Source: Thermodesulfovibrio sp. 3462-1 (GTDB lineage Bacteria > Nitrospirota > Thermodesulfovibrionia > Thermodesulfovibrionales > Thermodesulfovibrionaceae). From it: DNA of 64,000 bases. The position numbers were made by a program, and so were the translations under genes. The stretch lies in NCBI RefSeq assembly GCF_040451425.1, contig NZ_CP144374.1, positions 1,404,501-1,468,500 of the forward strand, read 5' to 3'. Positions 1-64,000 of the stretch are shown here, in pieces (within the stretch, counting starts at the first letter, position 1; each line of letters begins with the position of its first letter). The notes under the pieces are model-generated. The model worked only from the letters and a program-made list of their open reading frames with translations. It did not search any database and had not been told where the DNA came from.

Positions 1-15
1 GCAACGAGGCTTGCT

Positions 16-663
16 ATGATTACAACTAAAAAGAAAGATTTTAAAGAAATTGAAAGATATATTGAAAATCTTGAAAGCTTTTTTCTTATTGGATGCTCAG
101 AGTGTGCAACCCTGTGCGGAACAGGTAATGAAGAAGCGATTTTAAATTTAAAGCAATGGCTTGAAAGCAATAATAAAAAAGTAACTGGATGGATGATTGC
201 AAAAACAGGCTGTCAGATTCTGGGAACAAAAAGACAACTTTCTCAATACAGAAAGAATATTGAGGAAGCTCAATGCATAATGGTTTTATCCTGTGGTGCT
301 GGAACTCAAACTATTACGGAGCTTTTTGAAGAAAAACCTGTTATTCCTGTAAATGATACGCTTTTTATTGGCAACATGCGAAGATTTAGAGAATTTGAAG
401 AAAGATGTCGCGCCTGTGGTGAATGTTTTCTTGCTATTACAGGAATTTGCGTTGTCACCCTCTGTCCAAAATCAATGCTCAATGGTCCCTGTGGAGGATA
501 TAAAGAGGGTAAATGTGAGGTTAATCCTATGAGAAAGTGCGTCTGGACAGTAGCTTACGAAATTCTTGAAAAAAGAGGAGTTGTTGAAAAATTCTATGAA
601 AATATTTTAGGTCCAAAAGACTGGTCAAAAGCTAATTCACCAAGACAGTTTAAGGAGAAATAA
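16..663 (+). CDS. metV: MetV-like zinc/iron-sulfur partner of methylenetetrahydrofolate reductase
   Basis: This 215-residue protein matches the MetV (methylenetetrahydrofolate reductase C-terminal domain) family that partners MetF in acetogens and other anaerobes. Cysteines are grouped at residues 27/30/34 and again at 131/134/137/145/150/159/167/175, a spacing that suits bound zinc or iron-sulfur centres. The ATG at 16 follows a GAGG at 6-9. The stop is one base before the TTG start of metF, so the two are translationally coupled. The family role is to pass electrons to MetF in the methyl branch of C1 metabolism. The identification is by motif and context; the electron donor is not shown. 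Confidence 0.85.
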   Translation: MITTKKKDFKEIERYIENLESFFLIGCSECATLCGTGNEEAILNLKQWLESNNKKVTGWMIAKTGCQILGTKRQLSQYRKNIEEAQCIMVLSCGAGTQTITELFEEKPVIPVNDTLFIGNMRRFREFEERCRACGECFLAITGICVVTLCPKSMLNGPCGGYKEGKCEVNPMRKCVWTVAYEILEKRGVVEKFYENILGPKDWSKANSPRQFKEK

Positions 664-664
664 A

Positions 665-1549
665 TTGAGCAATCTCAAGAAAAAGCTAATGAATGGAGAT
701 TTTGTAATCACTGTAGAAATAACTCCACCTAAGGGACCTGAAATATCGCAAATGGTAAATAAATTGCAGGAATTGAAATTATTGGTTGATGCTGTAAATT
801 TTACAGATAATCCTTCTGGCAAAATGCGAATGTGCTCTTTAGCTGCATGTAAAATTTCACTGGATTTAGGTTTTGAACCAGTGCTTCAGATGACTTGCAG
901 AGATCGTAACAGAATTGGCATTCAATCAGATCTTCTTGGTGCCCATGCTCTTGGAATTAGAAATCTCCTTGTAATGACAGGAGACCATCCAATTTTGGGA
1001 GACCATAAAGAAGCAAAGCCTGTTTATGATATAGATTCTTCTATTCTTCTTAAAATGGTAAACAATCTTAACAGAGGAATTGCTTTGAATGGGAATGAAT
1101 TAAACGGAAAAACTGATTTTTTTTACGGTGCTGTAGTAAATCCCAATGCAGATCCTCTAATGCCCCAATTGAAAAGATTTGAGCAAAAGCTAAAAATGGG
1201 TGCAGAGTTTTTTCAAACACAGATGATATTTGAGCTCGCATTACTTGAAAAATTTATGGAACATGCAGGAAAATTCAATACAAAGGTTATTGCAGGCATA
1301 GTTATTATAAGAAGTAAAAAAATGTTACACTATCTTGCCAGTAAAGTACCAGGGGTTAATGTGCCAGAGTGGTTAATAGACAGAGTTGAAAAATTAAAAG
1401 AGGATGATGTGGAAAAATTTGGACTGAATTTTTCAGCAAAATTAGTATTGGATATAATTGATAAAAAGCTCTGTCACGGTATTCACATAATGGCATTCTC
1501 AAAGGTTGAAGAAGTGAAAAATTTACTAAATTTTATTAAACTAAAATAA
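665..1549 (+). CDS. metF: 5,10-methylenetetrahydrofolate reductase
   Basis: MetF reduces 5,10-methylene-THF to 5-methyl-THF using FAD in a TIM barrel. The N-terminal VEITPPKG segment carries the family glutamate, and the region around residues 105-115 (MTGDHP) is the typical flavin/substrate strand. At 294 residues it is normal for the family. It starts at TTG 665, preceded by AAGGAG at 652-657 inside the metV end. Its stop TAA (1547-1549) overlaps the ATG of the next gene. Pairing with metV suggests a ferredoxin- or Hdr-linked enzyme, not a purely NADH-linked one; that is inference. Confidence 0.88.
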   Translation: MSNLKKKLMNGDFVITVEITPPKGPEISQMVNKLQELKLLVDAVNFTDNPSGKMRMCSLAACKISLDLGFEPVLQMTCRDRNRIGIQSDLLGAHALGIRNLLVMTGDHPILGDHKEAKPVYDIDSSILLKMVNNLNRGIALNGNELNGKTDFFYGAVVNPNADPLMPQLKRFEQKLKMGAEFFQTQMIFELALLEKFMEHAGKFNTKVIAGIVIIRSKKMLHYLASKVPGVNVPEWLIDRVEKLKEDDVEKFGLNFSAKLVLDIIDKKLCHGIHIMAFSKVEEVKNLLNFIKLK

Positions 1550-3237
1550 TGGCGCTTGTAGGCATAACTTCCTTAGGAGAATATTTAGTTAAAAAAGCAT
1601 TAATTACAGAGGAACAACTTTTTAATGCTCTAAAATATCAAAAAACAGAAAAAATCAGGCTTGGTGAAGCTCTTGTAAAATTAGGATATACCTCGGAAGA
1701 GCAAATTTTTTATGCATTAAGTGAAATATATGGATATCAGCTTATTCATCTTACTGCACAATCAATAGATAAAAATGTTCTTAAATTAGTTCCTGAAGAG
1801 TTTATAAAAAAATATAACTTTATTCCATTCGCTAAAACAGAAAATACTGTAAAAGTAGCCACTTCTGAACCCACGAATATGAATTACATAAAATCCATTT
1901 TAACAGGATTTAACATACAGTTTTATCTCATAAAACACAGTGAATTAACAGAAATTTTAAGCAATTTAATGAAGATAGATATTGCTGAAAAAGACTTCAC
2001 AAGTTTAGTGGAAAGTGCAACTGCTCAGTCTACTGAAGATGAAACAGAGTTAAAGGAAGAAACTATTAAGCTAGAAGGTCCTATTATAAAACTGGCTGAT
2101 AAAATAATTTTTGATGCATTAAAAATGAAAGCTTCTGACATTCACATCGAACCTTATGAAAAAGGTGTTTCTGTAAGATATAGAGTAGATGGTGTTCTTC
2201 ATAATATATTAAATCTTCCACCTCAAATAAAAAATCCTTTGATTGCAAGATTTAAAATAATGTCTCATATTAACATCTCAGAAAAAAGAATTCCACAGGA
2301 TGGAAGGATCAGATTAAAAATTTCAGGTAGAGAAATAGACTTCAGAGTATCAACTCTTCCAGTTATTCATGGAGAAAAGGTTGTTTTGAGAGTGCTTGAA
2401 AAAGGCTCACTTAAGCTTGATCTAACTCAGCTCGGGTTTGAACAGATTTCGTTAAAATTTTTTCTTGAAGCACTTGAAAAACCCTATGGAATGATACTGG
2501 TTACAGGACCAACTGGATCTGGAAAAACAACAACCCTTTATAGTGCTTTGATGAAACTCAACAAACCTGAGGTCAATATAATGACTGTTGAAGATCCTGT
2601 AGAGTACAGCTTCCCTGGAATAAATCAGGTTCAGGTAAAAGAAGATGTTGGCCGCACCTTTGCTTCTGTTTTAAGAGCTTTCTTAAGACAGGATCCTGAT
2701 ATAATCATGGTTGGCGAGATAAGAGATTTTGAAACAGCAGAAATTGCAGTAAAAGCAGCTCTTACAGGGCATCTTGTTTTAAGCACACTTCATACAAATA
2801 ATGCTCCAAGCACTATTACAAGATTAGTAAACATGGGTATAGAGCCCTTTTTAATATCCTCTTCTGTAATTTTAATCGTAGCACAAAGATTGGTCCGAAA
2901 ACTTTGCCCTCACTGTAAAAAAGAAAAACACTACTCAAAGGATGAACTTCTCCAGATGGGATTCCCTCAGGACAAAATTGAACAGGTTAAAATTTACGGA
3001 GCACAGGGATGTCCTAAGTGCAACAATACAGGATACTCAGGAAGAATCGCTTTATACGAAGTGATGCCCATTAAAGATGAAATAAAAGAGCTTATTCTGA
3101 CAGGTGCTTCAGCATCAGAAATAAAAAAGAAAGCAGTTGAACTTGGAATGATAACATTAAGAAAGAGCGGAATATATAAAGTGATGAATGGAATTACATC
3201 AATTGAAGAAGTGCTTAGAATAACCTTTGAGGATTAA
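1549..3237 (+). CDS. GspE/PilB-type secretion or pilus assembly ATPase
   Basis: This 562-residue AAA-type ATPase powers type IV pilus extension or type II secretion from the cytoplasmic side of the membrane. Residues 1-150 form the T2SSE_N-like domain, with two repeats of the LGExLVKxGxxxEEQ type. A Walker A (GPTGSGKTTT) lies near 320, Walker B with VGEIRD near 385, then a His box (STLHTN). A tetracysteine zinc motif, CPHC near 449 and CPKC near 488, is typical of PilB/GspE and absent from PilT. No other pilus gene is in the window, so PilB and GspE cannot be separated here. The ATG overlaps the metF stop. Confidence 0.85.
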   Translation: MALVGITSLGEYLVKKALITEEQLFNALKYQKTEKIRLGEALVKLGYTSEEQIFYALSEIYGYQLIHLTAQSIDKNVLKLVPEEFIKKYNFIPFAKTENTVKVATSEPTNMNYIKSILTGFNIQFYLIKHSELTEILSNLMKIDIAEKDFTSLVESATAQSTEDETELKEETIKLEGPIIKLADKIIFDALKMKASDIHIEPYEKGVSVRYRVDGVLHNILNLPPQIKNPLIARFKIMSHINISEKRIPQDGRIRLKISGREIDFRVSTLPVIHGEKVVLRVLEKGSLKLDLTQLGFEQISLKFFLEALEKPYGMILVTGPTGSGKTTTLYSALMKLNKPEVNIMTVEDPVEYSFPGINQVQVKEDVGRTFASVLRAFLRQDPDIIMVGEIRDFETAEIAVKAALTGHLVLSTLHTNNAPSTITRLVNMGIEPFLISSSVILIVAQRLVRKLCPHCKKEKHYSKDELLQMGFPQDKIEQVKIYGAQGCPKCNNTGYSGRIALYEVMPIKDEIKELILTGASASEIKKKAVELGMITLRKSGIYKVMNGITSIEEVLRITFED

Positions 3238-3238
3238 T

Positions 3239-4801
3239 ATGTCTGAAAAAATTTATACTGATTATCTCATCATTGGAAGCGGAGTCGCAGGCCTTAGAGC
3301 AGCAATTGAACTTGGCAGTCATGGAAATGTTCTTGTGGCAACAAAGGATTTACCTACTGAAAGCTCCACAGAATATGCTCAGGGTGGTGTGGCTGTTGCA
3401 TTAAGCGATGAAGATGAGATAGGAATTCATTTTGAAGACACAATCAAAGCAGGAGACGGATTATGCAATGAAGAAGCAGTAAAAATACTTGTAAGTGAAG
3501 GACCTGAAAGAATTATGGAGCTTATTAATTGGGGAGCTGAGTTTGACAAAGAAGGCTCTAAGCTTGCTTTTACCCTGGAGGCTGCTCATTCAAGAAAAAG
3601 AATTCTTCATGCTCATGGAGACTCCACAGGAAGAGAAATAGAGAGAGTTTTGATAAACAAAGTTTCAAGCTTAGAAAGAGTTACTAAAGCCTCATTTACA
3701 ATGGCTGTTGATCTTATCGTTGAAGAAGGCAGGTGTTATGGAGCACTGCTTTTAAAAGGAGACAAAATTATAAAATGTTTTTCTAAGGTAACTGTGCTTG
3801 CCACAGGTGGTGCAGGACAGGTTTATGCAAGAACAACCAACCCAAAAGTTTGCACTGGAGATGGAATGGCAATGGCTTTTCGGGCTGGTGCTCATTTAAA
3901 AGATATGGAGTTTGTTCAATTTCATCCAACAGCACTTTATGCACCAGGTATTCCTGCTTTTCTTTTAAGTGAGGCTTTAAGAGGAGAAGGTGCTCGGTTA
4001 AGAAATATTAACGGAGAATTGTTTATGAAAAATTACCACCATCTTGGAGAACTTGCACCAAGAGATGTTGTTTCAAGGTCTATAATATCTGAGATGGTAA
4101 AAACAAAATCCACACATGTATATCTTGATATGACTCATCTTGAGGAAAACTTTATTAAAAAAAGATTCCCCTCCATATACTCAACATGTTTGAGATTCAA
4201 TTTTGATATAACAAAACAATGGATTCCTGTTTCACCTGCAGCTCATTTTATAATGGGAGGAGTTGAGACAGATGTCTGGGGCAGAACAAACATTGAAGGA
4301 TTATTTGCAGCAGGTGAGGTAGCATGCACAGGAGTTCATGGAGCTAACAGGCTTGCAAGTAACAGTCTTCTGGAAGGACTTGTCTACGGATATCGTGCAG
4401 CATGTGCAGCCAGTGAATATGCTTACAGAAGGCAAAATATATCGAATAGCTTTGAATCAAAAATAGATAGCATAGAGGCATCAGAAATAAGTAAAATGAG
4501 AGAAGAACTAAGACAAACAATGTGGGAAAAAGTAGGAGTAATCAGATGTGGGAAATCTCTTAGCCAAGCAAAAACTAAAATTATTCCAATTTATGAAAAA
4601 ATGACTGAAAAATTTTTTATTGATCCCTATACTATAGAGCTTAAAAATATGGTAGTGGTTGGCTTAATGATTACAGAGGCAGCTTTAGCAAGAAAAAACA
4701 GTGTTGGTGCACATTATAGAACTGATTACAGAGAAAAACTTCCAGGATGGGAAAAACATTTGAGAATTAGAAAAAAAGACACAACAGTTGAGGTATTTTA
4801 A
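3239..4801 (+). CDS. nadB: L-aspartate oxidase
   Basis: NadB oxidises L-aspartate to iminoaspartate, the first step of NAD synthesis. The N-terminal FAD dinucleotide fold (IIGSGVAGLRAA) is followed by the TESSTEYAQGG and HAHGDSTGRE signatures that separate NadB from fumarate reductase flavoproteins. It is 520 residues from the ATG at 3239, which follows a GAGG at 3228-3231; an upstream in-frame TTG at 3227 lies within the preceding gene and is less likely. In anaerobes fumarate may be the electron acceptor. nadA and nadC are not in the window. It overlaps nothing downstream; pyk starts 5 nt later. Confidence 0.92.
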   Translation: MSEKIYTDYLIIGSGVAGLRAAIELGSHGNVLVATKDLPTESSTEYAQGGVAVALSDEDEIGIHFEDTIKAGDGLCNEEAVKILVSEGPERIMELINWGAEFDKEGSKLAFTLEAAHSRKRILHAHGDSTGREIERVLINKVSSLERVTKASFTMAVDLIVEEGRCYGALLLKGDKIIKCFSKVTVLATGGAGQVYARTTNPKVCTGDGMAMAFRAGAHLKDMEFVQFHPTALYAPGIPAFLLSEALRGEGARLRNINGELFMKNYHHLGELAPRDVVSRSIISEMVKTKSTHVYLDMTHLEENFIKKRFPSIYSTCLRFNFDITKQWIPVSPAAHFIMGGVETDVWGRTNIEGLFAAGEVACTGVHGANRLASNSLLEGLVYGYRAACAASEYAYRRQNISNSFESKIDSIEASEISKMREELRQTMWEKVGVIRCGKSLSQAKTKIIPIYEKMTEKFFIDPYTIELKNMVVVGLMITEAALARKNSVGAHYRTDYREKLPGWEKHLRIRKKDTTVEVF

Positions 4802-4806
4802 TCTTC

Positions 4807-6225
4807 ATGAGAAAAGCTAAGATTGTCTGTACAATAGGTCCTTCCTCTGAACACAGAGAAATAATTAATGAGATGATAAAAAGCGGAATGGATGTTGCCA
4901 GGCTTAATTTTTCTCATGGAAACTATGAATGGTTTGAAAATGTTGTAAAAATAATTCGTGAAGAAGCGAAGAAATTAAAAAAAGCAGTAGCAATTCTCGG
5001 TGACCTTCAGGGAATTAAAATCAGAATAGGTGATGTTGAAAATGATGAAGTTCTGCTTCAGGAAGGACAAGCAGTAGAAATTTATCCTGGCAGTGAACTT
5101 TCAAATAATAAAAGAATTTTCATTTCCTATCCTCTTCTGCTTGAAGATGTTAAACCTGGCGAGGATATTTTAATAGATGATGGAATATTAAAAATCAAGA
5201 TAATTGAAAAACTAAAAGATAAATTGATTGGTAAAGTTATTGAAGGAGGAGTTCTAAAGTCAAAAAAAGGGGTAAATCTTCCTTTTACAAGAACTTCTAT
5301 TAGTTCTTTTACTGAAAAGGATAAATCTGATCTTGCCTTTGCTATTAAACTTGATGTGGACTATGTTGCTTTATCCTTTGTAAGAAATGCCCATGATATT
5401 GAATTAATTAAAAAATGGGCAGAGCAAAATAATATTAAACTGCCACCATTGATTGCAAAGATAGAAAAAAAAGAAGCCCTTGAAAACATTCATGAAATTC
5501 TTAATATTACCGATGGAATTATGGTAGCAAGAGGAGACCTTGGAGTTGAACTGCCACCTGAAGAAGTTCCTTTTTATCAAAAAATGCTTATAGATATTGC
5601 GAATCAGAGAAAAAAAATTGTTATAACAGCAACGCAGATGCTTGAATCAATGACAGAACATTCAAGACCAACAAGAGCAGAAGCAAGTGATGTAGCAAAT
5701 GCTGTGCTTGACGGAACAGATGCATTAATGCTTTCTGCAGAAACAGCTACTGGACGATATCCTGTAGAGTCAGTCAAAACAATGAATTCAATTATAAGTT
5801 TTACTGAAAAAAATCTCTCAGATAAAATTGTGACAGCCTTTAAAGTGAGTAAATATTTTCCTGAAGCCATTGCTTCAGGTGCAGTGAAAGTAGCTCAGGA
5901 TATAGAAGCAAAAGCTATTGTTGTTTTCACGCACTCAGGATTTTCAGCATTACTTATATCTAAACTTAGACCTTCTATGCCTGTGATAGCGTTTACCCCG
6001 GATGAAAAAGTGTGGAGAAGACTTTCTCTTCTGTGGAGCATTATTCCCAAACACATACCTCAAAAAATTGATATGATAGACAATCTATTTTTGAAAAAAA
6101 CTGAAACAGAATTAAAAAATTTGAATATTGTCAAAAATGGAGATGCTGTTGTATTTGTGGCAAGCTCGCCTTTCTTAGGCAATAAAAATGTAGTAAGACT
6201 TCATAAGGTTGGCGATCCCTTATAA
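4807..6225 (+). CDS. pyk: Pyruvate kinase
   Basis: Pyruvate kinase converts phosphoenolpyruvate and ADP to pyruvate and ATP. The N-terminal RKAKIVCTIGPSS and LNFSHG motifs, the catalytic IAKIEKKEA lysine/glutamate, the MVARGDLGVE metal site and TATQMLESM are all present. The C-terminal regulatory domain (VFTHSG) follows, giving 472 residues, the usual bacterial length. It is the last gene of the + strand run starting with metV. Its 3' end overlaps the convergent LysR gene by 6 bp, so no separate terminator is visible between them. Confidence 0.95.
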   Translation: MRKAKIVCTIGPSSEHREIINEMIKSGMDVARLNFSHGNYEWFENVVKIIREEAKKLKKAVAILGDLQGIKIRIGDVENDEVLLQEGQAVEIYPGSELSNNKRIFISYPLLLEDVKPGEDILIDDGILKIKIIEKLKDKLIGKVIEGGVLKSKKGVNLPFTRTSISSFTEKDKSDLAFAIKLDVDYVALSFVRNAHDIELIKKWAEQNNIKLPPLIAKIEKKEALENIHEILNITDGIMVARGDLGVELPPEEVPFYQKMLIDIANQRKKIVITATQMLESMTEHSRPTRAEASDVANAVLDGTDALMLSAETATGRYPVESVKTMNSIISFTEKNLSDKIVTAFKVSKYFPEAIASGAVKVAQDIEAKAIVVFTHSGFSALLISKLRPSMPVIAFTPDEKVWRRLSLLWSIIPKHIPQKIDMIDNLFLKKTETELKNLNIVKNGDAVVFVASSPFLGNKNVVRLHKVGDPL

Positions 6226-7128
6226 AAGTAAATCTGAATAGGGATAATTTTTAAGATATGTTATAAACTCTTCAACTGCTGGAGAAAGAATTGTATTTTT
6301 AGGTAAAACAATATAAAAATCTCTTGTTATTTTACCCTCTTTTAATTTAAGAATTCTCAGATTGCCACAAGCCACTTCTTTGCGAACAGCCCATTTTGAA
6401 AGTATAGACAATCCTATTCCTCTTTCAACTGCTTCTTTGATTGAACCTGTGCTTCCAAGAATAAGAGAAATATGCAAATCAGAAACACTGATGCCGTGTT
6501 CTGCAAGAAATTTTTCAATTATCACTCTTGTACTTGAGCCTTCTTCCCTTATTACAAAAGGTTCTTTAACAACATCATATATGGAAACAGATTTCTGGTT
6601 ATTCAAAGGATGATCTGAAGAACAGATTACACACAACTCATCAGAAATAATTGAGTCAACAATAAATTTAGTTTTCCCTGGCATTTCAGAAATAATTCCA
6701 AAATCAATCATGCTTGAATTAAGCATTTCAAGAATTTTTTTAGTATTTCCAATTGACACACTCACTCTAATCTTTGGATGCCTTTTTTTGAAATCCACAG
6801 CCACTGCAGGCAAAATATAATTTCCCACAGTTGTGCCAGCCCCGATTTTTACACATCCTTTTATTAATCCTGTTATTTTACTTATTTCCTTTGCGGCTTC
6901 TGCATATAAAGTTAAAATCTGTTTCGCATATTTATAAAGTATCTCACCTGCAGGAGTCAGAGTGATACTGCCTGAAGAACGATCAAATAATTTAGTTTCA
7001 TAAAGTTCTTCCAAAGCCTGAATCTGAAGGCTAACAGCCGGCTGAGTAAGATGAATAATTTCTGAAGTTTTAGAAAAACTCTTTGTTTCAGCCACTGTGC
7101 AAAATACTCTTAATTTATGATCTTCCAT
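6220..7128 (-). CDS. LysR-family transcriptional regulator
   Basis: This is a 302-residue LysR-type regulator from the ATG at 7128, where the protein begins MEDHKLRVF. The winged helix-turn-helix occupies residues 1-60 (FSKTSEII and TQPAVSLQIQALE), followed by a periplasmic-binding-like effector domain (GAGTTVGNYILP). It has CysB/CbbR-like overall character, but the effector is unknown. It diverges from the CsoR-like gene at 7249, leaving a 120-bp shared control region. LysR proteins commonly regulate the divergent operon, here the iron-sulfur/cytochrome b gene; that is inference. Confidence 0.85.
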   Translation of the reverse strand: MEDHKLRVFCTVAETKSFSKTSEIIHLTQPAVSLQIQALEELYETKLFDRSSGSITLTPAGEILYKYAKQILTLYAEAAKEISKITGLIKGCVKIGAGTTVGNYILPAVAVDFKKRHPKIRVSVSIGNTKKILEMLNSSMIDFGIISEMPGKTKFIVDSIISDELCVICSSDHPLNNQKSVSIYDVVKEPFVIREEGSSTRVIIEKFLAEHGISVSDLHISLILGSTGSIKEAVERGIGLSILSKWAVRKEVACGNLRILKLKEGKITRDFYIVLPKNTILSPAVEEFITYLKNYPYSDLLL

Positions 7129-7187
7129 AAGTAAATTTATTTTAGCATAAAAATTTTTAATAGGCAAGACAAAATATACCTCATATA

Positions 7188-7240
7188 TTGACAATTATTA
7201 TCTGTCTTGTTTTATTATATAAATAAAATAATAGGGGGGT
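7188..7240 (+). promoter_or_regulatory. Promoter and G-tract operator candidate of the CsoR-like operon
   Basis: A consensus -35 TTGACA lies at 7188-7193 with an AT-rich -10 region (TATTAT, 7213-7218). A run of six G at 7234-7239 follows, 10 nt before the ATG at 7249. CsoR/RcnR-family operators typically contain a G/C tract flanked by AT-rich inverted halves, so the G6 could be both ribosome binding site and autoregulatory operator. The operator role is inference. Confidence 0.45.
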
Positions 7241-7248
7241 TAGGTATA

Positions 7249-7512
7249 ATGGAAAGAGATAAAAATAAACTTATTCAGAGACTTAGAAGAATTGAGGGAC
7301 AAATTAGAGGACTTCAAAGGATGATAGAAAGTGAAAGGGCTTGTGAAGAAATTATAACTCAGTTTGCCTCAATTAATGGAGCTCTAAAAAGTGCAGGATT
7401 TTTAATTGTAATGTTTTATCTTAATGATTGTTTAACTCGTAAATCAGCTTCTGTAGAAAATCTTGAAAAGGAAGTTGAAAAAGTTATAAAAACATATATT
7501 TATTCAATTTAA
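7249..7512 (+). CDS. CsoR/FrmR/CstR-family (DUF156) repressor
   Basis: This is an 87-residue, all-helical DUF156 repressor that begins MERDKNKLIQRLRRIEGQ, the family signature. Metal-sensing CsoR proteins use Cys-His-Cys with spacings of 25 and 4 residues. Here the equivalent residues are C32, Y57 and C61, so the His ligand is Tyr while the two cysteines (29 apart) remain. A two-cysteine pair without the His is the arrangement of CstR persulfide sensors, so a sulfur-species sensor is more likely than a copper sensor. The ATG at 7249 is preferred to an upstream in-frame ATG. It is followed closely by the FmdB-type gene, probably co-transcribed. Confidence 0.8.
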   Translation: MERDKNKLIQRLRRIEGQIRGLQRMIESERACEEIITQFASINGALKSAGFLIVMFYLNDCLTRKSASVENLEKEVEKVIKTYIYSI

Positions 7513-7525
7513 GGAGGTGAATTAT

Positions 7526-7708
7526 ATGCCTTTTTATGAATATAAGTGTAAAGAGTGTTGTGTAACCTTCCAGGTGTTAAAACCAATGAGTAAAAGAGAG
7601 GAGCCAGAGAAATGTCCAAATTGTGGAAGCCTTAAAACTGAAAGATTAATCTCTCAATTTATAAGTAACACTTTATCCTGTAATTCCTTTAGTTATACAG
7701 GTGGTTGA
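7526..7708 (+). CDS. FmdB-family putative zinc-ribbon protein
   Basis: This 60-residue protein starts MPFYEYKCKEC, typical of the FmdB/CxxC_CXXC_SSSS family. It has two CxxC-type pairs, CKEC and CPNC, for one zinc ribbon. The ATG at 7526 follows a perfect AAGGAGGTGA at 7511-7520; a GTG at 7517 sits inside that site and is rejected as start. Members are often encoded beside oxidoreductases, but their function is not established. Co-transcription with the CsoR-like gene is likely from the short spacing. Confidence 0.8.
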   Translation: MPFYEYKCKECCVTFQVLKPMSKREEPEKCPNCGSLKTERLISQFISNTLSCNSFSYTGG

Positions 7709-7750
7709 AAAATAAGATAGTAGGCAGTTTGCCGAATAAGGAGGAATGAT

Positions 7751-9175
7751 ATGAAACTGTCAAGAAGAGGATTTTTAGCAATGTCAGTAGCAACCACTGG
7801 TTCCTTGATTTTAGGGAAAAATGTGGATGCTCGGGAAGGCAAGTATGCCATGCTTGTAGATCTTACAAAATGTGATGGATGTAAAGATGAGACCATTCCA
7901 AGATGTGTGAAAGCCTGTAGAGACTACAATAAAAACAGATTCCCAGAGCCTAAAAAACCAATCCAGCCTTACTGGCCAAGAAAAACCTATGAAGACTGGT
8001 CTGACAAAAGAAACAAAATTGATACTTTAACGCCCTACAACTGGATTTTTGTGCAGAAGGTTAATATTGATGGACAGAAACTTTACATTCCAAGAAGATG
8101 TATGCATTGTGACAATCCACCATGTGTTAGGGAATGTCCTTTTGGAGCATTAACAAAACAACCAGAAGGCAACTCGGTTATCAATGACAAAATCTGCTTT
8201 GGTGGAGCAAAATGCAGAGATGTATGCCCATGGCATATTCCGCAAAGGCAAGCAGGAGTTGGAATATATTTACAAATCCTTCCTAAATATGCTGGCGGTG
8301 GAGTCATGTATAAATGCGATTTATGTAAAGATAAAATCAAAAAAGGTGAAGAACCAGCATGTGTGATTGCCTGTAGAGAAAGACTTGAGCAGCAGTCAGT
8401 TTTTACATTTGGTGAGAGAAAAACCATCTATGAACTTGCATACAGGAAAGCCAAAGAAGAAGGGCTTTATATTTATGGAGACAAACAAAATGGAGGCACT
8501 TCAACCCTTTATCTTTCAAAAATCCCCTTTGAAAAGATAGAAAAAGCGTTAAAAGAAAACAAAGAAAGGTTTCAAATGCCTGTTAATGTGGAAAACAAAA
8601 TAGAATCAAAATTTAATCCAATTGGCAAACTGGTTCTGGCTTCAGGATTCCTTTCAGCTGCTGTAGCCAGCATAGCAGCCTTTTCATCTAAAAAACCAAA
8701 AAAGGAGGAACCCATTGTTTTTGTGGTAGGAGTGATTTTTCACATTTTTTATCATGGATTGAGAAAAGACTTTGCTCTTTTACCTAAAAAAGGAGATTTA
8801 TCTCAAAGTATAAAAGTGCTTGCAGCAATGATAGGAATTGGTAAAGAGCCTCCGTCAGACAAGTATCTGCCTGAGCAGAGAATTGCCTATGTGGGAATTG
8901 GAGTAATAATTTTAATCTTAACAGTGACAGGCATCATAAAAATTCTTAAAAATCTTCAGTGGGTTGTCCTTTCACCAACAGTGGAATCCATAAATACTCT
9001 GATCCATACTCTTACTGGATTTTTATTTATGATAGCTTTCATTGTTCATGTTGGAACTGTTCTTTTATTTAAATCAAACTGGCCACTTCTTAAAAGTATA
9101 TTTACAGGATGGGTTGATGAAGACTATGTAAAACACAGACATTCAATCTGGTATGAAAAGATTAAGATGCACTGA
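7751..9175 (+). CDS. Tat-exported 4Fe-4S dicluster protein fused to cytochrome b-type membrane domain
   Basis: This 474-residue fusion joins two electron-transfer modules. The N-terminus has a Tat motif (SRRGFL, residues 4-9). Four cysteine groups for [4Fe-4S] clusters follow, beginning C41/C44/C52/C56, then CMHCDNPPC, CFGGAKC and CDLC with CVIAC, as in HybA/FdnH-type subunits. From about residue 290 there are about four hydrophobic helices with histidines (FHIFYHGL, LIHTLTG, IVHVG), resembling the later part of a FdnI-type diheme cytochrome b. It should carry electrons from a periplasmic enzyme to quinone. No catalytic subunit is adjacent. An AAGGAGG at 7740-7746 sets the ATG at 7751. Confidence 0.8.
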   Translation: MKLSRRGFLAMSVATTGSLILGKNVDAREGKYAMLVDLTKCDGCKDETIPRCVKACRDYNKNRFPEPKKPIQPYWPRKTYEDWSDKRNKIDTLTPYNWIFVQKVNIDGQKLYIPRRCMHCDNPPCVRECPFGALTKQPEGNSVINDKICFGGAKCRDVCPWHIPQRQAGVGIYLQILPKYAGGGVMYKCDLCKDKIKKGEEPACVIACRERLEQQSVFTFGERKTIYELAYRKAKEEGLYIYGDKQNGGTSTLYLSKIPFEKIEKALKENKERFQMPVNVENKIESKFNPIGKLVLASGFLSAAVASIAAFSSKKPKKEEPIVFVVGVIFHIFYHGLRKDFALLPKKGDLSQSIKVLAAMIGIGKEPPSDKYLPEQRIAYVGIGVIILILTVTGIIKILKNLQWVVLSPTVESINTLIHTLTGFLFMIAFIVHVGTVLLFKSNWPLLKSIFTGWVDEDYVKHRHSIWYEKIKMH

Positions 9176-9234
9176 TTTTAAGCAAAGCACAAATTTCTCT
9201 GATTTTGTCGTGAGTTTTTCTAAAGATTAACAGA

Positions 9235-9260
9235 GTTTTTAACAAATTTTGTTTAAAAAC
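9235..9260. terminator. Possible bidirectional terminator
   Basis: An AT-rich near-palindrome (GTTTTTAACAAA, then TTTTGTTTAAAAAC) lies between two convergent genes ending at 9175 and 9268. T and A runs at its ends could serve either strand. The stem is weak, with one unpaired base. Confidence 0.35.
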
Positions 9261-9267
9261 TAAAAAC

Positions 9268-9513
9268 CTAATAAATTTCAATAAATTTTTTTCTTATGAC
9301 CTCTCTGATTCTTTCATCAGAGGGGTCTGGTTCAGACAAAAACAACTCAATTAATCTTACGGAATTATTCGACAGGCAGTTTGGACATCTGTCCTGCATA
9401 TGAATTGTAAAGCAGTCCATACAAAAACGAGCTAATCTTAACGGTATAAGACATTTTCCAAATTTTTGTTTAATTGTGCTTTTTTCTTCAATTTCATAAA
9501 TCTTAGTTTCCAT
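9268..9513 (-). CDS. Small hypothetical protein with two CxxC motifs
   Basis: This is an 81-residue protein from the ATG at 9513. It has cysteines in FCMDC and CPNC arrangements, so it probably folds around one zinc. The N-terminal third is basic and hydrophobic, and the C-terminal third is charged (DPSDERIREVIRKKF). I do not recognise a named family. It stands alone on the minus strand between a + strand oxidoreductase and two tRNA genes. Codon use is like its neighbours, which supports a real gene. Confidence 0.55.
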   Translation of the reverse strand: METKIYEIEEKSTIKQKFGKCLIPLRLARFCMDCFTIHMQDRCPNCLSNNSVRLIELFLSEPDPSDERIREVIRKKFIEIY

Positions 9514-9572
9514 GGAAGTATTATAGAAGATATTGCAATAAATCAATTAAAATTTTTAAAATATATTAGTTT

Positions 9573-9646
9573 GCGCCTGTAGCTCAGTCGGATAGAGCAA
9601 CTGCCTTCTAAGCAGTGGGCCGGGGGTTCGAATCCCTCCAGGCGCG
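9573..9646 (+). tRNA. tRNA-Arg (TCT)
   Basis: A full cloverleaf is visible: acceptor GCGCCTG at 9573-9579 pairs with CAGGCGC at 9639-9645, the anticodon loop reads CTTCTAA (anticodon TCT), and the T arm has GGGTTCGAATCCC. The discriminator is G and no CCA is encoded. It is three nt from the next tRNA. Confidence 0.96.
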
Positions 9647-9648
9647 TT

Positions 9649-9725
9649 GGCGGATGTAGCTCAATGGTTAGAGCACTGGACTGTGGCTCCAGGTGCTGCG
9701 GGTTCGAGTCCCGTCATCCGCCCCA
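9649..9725 (+). tRNA. tRNA-His (GTG)
   Basis: The acceptor GCGGATG (9650-9656) pairs with CATCCGC (9715-9721). The extra G at 9649 pairs with C at 9722, the G-1:C73 pair diagnostic of tRNA-His. The anticodon loop contains GTG. CCA is encoded at 9723-9725, unlike the neighbouring tRNA-Arg. Confidence 0.96.
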
Positions 9726-9757
9726 AAAGATTGGTCGGGGCCTGTTATATTTTTATT

Positions 9758-10634
9758 ATGAAAGTTAAAGAATTAATGACCTCTTGTCCTGTCACTTTAA
9801 ATCTTTATAGTAAAATTCAAGATTTATTAAAGATATATTTAAAACACTCAATAGGAAGTGTTGTTGTGGTAGATGAGGACAAAAAACCCATCCAAATTAT
9901 AACTTTAAGAGACTTACCAAAAATATTTTATTCTCAGCCTTCTCCTGAAAATATTTCTGAAACATTGAAAAAACTGAATAAAGATAAAAACTCATTAATA
10001 ACCATATCCTCTGAAAACTCTTTTAATGAAGCTCTATATTTAATGAAACAGTTCAATATAAGTCATTTACCTGTTGTTGATACTAACAAAAAATTGTCAG
10101 GAATTTTAAGCTTGAAAGACATAATAAAAAATTTTCCAGAAGTTATCTGGATAGATCCTCTTACTGGCATTCATAATAGAGCATATCTGGATTTTTTTAA
10201 AAACTAAATTAAAAAGATTAAAAACTCCAACTACTCTTTTAATGATTGATTTAGACAATTTTAAAGATATAAACGATAGTTATGGTCATTTAATTGGGGA
10301 TAATGTTCTAAAGAAAGTTGCTCAAACTTTAAGAAATAATATAAAAACTACTGATGAACTGATAAGATATGGAGGCGAGGAATTCATTGTTATAGCTTAT
10401 AGGTGCGATTTTGTAGAAGGAAAAGCCTTGGGTGAAAGATTGAGAAAAGCTATAGAGAAATTAAAATTTGAAAAAAATCCTGATTTAAAAATTACTGTCA
10501 GCATTGGAGTCTCGCAATATGAACCTAACGAAAAAATTTCAAAAAATATAGAAAAATCAGATAAAGCACTGTACAAAGCTAAAATGCTTGGTAAAAATAG
10601 AGTAGAAGCATACCACTCTCCAGCCTCTTTCTGA
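9758..10634 (+). pseudogene. CBS-pair diguanylate cyclase, frame-disrupted
   Basis: The first frame (ATG 9758 to TAA 10207) encodes two CBS domains and the start of a GGDEF domain (DPLTGIHNRAYLDFF). The rest of the GGDEF domain (LLMIDLDNF, then RYGGEEF) continues in the +1 frame to a stop at 10632-10634. The switch lies at a run of seven T near 10191-10197; one T fewer would restore a single protein of about 291 residues. The active-site GGEEF is intact, and the upstream inhibitory RxxD site is KxxD. It could be a real frameshift, a sequencing indel or a slippage-expressed gene. The 3' end overlaps the opposite-strand DUF488 gene by 78 bp. Confidence 0.75.
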
Positions 10635-11003
10635 AAGTATTTCTGAAATAAATCTTCTATGACAGCGAAAGAAAAGCTTTTCAGCACAGAAAAACACAGA
10701 TAAACTTTTATCTGCAATTTCTTCAAGCTTTTCAATGCCGTTTTTAAACTCTTCAGTGTTCATGTAGGCTTCGTAGCCACCTTTTCTGAATCCACCAAGT
10801 TCTCTGCCAAGATAAATATAGTCAAATCCTTCGTTATTCAAAATCTTAGATAAACTATCTTTACTGAAATGGGGAAACTTCTTTGAGACTGGAAAACTCC
10901 GCACATCAATTACAGTTTTTATCCTGTAAGTTTTTAAAATCTCAATGAATTCCTCAATTGAACGATTGCTTGTGCCAACTGTATAAATAAATTTTTCAGA
11001 CAA
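10557..11003 (-). CDS. DUF488 family protein
   Basis: This 148-residue protein has the DUF488 signature: an N-terminal YTVGTSNRSIEEF segment, IDVRSFPVSKKFPHF, and a C-terminal AEKLFFRCHRRFISEIL that matches the family CHR motif. The biochemical role of DUF488 is unknown; conserved Cys, His and Arg suggest an enzyme or nucleic-acid-linked function. Its start overlaps the end of the nitroreductase gene by 8 bp, so the two form an operon. The C-terminus runs antisense to the disrupted GGDEF gene. Confidence 0.8.
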   Translation of the reverse strand: MSEKFIYTVGTSNRSIEEFIEILKTYRIKTVIDVRSFPVSKKFPHFSKDSLSKILNNEGFDYIYLGRELGGFRKGGYEAYMNTEEFKNGIEKLEEIADKSLSVFFCAEKLFFRCHRRFISEILSERGWRVVCFYSIFTKHFSFVQCFI

Positions 11004-11505
11004 TTTTTATGATGGCTTCATCAAGGGATTTTACTTTTTTAGGTTGTGGGGTATCATCAGGATAGCCTATTCCGATACATGAAATTATCCTTAAATTTTC
11101 AGGAATATTAAGAATTCCTCTTACATAGTTTTCCCTTTCTCTGTTTTCAGGATTGTAAATAGCACCCCAGCAGGCACCCAATCCAAGACTGTGAGCCTCA
11201 AGCAAGAGAGCCATAATAGCACATCCTAGATCTTCAAGCCAGTGATTGCTTTTCTTTTCATCAGCCAATGCTACAATAACATAGGGCGCACCTTCAATAA
11301 ACTTTGTAAAGGGCTGGGCTTTGCTTAATTTTTGAATTGTTTCTCTATCCTTAACGATAATAAAATACCATGGCTGGGAGTTTCTTGCAGAGGGAGCATA
11401 AAGAGCTGCCTCAATGCATTTTTTTATTAACTCTTCTGGCGGAGCATCAGATTTATATTTCCTTATGCTTCTTCTTGATTTTATTATTTCAAAAATGTCG
11501 TTCAT
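10996..11505 (-). CDS. Nitroreductase-family FMN oxidoreductase
   Basis: This is a 169-residue member of the FMN-dependent nitroreductase superfamily. The N-terminal SRRSIRKYKSD is the FMN phosphate-binding signature, followed by APSARNSQPW and the GLGACWGAIY segment. Members reduce nitro groups, quinones or flavins; the substrate cannot be told from sequence. It overlaps DUF488 by 8 bp and is probably the first gene of that pair. The region upstream (11506-11535) is short and holds no clear promoter. Confidence 0.88.
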   Translation of the reverse strand: MNDIFEIIKSRRSIRKYKSDAPPEELIKKCIEAALYAPSARNSQPWYFIIVKDRETIQKLSKAQPFTKFIEGAPYVIVALADEKKSNHWLEDLGCAIMALLLEAHSLGLGACWGAIYNPENRERENYVRGILNIPENLRIISCIGIGYPDDTPQPKKVKSLDEAIIKIV

Positions 11506-11535
11506 AAAAATATTATATCACAGTTCATCAATAGT

Positions 11536-12750
11536 TCAATTTTTATTAAACAGACTCTTTAAACTGATAATTAATAAAATTCCTGGAATTGCTACAAGGA
11601 AGGTCAAAAAATAAAAGGCTGGCCAGCCAGTGTTTTCAACAATAAAACCTGCTGTAGGACTTATAATCACTCTTCCAAAAGATGCCAGTGATGAAAGAAG
11701 TGCATACTGTGTTGCAGCAAAACTACGGTTGCACAAGCCCATTAGAAGTGCTAAAAATGCTGTTGTTCCCATCCCACCTGTGAAATTTTCAATCACTACT
11801 GTAAGAACAAACAATACAAAGTTTTTGCCTGCTAATGCCAGAGCCATAAACATAAGATTTGATGCTGCCTGAAGCAGTCCAAATGAAATCAATGCTTTGT
11901 AAAGACTTATTTTTCTTAGTAAAAAACCACCAAGTATTGAGCCTGCAATTGCTGAAATAAGACCGCCTATTTTATTAACTGTTCCTACCTCAGTGAGAGA
12001 AAATCCTACCCCTCTTATGAAAAATGCTGTACTTAATGAACTTGCGTAAGCATCGCCAATTTTATACAGAACAATGGATAACAGCAAAATAAAGCTTTTT
12101 TCTCTCTGCAATAAATCCCTTAAAGGTTCAATAAATGACTCTTTCAGGGTAGCTGGTTTTTTTATATCATCTGGTTCATCTGCCCAAAGAGTTGTAATTA
12201 TTCCAAAAATTAACAGTGAACTTATTATTGTCAAAGCAGTCTGCCATCCAATATGGTCTGCAAGTAAAAGGCACCCTCCTCCAGCAACAATTAATGCAAT
12301 TCTATATGCAGTTACTGCAAATGATGCACCGAGGCCTCTGTCCCTGGGGGTAAGGATTTCTGTTCTGTAAGCATCTATTGAGATGTCCTGAGATGCTGAA
12401 AAAAAAGCCACCATTGCTGCCATAAGGCTGAAAACAAGAAGATGCGTCGGAGTAAGGGTAATCATTAAAAACATTCCTAATAAAATCAGTATCTGGCAAA
12501 TAATAATCCAGCCACGTCTTCTTCCAAGCCTTAAAATGCTAAATCTGTCAAATAAGGCAGACCATAAAAACTTAAAACTATATGGAAATGTTAAAATCGT
12601 CAAAATTCCAATTGTTTTTATATCGATTCCCTGAGTGGTAAGCCAAGCTTGAAGTGTTCCACTTACAAGAGGAAAGGGAAGTCCTGAAGCAAATCCAAGA
12701 ACTGTTACAACTGTGAGATCCTTTGAGCGTTTATTCATCAATCCATTCAA
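11536..12750 (-). CDS. ampG: AmpG-type muropeptide permease (MFS)
   Basis: This 404-residue major facilitator has about 12 predicted membrane helices and starts with the AmpG-like GFASGLPFPLVSGTLQAWL. AmpG imports GlcNAc-anhydroMurNAc-peptides from the periplasm for recycling. The gene starts inside the end of nagZ (20-bp overlap), and NagZ acts on exactly this imported substrate, which strongly supports the assignment. An internal ATG at 12738 is an alternative start. No ampC or ampR is visible, so the pair serves wall recycling and not an evident beta-lactamase circuit. Confidence 0.85.
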   Translation of the reverse strand: MNGLMNKRSKDLTVVTVLGFASGLPFPLVSGTLQAWLTTQGIDIKTIGILTILTFPYSFKFLWSALFDRFSILRLGRRRGWIIICQILILLGMFLMITLTPTHLLVFSLMAAMVAFFSASQDISIDAYRTEILTPRDRGLGASFAVTAYRIALIVAGGGCLLLADHIGWQTALTIISSLLIFGIITTLWADEPDDIKKPATLKESFIEPLRDLLQREKSFILLLSIVLYKIGDAYASSLSTAFFIRGVGFSLTEVGTVNKIGGLISAIAGSILGGFLLRKISLYKALISFGLLQAASNLMFMALALAGKNFVLFVLTVVIENFTGGMGTTAFLALLMGLCNRSFAATQYALLSSLASFGRVIISPTAGFIVENTGWPAFYFLTFLVAIPGILLIISLKSLFNKN

Positions 12751-14167
12751 TTTTTACAGGCAGTTTGCCTGTTTTTTTGAATCCTTCATTTAATGCATCA
12801 AGAAAAGCAAGCACAGCAATTTCATGAGAGTCATAAACAGTAAGTATTGCTTTTGCCTTTTTAAAAGGACTTAAAACATAAGGATTCCCAAAAGAAACAA
12901 CAATCGCTTTATTATTTGATATGATTTTTCTGATTATTGTTTTTTGATTTTCACTTAGTAAATATTCCTTTCCTGCTGCTTTGATATTTGTGAATGCCGC
13001 AATTAAAGGTATTGCATTTGATGGTTTATATTCCTTGAGATCATAGGCAGAACCAAAATAATTCTGAAATGCCTTTTTAATTTCCTCATTATAAGCTCCT
13101 GTAAGGTATGGAACGATTTGTCTGGAATTTAAATCATCTATTTCATTTTTTATAACAGTAACTGTTTTTTTAAATGCCCTGTGAATTAAAGAAACGTTTT
13201 CTTGGTTAACAATCGGAAATTTTCTCTTTATCTTTTCTCTTAATTTGCTAATTCTTCTACAGGCTTCTTTTATTCTTATGTCAGTAATCAATCCCTGTTT
13301 ATAAGCTGTTTTTATTTCTTCCATAGCATTGTAGGGATTTTCAGGATGCAGCACTATGTCTGCTCCTGCCATAATAGCAAGGGTATGAGGATTTTCATAT
13401 TCCATTAAAGCTTTCATATTCATTGCATCTGTAACAACTGTACCTTTAAATCCGAGTTTTTGCTTAAGCAATTCATTAATTGTTTTTTCTGAAAGTGATG
13501 CAGGCTTTATGTCAGAAGCAACTATATGTCCAACCATAATTGAAGAAACCCGGGATTTAATTGCTTCTTTAAAGGGTTTTATATGTGTTTCAATGTTATC
13601 TACAATATGCGGCAGACCGAGATGAGAATCTATACGAGTTGCTCCATGACCAGGAAAATGTTTTGCGCATGTTAATAATCCGTGAGATTCAAAAAATTTT
13701 ATAAAAAATCTGCCATATTGGGAAACAACTTCAGGATTATCTGAAAAAGCTCTCGTGCAAATTATTGGATTTTCAGGCTCTGTATTGACATCAAGCACAG
13801 GAACAAGTGCAAGATTTATTCCTACATCCAATGCTTCCTTTATAACAATTGAATACAATGCTTTAAGCTCAGCCATGTCTTTTTTTAAATCAAATCCTGC
13901 TCTGATTCCCATTTGAGAAGGAATCAAGGTTGCATTTTTTATTTGCTGTCCAACACCTCTTTCAATATCAGAGGCAATTATTAATGGCTCTAATGCCATG
14001 CTTTGAAGATGTTGAATGAAATTTTTTATTTCTTCGTAATCCCCTCCAAATACTACAAAACCACCGATTCCATCTTTGACAAGTTTTTCAATGTAATGCC
14101 TGTATCTGAGATAATTTATTTTTTCACCGTCAAGCCTTGCTATGATTAGATTCATTAAATTATTCAT
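12731..14167 (-). CDS. nagZ: Beta-N-acetylhexosaminidase (GH3)
   Basis: NagZ removes GlcNAc from imported muropeptides in the cytoplasm. The GH3 catalytic region shows KHFPGHG followed by the DSHLGLP histidine loop, and VVTDAMNMKAL with the nucleophile Asp. It is 478 residues from the ATG at 14167; an upstream TTG at 14236 would add a 23-residue tail not typical of the family. The C-terminal third (residues about 350-478) resembles the GH3 C-terminal alpha/beta domain found in longer NagZ forms such as Bacillus NagZ. No signal peptide is evident, which suits a cytoplasmic enzyme. Confidence 0.88.
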   Translation of the reverse strand: MNNLMNLIIARLDGEKINYLRYRHYIEKLVKDGIGGFVVFGGDYEEIKNFIQHLQSMALEPLIIASDIERGVGQQIKNATLIPSQMGIRAGFDLKKDMAELKALYSIVIKEALDVGINLALVPVLDVNTEPENPIICTRAFSDNPEVVSQYGRFFIKFFESHGLLTCAKHFPGHGATRIDSHLGLPHIVDNIETHIKPFKEAIKSRVSSIMVGHIVASDIKPASLSEKTINELLKQKLGFKGTVVTDAMNMKALMEYENPHTLAIMAGADIVLHPENPYNAMEEIKTAYKQGLITDIRIKEACRRISKLREKIKRKFPIVNQENVSLIHRAFKKTVTVIKNEIDDLNSRQIVPYLTGAYNEEIKKAFQNYFGSAYDLKEYKPSNAIPLIAAFTNIKAAGKEYLLSENQKTIIRKIISNNKAIVVSFGNPYVLSPFKKAKAILTVYDSHEIAVLAFLDALNEGFKKTGKLPVKIEWIDE

Positions 14168-14260
14168 ACAATTTAAAGGCTCTCTTTGATTTTTTATGCA
14201 CCAAATCAAAAAAGATTGCAAGTTTCTGATTTTCAAAAATTTGCAGGTTTTTGAGCAACC

Positions 14261-15331
14261 TTACTCTCTCTTAACAGGTATTCTTATTATAAATGTGCTG
14301 CCTTTCCCTGGTTCGCTTTCAACTGAAATAAAACCTCTGTAATACTGAACAATTGTCAGTGCAACTGTAAGCCCAAGACCAGGACCATAGACTTTTGATG
14401 TAAAAAAGGGGTCAAAAATTTTCTTGATCAGGTCTTTAGGGATTCCTTTACCTGTATCAGAAATCTTTATCAATATCTCATTGCCAGCCTGTTCAAGGAA
14501 AATCCTTAATAGTCGCTTTTCTGACTTTTCCATTGCTTCTATAGCGTTCTTTATTATATTGCGGAGAACAATCTTTAAATGTTCTTTATCTATATAAACA
14601 TGTGACACATCCCTGAAATCTGTTTCCACTTCAATCATTTTATCCTCTATTTCCCTGCCAAGTTCATCTAAAACCTCTTCTGTGGCAACTTTTGGGTCAA
14701 CATTTTCCACAAAGCCAATTGCTATCATTTTAAGATTCAAGATTTCTTTTAAAAGCCTTTCAAGTCTTTCTGATTCCTGAAGAATTGTCATAAGATAGGG
14801 TTTATTTGGATCCCCCGGTGGAAGACTATCATAAACTTTTCTCGCAAATCCTGCTATGCTAACAATAGGATTTCTAATTTCATGGGAAAGACTGTCAATA
14901 AGTTTTCTTACTGCTTCTGTTCTTTTTTCTTCAATCGCTTTCTGAGAACTCTCTTTTCTGGCAAGTAAAGAACGGATTCTTGCTGATAGCTCCCTGTAAT
15001 CAAATGGCTTTGGAACATAATCATCTGCACCTATGTCAAGTCCTTTTACTTTACTTTCCACATCTGATTTTGCTGTGAGCATAATCACTGGAATAAAGCT
15101 TGTTCTTTCATCAGTTTTAAGACGCTTACAAACCTCATATCCATCCATCTTTGGCATCATAACATCAAGAACTATCAGATCAGGAAAGCTTTCATATACC
15201 TTTTTTAAAGCTTCTTCACCATCATAGGCTTCTTCTGTATTGTAACCTTCTGCCCTTAGTCTCTTTCTCAAAAGTTCTACTGTATCTATATTGTCATCAA
15301 CAATTAAAATAGTTTGCTTCTGCTCGTTCAT
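14261..15331 (-). CDS. Receiver-histidine kinase hybrid
   Basis: This 356-residue protein has an N-terminal receiver domain (phospho-acceptor in VLDVMMPKMDG), a short linker, a HisKA region with the H-box DSLSHEIRNP, and a HATPase domain (NIIKNAIEAM, DTGKGIPKD, GPGLGL). It has no membrane segment. The order REC-HisKA-HATPase suggests it receives phosphate from the upstream hybrid kinase and relays or modulates it. Its start overlaps the stop of the single-domain regulator by 4 bp, making it the fourth gene of the cytochrome/kinase cluster. No DNA-binding output domain is encoded in the cluster. Confidence 0.88.
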   Translation of the reverse strand: MNEQKQTILIVDDNIDTVELLRKRLRAEGYNTEEAYDGEEALKKVYESFPDLIVLDVMMPKMDGYEVCKRLKTDERTSFIPVIMLTAKSDVESKVKGLDIGADDYVPKPFDYRELSARIRSLLARKESSQKAIEEKRTEAVRKLIDSLSHEIRNPIVSIAGFARKVYDSLPPGDPNKPYLMTILQESERLERLLKEILNLKMIAIGFVENVDPKVATEEVLDELGREIEDKMIEVETDFRDVSHVYIDKEHLKIVLRNIIKNAIEAMEKSEKRLLRIFLEQAGNEILIKISDTGKGIPKDLIKKIFDPFFTSKVYGPGLGLTVALTIVQYYRGFISVESEPGKGSTFIIRIPVKRE

Positions 15332-15702
15332 TTTTCCTTCAAGTAAATCTTTATTTGCTCGGGAAACTCTCTAACATTAATAGGTTTTGAAATATAGCCA
15401 TCACATCCAGCCTCCAGTGCTCTTTCCTGATCACCTTTCATTGCATGAGCAGTAAAAGCTATTATTGGAGTGTCTTTAAAGTCTATTCTTGATTTAAGCC
15501 TTCTTGTTACTTCATAACCATCTATCTTTGGAATTGATATGTCCATAAGTATAAGGTCCGGTCTGTATGCTATAGCCTTGGCTAAAGCATCTTCGCCATC
15601 TACTGCCTCAATTATCTCAAAGCCTTGTTTTTTCAAAATCTTTTTTACAAGCTCTCTTGAGTCTTCATTATCGTCAACAACAAGAATTGTTTTCACATTC
15701 AA
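15328..15702 (-). CDS. Single-domain response regulator (CheY-like)
   Basis: This 124-residue protein is one receiver domain: an acidic pair near residue 10 (VDDNED), a phospho-acceptor in LMDISIPKIDG, the switch Thr in FTAHAM and the KP at the end (ISKPIN). The AHAMKGDQERALEAGCDGYISKP stretch is typical of receivers in multistep phosphorelays. It lies between two kinases with 4-bp overlaps on each side, so it is probably a relay protein between them and not a transcription factor. Confidence 0.9.
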   Translation of the reverse strand: MNVKTILVVDDNEDSRELVKKILKKQGFEIIEAVDGEDALAKAIAYRPDLILMDISIPKIDGYEVTRRLKSRIDFKDTPIIAFTAHAMKGDQERALEAGCDGYISKPINVREFPEQIKIYLKEK

Positions 15703-18368
15703 CCTCCTATTTTCTTTAAACTATTCTTCAGTTCTGTTATGAGGTCTTCTTCTGAAAAAAGAGCTTTATTTATTACCTGTTTTATTCTACCATTTAATGC
15801 TTCTTTTTCTTCCTCTGTCAATTCTTTATTCGTAAGCGCAATTACTGGTATTTCTTTCAAATCAGTTGAAGTTTTTATAAAGTCAAGGAAATCAAAGGTA
15901 GATGCTTCAGGGTCTGTGATATTAATTATAAAAAGATCCGGTTTCTGAAATTTAACAACTGTAATAGCTTCTTTACTGTTCTTCACAGATATCACATCAT
16001 AACCAGTTTCCTTAAGAATACCTGTTAAGTCATTTAATGTTTTTTCATCTCTTTCAAGGATAAAAACTTTCTTAATTGGACGATATGTTTCAATGGACTT
16101 TATCTTTCTAAGCAAAGAATGTCCATCAAGAGGTTTTACAAAATAATCTGCTGCTCCAAGACTGAATGCCAGGGTTTTATTGTCAATAATTGAAACAATA
16201 ATTACAGGAATATCTTTTGTTTCTTCATCCTGTTTAAGTTCCTTTAAAACCTGCCAGCCGTCTTTCATTGGCATCATTATGTCAAGAGTTATTGCAACTG
16301 GCTTAATTTCTTTTATCTTATTAACTGCGTCTTCACTGCTGAGAAGTCCTATAACTTTGTAATCCTTTTCAAGATACTTTCTTATTAGATCAATTGCATC
16401 TGGATTGTCATCAATTGCAACCACAACTTTTTCTCTATCAGAAGATATGGATTCTATTACTACAGGCTCTTTATGCAAAACAAGATCACGAACAACTTCA
16501 CAAATTCTACAGGCTTCTACTTTTTCTGGCCATGAAGCTATCTTCATCCCTTTACAATGAGTTCCAAGAACAAGCCAGCAACGCTTTTCAGCAGATCCGT
16601 ATTCAGGACAGTTTACATGTCCACATTGAGTATAATCCCAGCATCTTACAGATTTGCCTTCATAAGAAGGGTCTTGCAAAAAAACTTCCTTCGGAACTTC
16701 AAAATACTGCGCAAGTGCTTCAGCCATTTTTTCTTCAATCACAGGATCTGGTTTGTCAAAAACCTCCTTTTTAAATGGCAAAAGAACATAAAAAGTGCTT
16801 CCCTTCCCAACCTCACTTTCAGCCCAAACCATTCCTTTATGAAGAGCAACAAGTCCTCGAACAATACTTAATCCAAGACCTGTTCCTTCATACTGCCTTG
16901 TTGTGGATACATCAGCCTGGGCAAATTTATCAAAGATTTTGTCAAGATCTTCTTTTTTAATTCCAATTCCTGTATCACTCACAGAAATTTCAACAAACTG
17001 AGGATTTCCTGCTTTATCTAAGCCTCTTTCTGAAATTCTTGCTCTTAATGTTATTTCTCCTTGATGTGTAAATTTTACAGCGTTTGATATTAAATTTATA
17101 AGAATCTGTTTTGCTTTGTCTTCATCAACATAAAGTTTTTCTGCTCCATCTTCTATATTTAATGTAAAACTCAATCCTTTCTTAGCTATAAGTGGTTCAA
17201 AAGTTACCATTATGCTGTCAACCAGTGCTTTCAACTGAACTTCTGCTAGTTTCAATTCAATTTTGCCTGATTCAATTTTTGAAATATCAAGAACATCATT
17301 TATTAATTGAAGAAGATGTCTTGCATTTGCAGCCACTTTTCTTAAAGAAGCTTTTTGATCTTCATTAAGAGGACCATCAACTTCATCAAGAAGTAAATCA
17401 GTATAACCAATTATTGCATTCATTGGAGTTCTCAGTTCATGAGACATATTGGCTATAAATGCAGACTTTAATGTGTCAAGCTCTTTCAATTGTTTGTTTG
17501 CTTTCTGAAGCAATGCAACAAGCTCATCTCTTTCTTCAAGAAGTTTTGCCCTGCGAGTAAGTTCTTTTTCAAGTTCCATCTTTGATTTGGCTACTTCATT
17601 AACCATATAATTAAAGGTTTCACATAAACTGCCTATTTCATCCTTTGGATAATTTATGATAGTTACCATTTCACCTTTTGCAAACTTATGTGTGGCATCA
17701 ATTAATTTATTAAGAGGATTTTTAATCAATTTTTTCACTACTAAATTAATAATAAATACTGCAAAAATAAAGGCAGATATTGTGAGAATTATTGACCTTA
17801 TCATCTGATATCTCACAGTCTTATAGACATCTTCTACATTTGTTTTCATTACCATTGCACCTAAAATTTTTTTTGAAGAGCCATGACAGTGAAAACATTC
17901 AGGAGAGTTTTTTATTGGAAATATTGAAATTAAATTTCTTTTACCCTGAACTTTAAAAACTTTTGAAAAAGTAAGCTCGCTATTTTCATTAAGAAATCTG
18001 TTAATTGCCCTTGAAAAATCTTCATTATCAATTACATGATCAACTCTTTTGTGGATAGTTTTCTTATCAGTAGAAAATGAAATTTGCTTGTTAAAGTCAC
18101 ATAAGTAAACATCTATGTTTGTATGTTTAGTTCCAATTTCTTCAAAATCTCTGTGAATTGTATCACTGTCTCCTACTGTAAGAGGATGTTTCACCGTGGC
18201 AAAAATTGTATCCATCATTTTTTTGTGTCCTGCCTCTGCTATTATTAATCTGTCTGGAAGTCCAAAATAAATTCTAAAAATTATTTCAATCAACATAACT
18301 GTAAATAATAAAGCTACAAAAACAACTAATAATTTATTTCCGATTTTTTTTGTTATAAAATCCAGCAT
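15699..18368 (-). CDS. Hybrid histidine kinase with periplasmic c-type heme motif
   Basis: This 889-residue sensor has two membrane helices (about 14-33 and 188-211) around a periplasmic domain. That domain contains CFHCH at residues 158-162, a CXXCH heme c motif, just before the second helix. A HAMP region, a coiled coil, HisKA (NMSHELRTPMNA) and HATPase follow. Next come a cysteine-rich segment (CWDYTQC to CRIC) and two receiver domains. The first receiver has an intact acceptor (LDIMMP), while the second has Asn in its place (IINITDP) and should be inactive. The start codon overlaps the end of the tetraheme cytochrome gene by one base. The family logic suggests redox or ligand sensing through heme. 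Confidence 0.88.
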   Translation of the reverse strand: MLDFITKKIGNKLLVVFVALLFTVMLIEIIFRIYFGLPDRLIIAEAGHKKMMDTIFATVKHPLTVGDSDTIHRDFEEIGTKHTNIDVYLCDFNKQISFSTDKKTIHKRVDHVIDNEDFSRAINRFLNENSELTFSKVFKVQGKRNLISIFPIKNSPECFHCHGSSKKILGAMVMKTNVEDVYKTVRYQMIRSIILTISAFIFAVFIINLVVKKLIKNPLNKLIDATHKFAKGEMVTIINYPKDEIGSLCETFNYMVNEVAKSKMELEKELTRRAKLLEERDELVALLQKANKQLKELDTLKSAFIANMSHELRTPMNAIIGYTDLLLDEVDGPLNEDQKASLRKVAANARHLLQLINDVLDISKIESGKIELKLAEVQLKALVDSIMVTFEPLIAKKGLSFTLNIEDGAEKLYVDEDKAKQILINLISNAVKFTHQGEITLRARISERGLDKAGNPQFVEISVSDTGIGIKKEDLDKIFDKFAQADVSTTRQYEGTGLGLSIVRGLVALHKGMVWAESEVGKGSTFYVLLPFKKEVFDKPDPVIEEKMAEALAQYFEVPKEVFLQDPSYEGKSVRCWDYTQCGHVNCPEYGSAEKRCWLVLGTHCKGMKIASWPEKVEACRICEVVRDLVLHKEPVVIESISSDREKVVVAIDDNPDAIDLIRKYLEKDYKVIGLLSSEDAVNKIKEIKPVAITLDIMMPMKDGWQVLKELKQDEETKDIPVIIVSIIDNKTLAFSLGAADYFVKPLDGHSLLRKIKSIETYRPIKKVFILERDEKTLNDLTGILKETGYDVISVKNSKEAITVVKFQKPDLFIINITDPEASTFDFLDFIKTSTDLKEIPVIALTNKELTEEEKEALNGRIKQVINKALFSEEDLITELKNSLKKIGG

Positions 18369-18805
18369 CAGTGAGCTCCTCCATAAAGAAGAGGTTTAAA
18401 TCTAAAAGCTCTGACTCTTTCTTCTGTATGACAGGATTCACAAATTTGAACATTGAGCTTTCTTTTAATAAACATGGGATTTTTTGTCTCAGCATGTTTT
18501 TTGCCAGGACCGTGGCATACTTCACAACCTGTATTTTTAAGATGAGGTGTTTTTTCTACTGAAACAAACCCTCCTTTTTTACCATATCCTGTTGTATGAC
18601 ATTGAAAACAGCCCTTTAATTCTTCTTCAGTAAATTTATTCTTCATTTTCTCAACTGCGTCAAAGGAATGAGACATTCTTGAATACTTAATAAAATTTTC
18701 GTATTGTTTGATATGACATTTTTTACACATTTCTGTTCCTACATATTCAGAAAATACAATAGAAGGACACAATAAAACAAAAATAGCAATGATTAAATTT
18801 TTCAT
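18368..18805 (-). CDS. Periplasmic tetraheme cytochrome c
   Basis: This 145-residue protein has an N-terminal signal peptide ending near SIVFS. It has four CXXCH motifs (CKKCH, CFQCH, CEVCH, CESCH) spaced as in cytochrome c554-like proteins. It should be exported and matured with four covalent hemes. It is directly upstream of the heme-containing hybrid kinase and overlaps it by one base, so it is probably either the electron partner of the sensor or part of the sensing unit. No respiratory enzyme gene is adjacent. Confidence 0.88.
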   Translation of the reverse strand: MKNLIIAIFVLLCPSIVFSEYVGTEMCKKCHIKQYENFIKYSRMSHSFDAVEKMKNKFTEEELKGCFQCHTTGYGKKGGFVSVEKTPHLKNTGCEVCHGPGKKHAETKNPMFIKRKLNVQICESCHTEERVRAFRFKPLLYGGAH

Positions 18806-18843
18806 AATTTAAGATTATCAAAAACAAAGGAAAATGTAAACTG

Positions 18844-19641
18844 CTACTGTCTTAGTGTTAGTCTTATAATGTTTTTTGCTGTAGCTGTAATTTTATCAAC
18901 CTGAATTACTACTGCAGAAAATATTGATGCAGTGGAAGGAACATCAAATTTTTTAGGCATCTGGGTAAGAAATTTTTCTATAACTTCTTCCTTTTTAAAT
19001 CCAATTACAGAGTCTTCAGGTCCTGTCATACCAACATCAGTAATATAAGCAGTGCCTCTGGGAAGTATTCTTTCATCTGCTGTCTGTACATGCGTATGTG
19101 TTCCAATTATAGCACTTACCTGTCCATCAAAATAGTAAGCAAAAGCTATTTTTTCAGAGGTTGCCTCTGCATGAAAATCTATAAAAATAAATTTTGTTTG
19201 CTCCCTGATTCTTTTTATTTCTTCTTCAGTAGTTCGGAAAGGACAATCAAGCAAATTCATAAAAACTCTTCCTAAAACATTGATCACAGCTATAATATTA
19301 TTTTTTTTCGTTTTAGTTACAATACTTCCAAATCCTGGAATTCCTGCTGGATAATTCAATGGTCTGAGAATTTTTGCCTCTTTCGCAATGTAAGGAATAG
19401 ACTCTTTTTTATCCCAGACATGGTTTCCTGTTGTTATTAAGTCAATTCCATATGAAAAAAGTTCCTGAGCTACATTCTCTGTGATACCAAATCCACCAGC
19501 AGCATTTTCTCCATTTGCAATTACAAATTCAATTTTATACTGTTCAACAAGCCCGGGAAGTATGGCTTTTACGATTTGTCTGCCTGACTTGCCAACAATA
19601 TCACCGATAAAAAGAACATTTAATGTTTCACTACTTTGCAT
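18844..19641 (-). CDS. ymdB: YmdB-family metallophosphoesterase
   Basis: This is a 265-residue cyclic-nucleotide phosphodiesterase of the YmdB family (TIGR00282). It shows the metal-binding motifs [34 protein letters not shown] and GTHTHVQT. In Bacillus, YmdB hydrolyses cyclic nucleotides and interacts with RNase Y. Here it overlaps the rny end by 11 bp, the same rny-ymdB order as in Firmicutes, so a link to RNA turnover is plausible. It is 38 bp downstream of nothing else on its strand before the cytochrome cluster. Confidence 0.9.
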
Positions 19642-21190
19642 ATTCTATGAATCTTGATTCTCTTATTACAGTTACTTTTATCTGACCTGGATAGCTAAGT
19701 TCCTTTTCTATTCTCTTACTTAACTCTTTTGCAATTAAAACACACTCCTCATCTGAAACCATATCAGGTCTTACAATTAATCTTATTTCTCTTCCTGCCT
19801 GAATTGCATAGCAGTTCTGAACTCCCTGAAAAGACATAGCAAGTTCCTCAAGTTTTGTAAGTCTTTTAATATAACTTTCAATTGTTTCTCTTCTCACTCC
19901 AGGTCGGGCTGCTGAAAGAGCATCTGCTGCTGCCACCAGTGCAGACTCAACACAGCTAAACTCCACATCTTCGTGATGACTCAAAATAGCATTTATTACT
20001 TCCTCACTCTCTCCATACTTTCTTGCAAGCATAGCACCAATTTCCTGATGTGAGCCTTCCATCTCATGGTCTACTGCCTTTCCTATGTCATGTAAAAGTC
20101 CTGCTCTTTTCGCAAGTTTTACATTCGCTCCAATTTCACCTGCCATAATTCCACTGAGCCACGCAACTTCTTTTGAATGTTGTAAAACATTCTGTCCATA
20201 AGAGGTTCTGTATTTTAATCTGCCTATGAGTTTTATAATTTCAGGATGAATTCCGCTAAGCCCAAATTCAAATACTGCTTTTTCTCCCTCTTCTTTTATA
20301 GCCAACTCTACATCTCTCCGGGCTTTTTCCACTACCTCTTCTATTCTTGCTGGATGAATTCTACCATCCATAATTAATCTTTCAAGAGCTATTCTGGCAA
20401 TTTCTCTTCTTATAGGATCGAAACAGGAAAGAATTACAAGATCAGGAGTATCATCAACAATAAGATCAACACCTGTCAAAGCCTCAAAAGCTCTAATGTT
20501 TCTTCCTTCTCTCCCAATTATTCTTCCTTTCATTTCATCATTAGGAAGACTTACTGCAGTAACAGTAGCATCAACAACATAATCACTTGCATATCTTTGA
20601 ACCGCAAGACTGAGGATTTCTTTTGCTTTTTTATCAGCTTCCTGCCTTGCTTCATCTTCTATCTTTTTAATGAGTTTTGCTGCCTCAAAACGAGCTTCCT
20701 CTTGTATTTTTCTGAAAAGCTCCTGTTTTGCTTCTTCTTCTTTCATTCCTGCTATTTTTTCAAGAAGTTGTTGCTGCTCAGAAATGAGTTTGTTATAGTG
20801 ATTCTCCTTTTCCTGTAAAAGTTTTTCTTTTGAAAGTATTTCCTTTTCTCTTTTATTTAGTTCAATTTCTCTCTTTTCAGCCTGCTCAATTTTGCGGTCA
20901 ACAAGCTCTTCTTTTTGCCTGAGTCTTTTTTCCTGATAACTAATTTCCTTTGTTTTTTCTTTTATTTCTTTTTCTGCTTCAAATTTTAATTGATATACAA
21001 CCTCTTTAGCTGCAAGTTGGGCTTCTTTTTTTATTGTTTCTGCTTCTTTTTTTGCATCTTCAAGAATTCTCTGTGCTTCTTCATGAACTTTTATCTTATC
21101 TTCTTTAAGTCTATTTTTTTGGATAAAATAAACTACATATCCCGAGACAGCACCAATGACAATCGAAATGAAAATATATAAAAACTCCAT
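19631..21190 (-). CDS. rny: Ribonuclease Y
   Basis: RNase Y is a membrane-tethered endoribonuclease that initiates mRNA decay. The 519-residue protein has one N-terminal membrane helix (residues 2-24), a long charged coiled coil (about 30-190), a KH domain ([15 protein letters not shown]) and an HD domain with [10 protein letters not shown]. These are in the standard order and length. It starts with ATG 21190 after a GGAGG in the leader. The 5' leader contains a 16-bp inverted repeat and lies downstream of the 6S RNA gene. ymdB follows with an overlap. Confidence 0.95.
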
Positions 21191-21227
21191 CAGAAAACCT
21201 CCGAAAAATATATTTTAAAGGCTTAAA

Positions 21228-21342
21228 GGGGTTATGATGATGGGACAGAAATTAACTATAAAATCTATTTAAAAATTACATTAAAAAATTAAATAATTTT
21301 ACATCTATCTAAAGTGGATCTCTCCACCATCATCATAACCCC
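21228..21342. repeat. 16-bp perfect inverted repeat in rny leader
   Basis: GGGGTTATGATGATGG (21228-21243) is repeated as its exact reverse complement at 21327-21342. The 83-nt interval is very AT-rich. It lies between the 6S RNA 3' end and the rny start, on the transcribed strand of rny. It could fold as one long-looped hairpin in a 6S read-through or rny leader RNA, or be the ends of a small mobile remnant. No terminal duplication is obvious. Confidence 0.8.
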
Positions 21343-21510
21343 GCCCTGCCGTGTGATAAGGAAAGTTAGATCCCCTTCTGACAAGTGGGTGCCTTGTAGG
21401 TAGGTTAGGCTTCCTCCGAAGAGGCATGCACACCGCTACCTACGCTGGCTCCCTAACGGATCTAACTGCCGGATCCCCTTTCCCTTCCATCACGAGCAGG
21501 GCAGGAAGCC
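21343..21510 (-). ncRNA. ssrS: 6S RNA
   Basis: The minus-strand transcript folds as a long rod: GCCCTGC at the 5' end (21502-21496) pairs with GCAGGGC at the 3' end (21349-21343), and GTGAT with ATCAC lies inside. The apical part reads GTGCATGCCTC, a loop, then GGAGGAAGCCT, closely matching the E. coli 6S segment with GAGCATGCTC and GAGAAGCCT. 6S RNA mimics an open promoter and binds sigma70 RNA polymerase. The length of about 160-170 nt is normal. The 5' end is set by a candidate promoter at 21520-21549. The exact ends are estimates. Confidence 0.85.
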
Positions 21511-21519
21511 TTTAATTAT

Positions 21520-21549
21520 TTTATACCAAAAAGACATCAACATATGCAA
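21520..21549 (-). promoter_or_regulatory. Putative promoter of 6S RNA
   Basis: On the minus strand, a -35 TTGCAT (21549-21544) and a -10 TATAAA (21525-21520) are separated by 18 nt. They would start transcription near 21512, at the 6S RNA 5' end. The assignment rests on spacing and position only. Confidence 0.5.
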
Positions 21550-21589
21550 TCTTTATTTTAAGAAATGTAAAATTACTAACTCTTTCATG

Positions 21590-21595
21590 TATAAT
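21590..21595 (+). promoter_or_regulatory. -10 element of polB, 7 nt before the start codon
   Basis: A perfect TATAAT at 21590-21595 is followed by 7 nt and then the polB ATG at 21603. Transcription should start at or next to the ATG, giving a leaderless mRNA. No ribosome binding site is visible, and the -35 is weak. Confidence 0.5.
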
Positions 21596-21602
21596 TAAAC
21601 AA

Positions 21603-23954
21603 ATGCTATTTTATCTACTGGACATAGATGACTCAGCAGAGGGCATTATCCTTTTTGGAGTAACAGAAGAGGGAAAAAGGGAAAAATTTGTTGATTCATC
21701 ATACAGACCCTGTTTTTTAGTGCTTCCTTCAAATAAAGAAAAGGCTATTGAAGAAATTGAAAAAATCATTAAAGACAATTCGCTTCCAGTTACTGAAATA
21801 ACTGAGGAAACTAAAATTTTTTACGGTGAAGAAAAAAATTTTATAAAAATCTATACAAAGAGGCATCAGGATTTACAAAAAGTAAGAGATGCCATAAAAG
21901 TTCTTGAAGCAAAAAGAGGCGGCTCAGGTTCAATAATTGATGAATTTGAATACCAAACCTCTGCATACAGGATGTATCTTGCTGAAAAAGGTCTGTCCTG
22001 CCTCAGCTGGCTTGATATTGAAATTCGTGGCAATCAGGTTAAATCCATTAAAAAGGCTAACAGAGCTTCACCAAAACTTAAAATTCTTGCCTTTGACATG
22101 GAAGTGCTTGAAGTCAAGCGAGGAAATCCTTCAATTGTAATGATTTCAATATTCGGAGAAGGACTGTCCAAAGTAATTACATATCAGGAAGCAAAATACA
22201 GTATCAATACAATCGTAGTAAAAGATGAAAAAGAACTTATAAAAAACTTTATTGAAACCATCAAGGATTATGACCCTGACATAATTGTTGGATATAACAC
22301 AGACCTTTATGACATGCCGATTTTAAGAGAAAGGGCAAAACAGCTTAAGGTTGACATCGGTATTCTTTCACGGGATAACTCTGGAATAACTCTTTCAAAG
22401 CGAGCAAGATTTACAACTGCAAGACTTATTGGAAGAGTTCATATTGATATATTTAATTTTGTCTTTAACATTCTTTCTCCAATGCTTCAAAGTGAGCAGC
22501 TTACTTTAAAAAATGTATCACAGGAACTTCTCGGTGATACAAAACTTGATATGGAATATGAAGACATTTTGCAGGCATGGGATAAAGGGCATGAGATTGA
22601 CAAGCTTGCAAAATACTGTTTAAAAGATAGCGAATTAGTTTATGAACTTACAAAAATGCTTCTTCCTGATATTGAAGAATTAACAAGAATTACAGGACAG
22701 TCTCTTTTTGACACATCAAGAATGCCTTATAGTCAGCTTGTTGAATGGTATTATATTAAAAAGGCAAAACAACAAAACAGAGTGATTCCAAATCAGCCAA
22801 AGTTTGATGAAATAAAACAGCGTCAGCAAACTACCTATGAAGGAGGATTTGTAAAAGAACCAGAGGTGGGCCTTCACAAAGGAATCGCTGTTGTTGACTT
22901 TGCCTCTCTTTATCCATCAATAATTGCAACATACAACATCTCAATTGATACCCTTAACTGCAGTTGCTGTAAAGACAATGGGTATAAAATTCCCGATTTT
23001 CCCTACTGGTTCTGTAAAAATCGCAAAGGTTTCGAATCTCAGGCAGTTGAAGAACTTTTGATTAAAAGACTTGAATTAAAAAAACAGCTAAAAAAACTTG
23101 ATCCAGACTCTCATGAATACCTACTACTTGATACAAAACAGAGAGCTTTGAAAACAATCATAAATGCCTCATATGGTTATTATGCATATCCTGCAAGTAG
23201 ATGGTATTCAAAAGAGTGTGCTCAGGCAATTACAGCTCTTGGAAGATACTGGATTAAAGAAGTTTTAAAAAAAGCTTCTGAGAAAGGATTTCATGCAATA
23301 TATGCAGATACTGATTCAGCATTTCTAAGAGTTAACAGTAAAGAAGCAGTTGAAGAGTTTATTAAAGAAATAAATCAGAATCTACCAGGGCTTATGAGGC
23401 TTGACTTAGAAGATTTTTATGTCAAAGGACTATTTGTCCCAAGACAAATAGGAGGTGTGGCAAAAAAAAGATATGCTTTGCTTGATGAAAAAGGAAGGTT
23501 AAAAATAAGAGGTCTTGAAGTTGTCAGAAGAGACCTTTGTAAATTTGCAAGAGCTACCCAGCAGGAGATTCTTAAAATATGCCTAATTGAGGAAGACATT
23601 CCAAAAGCATTTAAATACCTTGATGAAAGAGTTAAAGCTTTACGACAAGGCAATTATGATTTAAAAGATCTGGTTGTCTACGAGCAGCTTTCAAAACCTG
23701 TTTCAGAGTATAAGTTGATATCTCCTCATGTAGTAGCTGCGAAGAGATTGCTTGAAAAGGGAATTCCTGTTGGTGAAGGAAGCGTTATCGGATATATAAT
23801 TCAAAAAGGCTCCGGTTCAATAAGTGAAAGAGCTTATCCAATAGAGCTTGCCGATCCATCAAAAATTGACATAGATTACTATATTGAAAATCAGGTTTTA
23901 CCTACTGCAATGAGGATTTTGAAAGTTTTTGAGAATAAAGGCACTTTATTTTAA
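21603..23954 (+). CDS. polB: Family B DNA polymerase (archaeal/Pol II type)
   Basis: This is a 783-residue family B polymerase with proofreading. ExoI (AFDMEVLE, near 163), ExoII (VGYNTDLYDMP) and ExoIII (YCLKDSELVYEL) are intact. Polymerase motif A is DFASLYPSII near 432, motif B KTIINASYGYYAY near 516 and motif C YADTDS near 566. The wording of motifs A-C is closer to archaeal PolB than to E. coli Pol II. It probably acts in repair or lesion bypass rather than as the main replicase, since bacteria use Pol III; that is inference. It diverges from 6S RNA, and its 3' end overlaps the Mut7-C gene by 9 bp. Confidence 0.92.
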   Translation: MLFYLLDIDDSAEGIILFGVTEEGKREKFVDSSYRPCFLVLPSNKEKAIEEIEKIIKDNSLPVTEITEETKIFYGEEKNFIKIYTKRHQDLQKVRDAIKVLEAKRGGSGSIIDEFEYQTSAYRMYLAEKGLSCLSWLDIEIRGNQVKSIKKANRASPKLKILAFDMEVLEVKRGNPSIVMISIFGEGLSKVITYQEAKYSINTIVVKDEKELIKNFIETIKDYDPDIIVGYNTDLYDMPILRERAKQLKVDIGILSRDNSGITLSKRARFTTARLIGRVHIDIFNFVFNILSPMLQSEQLTLKNVSQELLGDTKLDMEYEDILQAWDKGHEIDKLAKYCLKDSELVYELTKMLLPDIEELTRITGQSLFDTSRMPYSQLVEWYYIKKAKQQNRVIPNQPKFDEIKQRQQTTYEGGFVKEPEVGLHKGIAVVDFASLYPSIIATYNISIDTLNCSCCKDNGYKIPDFPYWFCKNRKGFESQAVEELLIKRLELKKQLKKLDPDSHEYLLLDTKQRALKTIINASYGYYAYPASRWYSKECAQAITALGRYWIKEVLKKASEKGFHAIYADTDSAFLRVNSKEAVEEFIKEINQNLPGLMRLDLEDFYVKGLFVPRQIGGVAKKRYALLDEKGRLKIRGLEVVRRDLCKFARATQQEILKICLIEEDIPKAFKYLDERVKALRQGNYDLKDLVVYEQLSKPVSEYKLISPHVVAAKRLLEKGIPVGEGSVIGYIIQKGSGSISERAYPIELADPSKIDIDYYIENQVLPTAMRILKVFENKGTLF

Positions 23955-24440
23955 ATTTTTCAAGATTTCTTTTTTCACTTCATCAATTTTTTCTTTATGC
24001 GTTCCTTTCCAGTAAATTTTACCACAGGATTTGCATATGATAAATTCCTGGTTTGAGAATAAAACATAATCAGGCAGTTGCCCTCGAATTTCTTCTTTTT
24101 TAATGCTCTCAGTCTCTCCATTGCAAACAGGACATCTCGGTTTAAGATTTAAAAGGTCTAATTTAGAACAAAAAGAAAGTAAAACTTCTTTAATCTGCTC
24201 CTTAATTTCTTCTGATTGGATCAGCAAAACTTTTTTTAATAACTTTGATTTAGCAAGAGCGATGTCTCTGGTCAAAAGCACTCTGTCTTCCTGCAAAGAA
24301 AGCTTTATCAACTGTTTATCTGTAAAATCATTCCTGTATAATGTATCAAAACCAAAAAGCCTGAGCCAGCGGCTCAGGCTTCCAAGCATTACATCTGCTA
24401 TAAAACGGGGTAAATCAGTTTTCTTCAATCCCTTTTTCAC
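23946..24440 (-). CDS. Mut7-C RNase-domain protein
   Basis: This 164-residue protein matches the Mut7-C family (a PIN-like fold with a C-terminal zinc ribbon). The N-terminal [22 protein letters not shown] is characteristic, with TRDIALAK as the second acidic site. CPVCNGE and CKSC form the zinc ribbon. Such proteins are predicted ribonucleases; the substrate is unknown. The start at 24440 lies inside the rpoC end (26-bp overlap). A strong terminator-like hairpin lies within codons 20-28, so expression from the rpoC transcript may be limited. Confidence 0.85.
24354..24381 (-). terminator. Intrinsic terminator of rpoC embedded in the Mut7-C coding sequence
   Basis: On the minus strand AAGCCTGAGCC pairs perfectly with GGCTCAGGCTT (11 bp, 3-nt loop, 24381-24357) and is followed at once by a T run (24358-24354) and another TTTT a few bases on. 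It starts 34 nt after the rpoC stop, inside the next open reading frame. Confidence 0.65.
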
Positions 24441-27400
24441 TTAATTGTTCTATCTGCATACTGTAAAAGTCGCCTTTTATCAATGTATCTTTATACACTG
24501 GGCAGCCTGTTCCAGCAGGAATAATTCTTCCCATAATTACATTTTCTTTTAATCCCCTCAATTCATCAATCCTTGCCTCAATTGCTGCATCAGTAAGCAC
24601 TCTCGTTGTTTCCTGGAATGAAGCTGCTGATACCCATGACTCTGTTGACAAAGCTGCTTTTGTAATTCCAAGTAAGAGTGGCTTTGCCTGTGCTGGTCTT
24701 CCTCCACGAGCTATAACTTTTTCATTTTCCTCCATGAATGTAAATCTATCAACCTCGTCACCTATGAGAAAAGAAGTGTCTCCAGGATCTTCAATTCTTA
24801 CCTTTTTCATCATCTGCCTTACAATCACTTCAATATGCTTGTCATGTATTGAAACACCCTGGAGTCTATAAACTTTCTGAATTTCATCTACAAGATATCT
24901 CTGAAGTTCTGTAGGACCCAGAATCTCAAGTATGCTGTGAGGATTAATAGATCCATCAATTAATGGCTCACCTGCTTTAACCCAGTCCCCATCGTGAACT
25001 ATTACATGTTTACCCTTTGGAATAATATATTCTCTTGTTTCGTCTGCTCCTCTGACAACTATAACTCTTGAGCCTTTCTGACTTCCTTTAAATTCCACTA
25101 TACCATCTATTTCACTTACAATTGCTGCTTCTCTGGGCCTTCTTGCTTCAAAGAGTTCTGCTACTCTTGGCAGTCCTCCTGTTATATCCTTTGTTTTAAT
25201 AGTTTCTCTTGGAATTTTTGCCAGGATATCTCCTGGTTCTACTAAATCTCCTCTGTCAACTATTAAAATTGCTCCTGCTGGAAGAAGATACCTTGCAGGC
25301 GCTCCTGAAGGAAGCTTGGCTGTTTTGCCTTCTTTATCCTTTATCGTAACACGAGGTCTGTAAGTTGCTGGATAATCAATTACTATTTTATGAGAAAGTC
25401 CTGTGGTAGGATCTGTCTCTTCTTTAAAGGTTACACCTTCTACCATATCACCAAGTGCTACCTTACCGCCTATTTCAGTAATAATTGGAGTTGTATAAGC
25501 ATCCCACTCAGCCAGTCTCTGTCCTGCTTCAACAAACTGACCTTCTTTAACAATCACTTTAGCACCGTATACAAGATTGTATTTTTCTCTTTCTCTTCCA
25601 GAAGAATCTGTAATAACAATCATTGCATTTCTGTTAAGAACAATCAGCGAGCCATCCTTTCTTTCAACAGAGTGAAGATTTTTAAACCTTACTGTTCCTG
25701 AAGTCTTAGCTTCAAGCACAGCCTGTTCAACGATTTTTGTTGCTGCTCCACCTATGTGGAAGGTTCTCATTGTAAGCTGAGTACCTGGCTCTCCAATAGA
25801 CTGAGCAGCAATAACTCCAATTGCCTCACCTATTTCAACAGGTTCACTCCTTGCAAGGTCCATTCCATAACATTTTGAACAAACACCGAATTTCGTTCTG
25901 CATGTGAGCACAGAGCGAATTTTTACTCTATCAATTCCTGCATCCACAATCTTCTTTGCTACCACCTGATCTATTATTGTATCTCTTTTTGCAATAATTT
26001 CCCCTGTTAAAGGATCTTTAACATCTTCTGCCAGTGTTCTACCATATATTCTCTCTTCAAGAGGCATTACTATCTCACCACCTTCTATGAGAGCAGTGAT
26101 ATATATTCCTTCTTTTGTCCCACAATCATGTTCTGTAAGAAATATGTCCTGAGCCACATCAACAAGCCTTCTTGTTAGATAACCAGCATTTGCTGTTTTC
26201 AAAGCTGTGTCTGCTAACCCTTTTCTTGCACCATGCGTGGAGATAAAGTATTGTAGAGGAGTAAGTCCTTCTCTGAAATTGGCTGTAATCGGGGTTTCTA
26301 TAATCTCACCTGAAGGTTTTGCCATAAGTCCTCTCATACCAGCAAGCTGTCTTATCTGTGCAATGCTACCACGAGCACCTGAGTCAGCCATCATGAAGAT
26401 GCTGTTAAATGATCTCCTTTCAGCAAGTTCTTCTGGAGTGAATTCTTTGCCCTTTTCTGCTCCAAGCTCTTTCATCATCTCATCAGCAACTTTCTCCGTA
26501 ACATTCGCCCATATATCTATAACTTTGTTATATCTCTCACCCTGGGTGATTAATCCTTCAGCATACTGCCTTTGAACTTCCATTACCTGAGCTTCTGCTT
26601 CACGAATAAGCTCTGCCTTCTTTGAAGGTATATGCATATCATCAATACATATAGAAATTCCTGACTGAGTGGCAACTTCAAATCCTAATTTTTCAAGCTT
26701 ATTCAAAAATAAAACCGTATCCCTTTTGCCAAAATTATAGTGAATGTATTCAATCAGTTTTCCAAGTTCCTTCTTTGTAAGCTCCTTATTAATCATATTA
26801 AAGGGAACACCCTCGGGCACAATTTCTCTAAAAAGAATTCTTCCTACTGTGGTCTGAACAATTTGTCCGTTCAATCTAACTTTTATTGGAGCATGTTTTC
26901 CCACTGCATTGCTCTGATAAGCGAGAATAACTTCTTCAGGATCAGAAAAAACTTTACCTGCACCTTTTGCTCCCTTCTTTTCTTTTGTAAGATAGTAAAT
27001 TCCTAAAACCATATCCTGTGTTGGCACAACAATAGGTTTACCATTTGCAGGAGAAAGAAGATTTCCCACTGACATCATTAGAACTCTTGCCTCAATTTGA
27101 GCTTCATAAGAAAGAGGAACATGAACAGCCATCTGGTCACCATCAAAATCTGCATTAAAAGCTGTACATACAAGAGGATGAAGCTTTATTGCCTTTCCTT
27201 CTACAAGTACAGGGTCAAAAGCCTGGATTCCAAGTCTGTGCAGAGTTGGAGCTCTGTTTAAAAGCACAGGATGTTCCTGAATCACCTCTTCAAGTGCATC
27301 CCATACTTCAGGACTTTCCTGCTCAACAAGCCTTTTTGCCTGTTTTATTGTTGTTGCATAACCCTTTTCTTCAAGTTTATTAAAAACAAATGGCTTAAAA

Positions 27401-28530
27401 AGCTCAAGAGCCATAGTTTTTGGTAATCCGCATTGATGCATATCAAGTTCAGGTCCCACAACAATTACTGATCTACCTGAATAATCAACTCTTTTACCAA
27501 GAAGATTCTGACGGAACCTTCCCTGTTTGCCCTTTATCATGTCACTTAAGGATTTAAGAGGTCTACGGGTGCCTGCTTTCAGAGCTTTTGAACGCTTGGT
27601 GTTGTCAAAAAGTGTATCTACTGCTTCCTGCAGCATTCGCTTTTCGTTTCTGATAATTACACTCGGAGCTTTAAGCTCCATAAGTCTTTTTAATCTGTTA
27701 TTTCTGTTTATGACTCTCCTGTAAAGATCATTTAAATCTGAAGAAGCAAACCTTCCACCATCAAGAGGAACCAAAGGTCTCAGTTCTGGAGGAAGTACAG
27801 GAATAATGTCAAGAATCATCCATTCAGGCCTATTACCTGAGTTCTTAAAAGCTTCTACGACCTTGAGTCTTTTTGTAAGTTTCTTCTTAATTCCTGTAGA
27901 TGTGGCAGTTTCTATTTTTTCTTTAAGTTCCTTTGTAAGGGCATCAAGATCAATTTTTTTAAGAAGTTCTCTGACAGCTTCTGCTCCCATCCCAACTTTA
28001 AATTTGCTGCCATACTGAGAAACATACTTTTTGTATTCCTCTTCAGTGAGAATATCCTTTTCCTTTAAAGGCGTATCTCCAGGGTCTATAACAATATAGT
28101 CTTCATAATAGATAACTCTTTCAAGCTGTCTGACAGAAAGGTCAAGCAACAGTCCCATTTTACTTGGAACACCTCTGACAAACCATATATGTGCCACAGG
28201 AGCAGCAAGCTCAATATGCCCCATTCTTTCTCTTCTTACCTTGCTCTGAATTACCTCAACCCCGCATTTATCACATATAACACCTTTATGCTTCATTCTT
28301 TTGTATTTACCACAAAGACATTCCCAGTCTTTTATAGGACCGAAAATTTTAGCACAGAAAAGTCCTTCAGGTTCTGGTTTAAATGTTCTGTAATTAATGG
28401 TTTCAGGCTTCTTTACTTCTCCATAAGACCATTCCCTTATTTTTTCAGGTGAAGCAAGTTTTATTCTTATCGCATCAAAATCTCTTGGATTTTTAGGTTT
28501 TTGAAAAAGTGAATAAATATCTTCTGTCAA
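24415..28530 (-). CDS. rpoC: RNA polymerase beta' subunit
   Basis: This is the catalytic largest subunit of RNA polymerase, 1371 residues. Visible are the N-terminal zinc ribbon (CLCGKYKR and CDKCG), the catalytic NADFDGDQM, the bridge helix/trigger loop region (ADSGARGS and [10 protein letters not shown]) and the second zinc site ([13 protein letters not shown]). The start is TTG at 28530 after a GGGGG ribosome site. The spacer to rpoB (28531-28587) carries a 10-nt repeat array overlapping the rpoB stop. It is the last ribosomal-operon gene before the terminator hairpin in the next gene. Confidence 0.97.
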
Positions 28531-28550
28531 GGTTTATACCCCCTTACCTT

Positions 28551-28590
28551 AAATTGTTCAAAATAGTTCAACTTCGTTCAACATTGTTTA
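28551..28590 (-). repeat. Four-unit 10-nt repeat array between rpoB and rpoC
   Basis: On the + strand GTTCA or GTTTA begins at 28556, 28566, 28576 and 28586, an exact 10-nt period (TTGAAC on the mRNA strand). The last unit overlaps the rpoB stop codon. GTTCAACATTGTTTAA at 28576-28591 is identical to a stretch upstream of rplJ. Confidence 0.8.
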
Positions 28591-31500
28591 AGTTTTTTTC
28601 TTTTTCTCCAGAAGATCAACATCAAGACAAAGACTCTGGAGCTCTTTTACTAAAACATTGAATGACTCAGGAACTCCCGGTTCCAGTACAGGATGTCCTT
28701 TAACAATAGCCTCATACATGCGGGTTCTACCTGCTATATCATCGCTTTTTACAGTTAAAAACTCCTGAAGTGTATAAGCTGCTCCATATGCTTCCAAAGC
28801 CCATACTTCCATTTCTCCAAGTCTCTGGCCACCAAACTGTGCTTTACCTCCAAGAGGTTGCTGTGTTACAAGGGAATACGGACCTATGGAACGAGCATGA
28901 ATTTTATCTGCAACAAGATGATGCAGTTTGAGCATATACATATAGCCAACTGTAACAGGCCTCTCAAAAGGCTCACCTGTTCTTCCATCATAAAGAGTTA
29001 CCTGACCTGTTGCTGGAAACCCTGCTTTCTTAAGCATCTCTTTTATCTCATCTTCTTTTGCACCTTCAAAAACAGGGCTTGCCACATAAAGACCAAGAGC
29101 CTTAGCAGCCAATCCTAAATGAGTTTCAAGAATCTGCCCTACATTCATTCTTGAAGGAACACCTAAGGGATTAAGCACAATGTCAACAGGTGTTCCATCT
29201 TCAAGATATGGCATATCCTCTTCAGGCAGAACCATAGAGACAACGCCTTTATTTCCGTGCCTTCCTGCCATTTTGTCTCCAACCTGAATTTTTCTTTTCA
29301 TTGCAATGTAAACTTTAACTATCTGATTGACACCAGGAGGAAGCTCATCTCCCTTACGGATTCTTTCAATTTTTTCATTGTATTTTGCATAAATCTGCTT
29401 TATATGTTGCTCTACTTCTTTATTAACTCTGTTTACTTCTGCCTTAACATCTGGATCTTCTACCTTCAATTTGAGTAGTTGATTTACATCAAGAAGATTA
29501 ACAACTTTCTCTGTAAGTGCTTTTCCCTTTGGGCATAAGATTTTTTCACCTTTACGAACATCCTCAAGAACAATTTTACCCTGAAGTATTTTTCTGATTC
29601 TGCTTGCCTTTGTTTCTTTAAGAATTCTTATTTCATCTTCTCTGTCTCTTTCTATTCTTTTTATCTCTTCCTCTTCTATAGCAAGGGCTCTCCGAGATTT
29701 TTCCTTTCCTTTTCTTGTTAAAATTTTTACATCAATAACAACTCCTTCAATTCCTGGAGGCACATAAAGGCAGCTTTCTTTAACATCTTCTGCCTTTTCT
29801 CCAAATATGGCATAAAGAAGCTTTTCTTCAGGAGTATAAACTCTTTCTCCTTTGGGCGTTACTTTTCCAACAAGAATATCGCCTGCTTTTACCTTTGCAC
29901 CTATTCTTATAATTCCATCCTCATCAAGATCTTTAAGAAGCTCTTCATTGACATTTGGAATTTCTCTTGTAATCTCTTCAGGACCAAGCTTTGTGTCTCT
30001 ACATTCAATCTCAAATTCATCTATGTGAATGGAAGTATAAACATCCTCTTTCACAAGTCTTTCACTGATCAGGATAGCATCCTCAAAGTTATATCCACCC
30101 CAGGGCATGAATGCCACAAGAACATTTCTTCCAAGAGCAAGTTCACCTTTGTCCATACTTGGACCATCAGCAAGAATTGTTCCTCTTTCTACAGTCTGAC
30201 CAACTTTAACAATAGGCTTTTGAGTCATACATGTTCCTTGATTAGACTTGTGGAATTTTACAAGATTATATATGTCAACTCCACCACCTTCTTCAGTAAC
30301 TCTGACAACAATTCTTGTAGCATCAACATTTTCTACTATTCCTGCTCTTTTTGCAACAACAAGCCAGCCACTGTCCCTTGCTGCATAAAGCTCCATTCCT
30401 GTACCAACTACTGGAGCTTCAGTTTGAATTAAAGGAACAGCCTGTCTTTGCATATTAGAACCCATAAGTGCTCTATTTGCATCATCATTTTCAAGAAAAG
30501 GAATTAAAGAAGCAGACAAACTAACAATCTGTTTTGGAGAGACATCCATATATTCCACTTCATCGCGTGATACCATTTTGAAGTCTCCCTTAACTCTTGC
30601 TGAAACAGTCTCTCCGATAATATTTCCATCTTTATCTACAGGAGTTGTTGCCTCTGCAATAACATAGTTTTCACTTTCAAGAGCACTTAAATAATGAACC
30701 TCATTTGTAACTTTTCCATTAACCACTTTTCTGTAAGGAGATTCTATAAAACCAAACTCATTTATTCTTGCATAAGTGGCAAGAGAAGTTATAAGTCCGA
30801 TGTTTGGTCCTTCAGGGGTCTCAATAGGACATATTCTTCCATAATGAGTTGGATGGACATCTCGCACTTCAAATCCTGCTCTTTCACGGGTCAGTCCTCC
30901 AGGTCCTAAAGCACTGAGTCTGCGTTTGTGTGTAATTTCACTTAATGGATTTGTTTGATCCATAAATTGACTGAGCTGGCTGGTGCTAAAAAACTCTTTA
31001 ATTGCTGCCATTACAGGCTTTGTATTTATAACATCATGAGGCATTGCTGTTTCAACCTCTGTAATTGTCATCTTCTCTCTAATTGCTCTTTCCATTCGCA
31101 CCAATCCAATACGGAACTGATTTTCAAGAAGTTCACCAACTCCTCTGACTCTTCTGTTTCCAAGATGATCTATATCATCAACCTCTCCTTTGCCTGTTCT
31201 GAGATTGAGAAGATATTTAACAATTTCTATAATATCTTTGTCAGTAAGCACTCTCACTTCAAGTGGAATGTCAAGTCCTAATTTCTGATTTAATTTAAGC
31301 CTTCCCACTGCTGAAAGATCATATCTTTTTGGATCAAAAAACAATCCATAAAAGAGTTCCTCAGCAGCCTCTTCAGTAGCAGGTTCTCCTGGTCTTAATT
31401 TTTTATATATTTCTCTTAAAGCATCCTTTTTGCTGGTAACTCTGTCAGTAAGCAATGTTTCTCGTAATGATGGAAGATAGTTAACATTATCTATGAAAAG

Positions 31501-32508
31501 CAGATCTAATTTTTGGATTCTGGCAGCTATAATTCTATGTAAAGCTTCTTCTGTAATCTCTTTATTACTGTCAACTATAACTTCACCTGTTTCAGGATCA
31601 ACAATATCTGAAAGAGTTATTCTCCCTATGATTTCACTTTTTGAAATTGGTATTTCCTGGATTCCTGCTTCTTTAATTTTTTTCAGTGCATACCTCGTAA
31701 TTTTACTGCCTTCCTTTACTATAATCTCGCCATCAGGACCAACAATATCTATTTTTGTTCTAACTCCCATCAAAATATCACTTACAACTCTGGTAAAGGT
31801 TTCGTCTTTAATTCTTATTTCCTCTATGGGGTAAAAAATTTTCAACAGATCTTCATTTGTATATCCCAATGCCTTAAGAACAATGGTGGCTGGAAGTTTT
31901 TTTCTCTTGTCAATTCTCACATAAAGAAGATCCTTTGAGTCAAACTCAAAATCAAGCCAGGAGCCTCTTACAGGAATAATTCTTGCAGAGTAAAGAAATC
32001 TTCCGCTTATTCTGCTTTTACTTCTATCTGGCGCAAAATAAACACCAGGAGACCTGTGCAACTGGCTAACAATAACTCTCTCAACTCCGTTTATTATAAA
32101 GCTACCGGTCTCTGTCATCATTGGAAGGTCGCCAAGAAAAACTTCCTGTTGTCTTGATTCTTTGAGAAACTTCCTTCCCTCTTCATCTTTATCCCATATA
32201 TTTAAACGAACCTTCATTTTTATAGGAACTGAATAAGTTAATCCCTTAACCATACATTCATAAGGGCTGAGCTTCGGTTCTCCAACTGAGTAGGAAATAA
32301 ACTCTATTGTAGTTGTTCCATTGTAATCACTTATTGGGAAAACACTGTTTAAAGCTGATTGAAGCCCCTCATCTGCTCTTTCCTCTGGTGGAACATCTTT
32401 TTGAAGAAATTTTTCAAAAGATTTTTTCTGAAACTCTAAAAGATAAGGTACCTCCACAAGTGGAGGTACCTTTCCGAAGTTTATTCTCTCTCTTAAAGGC
32501 TTTATCAT
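28588..32508 (-). CDS. rpoB: RNA polymerase beta subunit
   Basis: RpoB, 1306 residues, forms the other half of the catalytic cleft. The rifampicin region is recognisable ([19 protein letters not shown] with [12 protein letters not shown]). The C-terminal region with [12 protein letters not shown] and the clamp [12 protein letters not shown] motifs are present. It is in the standard order rplL-rpoB-rpoC. A perfect 11-bp inverted repeat lies at codons 13-20, at the start of the message. The ATG at 32508 has an AGGAG-like site upstream. Confidence 0.97.
32447..32470. repeat. Perfect 11-bp hairpin in the 5' end of rpoB
   Basis: GGTACCTCCAC (32447-32457) and GTGGAGGTACC (32460-32470) are perfect reverse complements separated by 2 nt. 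They encode a VPPLVEVP stretch about 13 codons into rpoB. The stem is GC-rich in an AT-rich genome and could affect translation or RNase cleavage. Confidence 0.7.
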
Positions 32509-32535
32509 GGTTCTCCTTCTTTTTTTTAAGATTTT

Positions 32536-32925
32536 TTACTGTATTTCTACAGTTGCTCCTTCAGCTTCAAGTTTTGCTTTGATTGTTTCAGCTTCCTCCT
32601 TGGAAACACCTGTCTTAACTGGTTTTGGAGCACCATCAACCAAATCTTTAGCCTCTTTAAGACCAAGTCCAGTAAGCTCTCTTACCACCTTAATTACCTG
32701 AATTTTCTTGTCTCCTGCTGCCTTTAAGATTACATCAAAACTTGTTTTCTCTTCAGCTGCTGGGGCTGCTGCTTGAGCTGCTGGGGCACCTGGTGCTGCT
32801 GCTTGAACTGCCACTGGTGCTGCTGTCACTCCATATCTTTCCTCAAACTCTTTAATAAACTGACTGAGTTCAAGAATTGTTAGATTGTCAAAAAATTGAA
32901 AGACCTCTTCTTTTGTAATTGCCAT
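32536..32925 (-). CDS. rplL: 50S ribosomal protein L7/L12
   Basis: This is the stalk protein that recruits translation factors. The 129-residue sequence has the N-terminal dimerisation domain, an Ala/Pro hinge (about residues 37-58) and the C-terminal domain with [24 protein letters not shown]. Length and order (after rplJ) are canonical. It has a GGAGG site 5' of the ATG. The spacing to rplJ is 14 nt, and 27 nt separate it from rpoB with no visible terminator, so rpoB can be read through. Confidence 0.97.
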
Positions 32926-32939
32926 AATTCTTCCTCCTT

Positions 32940-33467
32940 TTATTGAGCTTTCTTATTTTTCAATGCTTCTAATGCATAAAGTAATTTAAGAGTAACTCCA
33001 TGCATTGCATAAGCCATTTTACTAAGTGGAGAACTCATTCCACCAACAAGCATACCGAGTAAGACATTCTTTGAAGGTAGTTTTGAAATCTCCTTAAGTT
33101 CTGCTGGAGAGCATACCTTACCTTCAACAACACCCTGTTTAATTTTAAATTTTTCATTCTTTTCGGAAAAATCAAGGACTTTTTTAACTGTAACAACAGG
33201 GTCATCATAACCAAAAACAACGCCTGTGCATCCCTTTAAGGAACTTTCCAACTGCTGCCTTAAAGATGCATCTGTCATAGCTATCCTGAAAAGAGTATTT
33301 TTACATACCTTATACTCTCCACCAGAGTCTTTAATTGCCTGCCTTAATTCTGAAACTTCAGCAACAGTTAAGCCCTGAAAATCAGTTAAAATAAAAGACT
33401 TGGCTTTGGATAGCTTGTCAACAAGTTCTTCAACTCTTTTTTTCTTTGTTTCTTTTGTAGTACTCAG
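32940..33467 (-). CDS. rplJ: 50S ribosomal protein L10
   Basis: L10 anchors the L7/L12 stalk. I place the start at CTG 33467, giving 175 residues, the usual L10 length. It is 5-6 nt after an AAAGGAGGT (33481-33473), and no ATG, GTG or TTG lies nearby in frame. The frame is open further upstream to an ATG at 33518, but that would add 17 non-family residues and skip the ribosome site. The protein reads [22 protein letters not shown], a typical L10 start. Expression should be controlled by the L10 leader upstream. Confidence 0.9.
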
Positions 33468-33502
33468 ATTATACCTCCTTTCCCGGACAGCGGTGCGGTC
33501 TT

Positions 33503-33549
33503 CTTCAATATGGTTCAAAGTTGTTCAACATTGTTTAACATTGTTCAAT
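33503..33549 (-). repeat. Five-unit 10-nt repeat array upstream of rplJ
   Basis: On the + strand TTCAA/GTTCA/GTTTA units begin at 33503, 33513, 33523, 33533 and 33543, an exact 10-nt period. The stretch 33523-33538 is identical to the rpoB-rpoC spacer array. It lies between the L10 leader core and the L10 start. Confidence 0.8.
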
Positions 33550-33602
33550 CTCGGCAGGCGGCTGTACCATTAAGCCTCATGGCACCTGCTGTCTCAGATT
33601 AT
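33545..33602 (-). promoter_or_regulatory. Ribosomal L10 leader
   Basis: On the minus strand, GAGACAGCAGGTGCC, a GGCTTAATGGTAC loop region and GCCGCCTGCCGAGA form the conserved L10 leader, which binds L10(L12)4 to repress translation of rplJL. The core is clear by resemblance to the B. subtilis leader. Exact ends are estimates. Confidence 0.75.
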
Positions 33603-33606
33603 TAAT

Positions 33607-33623
33607 AACAGGCAAAGCCTGTT
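33607..33623 (-). terminator. Hairpin just after rplA
   Basis: AACAGGC and GCCTGTT are perfect inverted repeats (7 bp, 3-nt loop) directly following the rplA stop, with an AT-rich tail. It may be a weak terminator, attenuator or mRNA 3' end stabiliser before the L10 leader. Confidence 0.45.
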
Positions 33624-34310
33624 TTAAAGTTTAAGCTTTGATATATCTATTTTCAAACCAGGTCCCATTGTAGAAGAAAGAACTACTTTTTTAATATATT
33701 TTCCCTTTGATGTTGGTGGCTTTGCTTTAATTACTGATTTCAAAACTGCTATAGCATTCTCAACAAGCTTTTCTTTATCAAAGGAGAGTTTACCTATAGG
33801 AACATGAACAACACCGCCTTTGTCAGTTCTGTATTCAATTTTTCCTGCCTTTGCTTCCTTTACTGCTTTCGCAATATCAAAAGTTACTGTGCCAAGTTTT
33901 GGATTTGGCATTAATCCTCTTGGACCAAGGATTTTACCGAGTTTACCAACCTGCGACATCATATCAGGAGTAGCAATAGCTCTATCAAACTCAAGCCGGC
34001 CCTGCTGAATCTTCTCTATTAAATCTTCTGCTCCAATATAATCAGCTCCAGCCTGTTCTGCCTCTTTTTCTTTCTCACCTTTAGCAAAAACCAGAACCCT
34101 AACCTGTTTTCCTGTTCCATGTGGAAGAACTACAGTACTGCGAACAACCTGATCTGATTTTCTCGGATCCACTCCTAAATTTATTGCCATCTCAACAGTC
34201 TCATCAAATTTAGTAAAGCTATTTTCTTTTAGAAAATCAATTGCTTCCTCAAGTGTATACTCTCTTGTAGTGTCTAATTTTTCTTTCACAGCAGCTAATT
34301 TTTTACCCAT
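33624..34310 (-). CDS. rplA: 50S ribosomal protein L1
   Basis: This 228-residue L1 binds 23S rRNA at the E-site stalk. The [21 protein letters not shown] and [16 protein letters not shown] signatures are present. It is 5 nt after rplK, in the canonical rplK-rplA order, and is followed by a hairpin. In bacteria L1 also represses rplK-rplA translation at a site upstream of rplK. No clear L1-type mimic was resolved here. Confidence 0.97.
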
Positions 34311-34315
34311 CTATA

Positions 34316-34744
34316 TTACCCCCTTATCTCCACACCCATACTTTTTGCAGTGCCAATAATCATTTTCATTGCAGCCTCTAAGGACTTTGTATTTAAATCT
34401 GGTAGCTTTGTTTTTGCTATTTCTTCAACCTGTTTCATTGTCAATGTGCCTACCTTTTCTTTTCCTGTTGCACCAGAACCTTTTATAATCCCAGCAGCTT
34501 TTTTAATAAGCTCACTTGCAGGAGGAGTCTTGAGTATGAAGGTAAAGGATCTATCCTTGTAGATAGTTAATACAACAGGAATAAGGGTATCTCCCATATT
34601 TTGCGTCTGAGCATTAAATTGTTTGCAAAATTCCATAATGTTGATACCATGTGGCCCCAATGCAGGTCCTACTGGCGGAGCAGGGTTTGCTTTACCTGCA
34701 GGTATTACAAGTTTTACCTGTGCTGTTACTTCCTTTTTTGCCAT
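34316..34744 (-). CDS. rplK: 50S ribosomal protein L11
   Basis: L11 forms the GTPase-associated centre with L10/L12. The 142-residue protein has the N-terminal [16 protein letters not shown] and the FCKQFNAQT core, with C-terminal MGVEIRG. Length and order are standard. It lies 14 nt after nusG with a GGAGG ribosome site and 5 nt before rplA, so the two are translated together. Confidence 0.97.
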
Positions 34745-34758
34745 AATTTGTTCCTCCT

Positions 34759-35283
34759 TTAAACCTTTTCAACCTGTGAAAAATTAAGTTCTACAGGTGT
34801 CTGTCTACCAAAAATGCTTACCATAACCTTAACTCTTTCATGTTCAGAATCTACTTCATCAATATATCCTGTAAAATTAGTAAATGGACCATCGGTAATT
34901 CTAACTGTTTCTCCTTTTTCAAAATGAGTTTTTATCTGTGGAGCCCTGCCTTTTTCCAGTTGCTGCAGAATCATTTCTACTTCTTCTTCTGGAATAGGTG
35001 AAGGTTTTTTACCGCCAACAAATCCTGTTACTCTCTGAGTGGTTCTTATCAAATGCCATGTATCTTCATTTAGTTCCATCTCTACAAGAATATATCCGGG
35101 ATAAAATTTCTTTTCCTGTTCTTTTTTCTTTTTCCCTTTGACTTCAATTATCTTTTCAGTGGGAATCAGGATTCTTGAAATTTTATCCTCAAGTCCCTTG
35201 CTCTTAACTCTTTCTTCAATTGAAGCTTTAACCTTTTCTTCAAACCCTGACATTGTATGAACCACATACCACTGTTTTGCCAT
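34759..35283 (-). CDS. nusG: Transcription antitermination factor NusG
   Basis: NusG, 174 residues, couples RNA polymerase elongation and rho or ribosomes. The N-terminal NGN domain ([14 protein letters not shown], then [11 protein letters not shown]) and the C-terminal KOW domain ([19 protein letters not shown]) are intact. It is directly after secE with 4 nt between, the classical secE-nusG pair. Confidence 0.97.
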
Positions 35284-35287
35284 ATTT

Positions 35288-35473
35288 TCACCTAATAAAC
35301 GCAGTTACAATTCTTGATAAAACAAAATCTATTAAACCGAGAAAAAAGGAGATTAAAACTACTGTTACAATTACTACCCATGTAGAGGCTATTACTTCGT
35401 GTTTTTTAGGATAATTAACCTTTTTTGCCTCTATTTTTACTTCATTAAGAAAATTCCTAAGCCTTGATATCAT
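35288..35473 (-). CDS. secE: Preprotein translocase subunit SecE
   Basis: This 61-residue SecE has a short amphipathic region (FLNEVKIEAKKVNYPKKHE) and a single membrane helix (residues about 30-55), the minimal bacterial form. It stabilises SecY. The starting ATG at 35473 is downstream of tRNA-Trp with a GAGG-type site. Position between tRNA-Trp and nusG is canonical. Confidence 0.93.
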   Translation of the reverse strand: MISRLRNFLNEVKIEAKKVNYPKKHEVIASTWVVIVTVVLISFFLGLIDFVLSRIVTAFIR

Positions 35474-35499
35474 TTTTCACCTCAAAAAAACATGATGAA

Positions 35500-35573
35500 C
35501 AGGCCAGGAGGGATTTGAACCCCCATCCCCCGGATTTGGAGTCCGGTGCTCTATCCGTTGGAGCTACTGGCCT
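35500..35573 (-). tRNA. tRNA-Trp (CCA)
   Basis: Minus-strand acceptor AGGCCAG (35573-35567) pairs with CTGGCCT. The anticodon loop reads CTCCAAA, giving anticodon CCA. The discriminator is G and no CCA tail is encoded. It sits between rpmG and secE, a common bacterial arrangement. Confidence 0.97.
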
Positions 35574-35577
35574 ATTC

Positions 35578-35730
35578 TTAAGCTTTTGTTTCTTTATGTA
35601 ATGTATGTCTTCTACAATGCTTGCAATATTTTTTTAATTGCAACTTATCAGGCGTAGTTTTTTTATTCTTTGTTGTGGAATAATTTTTACTTTTACATTC
35701 AGTACACTGAAGTAGAATTATATCTCTCAT
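35578..35730 (-). CDS. rpmG: 50S ribosomal protein L33
   Basis: This 50-residue protein begins [17 protein letters not shown] and contains CTEC and CKHC, the zinc-binding form of L33. The ATG is at 35730, 5 nt after the tuf stop; it ends 5 nt before tRNA-Trp. The zinc form, as opposed to the C-minus form, is the usual one under zinc-replete growth. It belongs to the conserved tuf-rpmG-trnW-secE-nusG cluster. Confidence 0.93.
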
Positions 35731-35734
35731 TTTT

Positions 35735-36934
35735 TTACTCCAGCACCTCTGTAACTACACCTGCACCTACTGTTCTTCCACCTTCTCTTATGGCAAACCT
35801 CAATCCCTCTTCCATTGCTATAGGTGCTATCAACTCTACTGTGAGATTTACGTTGTCACCAGGCATTACCATCTCCACTCCCTCAGGTAACTTTATCACT
35901 CCTGTTACATCTGTGGTCCTGAAATAAAACTGCGGCCTGTATCCATTGAAAAAGGGTGTGTGCCTACCACCTTCTTCCTTCGTCAATACATAAACCTCTG
36001 CCTTAAATTTAGTATGTGGCGTAATACTCCCTGGCTTAGCCAATACCATCCCACGCTCTACTTCATCCTTGCCTATACCCCTAAGCAAAACTCCTATGTT
36101 GTCCCCTGCTCTTCCTTCGTCAAGTATCTTACGAAACATCTCTATCCCTGTGGCTACTGTCTTGCGTGTCTCCCTTAGTCCCACTATCTCTACTTCATCT
36201 CCTACCTTTATTATCCCTCTTTCTACTCTCCCTGTAACTACTGTCCCACGACCAGAGATGCTAAATACATCCTCTATGGGCATTAAAAATGGCTTGTCTA
36301 TCGGTCTCTCAGGCTCAGGAATGTAGTTATCCAACGCATCAAGTAATTCCTGGATGGGTTTATACTCAGGTGCATTCGGATCTCTACTGGAACTCTCCAG
36401 TGCTTTCAGCGCACTACCCCTCACTACAGGTATCTCATCACCAGGAAATCCATACTTGCTCAGTAGCTCCCTTACTTCAAGTTCTACTAAGTCCAACAGT
36501 TCAGGATCATCTACCATGTCTGTCTTGTTCATAAATACTACTATGTATGGTACCCCTACTTGCCTGGCAAGCAGTATGTGCTCCCTGGTCTGCGGCATTG
36601 GTCCATCATTTGCAGCTACTACAAGTATTGAACCATCCATCTGTGCCGCTCCAGTTATCATGTTCTTTATATAGTCTGCATGCCCAGGACAGTCTACATG
36701 CGCATAATGACGCTTTTCTGTCTCATATTCTACATGCGCTGTGTTTATCGTTATCCCCCTTGCTTTCTCCTCAGGTGCATTGTCTATCTGATCATAACTC
36801 CTGTACTGCGCCATCCCCTTGAGCTCCAGATACTTCGTTATCGCTGCTGTCAAAGTGGTCTTGCCATGGTCAATATGCCCAATTGTCCCTACATTTACAT
36901 GCGGCTTCTTCCTCTCAAACTTTGCCTTTCCCAT
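35735..36934 (-). CDS. tuf: Elongation factor Tu
   Basis: EF-Tu, 399 residues, delivers aminoacyl-tRNA to the ribosome. GTPase motifs [18 protein letters not shown] and NKTDMVDD are intact, followed by domains 2 and 3 ([18 protein letters not shown], then FRTTDVTGV). It follows four tRNA genes as in the E. coli tufB locus. Codon use differs from its neighbours, with more G-ending codons (AGG, AAG, GAG, GGG) where neighbours use A-ending ones; this may reflect high expression or gene conversion with a second tuf copy. Confidence 0.97.
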
Positions 36935-36977
36935 TACCTTCCTCCTTAAAATCTTTAAAACTTTGTTTTCTTCTTAA

Positions 36978-37050
36978 AGCCCATGACCGGGATCGAACCG
37001 GTGGCCTCGTCCTTACCAAGGACGTGCTCTGCCAACTGAGCTACATGGGC
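36978..37050 (-). tRNA. tRNA-Thr (GGT)
   Basis: Minus-strand acceptor GCCCATG pairs with CATGGGC; the anticodon loop TTGGTAA gives GGT. The discriminator is T. It is the last of four tRNAs before tuf, equivalent in order to E. coli thrT. Confidence 0.97.
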
Positions 37051-37057
37051 ATAAAAA

Positions 37058-37129
37058 AGCGGGAAACGGGATTTGAACCCGCGACCCTCAGCTTGGAAGG
37101 CTGACGCTCTACCGCTGAGCTATTCCCGC
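37058..37129 (-). tRNA. tRNA-Gly (TCC)
   Basis: Minus-strand acceptor GCGGGAA pairs with TTCCCGC; the anticodon loop CTTCCAA gives TCC. It corresponds in order to E. coli glyT. Confidence 0.97.
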
Positions 37130-37134
37130 ATATA

Positions 37135-37217
37135 TGGAGGGGGAAGGATTCGAACCTTCGAAGGCAAACGCCAACAGGTTTACAGCCTGTCCCCTTTGGC
37201 CACTCGGGTACCCCTCC
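37135..37217 (-). tRNA. tRNA-Tyr (GTA)
   Basis: Minus-strand acceptor GGAGGGG pairs with CCCCTCC; the anticodon loop CTGTAAA gives GTA. The variable arm is long (class II), as expected for bacterial tRNA-Tyr. It corresponds to E. coli tyrU. Confidence 0.97.
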
Positions 37218-37255
37218 ATTGTTAATATTATATCTTTTTATTTTCAAGCAATTCA

Positions 37256-37328
37256 AGCCACCGAAGGGATTTGAACCCCCGACCCGCTGATTACAAATCA
37301 GCTGCTCTACCCGCTGAGCTACGGTGGC
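37256..37328 (-). tRNA. tRNA-Thr (TGT)
   Basis: Minus-strand acceptor GCCACCG pairs with CGGTGGC; the anticodon loop TTTGTAA gives TGT. It is the first gene of the tRNA-tuf-rpl-rpo run and corresponds to E. coli thrU. Confidence 0.97.
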
Positions 37329-37341
37329 ATTTATAACTTAT

Positions 37342-37371
37342 AATATAAGAATTTTTAGAGATAATTGTCAA
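37342..37371 (-). promoter_or_regulatory. Promoter of the tRNA-tuf operon
   Basis: On the minus strand a perfect -35 TTGACA (37371-37366) is followed after 17-18 nt by TTATAT/TATATT (37348-37342). It is 14 nt upstream of tRNA-Thr(TGT), correct for transcription of the tRNA cluster and tuf. Confidence 0.7.
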
Positions 37372-37438
37372 CTTTTTAAAAAAAACATATAATAATATTT
37401 TAAAATATTTTAACAAAATAATCTAAATGGAGGAAAAA

Positions 37439-37840
37439 ATGAATACCAAAGTAAAAGAAATAATGAACACCAAACTGGAAACAATAAAACCTGAGGAAAC
37501 AGTTTATGATGCTATTGAAAGACTGGTTGATAAAAGAATGAGGTCTTTAATAGTTCTGCCAAGAGACGAAAAAGATGTATATGGAGTAATAACTGTCAGA
37601 GATATTGTCTTTAAAGTAATTGCAAAAAACCTTGATCCCCACAAAATCAGAGTAGAAGAAATTGCATCAAAACCTGTTATAAGCATTGATAAAGAAACAG
37701 AATTGGAACATCTAATAAAGCTTATGGAAAAATTCAACATAGCAAGAGTTTTTGTTCATGAAGGTAAAGCAATTGTTGGAGTTGTATCTTTACTGGATGT
37801 AATGGGTGCTTCTTTAATAGAAAGAGCAAGGAGACAATGA
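37439..37840 (+). CDS. CBS-domain pair protein
   Basis: This 133-residue protein is two CBS domains (MNTKLETIKPEETVYDAIERL and a second starting near VEEIASKPVISI), the adenosyl-nucleotide sensing fold. The ATG at 37439 is chosen because GGAGG at 37429-37433 precedes it; an ATG at 37427 lies upstream of that site. It overlaps the DUF47 gene start by 4 bp, so it is co-transcribed with the disrupted phosphate-transport pair. Its ligand and partner are unknown. Residues 90-115 contain the second GVVSLLDVM motif. Confidence 0.85.
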   Translation: MNTKVKEIMNTKLETIKPEETVYDAIERLVDKRMRSLIVLPRDEKDVYGVITVRDIVFKVIAKNLDPHKIRVEEIASKPVISIDKETELEHLIKLMEKFNIARVFVHEGKAIVGVVSLLDVMGASLIERARRQ

Positions 37841-38471
37841 TGCTCAATAAAATTATTTCTGGTAGCAAATTAGAAAAAAAAGTAATAGAAGATATTAAAA
37901 CGCATATAAAAATTTTATGTTCAGCAACTGAATGCTTTAAGTCTGCCATAACAACAGCCAATGTTGAAGCTACATTCTGCGTTGCAGATTTTGAAAGAGA
38001 GGCTGATTCAATTAGAAGAAGAATTATCTCTACAATCCATGAGGGTGCCTTTTTACCCTTTATAAGACCTAACATCTGCAAATTTATAGAAATGGTTGAT
38101 GAAGCCTTTGATGTTCTTGAAGATGCTGGCTTTGAATTTAGATATATTAACATGGAACTTTATAAGATAATTGAATCGGAATGTGTAAAAATTGCTTCCA
38201 TAAATACCAATATATGTGAACTCCTTTCAATTGCCTTTGACAGTCTGATTACTAAAGGAGACCTTAAGGAAAAAATCTTGCCATAAGAATATATGAAAAG
38301 CAGGTTGATGACCTTAAGTTTGATATAACAGAAAAATTAAGAAAAGTTGAGATAAAAAACTTTTGGGATGGCAAAATAATATCAGATTTTGTAGAGTATT
38401 TAACAAAAATAAGTGATTTAATAAAAGATGCAAGTGATTATCTTTATGTAATTGAGATAAGCCTGAGATAA
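37837..38471 (+). pseudogene. DUF47/PhoU-like phosphate-transport accessory protein, frameshifted
   Basis: The 149-residue first frame (ATG 37837) matches the N-terminal two thirds of the DUF47/TIGR00153 family (DFEREADSIRRRI, then DEAFDVLEDAGF). It stops at TAA 38284-38286. The missing C-terminus (LAIRIYEKQVDDLKFDI to the stop at 38469-38471) is found in another frame. The switch is at a run of six A (about 38270-38275); seven A would join both parts. Such proteins accompany PiT transporters, and the pit gene follows 4 nt later and is also broken. Confidence 0.75.
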
Positions 38472-38475
38472 CTTT

Positions 38476-39292
38476 ATGACGGAAATTGCTGTCTTAGTCA
38501 GTTTTCTCATTGCATTCTGCGTAGGTTCAAATGACGCATCCAATGCATTGAGTATATGTGTAGGTTCTGGAATAATTAAACTCAAAAGAGCAATATTACT
38601 TTTTGGTGGTCTTGTATTTGTAGGAATAATGCTTCAAGGAAGTAAAGTAATGAAAACTGTTGGTAAAAATCTTGTAGATGTAAATCTCTCAATTCTCATT
38701 GTCTCTATGACAGTTTCGGCATTTTTAATAATATTTTCAAATTGGCGTAAACTTCCACTTTCTACTCATCAGGTAATAATTGGAAGTTTAATTGATTCTG
38801 CTGTGGCTGCTGGTGTGAATGTAAACTTTTCAGCATTTCTTAAAATAGTTATCTCCTGGGTTATCTCTCCTTTTATGGCAGTGGGATTTTCTTTTGTCTT
38901 TTATAAAGTTCTTGAAAAAACTATTTCAAAATTTTCTTTCTTTCAGATTGAAAGAATTCTAAAAGTTTTGCTTCTTTTAAGTGGATTTTTAATTTCCTAC
39001 AATACAGGAGCAAATGAGCTTGCCACAGTGCTTGGACCTGACAACACTTGACCCCTTTTCAGGCTTTTCTGCTCAGTTTGGAGCTGGATGCTGTGTTCTG
39101 TTCTTTACTTTTTTAGGAATGCCTGTTTCTACCACTTACTGTATAATAGGTGGCATTGTAGGAGTTGGATTGACAAAGGGAATTAAAACTGTTAAAGTAG
39201 AGCTTCTTAGAAAAATGGCTCTTAATTTTATAATTGCACCCTTAATAGGCTTCATTATTTCTTTTATTATTATGAAATCAATTTATTCGTAG
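38476..39292 (+). pseudogene. PiT-family phosphate transporter, internally deleted
   Basis: Frame one (38476-39051) encodes the N-terminal PiT half with the GSNDASNA and STHQVIIG signatures and ends shortly after GANELATVLGP. The C-terminal part (LDPFSGFSAQFGAG, PVSTTYCIIGG) lies in the +1 frame to 39292. Compared with PiT proteins of about 320-330 residues, about 50-60 residues are missing at the junction, so a deletion plus frame change is more likely than a single sequencing slip. Phosphate uptake by this protein is probably lost. It overlaps the opposite-strand protease gene by 15 bp. Confidence 0.75.
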
Positions 39293-39718
39293 GTATTCCT
39301 TTATCCTGGATACAGCTTCTGGAATTGCTGACTCTACCCGAGGAGAGCACTGTCTGCTTAAAGTTTCCACATCCTCTACTTCTATCCCGATGATTTTTAT
39401 ATCGTTTGGCATTTCATCTGGAAACACTGAATAACCAATCCTTATAATTTCAAAGATTGAAAAATTATGAGTTCCACTGGCATAGACATTTCCCCAGAAG
39501 TCTGCATTAAATTCAACAATGCTTCCAGGCTCTTTTCCTGTTTTTACTCCATCCACAATCACTGCTCTGTCATACCCCAATAATGCATCAATTAGATTAA
39601 AACCTATATTTAAAAATACAACAGTATCAACAATTCCTTCAAAATGTTCAACTACTTTTAAACCCACTCCATCATCTTTAAAATTAGGATTACCAATACC
39701 AATAATTACGCTTTTCAT
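39278..39718 (-). CDS. NiFe hydrogenase maturation protease
   Basis: This is a 146-residue member of the HycI/HyaD-type endopeptidases that remove the C-terminal tail of hydrogenase large subunits after nickel insertion. GIGNPNFKDDGVG and IVDGVKTGKEPG carry the nickel-binding acidic residues. It is 65 bp downstream of mvhA, separated by a GC-rich hairpin, and is the last gene of the hdr-mvh run. Its expected substrate is MvhA, whose tail continues past the C-terminal CFAC motif. Confidence 0.88.
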   Translation of the reverse strand: MKSVIIGIGNPNFKDDGVGLKVVEHFEGIVDTVVFLNIGFNLIDALLGYDRAVIVDGVKTGKEPGSIVEFNADFWGNVYASGTHNFSIFEIIRIGYSVFPDEMPNDIKIIGIEVEDVETLSRQCSPRVESAIPEAVSRIKEYLRIN

Positions 39719-39749
39719 CTATCCTCACTGAAATAAGTTAGATAGAAAG

Positions 39750-39770
39750 AGCGGGGGTAAAACCCCCGCT
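39750..39770 (-). terminator. GC hairpin between mvhA and the protease gene
   Basis: AGCGGGGGT and ACCCCCGCT form a perfect 9-bp stem with a 3-nt loop. On the minus strand it follows the mvhA stop by 13 nt and is followed by a short T-poor tail, so it could be a partial terminator or an mRNA processing/stability element. Confidence 0.55.
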
Positions 39771-39783
39771 AATAGTAAATTAT

Positions 39784-41253
39784 TTAGCCTAATTCATAAT
39801 TTCTTAGGCTTTTTATAACCTCACCATGATGGTCAATTATGTCAATTTTTACTGGAATTCTTCCAGGAAGTGTATGGGTTGAACAGGCAAAGCAAAGATC
39901 ATAAGGACGATAGGCAATCTCAACAAGATTAAGAATTCCTTCGTCAATTTTACCATTCTTAATAAAGTTCTGGGCAGCTCTCTTAACTGCTATGTTTATA
40001 GATCCTTTGTTGTGAGTTGTGGCAACAATAAGGTTTGCATCAGTAACAATACCTTTTTCATCTGTTTTGTAATGATGAATCAATGTGCCTCTGGCTGCTT
40101 CAACAATTCCCACACCTTCACCAACAGGACTGCCAAGCTCCTGACGAACATTTGGATCTGTAATGCTTTCATCTGAAGCAATCTTTTTCACAGTCTCTGC
40201 AGCATGCATTAACTCAATTGCTCTCGCCCAGTGATAGGCTAATGTATTGTGAACAGGTTTGCCACCAAAGGCAGTAACCATCTTCTCATAAGCTTCCTGT
40301 GCCAAAGGAGTGTCAAATCCGCTTCCAACATTAAATCTTGCAAGTGGTCCTACACTGTAAATGCTTGTTCCATCTCCATCAACAAAACCTTTCCATCCAA
40401 TTTTTTTCAAATATGGAGCCTTCTGATAGCTCCATGGAAGTGTTTTTTCTGCAATATAATCAAGATACTGTATTCCTTTAAATCTGCCTAATTCGTTTCC
40501 TTTGGTATCAACAATCTTTTGTGTTCCGTCATAATATATAACTTTGTCATTGTCATCAACTGTTCCAACATAATTGGTGACCACCTTATAAACATCACCT
40601 GTAACTAAAGCCATGTATTCTTTATTTTGCAGCACAACCTTATCAAATACATCAAGAGTTAATTTAGCAAGCTCAATACAGTCATCAGCACATTTAAGAA
40701 TCTCCTGCCTTTCTTCTTCTGTGATTCTCTTTGACCAACCACCTGGCAGTGCTGCAACTGGATGACTGGTTCTTCCACCGGTGATCTCAAAAATTCTTAC
40801 TGCTGAGAATCTCTTTTTTAATACAAGCTTTCCAACATCTGCACCTACTTTTAAAATAAGACCTATCAGGTTTCTCTCAGCAGGTGAAGCTGTTGGACCG
40901 CATACAAAATCTGGAAAACCAAGAGCATAAAGAATTCCTGTGTGGTCTTCTACAATATGGGCATTATAAAAAAGTTCTCTTATTTTTTTTGCTGTAGGAG
41001 TTGGTTCAACTCCGTAAACTGCATCTGCAGCCTTCACTGAGGCTGTGAAATGCACACCCCTTCAAACTCCACAGATAGTGCTTACGGTTCTAGGAACTTC
41101 CTCAATAGGCATACCTATGAGAAATTTCTCATATCCCATGAATTCAACAACCTGCAGAAAAGCATTATCAACATTTCCTTGTTCATCAAGGAAGATAGTA
41201 ATTTTTCCATGACCTTCAAGTCTTGTCATCGGATTAATTTCAATTTTCTTCAT
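39784..41253 (-). CDS. mvhA: MvhA-type NiFe hydrogenase large subunit with in-frame TGA
   Basis: Read through one internal TGA, this gives 489 residues. The N-terminus has INPMTRLEGHGKI and FMGYEKFLIG; the C-terminus has DLCFACSTH and a 27-residue tail for protease removal. The TGA at 41062-41064 lies where the second nickel-binding cysteine of the L1 motif belongs: CGV, TGA, RGVH, matching CGVCPxxH with the conserved His in place. The frame is open before and after it. A hairpin starts 7 nt after it. The start ATG 41253 follows a G-rich ribosome site. Selenocysteine is the simplest functional reading; a nonsense mutation is the alternative. Pro of the usual DPCxxC is Leu. Confidence 0.85.
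41020..41054 (-). promoter_or_regulatory. SECIS-like hairpin candidate after the mvhA TGA
   Basis: On the minus strand TGCAT (41054-41050) pairs with ATGCA (41024-41020), and CAGCCT (41045-41040) with AGGCTG (41033-41028), leaving an internal loop and a 6-nt apical loop. The apical loop starts 22 nt after the TGA, within the bacterial SECIS range. No G is in the first two loop bases, which is not ideal. Confidence 0.4.
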
Positions 41254-41308
41254 TCCCTTTCCCCCCTTCTGGGTTATTTTTCTTATTATATCTCTTAAGC
41301 CCATTTTT

Positions 41309-42265
41309 CTATCTCTTTATTCTTTTACCAAGAAAAGAGCTTGGCAGTGTATATCTATAAAAAAGATGAACAGGATCTGGAATCTTGTCAACAAGCTCTT
41401 CATTGTCAAGCATACTTGCTATAGCGCTTATTGCCCTGAGGCCAAAGTCTTTAACTCCAGGAATTGGTCCTCCACAGCCTCTACATGGAATATTTGCAGA
41501 AGGACATTTTGCTCCACAGTCACCCTGTGTTACAGGACCAAGACATAGATATCCTTCTTCAAGAAGACAGCCGTCTTCACTTGGTGCTCCATCAATTGTT
41601 CTTTTTACCTCAGTTGCAAGCTTTTTGGGTCTGCCTTTTAACACTGGATTTCTATCGCACACTTCGCATACTGCTTTACCCATTGTAATCCATGAACCAG
41701 GAGGTGGAAGCTGACCAGAAAGTAAAGCTGTAAATGCCTTTGCTATGTGTTCATGATAGGGAGGACATCCACCAATGTAATAATCCACTTTTACAACCTG
41801 ATCAAGAGCTCTTGCATCCATTAAAGTAGGTAAAGTTAATTCATATTTGCCATCAACGACAACAGTTGTCTGTGGTAATACTTTTTCTGGATTATCTGTA
41901 CTAAAAGTGTTTATATAGGCTTTATCGAGCAACTGCTCTGTTGTATGTAAATTTACAAGTCCTTTAATTCCACCACAGGATGCACATATTCCAAAGGCAA
42001 TAAGAACTTTACATTTCTGCCTCATTACCTTAGCAATGTGCTCGTGCTCAGAGTTTCTTATATTTCCAGAAATTAATCCCACATCAATTGAGCCATCAGG
42101 CATTGCTTCAAGGTCTTTATATTTTGCATCAGCCACTGTTGGTGCCCAAAAAACTATATCTAATTGAAGAGCAACATCTACCAGTGCTTCAGATAAATCT
42201 ACAACAGCTATATCGCAACCACCACAGCCACCGGCAAGATAATATGCAAGTTTAGGCTTGCTCAT
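41309..42265 (-). CDS. mvhG: MvhG-type hydrogenase small subunit
   Basis: This 318-residue subunit carries the iron-sulfur clusters that lead electrons from the NiFe site. GGCGGCDIAV, GICASCGG and GGCPP form the proximal cluster ligands. A later set of cysteines (CEVC; CLGPVTQGDC, then CPSANIPCRGCGG) suits two more clusters. It is cytoplasmic with no Tat signal, as in group 3c Mvh enzymes. It starts 4 bp inside mvhD and is followed by mvhA after 55 nt. Confidence 0.92.
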   Translation of the reverse strand: MSKPKLAYYLAGGCGGCDIAVVDLSEALVDVALQLDIVFWAPTVADAKYKDLEAMPDGSIDVGLISGNIRNSEHEHIAKVMRQKCKVLIAFGICASCGGIKGLVNLHTTEQLLDKAYINTFSTDNPEKVLPQTTVVVDGKYELTLPTLMDARALDQVVKVDYYIGGCPPYHEHIAKAFTALLSGQLPPPGSWITMGKAVCEVCDRNPVLKGRPKKLATEVKRTIDGAPSEDGCLLEEGYLCLGPVTQGDCGAKCPSANIPCRGCGGPIPGVKDFGLRAISAIASMLDNEELVDKIPDPVHLFYRYTLPSSFLGKRIKR

Positions 42266-42678
42266 TGTGCCCCTCCTTTCAATGGATTTGGTCCAAGCTG
42301 TCTTATTTTGGCATCGAACTCTGTCATAGCTTCAGAAAATCTCTTGCCTTCACTTCCTGAAATCCATTCAAGCTGAATTCTTTCAGGCTCTACTCCGAGT
42401 TCTGTAGCAACACGCTTAAAGAGTTTAAATCTTCTGATTGCTTTGTAATTACCTTCTTTATAATGGCAGTCACCAAAGTGGCATCCACCTATAAATACTC
42501 CATCTGCTCCTCTTATGAGGGCTTCTGCTATAAATTCTGGTTCAACTCTTCCACTACAGGGCACCCTTACTATATGCACTGTAGGAGGATAACTATAACG
42601 GAGACTTCCTGCCAGGTCTGCCCCTTGATATGTGCACCATTGGCAGGCAATAACAATAAGTCTTGGCTCCCATGCCAT
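42262..42678 (-). CDS. mvhD: MvhD-type electron-transfer subunit
   Basis: This 138-residue MvhD/FrhD-like iron-sulfur protein links the hydrogenase to HdrA. Five cysteines (CQWC, PCSGRV, GCHFGDC) suit the [2Fe-2S] cluster of this family. In several anaerobes this family has selenocysteine at one of these positions, but here all are ordinary cysteine codons. It overlaps mvhG by 4 bp and starts 2 nt after hdrB ends, so it bridges the two halves of the operon. Confidence 0.92.
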   Translation of the reverse strand: MAWEPRLIVIACQWCTYQGADLAGSLRYSYPPTVHIVRVPCSGRVEPEFIAEALIRGADGVFIGGCHFGDCHYKEGNYKAIRRFKLFKRVATELGVEPERIQLEWISGSEGKRFSEAMTEFDAKIRQLGPNPLKGGAQ

Positions 42679-42680
42679 CT

Positions 42681-43577
42681 TTAATTCCCTCCTTTTATTT
42701 TAGTTATTATTCCATTCAAAGGAATTGATGCCTGCGCAGTTGCTTTTTCAACATCCGCACCCATTGCTATAGCTGCAAGCTGCACAATGTGAAGAGCAGG
42801 AATCTTATAGTCAAGTTTTTTCTGTTCTACTAATAAAGCTTGCCCAGCATCAAATTGTAGTAAACAGGAACTACAACCAATGACACATAAATCAGGATCA
42901 ATTTCCTCTTTTATAACATCCAGCTTCTTTTTGAAAAGAGCAAGAGACTTTTCAGATGCTGTTGACCTCAATGCACCCATTCCACAGCAATCAGTTATTG
43001 TGCTGTAATGAGGGGCTATACCACCCATTGACTCACATATTTCTCTCAATCTTTTTGGAAAGAATGTATTGTCTTCATTTGTAGGATAGGCTTTGCTTGG
43101 CCAGAGATTGTGGCAACCTGTCTGCACAGCACATTTTACTCCATTAAGATTGTATTTAATTTTAGATTTAAGAGTATCAAGCCCGATTTCTTCATAAAGA
43201 AAATTAATGAAATTCCACACTTTTGTAGTCCCTTTGTATTGTTTCCCAACCTTACCAAGTATCTTATTAACCTGCTCTTTAATTTCAGGGTGCTTTTCCA
43301 TGTGATATCTTGCTTCATTTAAAGAACCATAACAAGAGCCACAGCCTGTAATTATGTCAACGCCCTTTTCTTCAGCAATACTTAAATTCCATGCTGCTGC
43401 AGCTGCCCATCCTACTAAATCCACTGATGGCATAGTTCCAAAGGCAGGACAACATGCAGCTCCTTCAAGCTCTACAATTTCAACGCCAAGTTCATTTAAC
43501 ATATATCTTGCTGAATACTCAACATCTGGTCTATTGAAAGGTATGTTACATCCAAGGAAAAATCCTATCTTTTTCAT
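42681..43577 (-). CDS. hdrB: Heterodisulfide reductase subunit B
   Basis: HdrB, 298 residues, has two CCG domains that bind noncubane [4Fe-4S] clusters where disulfide is reduced in methanogens. The first is FFLGCN, ACCPAFG and TGCGSCYGS; the second QTGCHN, DCCGMG and GCSSCLLQ. In a bacterium without CoM/CoB the partner thiol is unknown, and a sulfur-metabolism acceptor such as DsrC-like protein is possible but not shown. It is 11 nt from hdrC. Confidence 0.9.
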   Translation of the reverse strand: MKKIGFFLGCNIPFNRPDVEYSARYMLNELGVEIVELEGAACCPAFGTMPSVDLVGWAAAAAWNLSIAEEKGVDIITGCGSCYGSLNEARYHMEKHPEIKEQVNKILGKVGKQYKGTTKVWNFINFLYEEIGLDTLKSKIKYNLNGVKCAVQTGCHNLWPSKAYPTNEDNTFFPKRLREICESMGGIAPHYSTITDCCGMGALRSTASEKSLALFKKKLDVIKEEIDPDLCVIGCSSCLLQFDAGQALLVEQKKLDYKIPALHIVQLAAIAMGADVEKATAQASIPLNGIITKIKGGN

Positions 43578-43588
43578 TTCTCTCCTCC

Positions 43589-44125
43589 TTAATCAAGCGG
43601 GAATGGTGCTATTTCTTCCAGGATAGTTTGCTTTAAAACTTCCTGGTACTTTTTCCTTAATTCATCAAAGCTCAATGCTGTTGGTGGTTTCTCTGGCAGA
43701 CCTGCTTTCTTTCTTCTTTCTTCAAATCCCTTTGGAAATACCGCATGACCGAACTTATATAAATTTCTTAAACCCTCATAGGTATTTGCAGGGCAGGACT
43801 CTACCTTAATTGCTGCTCTTCTTAATGCCTGAATTACTTCATAGGGTTTTATATCCATCGGACATATTTCAACACAACGGTTACAGGACTGGCATCCCCA
43901 TATAGAGGAATCCTCAAGAAGAATATCTCTTAAACCAAGATTGGCTGCATGAACTATCCTTTTAATAAAAAATTCTAATCCTGCTAATGCCATGGGACAT
44001 GTAGCTCCACATTTTCCACACTGTATGCATTCTCTTAATTCATCTGCGCCTAATCCTATTAATTCTTTTACAAAGCTTTCATCTGCCTGCGTAAGATCAA
44101 TTACATTTACACCACCTTCTTCCAT
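43589..44125 (-). CDS. hdrC: Heterodisulfide reductase subunit C
   Basis: HdrC, 178 residues, carries two [4Fe-4S] clusters (CIQCGKCGATCP and CQSCNRCVEICP) and passes electrons from HdrA to HdrB. The C-terminal region is helical with charged residues and no membrane segment, so it is the soluble form. It lies between hdrA (19 nt) and hdrB (11 nt), all with GGAGG-type ribosome sites, an operon in the order A-C-B. Confidence 0.9.
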   Translation of the reverse strand: MEEGGVNVIDLTQADESFVKELIGLGADELRECIQCGKCGATCPMALAGLEFFIKRIVHAANLGLRDILLEDSSIWGCQSCNRCVEICPMDIKPYEVIQALRRAAIKVESCPANTYEGLRNLYKFGHAVFPKGFEERRKKAGLPEKPPTALSFDELRKKYQEVLKQTILEEIAPFPLD

Positions 44126-44144
44126 TTTTCCCTCCTTTTATTTT

Positions 44145-46145
44145 TTATGCTTCAGCTAATGCATCAATCTGTGCCAGAATTTGCTCAGTTGTAAATCCAT
44201 GGAATGTAATCGCTCTTGATGGACATGCGCTGGCACAAACGCCACATCCTGCACAAAGAGCAGGTTCAATATATGCTTTTTCTTTGCCTTTGTATTCTTC
44301 AAGTTTTATTGCTCCATATGGACAAAGAGGAACGCAAACACCGCAACTGCTGCATTTTTCTCTATCCACTTCAGAAATAATTGCTTCAAATTTAATCTTA
44401 CCTGGGATAACCAAAGCAGCTGCTGCAGAAGAAGCTGCACGTGCCTGAGCAATTGACTCTGGAATATCCTTTGGACCTTGCACACATCCTGCAAGAAATA
44501 CTCCTTTGGCAGCTGTTTCAACTGGATAAAGCTTGGTATGAACCTCCCTTAAAAATCCTTCTCTTCCACATGTTGCTGCAAAAAGTCTGCCAAGTTCCTC
44601 TGTTCCTGCTGGAGGTTCAATAGCTGTTGCTAAAACAACCATGTCTGCCTCAAGCTCAACAGGAGAGCAAAGGTCAACATCAAAACCTCTCACTCTGAGC
44701 TTCCCATTTGGTTTTACATCAACTGCTGAAACTCTCCCTCCTCTGATTACCTTGACGCCCAATTCTTTTGTATAAACATAGAATTCCTCAAAATCTTTTC
44801 CTGCTGTTCTTACATCTATGAAAAAGAGATAAAGCTTGATATCCGGATATTTTTCTTTAAGAATTCTTGCGTGTTTTAGCATATACATGCAGCATACTTT
44901 TGAACAATAGGTATGATATCTCTCATCACGGCTTCCAACACAGGATATAAATGCAATGGTCTTTGGCTTTGTTCCATCAGAAGGTCTTTTAAGTTCTCCC
45001 TCTGTTGGACCTGTAGCTGAAAGAATTCTTTCAAATTCCATTGCTGTAACTACATCCGGGCTATGAGGCGAGTATTCTTTAAAGTGAGTTTTTTCCATTA
45101 CTTTGTATCCTGTTGCAAGAATCACTGCACCAACCTTAAGATTTACATACTCATCTTTATCATCAAATTTTATTGCACCTGCTGGACAACCCTGTATTCC
45201 CTTAGGTGGGATTCCTTTTTCACAAATCTGGCAGGCTGGTTTGCCTGTTTTATCCATTGATTTGAAATAAAGACAGTTTGCTCTATCAATCACTGCCTTT
45301 TTTGGAACAGCCTGGGGAAACTCAATATAAGCTGCCCGTCTCTGATTCATTCCAAAGTTATATTCATTAGGAACCCTTGAAGGACAAAGTTGAGTACAGA
45401 CACCACAGCCTGTGCATTTATCCCAGTCTATATATCTTGCCTTTTTCTTAACAGTAATATCAAAATTACCCACATAGCCCTTTACAGCATCCACTTCTGC
45501 ATAGGTAATAAGTTCAATATTTGGATGCTGAGCTACTTCAACCATCTTTGGAGTAAGAATACACGCTGAGCAATCCATTGTTGGAAATGTTTTGTCAAGC
45601 TTTATCATCTGTCCACCAATTGATGGCTGTCTCTCAACAAGATAAACCTTAAGCCCCATATTGGCAAGGTCCAAAGCTGCAAACATTCCTGCGACTCCAC
45701 CACCAACAACCATTACAGACTTTTCCATATCACCATAGCGATCATAAAGAGGCTCTGCCAATTTCACTTTTGCTACTGCGCTTCTTATGAGTCTTTTTGC
45801 TTTCTCTGTAGCACCGGTTTTATCATGCCAATGAGCCCAGCTATCTTGGTCTCTGATGTTAGCCATCTCTAAGAAGTATCTATTAAGTCCTGCTGATTCC
45901 ACAGCATCTCTAAAAATTGGCTCATGAGTTCTTGGTGTACATGCTGCAACAACCACTCTATCAACTACTCCATCTTTAATATCCTTTTTAATAATCTCCT
46001 GGCCTGGATCTGAACACATAAAAAGATAATTTCTTACAACAGCTACATCTGGAAGAGTCTCGGCATATTTCACAACTTCTTCAATGTTCACCGCACCTGC
46101 AATATTCTCTCCACAATGGCATACATACACCCCTATCTTTGCCAT
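44145..46145 (-). CDS. hdrA: Heterodisulfide reductase subunit A (flavin, bifurcating)
   Basis: HdrA, 666 residues, is the flavoprotein where electrons from hydrogenase are split. The N-terminus has VYVCHCGENIAG, then an FAD fold with GGGVAGMFAALDLANMG, and MDCSACILTPKM. A 4Fe-4S site lies in CTGCGVCTQLCP, and two more at the C-terminus (CSSCGVCVPLCP, CAGCGVCASACP). The length is typical of single HdrA. It is the first gene of the operon and follows a -35 TTGACA and a GGAGG site. Confidence 0.92.
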   Translation of the reverse strand: MAKIGVYVCHCGENIAGAVNIEEVVKYAETLPDVAVVRNYLFMCSDPGQEIIKKDIKDGVVDRVVVAACTPRTHEPIFRDAVESAGLNRYFLEMANIRDQDSWAHWHDKTGATEKAKRLIRSAVAKVKLAEPLYDRYGDMEKSVMVVGGGVAGMFAALDLANMGLKVYLVERQPSIGGQMIKLDKTFPTMDCSACILTPKMVEVAQHPNIELITYAEVDAVKGYVGNFDITVKKKARYIDWDKCTGCGVCTQLCPSRVPNEYNFGMNQRRAAYIEFPQAVPKKAVIDRANCLYFKSMDKTGKPACQICEKGIPPKGIQGCPAGAIKFDDKDEYVNLKVGAVILATGYKVMEKTHFKEYSPHSPDVVTAMEFERILSATGPTEGELKRPSDGTKPKTIAFISCVGSRDERYHTYCSKVCCMYMLKHARILKEKYPDIKLYLFFIDVRTAGKDFEEFYVYTKELGVKVIRGGRVSAVDVKPNGKLRVRGFDVDLCSPVELEADMVVLATAIEPPAGTEELGRLFAATCGREGFLREVHTKLYPVETAAKGVFLAGCVQGPKDIPESIAQARAASSAAAALVIPGKIKFEAIISEVDREKCSSCGVCVPLCPYGAIKLEEYKGKEKAYIEPALCAGCGVCASACPSRAITFHGFTTEQILAQIDALAEA

Positions 46146-46191
46146 CTTAAGCCCTCCTTAATATATTATTAAATTTTAATATGGTTTATCC

Positions 46192-46220
46192 TTTTTACCA
46201 TTTTTTGAAAAATTTGTCAA
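46192..46220 (-). promoter_or_regulatory. Putative promoter of hdrA operon
   Basis: A minus-strand -35 TTGACA (46220-46215) is followed after 17 nt by TAAAAA (46197-46192), about 45 nt before the hdrA ATG. The -10 is imperfect. Confidence 0.5.
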
Positions 46221-46259
46221 GTAGTCGAATTGCCTCATTTAAAATCTACTTGAAATACC

Positions 46260-46439
46260 ATTCGTTGCCGATTCCTTTTCGCACCCACAAGGGATGCAAG
46301 GACAACACGGTGTCAAGAAAAAGGTAAAAACTCCTTTTGAGAGAGTTCTTGAACGAAAGGATTTAGCAGAAGAAATAAAAGAGGAATTAAATTTATGTGA
46401 GGCAATAAGGAGGTATTTAAAACCATTTGAAACACATTG
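46260..46439 (+). pseudogene. Relic of a DDE/integrase-type transposase C-terminus
   Basis: An open frame reads SHPQGMQGQHGVKKKVKT, then PFERVLERKDLAEEIKEEL, to a stop at 46437-46439. The KTPFERVLE-type tail resembles the KTPYQRVLES end of IS integrase-family transposases. No catalytic domain or inverted repeats are visible. The stretch 46146-46259 otherwise holds only the hdrA promoter region. Confidence 0.4.
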
Positions 46440-46476
46440 ATTTTTTATGATTTTTTATGCTATTGTTTTTTTAATA

Positions 46477-46559
46477 GCCGGTGTGGTGGAACGGCAGACG
46501 CGGCGGACTCAAAATCCGCTGGGAGCAATCCCGTGTGGGTTCAAATCCCACCACCGGCA
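46477..46559 (+). tRNA. tRNA-Leu (CAA)
   Basis: The acceptor GCCGGTG (46477-46483) pairs with CACCGGC (46552-46558). The anticodon loop CTCAAAA gives CAA, and the variable arm is long (GGGAGCAATCCC), as expected for Leu. The discriminator is A and no CCA is encoded. Confidence 0.95.
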
Positions 46560-46844
46560 TTTTGTTGATGAAGGTAAACTGAAAAACTGTTCAATAAAAA
46601 TGATAAAAGAAAAGCTGAATCACAGAAAGAAGCTCGGAATCAGGAGTAGAGGTATTTGAGAATGTTATGTTTTTTGATTTTCAAGAAATCGCCATTGTTT
46701 GACATGTTTTATGCATCTATAGGTGGGAAAGACATATTTGCCAAATTTCGTCATAGAAAGTTAAAACTACATTTACCCCCCCCCCCGAGAAGTTAGGTAT
46801 TGCCAATATTTGCAAAACTTTTTAAATAAGCCCTCTTTTATTCA
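46560..46844. other. Gene-free stretch before the PAS kinase
   Basis: This 285-bp region has no convincing gene. It contains an 11-C run (46776-46786), a promoter candidate (-35 TTGCCA 46800-46805, 17-nt spacer, -10 TAAATA 46823-46828) and otherwise AT-rich sequence. Confidence 0.6.
46776..46786. repeat. 11-base poly-C tract
   Basis: Eleven consecutive C lie 13 nt upstream of the -35 of the PAS kinase promoter in an AT-rich genome. Such tracts change length by slippage and can alter promoter activity. Confidence 0.8.
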
Positions 46845-47918
46845 ATGAAATCACTACAATTTAAACTAACAGAAGAATCTTTAATTTCTATCTTTGATAG
46901 CCTTGATCACAACATGTCTATTATGGATAAAGAGTTAAATATTCTATGGGCTAATAAAGCCTTTGCTGAAAGATTAGGCATGAATCCTGAGGATGTTAAA
47001 GGTAAAAAATGTTATAGCCTGTGGCATAAAAGAAGTAGTCCATGTGAAGGCTGTCCATGCGTTAAAGCCCTTCAAACAGGCAATACAGAAACTGCTGAAA
47101 ACATATCAGATGAAGGAAGACACTATATTTTAACTGGATTTCCGCTTAAGGAAAATGGAGAAATAAAGGCTGTCTTTGAAATCGGAAAAGAAGTAACAGA
47201 AAAGAAAATAATTAATGAAAAATTCAAGGAAGCTATAAAACTTGAAGGAATTTATGAAGTTCTAAATAATCTCACACATCAGTTTAACAATATATTTAAC
47301 GGGATCTATGGATTTGCCCAATTGCTGAAAGAGAGAGTTACAGACAAAAATTATTCTCCATACATTGAAAAATTAATTGAATCTGTTGAAAAAGGTGTTA
47401 AATTGATTCAGGACTTGCTTGCCTTGAGAAAAGCTCCTTCTATGACAAAAGTTTTTGATCTGAATTTTCTTGTTATTTCCACTAAAGATGTGCTCAAAAA
47501 TATAGCAGGTGAAAAAATAAATCTGAAGATTTCTTTATCTAAGGAAAGTCCTTTAATTAAAGGAGACCCACAGCAGCTCAGAGAAGTTCTTGTTGAACTT
47601 GTTCAAAATGCTAAAAATGCTATACCTGATGAAGGAGTTATATCAATCTCAACTGAAAAAATCAAAATTGACACTGAAGAAAAAATTGTTCTTACAATTT
47701 CTGACAACGGAGTTGGTATGGATAAAGAAACACTGGAAAAATGTTTTGAACCTCTGTTTACTCAAGATCCAAGAAAATTTGGAATGGGACTGTCAATTGT
47801 AAAAAATATAGTTCAAAAACATAATGGATTTATTGAATTAAAAAGCTCTCCCCATACTGGGACAACAGTAAAAATATTTTTCCCTCTTGCTACTTTACAA
47901 CAAGAACAGGACACTTAG
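46845..47918 (+). CDS. PAS-domain histidine kinase with cysteine-rich sensor
   Basis: This is a 357-residue soluble kinase. The N-terminal PAS domain (IFDSLDHNMSIMDKEL, then WANKAF) contains a cysteine cluster CYSLWHKRSSPCEGCPC, suggesting redox, metal or cluster sensing. The kinase core has the H-box LTHQFNNIFNGIYGF and HATPase motifs (ELVQNAKNAI, DNGVGMDKE, GMGLSIV). It has no membrane segment. The ATG at 46845 has no visible ribosome site, and the promoter candidate would give a leader of about 10 nt. It has no cognate regulator next to it. The 3' end overlaps the UspA gene by 29 bp. Confidence 0.85.
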   Translation: MKSLQFKLTEESLISIFDSLDHNMSIMDKELNILWANKAFAERLGMNPEDVKGKKCYSLWHKRSSPCEGCPCVKALQTGNTETAENISDEGRHYILTGFPLKENGEIKAVFEIGKEVTEKKIINEKFKEAIKLEGIYEVLNNLTHQFNNIFNGIYGFAQLLKERVTDKNYSPYIEKLIESVEKGVKLIQDLLALRKAPSMTKVFDLNFLVISTKDVLKNIAGEKINLKISLSKESPLIKGDPQQLREVLVELVQNAKNAIPDEGVISISTEKIKIDTEEKIVLTISDNGVGMDKETLEKCFEPLFTQDPRKFGMGLSIVKNIVQKHNGFIELKSSPHTGTTVKIFFPLATLQQEQDT

Positions 47919-48309
47919 AATATTCAACAACTTTAGCAGATACGCTTCCAATGAGAAACTTTTTTGTACCGTGTTTTCCATGAGAACCTGTAACAATAAG
48001 GTCAACCTTCATTTTATGAGCTGTTTCAAGAATTTTTTCAGCAGGGTCTCCTTCTCTTACAAGAAATTTAATCTCAATAGGTTTTCCAGAAAGAGATTTT
48101 CTTATCCTTTCCATATTTTCCTCGGTCTCTCTTTTAAGCACTTCCGTAATTCTCTGTCTGTCAGCATCAGAAAGCTCTGTAAGATAAAGCTCTGGAACTA
48201 CTGCAAGCACAGTGAGAGATGAATTCATGCTTAAAGCAATCTCCAGCGCCTTTCTTAATGCTTTGTCTGATGCCTTTGAGCCATCATGAGCTACCAAAAT
48301 TCTCTGCAT
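47890..48309 (-). CDS. Universal stress protein (UspA family)
   Basis: This 139-residue UspA-fold protein begins MQRILVAHDGSKASDKAL. It ends with the nucleotide-binding GSHGKHGTKKFLIGSVSAKV, the G-x2-G-x9-G(S/T) motif of ATP-binding Usp proteins. The role is stress-linked but not defined. It is 11 nt downstream of the epimerase gene with an AGGAGG site and may be co-transcribed. Confidence 0.92.
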   Translation of the reverse strand: MQRILVAHDGSKASDKALRKALEIALSMNSSLTVLAVVPELYLTELSDADRQRITEVLKRETEENMERIRKSLSGKPIEIKFLVREGDPAEKILETAHKMKVDLIVTGSHGKHGTKKFLIGSVSAKVVEYSKCPVLVVK

Positions 48310-48320
48310 CTTTTCCTCCT

Positions 48321-49292
48321 TTATATCTTAATGTCCTTCAGTAACTCTCTGTTTTTCTTGAACCAGTCAACGGTAATCTGAATTCCTTCTTCTATTGAAA
48401 CCTTTGGAGACCATCCTATATACTGTTTTGCCTCAGAGATGTCTGCCCATGTTGCATAAATGTCTGCTGGATGTCTTGGCTGCCACTGAATTTTTGCCTT
48501 TTTTTGAAGAACTTCCTCTATTAAATTTATTACATAAATGAGTTCCACAGGTCTGTCATTACCGAGATTCAAAATCTTATATCCTTCAAGATTCAGACAC
48601 GCTACTGTTGCCTCTGCAATATCTTCAACAAATGTAAAATCTCTTTTCTGCTTTCCATCTCCATAAACAGTTATTGGCTCTTCAGAGTCTATTTTCTTGA
48701 TAAATCTGAAAATGCTCATATCAGGCCTTCCAAAGGGTCCATAAACTGTAAAATATCTTGGAATTATTGTATTTATCCCATAAAGATAGTGATAGCTATA
48801 ACAGAAAAGCTCTGCAGCCTTCTTTGAGGCAGGATAAGGAGCAAGAGGTTTATCTGTGGCATCAGAAACCTTAAAGGGCATTTTTTCTGTATCACCATAA
48901 ACACTTGATGTTGATGCAAGAATAAATTTTTTAATCTCATGTTCCTTCATACATTCAAGAAGATTGATTGTTCCTGCTACATTTGTCTGAAGATAACCCC
49001 AGGGGTTTTCAACAGATGCCCTGACACCTGCCCTGGCTGCAAGATTAATAACAGCATCTATTTTGTGAGTTTTAAAAATGTTTTTCAGTATCTCAAAATC
49101 TTCAATGTCTGCTTTATAAAAAATAAAATTCTGAAATTTTCTTAGATCCTGAAGCCTTAATTCTTTAATTTTTGGGTCATAGTAGTCATTCACATTGTCA
49201 ATGCCTATAACTGTAAAACCTTGATTTAAAAGTAATCTGCACGTTGCCCATCCTATAAAGCCAGCAGCTCCTGTTACAAAAATTGTTTGCAT
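48321..49292 (-). CDS. NAD-dependent sugar epimerase (UDP-glucuronate 4-epimerase-like)
   Basis: This is a 323-residue extended short-chain dehydrogenase. The N-terminal GAAGFIGWATCRLLL binds NAD. The catalytic Tyr/Lys is YPASKKAAE, and STSSVYGD is the usual Ser/Thr site. The NVNDYYDP and PRYFTVYGPFGRPDMS segments are typical of UDP-glucuronate 4-epimerases, which supply UDP-galacturonate for surface polysaccharide. No other polysaccharide genes are nearby. The start is ATG 49292. Confidence 0.85.
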   Translation of the reverse strand: MQTIFVTGAAGFIGWATCRLLLNQGFTVIGIDNVNDYYDPKIKELRLQDLRKFQNFIFYKADIEDFEILKNIFKTHKIDAVINLAARAGVRASVENPWGYLQTNVAGTINLLECMKEHEIKKFILASTSSVYGDTEKMPFKVSDATDKPLAPYPASKKAAELFCYSYHYLYGINTIIPRYFTVYGPFGRPDMSIFRFIKKIDSEEPITVYGDGKQKRDFTFVEDIAEATVACLNLEGYKILNLGNDRPVELIYVINLIEEVLQKKAKIQWQPRHPADIYATWADISEAKQYIGWSPKVSIEEGIQITVDWFKKNRELLKDIKI

Positions 49293-49316
49293 AGTTTTTT
49301 ATTTTAACATAAAAAG

Positions 49317-50660
49317 TTATTTTCTTTGTTTAACTTTTATGCTTATGGGAGAAAATTCAAAATTAAATGTCTCTCGCAAAAGTTTTTCAATAAATTTGAT
49401 ATGATGCTGTTTGACTGCTGATTTATCATTAACAAAAACAACAAATGTAGGTGGTTCTACATCAACCTGGGTTATGTAATAAAACTTTAACTCCTTTCCA
49501 CCTGAGGAAAGTACCACATCTTTCAATTTCTGATTAAAAAGTTTATTCAACTCAGATGTGGATACTCTTTTAGCGTATTCCTCTAAAATCTGGTCAATAA
49601 TAGGGAAAATTTTTGTAAGTCTTGTTTTATTTGTTGCAGAAACAGTCAGATATGGAGCATAATCCACAAACCAGAGTTTTCTTCTTATTTCCTCTGCAAA
49701 AATTTTTGCCTTTCTGTCTCTTTCATCCTGTGGAATTAAATCCCATTTATTAATTAAAATTATCAATCCTTTTTTCTGCTCAGCCACTATGCCAGCAATT
49801 TTTTGATCCTGATTTACAATTCCTTCAGTAGCATCTACAACAAGCACTGCAATATCAGCCCTTTCAATACTTCTTAATGCTTTAAAGTATGAAAGCTTTT
49901 CAACATAGACTTGCTGGGATATTTCCCTTTTGTAGTAAGAAAGCCTCTTTATCCCTGCTGTGTCTATCAATAGATATTTTTTACCGTAGTATGTGCATAC
50001 TGCATCAATAGCATCTCTGGTGGTTCCAGGCAATGGACTTACTATCATTCTTTTTTTGCCAAGCAAGGCATTGATAATCGTTGATTTTCCCACATTGGGC
50101 CTGCCAACAATAGCTATTTTTGGCAGTTCTTCTTCTGATTTTAATGATTGAGTTAGAGGGAGTCTTTCAATAATTTTTTCAATCAATTCTTCAAATCCAT
50201 AACCTGTTAGAGCTGAAATCGGTATAAGTTGTTCTGTTCCTATGCTATAAAACTCGTATATTCTACTGAGTTTTGAAGGGTTATCTATTTTGTTCACAAC
50301 CCATAGAATCTCCTTTTCTGTTTGCCTTAACCATCTTGCTGTTTCAATATCGTCTGGAACAAGCCCCTCTTTGCCATCAAGTAGATGAATTATTAAATCT
50401 GCCTCTGATATGGCAATCTCAATCTGTTCAAGCATCTGTTTCTGAATTATATTTTCAGCCTTCTGTTCAGGGAAAAAACCTCCTGTATCAACTACGGTAA
50501 ATGTTTTGTCCTCCCATTTTGCAACTCCATAGTTTATATCTCTCGTTACTCCGGGAAGTTTATCTGTAATTGCTTTAATTTTATCATCAGACTTAATCAT
50601 TCTATTAAAAAGCGTTGACTTTCCAGCATTAGGACGACCTACAATAACCACTGTGAACAT
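49317..50660 (-). CDS. der: Ribosome-associated GTPase Der
   Basis: Der (EngA), 447 residues, has two tandem GTPase domains and a C-terminal KH-like domain, needed for 50S assembly. Domain 1 shows GRPNAGKST, DTGGF and NKID; domain 2 GRPNVGKST, DTAGI and NKWD. The order and length are standard. It lies 11 nt downstream of the NtrC-like regulator gene and may be co-transcribed. Confidence 0.95.
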   Translation of the reverse strand: MFTVVIVGRPNAGKSTLFNRMIKSDDKIKAITDKLPGVTRDINYGVAKWEDKTFTVVDTGGFFPEQKAENIIQKQMLEQIEIAISEADLIIHLLDGKEGLVPDDIETARWLRQTEKEILWVVNKIDNPSKLSRIYEFYSIGTEQLIPISALTGYGFEELIEKIIERLPLTQSLKSEEELPKIAIVGRPNVGKSTIINALLGKKRMIVSPLPGTTRDAIDAVCTYYGKKYLLIDTAGIKRLSYYKREISQQVYVEKLSYFKALRSIERADIAVLVVDATEGIVNQDQKIAGIVAEQKKGLIILINKWDLIPQDERDRKAKIFAEEIRRKLWFVDYAPYLTVSATNKTRLTKIFPIIDQILEEYAKRVSTSELNKLFNQKLKDVVLSSGGKELKFYYITQVDVEPPTFVVFVNDKSAVKQHHIKFIEKLLRETFNFEFSPISIKVKQRK

Positions 50661-50671
50661 TTAAATCTCCT

Positions 50672-52045
50672 TTAGTTTTCTGAAAACTCTTTGGGAAGAA
50701 CTATGCCAAAAGCTTTGATTTTTTTATAGAGATTGCTTCTTTCTATTCCTATCATTTCTGCTGTTTTTGTCATATTCCAGTTATTCTCTTTAAGTTTCCT
50801 CAAAATAAATTCTCTCTCAAAGGCATCTCTTGCTTGTTTCAATGAGGTATAAGAAAAATATGTTTCTTCTCTTACTTTATTTTTTATTATTCCAGTATTT
50901 TCAATATCTTCAATCTCTATCACATCTTTTGGAACCATTATCATAAGCCTTTCTATGGCATTCCTTAGTTCTCTCACATTTCCGGGCCAGTCATAATCCT
51001 GAAGCATTTTCATTGCCTGAGGCTGCACTGTCTTTTTTTTCCATCCTTTCTCCCTGTTAAACTCATTTATGAAATAATTAATCAACTCTGGAATATCTTC
51101 TTTTCTTTCTCTTAAAGGAGGAATATAGATAGGAACAACATTAAGTCTCCAGTAAAGGTCCTCACGGAAATTGCCTTTTTTAATCTCTTCTGTAAGGTCT
51201 TTATTTGTTGCTGAAATAATTCTAACATTAACTGTTATATCCTTCGTGCCTCCAACTCTCTGAAACTTCTGCGTTTCAATCACTCGTAAAAGCTTTGCCT
51301 GTGTAAGTAAAGACATATCTCCAATTTCATCAAGAAAAAGAATTCCTTCATTGGCAAGCTCAAACTTACCAATCTTTCTTTCCACTGCGCCGGTAAAAGC
51401 TCCTTTTTCATGTCCAAAAAGTTCGCTTTCTATAAGTTCCTGAGGAATTGCTGCGCAGTTTACTTCAACAAAAGGAGCAGTAGCTCTGGGACTCAATAAA
51501 TAAATCATTCTTGCTACAAGTTCTTTACCAGTTCCAGACTCACCTAGTATTAAAACCCTGGAGTCTCCTTTAGCAATCATTTCAATCTGAGTTTTTATTT
51601 TTTTCATTGTTTGAGAACTTCCAATAAGTTCATACCTTTTAGTTACACTGCTACGAAGCTTTATATTTTCTTGTTCAAGGCGTTTAAATTCTAATGCTCT
51701 TTCTGCAGTCAATATAATCCTTTCCATTGACAGAGGCTTTTCAAGAAAATCAAAGGCTCCAAGTTTTACAGCCTGAACTGCTATTTCCACATTTCCATGT
51801 CCTGAAATCATGATAACTGGAATATGAAAATCCTTTTCTTTTATCTTTTTTATTGCTTCAATTCCGTTCATCTTAGGAAGCCAGACATCAAGAAAAATTA
51901 AATCTATCACTTCTTTATCAAGGATATCCATGGCAGCCTCTGCATCTACTGCTGTAAGAGTTTTATATCCCTCATCTTCTAAAATTCCAGAGATAGTCTC
52001 AAGAATTCCCATTTCATCATCAACTATTAAAACTTTTCCTTTCAA
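50672..52045 (-). CDS. NtrX-like sigma54-dependent response regulator
   Basis: This 457-residue activator has a receiver (acceptor in [12 protein letters not shown]), a sigma54-interaction AAA+ domain and a C-terminal Fis-type HTH. The AAA+ domain shows [14 protein letters not shown] and DEIGDM; the HTH shows [21 protein letters not shown]. It overlaps the NtrY-like kinase gene by 4 bp, so the pair is a two-component system. It should act at sigma54 promoters. Its signal and targets are not visible here. Confidence 0.93.
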
Positions 52046-54039
52046 ACAGGCACCTCTATTTTAAAGATTGTTCCATGTGGTTTATTGTCCATAACATGTA
52101 TATTTCCACCATGTTCATTAACAATTTTTCTTGCAATCGCAAGTCCAAGACCTGTGCCTTCCTTGTTTTTTGAAAAATATGGTAAAAACAACTTTTCTTT
52201 TATTTCATCATCCACACCAGGACCAGTGTCAGCCACCTCTATCTCAAGATTATTATTTAGTTTAACAGATATTGTTATTTCACCTTTACCATTCATAGCT
52301 TTTATTGCATTGTCAATTATATTTATCAGAACCCTTTTAAATTGCTCTGGATCAAGTAAAACATGTTTAATTTCGTCACACAATACAAGATTTATTCTGA
52401 CATCCTTGTATCCTTTATAAAGTTCTATCACATCTTCTATTAAGTTTAGCGGATTTACAGATTCTTTTTTAATATCAGGAAGTTTACCCAATTTCTGAAA
52501 GGCATCAATTAAATTCTTAAGAGATTCAACTCCTGAGATAATTGTCTGAGTTGATTTTTCAAAGACTCTGCCAAAATCCTCCTCTTTATTTTTCCATTTT
52601 TTTATTAGTCTTTCCGTAGCAAGTTTAATTGGAGTAAGAGGATTTTTTATCTCATGGGCAAGTCTTCTTGCAACCTCTTCCCATGCAATTGCCTGTTGTG
52701 CCTTAACAATGTCTGTAATATCATCAAATACTACAAGAATTCCTGTAGCTTCGCTTTCCTGAGACTCTCTTAATGAAATAAATCTTGACCTGATTATTTT
52801 ATTTTTACCTTTTATTTTGATATTTAAATCTTTGGAAATCTCATAAATTCGCTCCTCAGAAAGCTTTTTTATAAATTCTTTTAACTCATCAGATTCAATA
52901 AATTCAAGTATTTCTGCATAATGTTTGCCTTCTATTTTATTTCCTGGAATTTGTAGTATTTCTTCTCCTGCTTTATTTATTTTGAAAATTTTTCCACCCT
53001 GTCCAATAAAAATAATTCCTGAAGTAATATTGGAAAACATTCTTTCAAGGAGAATATTTCTTTCTGATAGATCAAAATAGGCTTTATCAAGCTTTGCTAT
53101 CATTTCATTGAAAGAATTAACAAGAATTCCGATTTCATCAGAGCTTTTGGTAAGAATTTTAACTTTAAGATCTCCCTTTGAGACACGCTCGGTTGCCTGA
53201 ACAAGCTCTTTAAGAGGATTTGTAATTTCCTGGGAGATTTTTAAGGATGCCCATAAAGCTAAAAAAACTATAATAAGACTGAGAAATCCAAGAAACATGA
53301 AATAGTTTGACTTAACAGCTTTTCTCATAGAACCCATTTTGAGATACTCTTCGTAATGAGCCTTAACTTCCTCAACCTTTTTTGTTATCTCAGAAGGAAT
53401 TATCATTTTTAAAACCAAAACACCATTACTGTCAGGTATTGCAACAATAACTAAATCTCCATCTGAAGAAGAGACAATCTGAGCTGATTTCTTGCCCTGA
53501 AAAGCATCTTTTACTGATTCTGGCATATCAGTTTTAAAAGTTTTCAATCTTTCAACAGAAATTCCATGAGGAATGCCCCTGATTTTACCATTTTTTAAGT
53601 CTTCAGCAAGATTAAGAAGCTTTTCTTTTTCAAAATCGTAAAAAGCCTTAACTGTATCAACTGTTTTTGATATAATTTCTCTGTTTGATTTGGAAAAAAT
53701 TCTTTCTATTGAATTTTCAAGAACTCCGCTAAAGGCAATGAATAAAAGAGCTGAGGGGATGAGCACCAATCCCACAAAAATGGTCACTATTTTTATCCTA
53801 AATCTGTATCCAGGGACTTCTCTATGCTTTTCAAGATAAAGCCTGAAAACGCTTCTTATGACAAAAAATCCCAGGGTTATAAGAGAGATTATGTTTATTA
53901 CAAAAAGTGAAACGATTATAAACCTTGTAGGAATCTGTTCAGGTGGAAGCCTCAAAAGGTATATTTCAAAACCAAGAACTATAAAAAGTAGCGAGGTTAA
54001 AAAAACAGGAAAAAAATATTTTTTTAGTCTCTCTTTCAT
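52042..54039 (-). CDS. NtrY-like membrane histidine kinase
   Basis: This 665-residue sensor has three N-terminal membrane helices (about 12-30, 37-60, 85-106) and a fourth near 250-268 after an extracytoplasmic region. HAMP, PAS and kinase domains follow. The H-box is RRLAHEIKNPLTPIKLA, typical of NtrY, with NIIDNAIKAM and DTGPGVDDE for ATP binding. It is coupled to the NtrX-like gene and preceded by a DUF4390 gene with a 4-bp overlap. Confidence 0.93.
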   Translation of the reverse strand: MKERLKKYFFPVFLTSLLFIVLGFEIYLLRLPPEQIPTRFIIVSLFVINIISLITLGFFVIRSVFRLYLEKHREVPGYRFRIKIVTIFVGLVLIPSALLFIAFSGVLENSIERIFSKSNREIISKTVDTVKAFYDFEKEKLLNLAEDLKNGKIRGIPHGISVERLKTFKTDMPESVKDAFQGKKSAQIVSSSDGDLVIVAIPDSNGVLVLKMIIPSEITKKVEEVKAHYEEYLKMGSMRKAVKSNYFMFLGFLSLIIVFLALWASLKISQEITNPLKELVQATERVSKGDLKVKILTKSSDEIGILVNSFNEMIAKLDKAYFDLSERNILLERMFSNITSGIIFIGQGGKIFKINKAGEEILQIPGNKIEGKHYAEILEFIESDELKEFIKKLSEERIYEISKDLNIKIKGKNKIIRSRFISLRESQESEATGILVVFDDITDIVKAQQAIAWEEVARRLAHEIKNPLTPIKLATERLIKKWKNKEEDFGRVFEKSTQTIISGVESLKNLIDAFQKLGKLPDIKKESVNPLNLIEDVIELYKGYKDVRINLVLCDEIKHVLLDPEQFKRVLINIIDNAIKAMNGKGEITISVKLNNNLEIEVADTGPGVDDEIKEKLFLPYFSKNKEGTGLGLAIARKIVNEHGGNIHVMDNKPHGTIFKIEVPV

Positions 54040-54590
54040 GGCAATCTAAAGTTTTCTGACTCTTTTGTTATTTTTTTTTCATATGTGGGTATAAAAAACA
54101 AAATATGTTCAAGCATTGAAGGAAGCCTCTTTATGTTTGATTCAACTGTAATTTTTATGTAATACTTACCTCTTTCCACATTATTGATATTTACAATTTT
54201 TACAGGTTCTATTTTTAAAGCCCAGTCCAGAGCCTCCTGCCAGTTTTTAAACCTTTTTTCTGTTAAAGTCTCTCCCTGCAAAGTTTTTACAATGAATTCA
54301 TCTTTTATTGGATCAGAAATTAAAACTCTCTGTATCTGAACTCCACTTATAAACTCATCTGGAATAATTGACCAACTTCTGTAAAGCTCTATCAGTATAA
54401 AAATATTTTTACTTAAACCATTTTTAAAATCTTCAATAAATTCTTGAGAAGGAATAATGCGAGCTTTTACTATGAGGAAAGCATTGTCTCTCTGAATCTC
54501 CATATTTATGTTTTCAATTGCCCAGGCATGAAATGGGATAAGCAGTAAAAATCCCACACTAATAATCAGCCTTCTTATGAATTTTTTCAT
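54036..54590 (-). CDS. DUF4390 secreted protein
   Basis: This 184-residue protein has a signal peptide (MKKFIRRLIISVGFLLLIPFHAWA) from an ATG at 54590; an upstream start is open but adds basic non-family residues. It matches DUF4390 by EFIEDFKNGLSKNIFILIELYR. DUF4390 genes commonly sit next to NtrYX-type kinases, which suggests a periplasmic input to the sensor, but the function is unknown. It overlaps the kinase start by 4 bp. Its promoter region is shared with the divergent lipoprotein gene. Confidence 0.8.
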   Translation of the reverse strand: MKKFIRRLIISVGFLLLIPFHAWAIENINMEIQRDNAFLIVKARIIPSQEFIEDFKNGLSKNIFILIELYRSWSIIPDEFISGVQIQRVLISDPIKDEFIVKTLQGETLTEKRFKNWQEALDWALKIEPVKIVNINNVERGKYYIKITVESNIKRLPSMLEHILFFIPTYEKKITKESENFRLP

Positions 54591-54671
54591 CAGTTTTATT
54601 ATATTATTTTTTGTTTTACTTTTTCTTAATCTTTGTGTTAAAAACAAAATTAAAGCATTTGGAGGTGGACA

Positions 54672-55019
54672 ATGAAAAAGTTTTTAATTATTGCAGGAAC
54701 AACATTTATTTTGTTAAGTGGTTGTGCAACAAAGGAGTATGTAAAGGAGCAAACAGATCCAATTTATCAGAAACTTGAAAAAATTGAAAAACAACTGGAA
54801 AACATGAACAAAGAGATTTCATCTCTTCAAAAAGAAATCAAAACCGTTGATTCTAAGGTAGATTCTGTGCAGTGGACAGCAAAAGAAGCATTGAAAAAAT
54901 CAGAAGAAGCTGTGAAAGAGTCTCAGGCTGCAGTTATGCAGGCTCAGGATGCTGCAAAAAAAGCTCAGGCTGCAGCAGAAACATCTAAAAAAGCTTTTGA
55001 ATTACAACAAAAAAAGTAA
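54672..55019 (+). CDS. Alanine-zipper lipoprotein
   Basis: This 115-residue protein has a lipobox LLSGC (Cys at about 18). A heptad-rich coiled coil (LEKIEKQLENMNKEISSLQKEIK) follows, and the tail is alanine-rich (AQDAAKKAQAAAETSKKA), like Lpp-type alanine zippers. It should be an outer-membrane lipoprotein of structural type. GGAGGTGG lies 5' of the ATG. It diverges from the DUF4390 gene. Confidence 0.85.
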   Translation: MKKFLIIAGTTFILLSGCATKEYVKEQTDPIYQKLEKIEKQLENMNKEISSLQKEIKTVDSKVDSVQWTAKEALKKSEEAVKESQAAVMQAQDAAKKAQAAAETSKKAFELQQKK

Positions 55020-55053
55020 ATTTGACATTTTAACTTAATAAGTATTAAATTTT

Positions 55054-55827
55054 TTGATTGTGAAAAATCAGTTTATCCATTCCCTATGGATAGGAGTTCT
55101 TGCTGGCTGTTTTGGCGGACTTGTTGGACTTGGTGGCGGAGTGGTTATGATTCCACTAATGGTGGCTGTGCTTAAGATTACCCAGCACAAAGCACATGGA
55201 ACAAGTTTATTCGCTCTTGTATTTACAGGTATCACAGGTGCTGTTACTTACGGAATGAAGGGTTCTGTAGATGTTGTTGCTTCTTTGATCCTTGCAGTAA
55301 CAGCGATTTTTACTGCCCGGGCAGGTGCACGATTTGCACACAGTCTTGCAGAATGGAAACTTAAAAGAGCCTTCGGTGCTTTTTTAATTTTTGCTGCCCT
55401 AATTCTTGTTGCAAAACCTTATCTTACTGAGCTGTATCATCTTGAAATTGAAGGAATTGCGAAGATTATCACACTTCTTATAATAGGTATTTTTGCAGGT
55501 TTTCTGGCTGGAATGATGGGCATAGGTGGAGGCACTGTTATGGTTCCTGCCCTTGTTATTATATTAAATTATGGTCAGCACATAGCACAGGGCACATCTC
55601 TATTATGCATGGTTCCTGCTGGAGCAGTTGGTGCTTATACACATTTAAGGCTTGGTAATGTCATTAAAGGTCTCCTTCCCGGATTGATTTCTGGTATTAT
55701 TGTTGGAACTTACATTGGCTCTAACATTGCCCATGTTCTTAGTGATGCTTATTTGAGAGTAATATTTGCCTTGATTATAATATGGACAGGAATAAGATTC
55801 TTAAAAACACCAAAACCTGTTAAATGA
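55054..55827 (+). CDS. TauE/SafE-family sulfite exporter
   Basis: This 257-residue membrane protein has about seven to eight helices and two repeated motifs, GCFGGLVGLGGGVVMIPLM and GFLAGMMGIGGGTVMVPAL, the hallmark of TauE/SafE. Family members export sulfite, sulfonates or similar anions. In a presumed sulfate reducer this may relieve sulfite toxicity; the substrate is not proven. The start is TTG 55054 (or GTG 55060), with no strong ribosome site. It overlaps the amidase start by 4 bp. Confidence 0.88.
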   Translation: MIVKNQFIHSLWIGVLAGCFGGLVGLGGGVVMIPLMVAVLKITQHKAHGTSLFALVFTGITGAVTYGMKGSVDVVASLILAVTAIFTARAGARFAHSLAEWKLKRAFGAFLIFAALILVAKPYLTELYHLEIEGIAKIITLLIIGIFAGFLAGMMGIGGGTVMVPALVIILNYGQHIAQGTSLLCMVPAGAVGAYTHLRLGNVIKGLLPGLISGIIVGTYIGSNIAHVLSDAYLRVIFALIIIWTGIRFLKTPKPVK

Positions 55828-56786
55828 TTAAAAAAACTGTATTTATAATTTTAGTTTTGTCTATTTTATCAACAGCCTTAGCTCAGGAGACTGCTCAAAA
55901 AATAGTTTTAAAATACGGAAAACATCAGGATTTTTATAGATTTGTCCTGGTATGCGAAACAATTGAGACTGCACATTCAATAAATGTAAAATTGCTGAAT
56001 GATGGTAAATTAAAATTAAGCTTTCCAAATTCATTTGAAATTGAATTTGAAGGAAAAGTTTTATCCGATCAAGATAAAGTAAATAATCTAAAAATTTTTA
56101 AAAGTGATAGTAGTCTAATTATCAGCACTTCAAACATTAATAAAATAAAAATTTCAAGACTTGAATCCCCACCAAGACTTGTAATAGATGCATTTTTTGA
56201 ATCGCCTCCACAGGAAGAAAAATTTAAATCAGCATCAATACTCCTTGATCCAGGACATGGCGGGCTGGATTCAGGAATAAAGGAAAAAGATAGCAGTGAA
56301 AAAGAGCTTGTGCTGTATATCTCCAAGGAAATAGCATCAAGGCTTGCACAAAAAGGAATAAAAACATCACTTACAAGAGCTACTGATGAAAATTTATCCC
56401 TTAAAGAAAGGTCAAAAATTGCAAATACCTTAAAACCTTCTGTTTTGTTAAGTATTCATCTTTCAAGCGAAGAAAGTTTCATTATTTATACATCTCCAAA
56501 GAAAATAAACATATCAAAAGATGATCCATCAAAGATTTTTCTTAAAGAAGACAGTTTAGTAAAAATTTTTGTAAAAAAAATAAAAGAGAAATTTTCAGAA
56601 CCTGTTTATACAGAAAAACTGCCTGCCACTCTTCTTAAAGAAGCTTGTCAACCAGCTTTGATGATTGAAATTCCTAAAAGAGCTTTATTTTCTGAGAAAA
56701 GTTATGTAAACAAAATTATAGATGTCCTTGTTCAGGGAATTCTGGAAAACTTTAAAACAAAAGTGCAAAAAACAAACGATGAATAA
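55824..56786 (+). CDS. N-acetylmuramoyl-L-alanine amidase (Amidase_3)
   Basis: This 320-residue protein has an N-terminal signal peptide, an AMIN-like region and a C-terminal Amidase_3 domain. The zinc site begins LLDPGHGGLDSG, with the second ligand Glu in KELVLYI and the His in LLSIHLS. It cleaves stem peptides from murein in the periplasm. It shares an operon with a GerMN protein, murI and rph, the wall-linked grouping seen in many bacteria. Confidence 0.87.
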   Translation: MIKKTVFIILVLSILSTALAQETAQKIVLKYGKHQDFYRFVLVCETIETAHSINVKLLNDGKLKLSFPNSFEIEFEGKVLSDQDKVNNLKIFKSDSSLIISTSNINKIKISRLESPPRLVIDAFFESPPQEEKFKSASILLDPGHGGLDSGIKEKDSSEKELVLYISKEIASRLAQKGIKTSLTRATDENLSLKERSKIANTLKPSVLLSIHLSSEESFIIYTSPKKINISKDDPSKIFLKEDSLVKIFVKKIKEKFSEPVYTEKLPATLLKEACQPALMIEIPKRALFSEKSYVNKIIDVLVQGILENFKTKVQKTNDE

Positions 56787-57285
56787 AAAATTAATTACAA
56801 TTTCAGCTTTAATACTGGTTGCAATATTAACGACTATAGTTTATTTCACTTTATTTAAACACGAGAAAAAAACTTTTGAAAAATTTCAAACAGAGCAAGC
56901 CATGGTAAACTTTAAAATATACCTGCCTTCTTCAAATTCTATAGTTATAAAAGAAATATATCTCGAGAAAGAAAGCTCAGAGTTAAAAAATATTGAAAGA
57001 ATTCTTGAAATTTTTTTATCAGAACTACCTTCAAAAGAAACGAAAATTCTTGGCATATACAGAGACAAAGAAAATGTCGTTTATATAGATTTATCAAAAA
57101 ATTTTGCCATACCTCAAAGTATGCTTGAGGAGTATTTTTTGCTCAAATCCCTCTATAAAACATTAAAAGAGAACTTTCCGTGGATAAAAGATATTAAAAT
57201 ATTGATAGAAAGCCGAGAAATTGAAACTATATCAGGACATATCTCAATTGCATCATCTTTAAAAGAAGCAGTGGAGGAAAATTAA
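56779..57285 (+). CDS. GerMN-domain protein
   Basis: This is a 168-residue membrane-anchored protein from the ATG at 56779, with a helix at 5-25 and a GerMN domain (VNFKIYLPSSNSI, then YIDLSKNF). GerMN domains are found in GerM and LpqB-type proteins, commonly with murI and rph. Its function is not established. It starts inside the amidase stop region and its stop overlaps murI by one base. Confidence 0.8.
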   Translation: MNKKLITISALILVAILTTIVYFTLFKHEKKTFEKFQTEQAMVNFKIYLPSSNSIVIKEIYLEKESSELKNIERILEIFLSELPSKETKILGIYRDKENVVYIDLSKNFAIPQSMLEEYFLLKSLYKTLKENFPWIKDIKILIESREIETISGHISIASSLKEAVEEN

Positions 57286-58091
57286 TGCAAGAAAAACCGA
57301 TAGGTATTTTTGACTCTGGAATTGGAGGCTTAACAGTTTTAAAAGAAATTGCAAAGCTACTTCCAAATGAAAACCTCATGTATCTTGGTGATACTGCACG
57401 AGTTCCCTATGGAATTCGTTCTGCTGAAACTGTTATTAAATATTCTCTTGAATGTGCAAGCTTTCTTTTTAAAAAAGAGATTAAAATGCTTGTCGTGGCT
57501 TGTAATACCTCTTCATCTGTAAGCCTTGAAATTCTGAGAGAAAAATTACCAGTACCTGTTATTGGTGTTATTGAACCCGGAGTTAGGGCAGCATTAAAAG
57601 TTACAAAAAACGGCAAAATCGGCATAATTGGAACAGAAGCAACTATTCAGAGTGAAGCCTATCCTAAAAAAATTAAGACACTAAAACCCGATACAGAGGT
57701 TATTTCAAAAGCCTGTCCTTTATTCGTTCCATTAGTGGAAGAAGGAATTTTAGAGGGAAGCATTGCAGAACTGGTAGTTGAAAAATATCTTAAAGATTTG
57801 AAACACAGTGGAATTGACACTTTAATTCTCGGTTGCACCCATTATCCTTTGCTAAAAAAAACTATTCAGAAATATATGGAAGGAATAAGGCTTGTGGATT
57901 CCGCTCAGGAAATTGCTCTGGAAGTAAAAAATCTACTTATCCATCAAGAGCTTATAAATAAAAGCTCTGAGCATGGTTTAAAAACCTTTTATGTAACTGA
58001 TTCACCAGAGAGATTTAAAAAGATAGGTGAAATATTTTTAAACTATGAAATTAACAATATTTTTAAAGTATCTCTTGAGGAGGAAAAGTAA
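57285..58091 (+). CDS. murI: Glutamate racemase
   Basis: MurI, 268 residues, makes D-glutamate for peptidoglycan. The two catalytic cysteines are in VACNTSS and LGCTHYPLL, and the N-terminal IGIFDSGIGGLTVLKE is characteristic. It overlaps the GerMN gene by one base and abuts rph directly at 58092. The order murI-rph is common in Firmicutes and Nitrospirota-like genomes. Confidence 0.95.
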   Translation: MQEKPIGIFDSGIGGLTVLKEIAKLLPNENLMYLGDTARVPYGIRSAETVIKYSLECASFLFKKEIKMLVVACNTSSSVSLEILREKLPVPVIGVIEPGVRAALKVTKNGKIGIIGTEATIQSEAYPKKIKTLKPDTEVISKACPLFVPLVEEGILEGSIAELVVEKYLKDLKHSGIDTLILGCTHYPLLKKTIQKYMEGIRLVDSAQEIALEVKNLLIHQELINKSSEHGLKTFYVTDSPERFKKIGEIFLNYEINNIFKVSLEEEK

Positions 58092-58802
58092 ATGAGGCCT
58101 GATGGACGAAAAAATGATGAACTCAGAAGTTTAAAAATTGAAAAGAACTTTATTAAAAACGCTGATGGTTCAGTTTTAATTGAACTTGGTAATACAAGAG
58201 TAATATGCACAGCATCAATAGAAAATAAAGTTCCACCTTTTTTAAAGGATCAGAAAAAAGGATGGATCACAGCTGAGTACGGAATGCTTCCTCGGTCAAC
58301 TCCAGTAAGAATGTTAAGAGAGTCCACTGCTGGCAGAGTTGGTGGAAGAACTCATGAAATTCAAAGACTCATTGGAAGATCATTGAGAGCAGTTGTTGAC
58401 CTTGAAAAACTTGGAGAAAGAACAATATGGATTGACTGCGATGTTATTGAAGCTGATGGAGGAACCCGAACAGCCTCAATAACTGGTGGGTATTTAGCTT
58501 TAAGAGAAGCTATTAAAAAAGCAATGAATGCTGGAATGATTACTGAAGATCCTTTGAAAGACAGTGTTGCTGCTATAAGTGTTGGAATAGTCTCAGGTGA
58601 ACCCCGCCTTGACCTCTGCTATCAGGAAGACTCTCAGGCAGAGGTTGACATGAATATAGTGATGACAGGGTCTGGAAAGTTTGTAGAAATTCAGGGAACA
58701 GCAGAATTAATGCCTTTTTCTAAGGAAAATCTGCTTCAACTAATTTCTCTGGCAGAAAAAGGAATAAGGGAGTTATTAAGGCTTATAAATGCTCTTGATT
58801 GA
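58092..58802 (+). CDS. rph: RNase PH
   Basis: RNase PH, 236 residues, trims the 3' ends of tRNA by phosphorolysis. [11 protein letters not shown], the EYGMLPRST phosphate site, GRSLRAVVD and the [16 protein letters not shown] core are intact. The length is standard. It starts immediately after the murI stop and overlaps the next gene by 4 bp. Confidence 0.95.
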
Positions 58803-59455
58803 GTATGTATCATGTATTGATACTGCATTTTGATGATACATACTTTTATCAGCGCAATTTAAGAAAAAAAGCTTTTGCAGAGATAGATCTGCGCTCTCTT
58901 AAAGAGACAAAATTCATGTGTCCTGAAGATCGTCTGAAACTTATTGAAAAAAGAATTCCTCTACATCAGTCTTTAATAACTTTTATCGGTAAAGGAGATT
59001 ATCATTACATCTCCTTTCTTTTTCTTAAAAGAATAAAAGAACACTTTGCCCTTTTAGTCATTGATAATCATCTTGATATGAGAGCCTTTAATGGAGATAT
59101 TATAAGATGTGATTCATGGATTTACAGGGCAGGTTTTCTTAAAAATCTTAAAGAAATCTTTTACATAAACTCTTCAAACATTGGAAAAATCTTTGAAGTA
59201 AAACTTCCAATTTATTTGAGCATAGACAAGGACATAATTGATAAAAAACATTTAAATACAAGATGGACACAAGGCAGTATATCTCCACAACAACTTTTTA
59301 ATTTTTTATTTAACCTTCTTTCTAATAACAAAATAATTGCTGCAGATATCTGTGGAGAACCAGAGCTTGATATAGAAGAATTAAGAAAAAGTGAAAAAAT
59401 TAATCTCAAGATTGTTGAAATTTTACAATCATTAAAAATGAAAAAATCCGCATAA
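58799..59455 (+). CDS. Ureohydrolase-fold (arginase-like) protein
   Basis: This is a 218-residue protein of the arginase/agmatinase superfamily. The metal ligands are recognisable: GKGDYHYI (H69), DNHLDM (D89, H91, D93) and SIDKDIID (D143, D145). The C-terminal segment GSISPQQL and ICGEPEL fit the fold. It is shorter than true arginases (about 290-300), and substrate residues around the guanidino pocket are not conserved, so the reaction is unknown. It overlaps rph by 4 bp. Confidence 0.7.
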
Positions 59456-59479
59456 TTTACTAAAATTAACTTAATCATA

Positions 59480-59485
59480 TATAAT
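59480..59485 (+). promoter_or_regulatory. -10 element of rpiB, 7 nt before the start codon
   Basis: A perfect TATAAT at 59480-59485 with a poor -35 (TTACTA, 17 nt upstream) is 7 nt from the rpiB ATG at 59493. Transcripts from it would be leaderless. Confidence 0.5.
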
Positions 59486-59492
59486 ACTCAAC

Positions 59493-59945
59493 ATGAAGGT
59501 TGCGATTGGGTCTGATCATGCAGGTTTTGAATTAAAAGAAACTGTCTCCCATATGCTGAAAAACATAGGATACGAAGTTGTTGATATGGGCACAGGCTCC
59601 TCATGCTCTGTTGATTATCCAGACTATGCAGAGGCTGTTGCAAAAGCTGTATCTGAGGGTGCTGTTGAAAGGGGAATTCTGATATGTGGCACTGGTATAG
59701 GCATGTCAATTGTTGCAAATAAGTTTAAAAATGTCCGAGCAGCTCTCTGTAACGATCTTTTTACAGCAAAGATGTCAAGACTTCACAATGATGCCAACAT
59801 TCTCTGCATTGGCGGAAGAGTTGTAGGAAAAGACCTTGCAATGGAAATAGTAAATGTCTGGTTTAACACTTCTTTTGAAGGTGGAAGACACATAAGAAGG
59901 CTTGAAAAAATAAATCTTATAGAAAGGAAGGTTCTTGATAAATGA
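59493..59945 (+). CDS. rpiB: Ribose-5-phosphate isomerase B
   Basis: RpiB, 150 residues, interconverts ribose-5-phosphate and ribulose-5-phosphate. [26 protein letters not shown] and the catalytic [14 protein letters not shown] are intact. It overlaps glyA by 4 bp (ATGA). The rpiB-glyA pair is common in anaerobes and Firmicutes. A TATAAT lies 7 nt before its ATG. Confidence 0.93.
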
Positions 59946-61180
59946 AATGGAAATCTTTAAAAGACACTGATCCCGAAATTTATTCATTAATACTTAAGGA
60001 AAAAAAGAGAGAAAACAACAAAATCCTTATGATTGCTTCAGAAAATTATGCAAGTAAAGCGGTTATGGAAGCTCAGGGCTGTCTTTTTACAAATAAATAT
60101 GCTGAAGGATATCCTGGCAGAAGATATTATGGAGGTTGCGAATATGCTGATGAGGTTGAAAGACTTGCTCAAGAAAGATGTAAGCAACTTTTTAATGCTC
60201 AGCATGTAAATGTTCAACCCCACTCTGGCACACAGGCAAACATGGCTGTTTATTTTGCTATGCTTCAACCTGGAGACACAATAATGGGAATGAGTCTTCC
60301 TCATGGTGGACATTTATCCCATGGTTCAGCTGTAAATTTTACAGGAAAACTTTATAAAACCGTATTTTATGGAGTAAATAAAGACACTGGTTACATTGAC
60401 ATGGAGGAAGTTCGCAAACTTGCTCATGAACATAAACCTAAAATAATTATCACTGGTGCGAGTGCATATCCAAGAATTATTGATTTTAAAGCATTTGCTG
60501 AAATAGCAAAAGAAGTGAATGCCTACTTGATGGCAGACATTGCTCATATAGCTGGACTGGTTGCTACAGGAATTCATCCTTCTCCTGTTCCCTATTCTGA
60601 TTTTATAACAACAACAACTCATAAAACTCTTAGAGGACCAAGAGGCGGTATTGTTATGTGTAAAGCTGATTATGCAAAAGCTATTGATAAAGCAGTTTTC
60701 CCAGGGATTCAGGGTGGTCCCCTTGTTCATGTAATTGCAGCTAAAGCTGTTGCCTTTAAAGAAGCTCTAACAGAGGAATTTAAAGAATATCAGAAAAAAG
60801 TTGTAAAAAATGCAAAAACCCTTGCAGAGGCATTAAAAAGAAGAGATTTTAAATTAGTCTCTGATGGAACAGACAACCATTTGATGCTTGTTGACCTTAC
60901 TAATTTTAACATTACAGGGAAAGAAGCTGAAGAAGCTCTTGATAAAGCTGGTATAACTGTAAATAAGAACACCATTCCCTTTGACACAAAGCCTCCAACA
61001 GTTACTTCTGGTATAAGAATAGGCACTCCATGTGTAACAACAAGAGGAATGGGAGAAGAAGAAATGGAAGAAATTGCTGAAATTATTGAAAAAATCATAA
61101 AAAACATCAAGAATGAATCAGTAATAAAAGACATGAAAAAAAGGGTAGAGAGGCTCTGTAAAAGATTTCCAATTTATTGA
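59942..61180 (+). CDS. glyA: Serine hydroxymethyltransferase
   Basis: GlyA, 412 residues, makes glycine and 5,10-methylene-THF from serine. The PLP lysine is in [13 protein letters not shown], and the N-terminal MIASENYAS and the [11 protein letters not shown] signatures are intact. Length is standard. Its product feeds the same folate pool used by MetVF at the window start. The 3' end overlaps the convergent tadA by 7 bp. Confidence 0.96.
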
Positions 61181-61638
61181 TTTCTCAATTCCTTAAAAAA
61201 TCTCTGCAAAACAGCACGGCATTCTTCTTCAAGAATGCCTGATGTGATTTCAACCTGATGATTTAGTCTTGGATCCTGAAGAATTCTGTATAAACTTACG
61301 GCTCCTCCACCTTTTGGATCACTACATCCATAGACAACTCTTTTTATTCTTGCATGAACTATAGCACCAGAACACATTATACATGGCTCTTTTGTTACAT
61401 AAAGAGTTGCCTCTGTAAGTCTCCATGCACCAAAAACATTTGCTGCCTGCTTGATTGCCAGCATTTCTGCATGGGCAGTAGGATCATGGGTTGTTTCTTT
61501 TATGTTATGAGCTCTTGCAACAATTTCACCATTCAAAACAATAACAGCACCAACAGGAACTTCACCTAATGCATATGCCTTTTCCGCTTCTTTTAACGCT
61601 TCCTTCATGAAATATTCGTCAGAAGCCAGTTCGTCCAC
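61174..61638 (-). CDS. tadA: tRNA-specific adenosine deaminase
   Basis: TadA, 154 residues, converts A34 to inosine in tRNA-Arg(ACG). The zinc site is HAEMLAI with PCIMCSGA, and the N-terminal [16 protein letters not shown] resembles E. coli TadA. Its start at 61638 overlaps hypB by 34 bp; an internal ATG at 61608 would reduce that to 4 bp but loses the conserved DEYF part. Confidence 0.92.
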
Positions 61639-62252
61639 TCATCAATACCCTGCCCTGTTTTGCATGATACTTCAAATATCTTTATATTTGGATTGAGAAA
61701 TTGGGCATCCTTTTTGATTTTATCAATGCTTACATCAAGTAAATCTCTGAGGTCAATTTTGTTAATAATCAAAACAGAGGATTCCTGAAACATGAGAGGA
61801 TATTTAAGAGGTTTGTCATCTCCCTCAGTAAGACTCAAAATCATTACTTTAACATCTTCTCCAACTTTAAATTCTGCAGGACATACAAGATTTCCCACAT
61901 TTTCAATAAATAAAACATCCAGATCTTTAAGTGGTAGCTCTTTAGCTGCATCAGCTATCATGTTTGCATCAAGATGGCACGCACCTTCTGTATTGATTTG
62001 AACAACAGGAACACCAAGGCGATCAATTCTTTCAGCATCTCGAGTTCCTGTTATATCACCTTCAATAACACCAACTCTTACTTTATCCTTGATTGCTGCA
62101 ATTGTTCTCTCAAGTAAAGAAGTTTTCCCCGCACCAGGAGAACTCATGAGATTTATTACATAAACCCCTGCTTCTTTAAACATTTTTTTGTTTTCTTCTG
62201 CTATTCTCTCATTTGCATCAAGAATTTTTGTTGTCAACTTAACTTTCATCAC
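61605..62252 (-). CDS. hypB: Hydrogenase nickel incorporation GTPase HypB
   Basis: HypB, 215 residues, hydrolyses GTP to deliver nickel into NiFe hydrogenases. The P-loop is SSPGAGKTSLLERT, with EGDITGTRDAERI and the C-H metal site GACHLDANM, and NKIDLRDLL for guanine. There is no His-rich nickel storage tail. It overlaps hypA by 14 bp. hypCDEF are not in the window. Confidence 0.93.
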   Translation of the reverse strand: MMKVKLTTKILDANERIAEENKKMFKEAGVYVINLMSSPGAGKTSLLERTIAAIKDKVRVGVIEGDITGTRDAERIDRLGVPVVQINTEGACHLDANMIADAAKELPLKDLDVLFIENVGNLVCPAEFKVGEDVKVMILSLTEGDDKPLKYPLMFQESSVLIINKIDLRDLLDVSIDKIKKDAQFLNPNIKIFEVSCKTGQGIDEWTNWLLTNIS

Positions 62253-62595
62253 TGACCTCCATTTCAGTTATATTAAGTTCTTTACCTGAAATCAAATTTA
62301 TTGAGAAACTGCCACAGTATGGGCATTCAAAAATAATATAATTTTCGTTACTTTCAAACTCTTTCCCACAGTCCTTACAAACTCCTCTCACAGGAAGTTC
62401 CTCAATTATCAGTGTGGCATTCTTTGCAATTGTGTCTTCTTTTAGGACATTAAAGGCGAAAAGCAGAGCATCAGTCATTACGCCTGTTGCTCTGCCTACT
62501 ACAACTTTTATTGTCTCTATCTTACTGTATCCATTTTTAGAACACTCATTCACTGCAATATTGAGCAATTCATAGGCAATGGATGCCTCATGCAT
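62239..62595 (-). CDS. hypA: Hydrogenase nickel incorporation protein HypA
   Basis: HypA, 118 residues, is a nickel chaperone. The N-terminal Met-His-Glu nickel site (MHEASIAYELL) and the zinc site CKDC and CPYC are intact. It overlaps hypB by 14 bp and the YtxH gene by one base. It would serve the MvhA enzyme at 39.8-41.3 kb. Confidence 0.93.
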   Translation of the reverse strand: MHEASIAYELLNIAVNECSKNGYSKIETIKVVVGRATGVMTDALLFAFNVLKEDTIAKNATLIIEELPVRGVCKDCGKEFESNENYIIFECPYCGSFSINLISGKELNITEMEVSDES

Positions 62596-62912
62596 CAGCT
62601 TTCTTGCTCCTTATCTTTGGAAAGTTCCTTTTCATAAACTTCTTTCCCTGCTTCAACTGCTTTTGTAATAGCTGATTTTTTCTCTTCAAGAGTTTCTTTA
62701 GCTTTATCAAGAGTTGAAGCTATCTTTTCTTTGGCTTCCTTTATATAGGAAGTTGCCTTTTCCTTTACATCTTCTGCTGTCTCTTTAATCTTAGTTCTTG
62801 TTTCCCTTCCTGACTGTGGAGCTAAAATCAAAGCCAGGCCTGCTCCTACAATACCACCAAGCAAAAAGGATAAAAATACTGATTTTGCACTAAAACCTCT
62901 TTCCTCATCCAT
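62595..62912 (-). CDS. YtxH-domain protein
   Basis: This 105-residue protein has an N-terminal glycine-rich membrane segment (SFLLGGIVGAGLALILAPQSGRETR), the YtxH signature. A charged coiled coil with Lys/Glu/Ala repeats follows. YtxH proteins are small, stress-linked and of unknown function. It overlaps hypA by one base and is 2 nt from the DUF948 gene. Confidence 0.85.
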   Translation of the reverse strand: MDEERGFSAKSVFLSFLLGGIVGAGLALILAPQSGRETRTKIKETAEDVKEKATSYIKEAKEKIASTLDKAKETLEEKKSAITKAVEAGKEVYEKELSKDKEQES

Positions 62913-62914
62913 TT

Positions 62915-63322
62915 TTATTTACCTCCTTTCTTTAAGTTTTCTAAAAAAACATTAGCTGCCACAGTTGCTGCTGTTTTCAATGCACTGGTTCTTAAAGAAA
63001 CCGAACTCTTTAGCTTTTGAACAGTTGTTAAAACTTCAGAAATAATAAAACTCAATTTTTCTATAGCTTCTGAAAGTTCTCTCACCTTGCGGGTCACTTC
63101 ATTTACATCATCAACAGAACTCTTTACACCCTGAATAACCTTCTCAGTCTCTAAAATTGCAGGATCTAACTTCGTTTTTGTTGAATTGATAAATTCTTTG
63201 ATAGCATTTATACCTCTTCTTAATTCAATTGCTACCACAATAAGAAAAATAAGTGCAGAAATCAGACTCACTGTAGCAAGAAAATATCCAATGCTCAACA
63301 GAATTATTAGAGTCTCATTCAT
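62915..63322 (-). CDS. DUF948-domain membrane protein
   Basis: This 135-residue protein has one N-terminal membrane helix (residues about 8-30) and a long charged helical region resembling DUF948 and methyl-accepting-like coiled coils. Function is unknown. DUF948 and YtxH genes commonly occur together, as here (2 nt apart), which supports both calls. Confidence 0.8.
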   Translation of the reverse strand: MNETLIILLSIGYFLATVSLISALIFLIVVAIELRRGINAIKEFINSTKTKLDPAILETEKVIQGVKSSVDDVNEVTRKVRELSEAIEKLSFIISEVLTTVQKLKSSVSLRTSALKTAATVAANVFLENLKKGGK

Positions 63323-63358
63323 TTTTCCCTCCTTTTTTAAAGGATAACATTTTAGCCA

Positions 63359-63934
63359 TTACTGGAGCAAATTTTTAATCTGCTTTCTGGCATAAAAAAT
63401 TCTTTGAATTACTGTTATCCAACTAAGAATTGTAAGAATAACCAATACAGGATAAAGCAAGCCTGTTAAACATCCAAAAGCGAGTGAAATCAGTCTTTCA
63501 GGCCTTTCTATTATGCCTACACTGCAGCATACTCCTACTGCCTCTGCCCTTGCTCGGACATATGATATTAAAAAAGAGGCTATCATACATAATACAGTAA
63601 CAATAAAAGCAACCTCGTCATTAAGTCTGAAAAAATACCACGATATTCCGAGAAATATAAATCCATCGGCAATTCTATCAAAGGTAGAGTCAAGAAGTGC
63701 ACCAAATCTGGTTGCTCTTCCATTAACTCTGGCAACTATTCCATCAATAAGGTCAAAGGCTCCTCCAGCAAGTATAAAAATTCCTCCCAGAAAGAGATTA
63801 AAGGGGATTATAAATCCTGATGATGATGTAATAAGCATTCCTATAAAAGTAATAACATTTGGATTAACAGGTAAGGCTTTTGCTAAAGGTGTTAATGGTT
63901 TGTCTAAAAAATGACTGAATTTTTCACTGAGCAA
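63359..63934 (-). CDS. CDP-alcohol phosphatidyltransferase
   Basis: This is a 191-residue membrane enzyme with about five or six helices. It has the family motif DLIDGIVAR, then G-ALLDSTFDR, the D-x2-DG-x2-AR-x8-G-x3-D-x3-D active site. It transfers a phosphatidyl group from CDP-diacylglycerol to an alcohol; PgsA and archaetidylinositol phosphate synthase-like forms are possible. The TTG start at 63934 overlaps the next upstream reading frame end by few bases. Confidence 0.88.
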   Translation of the reverse strand: MLSEKFSHFLDKPLTPLAKALPVNPNVITFIGMLITSSSGFIIPFNLFLGGIFILAGGAFDLIDGIVARVNGRATRFGALLDSTFDRIADGFIFLGISWYFFRLNDEVAFIVTVLCMIASFLISYVRARAEAVGVCCSVGIIERPERLISLAFGCLTGLLYPVLVILTILSWITVIQRIFYARKQIKNLLQ

Positions 63935-63935
63935 G

Positions 63936-64000
63936 TTATCGTTCCCTCTTGCCTTCTATAAACTCCTCCAACATAGTTCTTGCCACTTCGTCAGGATATT
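63936..64000 (-). CDS. 3' end of an unidentified gene, partial
   Basis: The last 21 codons of a minus-strand frame (YPDEVARTMLEEFIEGKRER, then TAA at 63938-63936) run off the window. It is just upstream of the CDP-alcohol transferase and likely in its operon. The visible part is too short to assign. Confidence 0.5.
   Translation of the reverse strand, partial: YPDEVARTMLEEFIEGKRER

Follow-up and report, generated by a model that had tools for sequence, protein, structure and literature searches.

A predicted selenocysteine at a bridging nickel ligand of the MvhA hydrogenase subunit in Thermodesulfovibrio

The hydrogenase gene mvhA of Thermodesulfovibrio sp. 3462-1 carries an in-frame TGA exactly where the second cysteine of its L1 motif belongs, and it is highly probable that the gene encodes a selenoprotein: SelB and tRNA-Sec would read UGA64 by means of a hairpin, Sec64 would bridge nickel and iron, and the subunit would work in an HdrABC-MvhADG complex. 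The sequences themselves show the operon, the decoding machinery, the conserved UGA with its hairpin, and purifying selection; insertion of selenium at codon 64 is very probable. Homologues elsewhere very probably extend this to a widespread second kind of selenocysteine hydrogenase with a bridging selenolate. The gene lies in the window, a stretch of 64,000 nucleotides (C1:1404501-1468500) from a genome of 1.82 Mb in a single contig; positions below are those of the window unless prefixed C1.

39784..41304, minus strand: mvhA, large subunit of a [NiFe] hydrogenase, containing a single in-frame TGA; alternative start at 41253 (MKKIEINP); Pfam NiFeSe_Hases, E=3e-27
41062..41064, minus strand: TGA codon 64, predicted selenocysteine at the second cysteine of L1, from conservation and alignment to 5odc
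41071..41073, minus strand: TGT, Cys61, first cysteine of L1, invariant in its alignment column
39278..39718, minus strand: HycI-family hydrogenase maturation protease; Pfam PF01750, E=4.5e-11
41309..42265, minus strand: mvhG, hydrogenase small subunit; Pfam Oxidored_q6, E=9e-24
42262..42678, minus strand: mvhD, delta subunit, without in-frame TGA; Pfam FlpD, E=3e-51
42681..43577, minus strand: hdrB; Pfam CCG
43589..44125, minus strand: hdrC; Pfam 4Fe-4S dicluster domain
44145..46145, minus strand: hdrA, FAD and 4Fe-4S protein, without in-frame TGA; Pfam Fer4 and Pyr_redox_2

With codons numbered from the MKKIEINP start, the minus strand at 41062-41073 reads TGT-GGA-GTT-TGA, followed by AGG-GGT-GTG-CAT, giving an L1 of CGV-TGA-RGVH. 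Read through the TGA, the frame runs from an ATG at 41304 or at 41253 to a stop at 39784-39786, with 80 or 63 codons, respectively, before the TGA and 425 after it. In [NiFe] hydrogenases the second cysteine of L1 and the second cysteine of L2 both bridge Ni and Fe. The L2 motif is intact (DLCFACSTH), and the Ni ligands are encoded by three cysteine codons and one TGA, in place of the four cysteines of group 3c MvhA. A first-pass annotation, made from the sequence alone, had pointed to the TGA at the second L1 cysteine and to 425 open codons beyond it with CFAC kept at L2; the codons, the frame and the alignment to 5odc confirm both.

By operon, fold and sequence, mvhA belongs to group 3c MvhA. 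A Pfam scan places hdrA, hdrC, hdrB, mvhD, mvhG, mvhA and a HycI-type maturation protease in that order on the minus strand, which is the hdrABC-mvhDGA operon of this group. The best sequence match of the product is 5odc_F (E=6e-102), from the crystal structure of MvhA of Methanothermococcus in HdrABC-MvhADG, and the TGA aligns with the second cysteine of its RICGIC..H. The same entry is the top PDB match (TM 0.85) of an AlphaFold model from 28 loci with a mean pLDDT of 85. Subunit, operon, fold and motifs are thus shared with 5odc, which differs in having cysteine at L1 residue 64, where selenocysteine is predicted in mvhA. Among NCBIfam families VhuA is the top match, yet it reaches 380.6 bits against a cut-off of 800.

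The genome holds the machinery for reading UGA as selenocysteine, the genes for SelA, SelB, SelC and SelD being all present:

C1:102731: SelB gene, 398.7 bits against a cut-off of 242
C1:1498522: SelA gene, 617 bits
C1:1312503: tRNA-Sec (SelC), anticodon UCA, 73.9 bits
C1:324402-325322: selD (L167), 374.8 bits, with its own in-frame TGA

By its sequence (VKAAG-U-AAKIG, the Sec codon being TGA), SelD is itself a selenoprotein, which provides another UGA-Sec gene in the genome, and a hairpin stands behind its UGA at a distance similar to that in mvhA. By the usual genomic criteria the organism would therefore be taken to decode UGA as selenocysteine. That some other tRNA inserts cysteine or tryptophan at UGA64, leaving an ordinary [NiFe] enzyme, would accord with the cysteine that homologues have at this position. 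Such decoding is very improbable in a genome that has a complete Sec system with tRNA-Sec(UCA) and uses it for a further gene, selD, and given that the hairpin close to the UGA is lacking from the Cys orthologues; nor is there any sign of a general UGA reassignment, since the genes on either side read intact with table 11. Among the 47 genomes behind the pattern matches described below, 40 have a tRNA-Sec scoring at least 60 bits, and the other seven are draft MAGs. Presence of the tRNA is no guide to whether an orthologue is of the Sec or the Cys type, for it is found in 14 Cys-type genomes of the Desulfoscipio order as well.

Conservation of the codon bears most directly on whether the TGA is real. 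It is found at codon 64 in 10 of the 13 Thermodesulfovibrio members with a close copy (TGT in the other three), as well as in two genomes of a sister genus (G166 and G341); because these share the codon, it is not a product of chance or read error. Nor is the TGA peculiar to one read set, independent assemblies of isolates and MAGs being in agreement. A second Nitrospirota MvhA type, only about 49% identical (L025, L061, L062, L072), has TGA at the same codon. The in-frame UGA is thus conserved where homologues have cysteine, far beyond the genus. Strong purifying selection acts on the codons 3' of the TGA: six pairs give dN/dS of 0.016-0.047, and a seventh gives 0.12. A stop inside an essential motif is what a decaying pseudogene would display, and a sequencing error could produce one as well. 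The probability of either is practically negligible, and this reading is refuted by conservation, since many species and phyla, sequenced independently, share the TGA; the dN/dS values (0.02-0.12 when rounded) and the co-occurrence of TGA with Sec machinery also speak against it. Neither TAA nor TAG was found at the L1 Sec codon among the homologues opened; both were counted within some phylum-search matches, never at L1 in the loci opened.

Downstream of the UGA lies a hairpin that resembles a bacterial SECIS, at the position, just behind the codon, expected of a selenoprotein gene:

41028..41045, minus strand: SECIS-like hairpin, six-pair stem CAGCCT / AGGCTG closing the loop CAGTGA, at 19-36 nt downstream of the first TGA base

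The hairpin is present in all 47 non-redundant MvhA-type TGA genes and in 2 of 31 Cys homologues (Fisher p 2e-19, uncorrected for phylogeny). The register was chosen on the same genes as were counted; a hold-out set outside the hairpin definition agrees, with 6/6 Sec against 0/13 Cys genes (L195, being in the first set, is excluded from this count). Part of the stem follows from the protein, as the hairpin overlaps a conserved peptide, xASxKA. Because this peptide favours part of the stem, synonymous codons were resampled with each gene's own usage, and the hairpin was expected in 5.07 of the 47 genes; among homologues encoding the same xASxKA it occurs in 47/47 Sec and 2/21 Cys genes. The case for the hairpin is carried by third codon positions and by the comparison with Cys genes. 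RNAalifold, unprompted, predicts the same helix, with 0 of 216 cells broken, and pair counts give compensatory evidence in three pairs changed on both sides. In one Nitrospirota MvhA type the hairpin is shifted by one. Simple folding energy gives no separation of the two kinds of gene (mean z -1.00 for Sec, -0.95 for Cys); only the positioned hairpin tells them apart.

The same region offers another way of expressing the gene, in which the UGA ends the first product and a second polypeptide is started anew at GTG 41055, analogous to the split VhuA/VhuU. This GTG stands 7 nt after the TGA and has AGGGG directly before it, but at one or two bases from the GTG that AGGGG is too close for a ribosome site, and other lineages (TGA-CCC-GCT-GCA-CAC) are without a start codon there. 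Neither product would hold the bridging ligand, and re-initiation leaves the TGA-linked hairpin unexplained; a split gene is extremely improbable.

In the preferred reading, decoding of UGA64 as selenocysteine, the SelB/tRNA-Sec system would be directed to codon 64 by the hairpin starting about 19 nt downstream. Sec64 would replace the second L1 cysteine while the other three Ni ligands remain cysteine, and its selenium would form one of the two atoms bridging Ni and Fe (a mu-selenolate), a geometry suggested by homology to 5odc. MvhA would then act in the cytoplasmic HdrABC-MvhADG complex, which would oxidise H2 and split its electrons. First guesses at the benefit are faster recovery from oxidation and a shifted electronic structure of the Ni-Fe site.

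To our knowledge, the terminal ligand, which also carries protons, is the only site at which hydrogenases have selenium in nature. Cys-to-Sec variants of Hyd-1 and Hyd-2 were reportedly engineered by Evans et al. (PNAS, 2021), as cited in PMC11212049. The [NiFeSe] hydrogenases (HysA of Desulfovibrio; Vhu and Fru of Methanococcus) resemble the predicted enzyme in having a Ni-Fe site with one cysteine ligand replaced by UGA-encoded selenocysteine, and in their link to sulfate reducers and H2-linked metabolism. They differ in the site: their selenocysteine takes the place of the first, non-bridging cysteine of L2 (UxxC), a terminal ligand (PMC13188914, PMC9312934, PMC11212049), whereas mvhA has CGVU at a bridging position in L1 and CxxC, with an ordinary first cysteine, at L2. 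The first-pass annotation had described the known enzymes in the same way as these sources, and in reviews of prokaryotic selenoproteins, the latest from May 2026, hydrogenase alpha subunits appear only as UxxC, that is, at L2 (PMC13188914; PMC9312934). The annotation's further statement that no enzyme had been described with selenocysteine at the bridging L1 position holds in part: searches of the main texts of the open-licence literature turned up no natural enzyme described as having selenocysteine at L1 or at a bridging ligand, but the L1 position has been so engineered in E. coli Hyd-1 and Hyd-2 (PMC11212049). The newness of selenocysteine at a bridging L1 ligand applies to nature only. 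In E. coli Hyd-2, variants with selenocysteine at each of the four ligands, Cys64 included, were all active, though less so, and the variant at HybC Cys64, the equivalent of Sec64, was active in H2 oxidation (PMC11212049), which by analogy suggests that the chemistry is feasible. Unlike mvhA, these are laboratory constructs of group-1 enzymes with native cysteine, in which selenocysteine was directed by UAG (PMC11212049). Selenium would not be foreign to the Hdr-Mvh complex, as sulfate reducers and archaea have Sec-containing MvhD and HdrA; there it sits in the delta or HdrA subunit, whereas mvhD and hdrA of the window have no in-frame TGA.

About 85,000 species genomes were scanned once with a pattern for an L1 motif containing TGA, which returned 61 loci. 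Upstream and downstream translations identify 59 of them, most from other species, as hydrogenase large subunits with TGA at the L1 codon; L094 and L129 were rejected as chance pattern matches. Many of the 59 are on MAG contigs, contig ends truncate a few, and in L105 a stop follows after 327 codons. They comprise 45 MvhA-type and 14 group-1-type loci, and by record titles come from Nitrospirota, Bacillota, Chloroflexota, Desulfobacterota, Acidobacteriota, Krumholzibacteriota, Latescibacterota, KSB1, Stahlbacteria and Cloacimonadota. Wherever an L1-Sec sequence extends far enough to include L2, that motif is CxxC. Cultured Bacillota are represented by Desulfoscipio geothermicus DSM 3669 and Desulfotruncus alcoholivorax DSM 16058; in the order of the former, all 17 copies at least 74% identical have TGA, and translations place the D. 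geothermicus gene between mvhG and protease/hyp genes.

The group-1-type genes, with QRICGVU-T/P..H at L1, belong mostly to Desulfobacterota, Nitrospirota and Chloroflexota, and apparently represent a separate gain of L1 selenocysteine. They are L073, L080, L090, L092, L093, L098, L099, L109, L110, L114, L117, L120, L123 and L128; translations show L117 next to hyp genes and to genes for a protease and a membrane subunit. Hairpins follow the UGA in these genes as well, in varying registers, and support from the hairpin is weaker for group 1, no single SECIS register common to all 14 having been found. A tree of 81 group-3 sequences, made with the trait column masked, requires 6 changes of the Sec/Cys label; at least 3 of them are forced by well-supported branches, the sampling being biased since Sec genes were sought by pattern. 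Together with group 1, these changes imply several gains or losses.

The first-pass suggestion of a new kind of selenocysteine hydrogenase is supported by the Sec machinery and by the conservation of TGA across the genus and beyond. Its scope, upheld for Thermodesulfovibrio, proves much wider, taking in about ten phyla and hydrogenases of group 1 as well as group 3. It is quite probable that there exists a second natural class of selenium hydrogenase, with selenium bridging Ni and Fe, which arose more than once (in group-3 MvhA and group-1 uptake-type enzymes), is common in anaerobes of many phyla, and is missed by databases in which its genes read as broken.

Within Thermodesulfovibrio (L009-L021), two of the three members with cysteine, both near-complete genomes (G011, G013), have tRNA-Sec, selA and selD. 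Because Cys orthologues occur in close relatives with Sec machinery, selenocysteine is optional, not essential, and the Sec and Cys mvhA of this genus form a natural pair for enzyme comparison. Five genomes (G414, G420, G425, G426, G444) have both Sec and Cys MvhA paralogues, L198-L202 with L097, L086, L102, L103 and L124. The Cys-type L202 (G444) has extra cysteines in the L1 region (CGVCRCVHFTCSCK) beside the bridging ligand, and similar RCVH forms occur in L230, L232 and L233.

Methanococcus has such a Sec/Cys pair in Vhu and Vhc. The five paralogue-bearing genomes, being like it, give some ground for regarding the UGA as a selenium-dependent switch, which would permit full-length MvhA only when selenium is available and assign selenium no special catalytic role. 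As the whole explanation this is rather unlikely: most TGA genomes show one close copy only, and a switch would still insert selenocysteine at the bridge, which makes it more an addition to the bridging-selenolate reading than an alternative.

If a bridging selenolate is indeed present in these hot-spring and deep-subsurface bacteria, evolution has used a different site for selenium, probably for another purpose. There would then be natural enzymes for testing the role of each Ni-Fe ligand, and the question of why selenium improves hydrogenases could be put in a new way. Ordinary gene calling, it is suggested, cuts a whole class of hydrogenase in two, and surveys of H2 metabolism may undercount it.

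Elsewhere in the window, a 6S RNA lies on the minus strand at 21334-21510 (Rfam RF00013, 74.4 bits). The genome has two EF-Tu-like genes of near-equal score, L002 and L003 (C1:1602108, C1:1440493), one of them in the window at 35735-36934; the pair is probably a tuf duplication.
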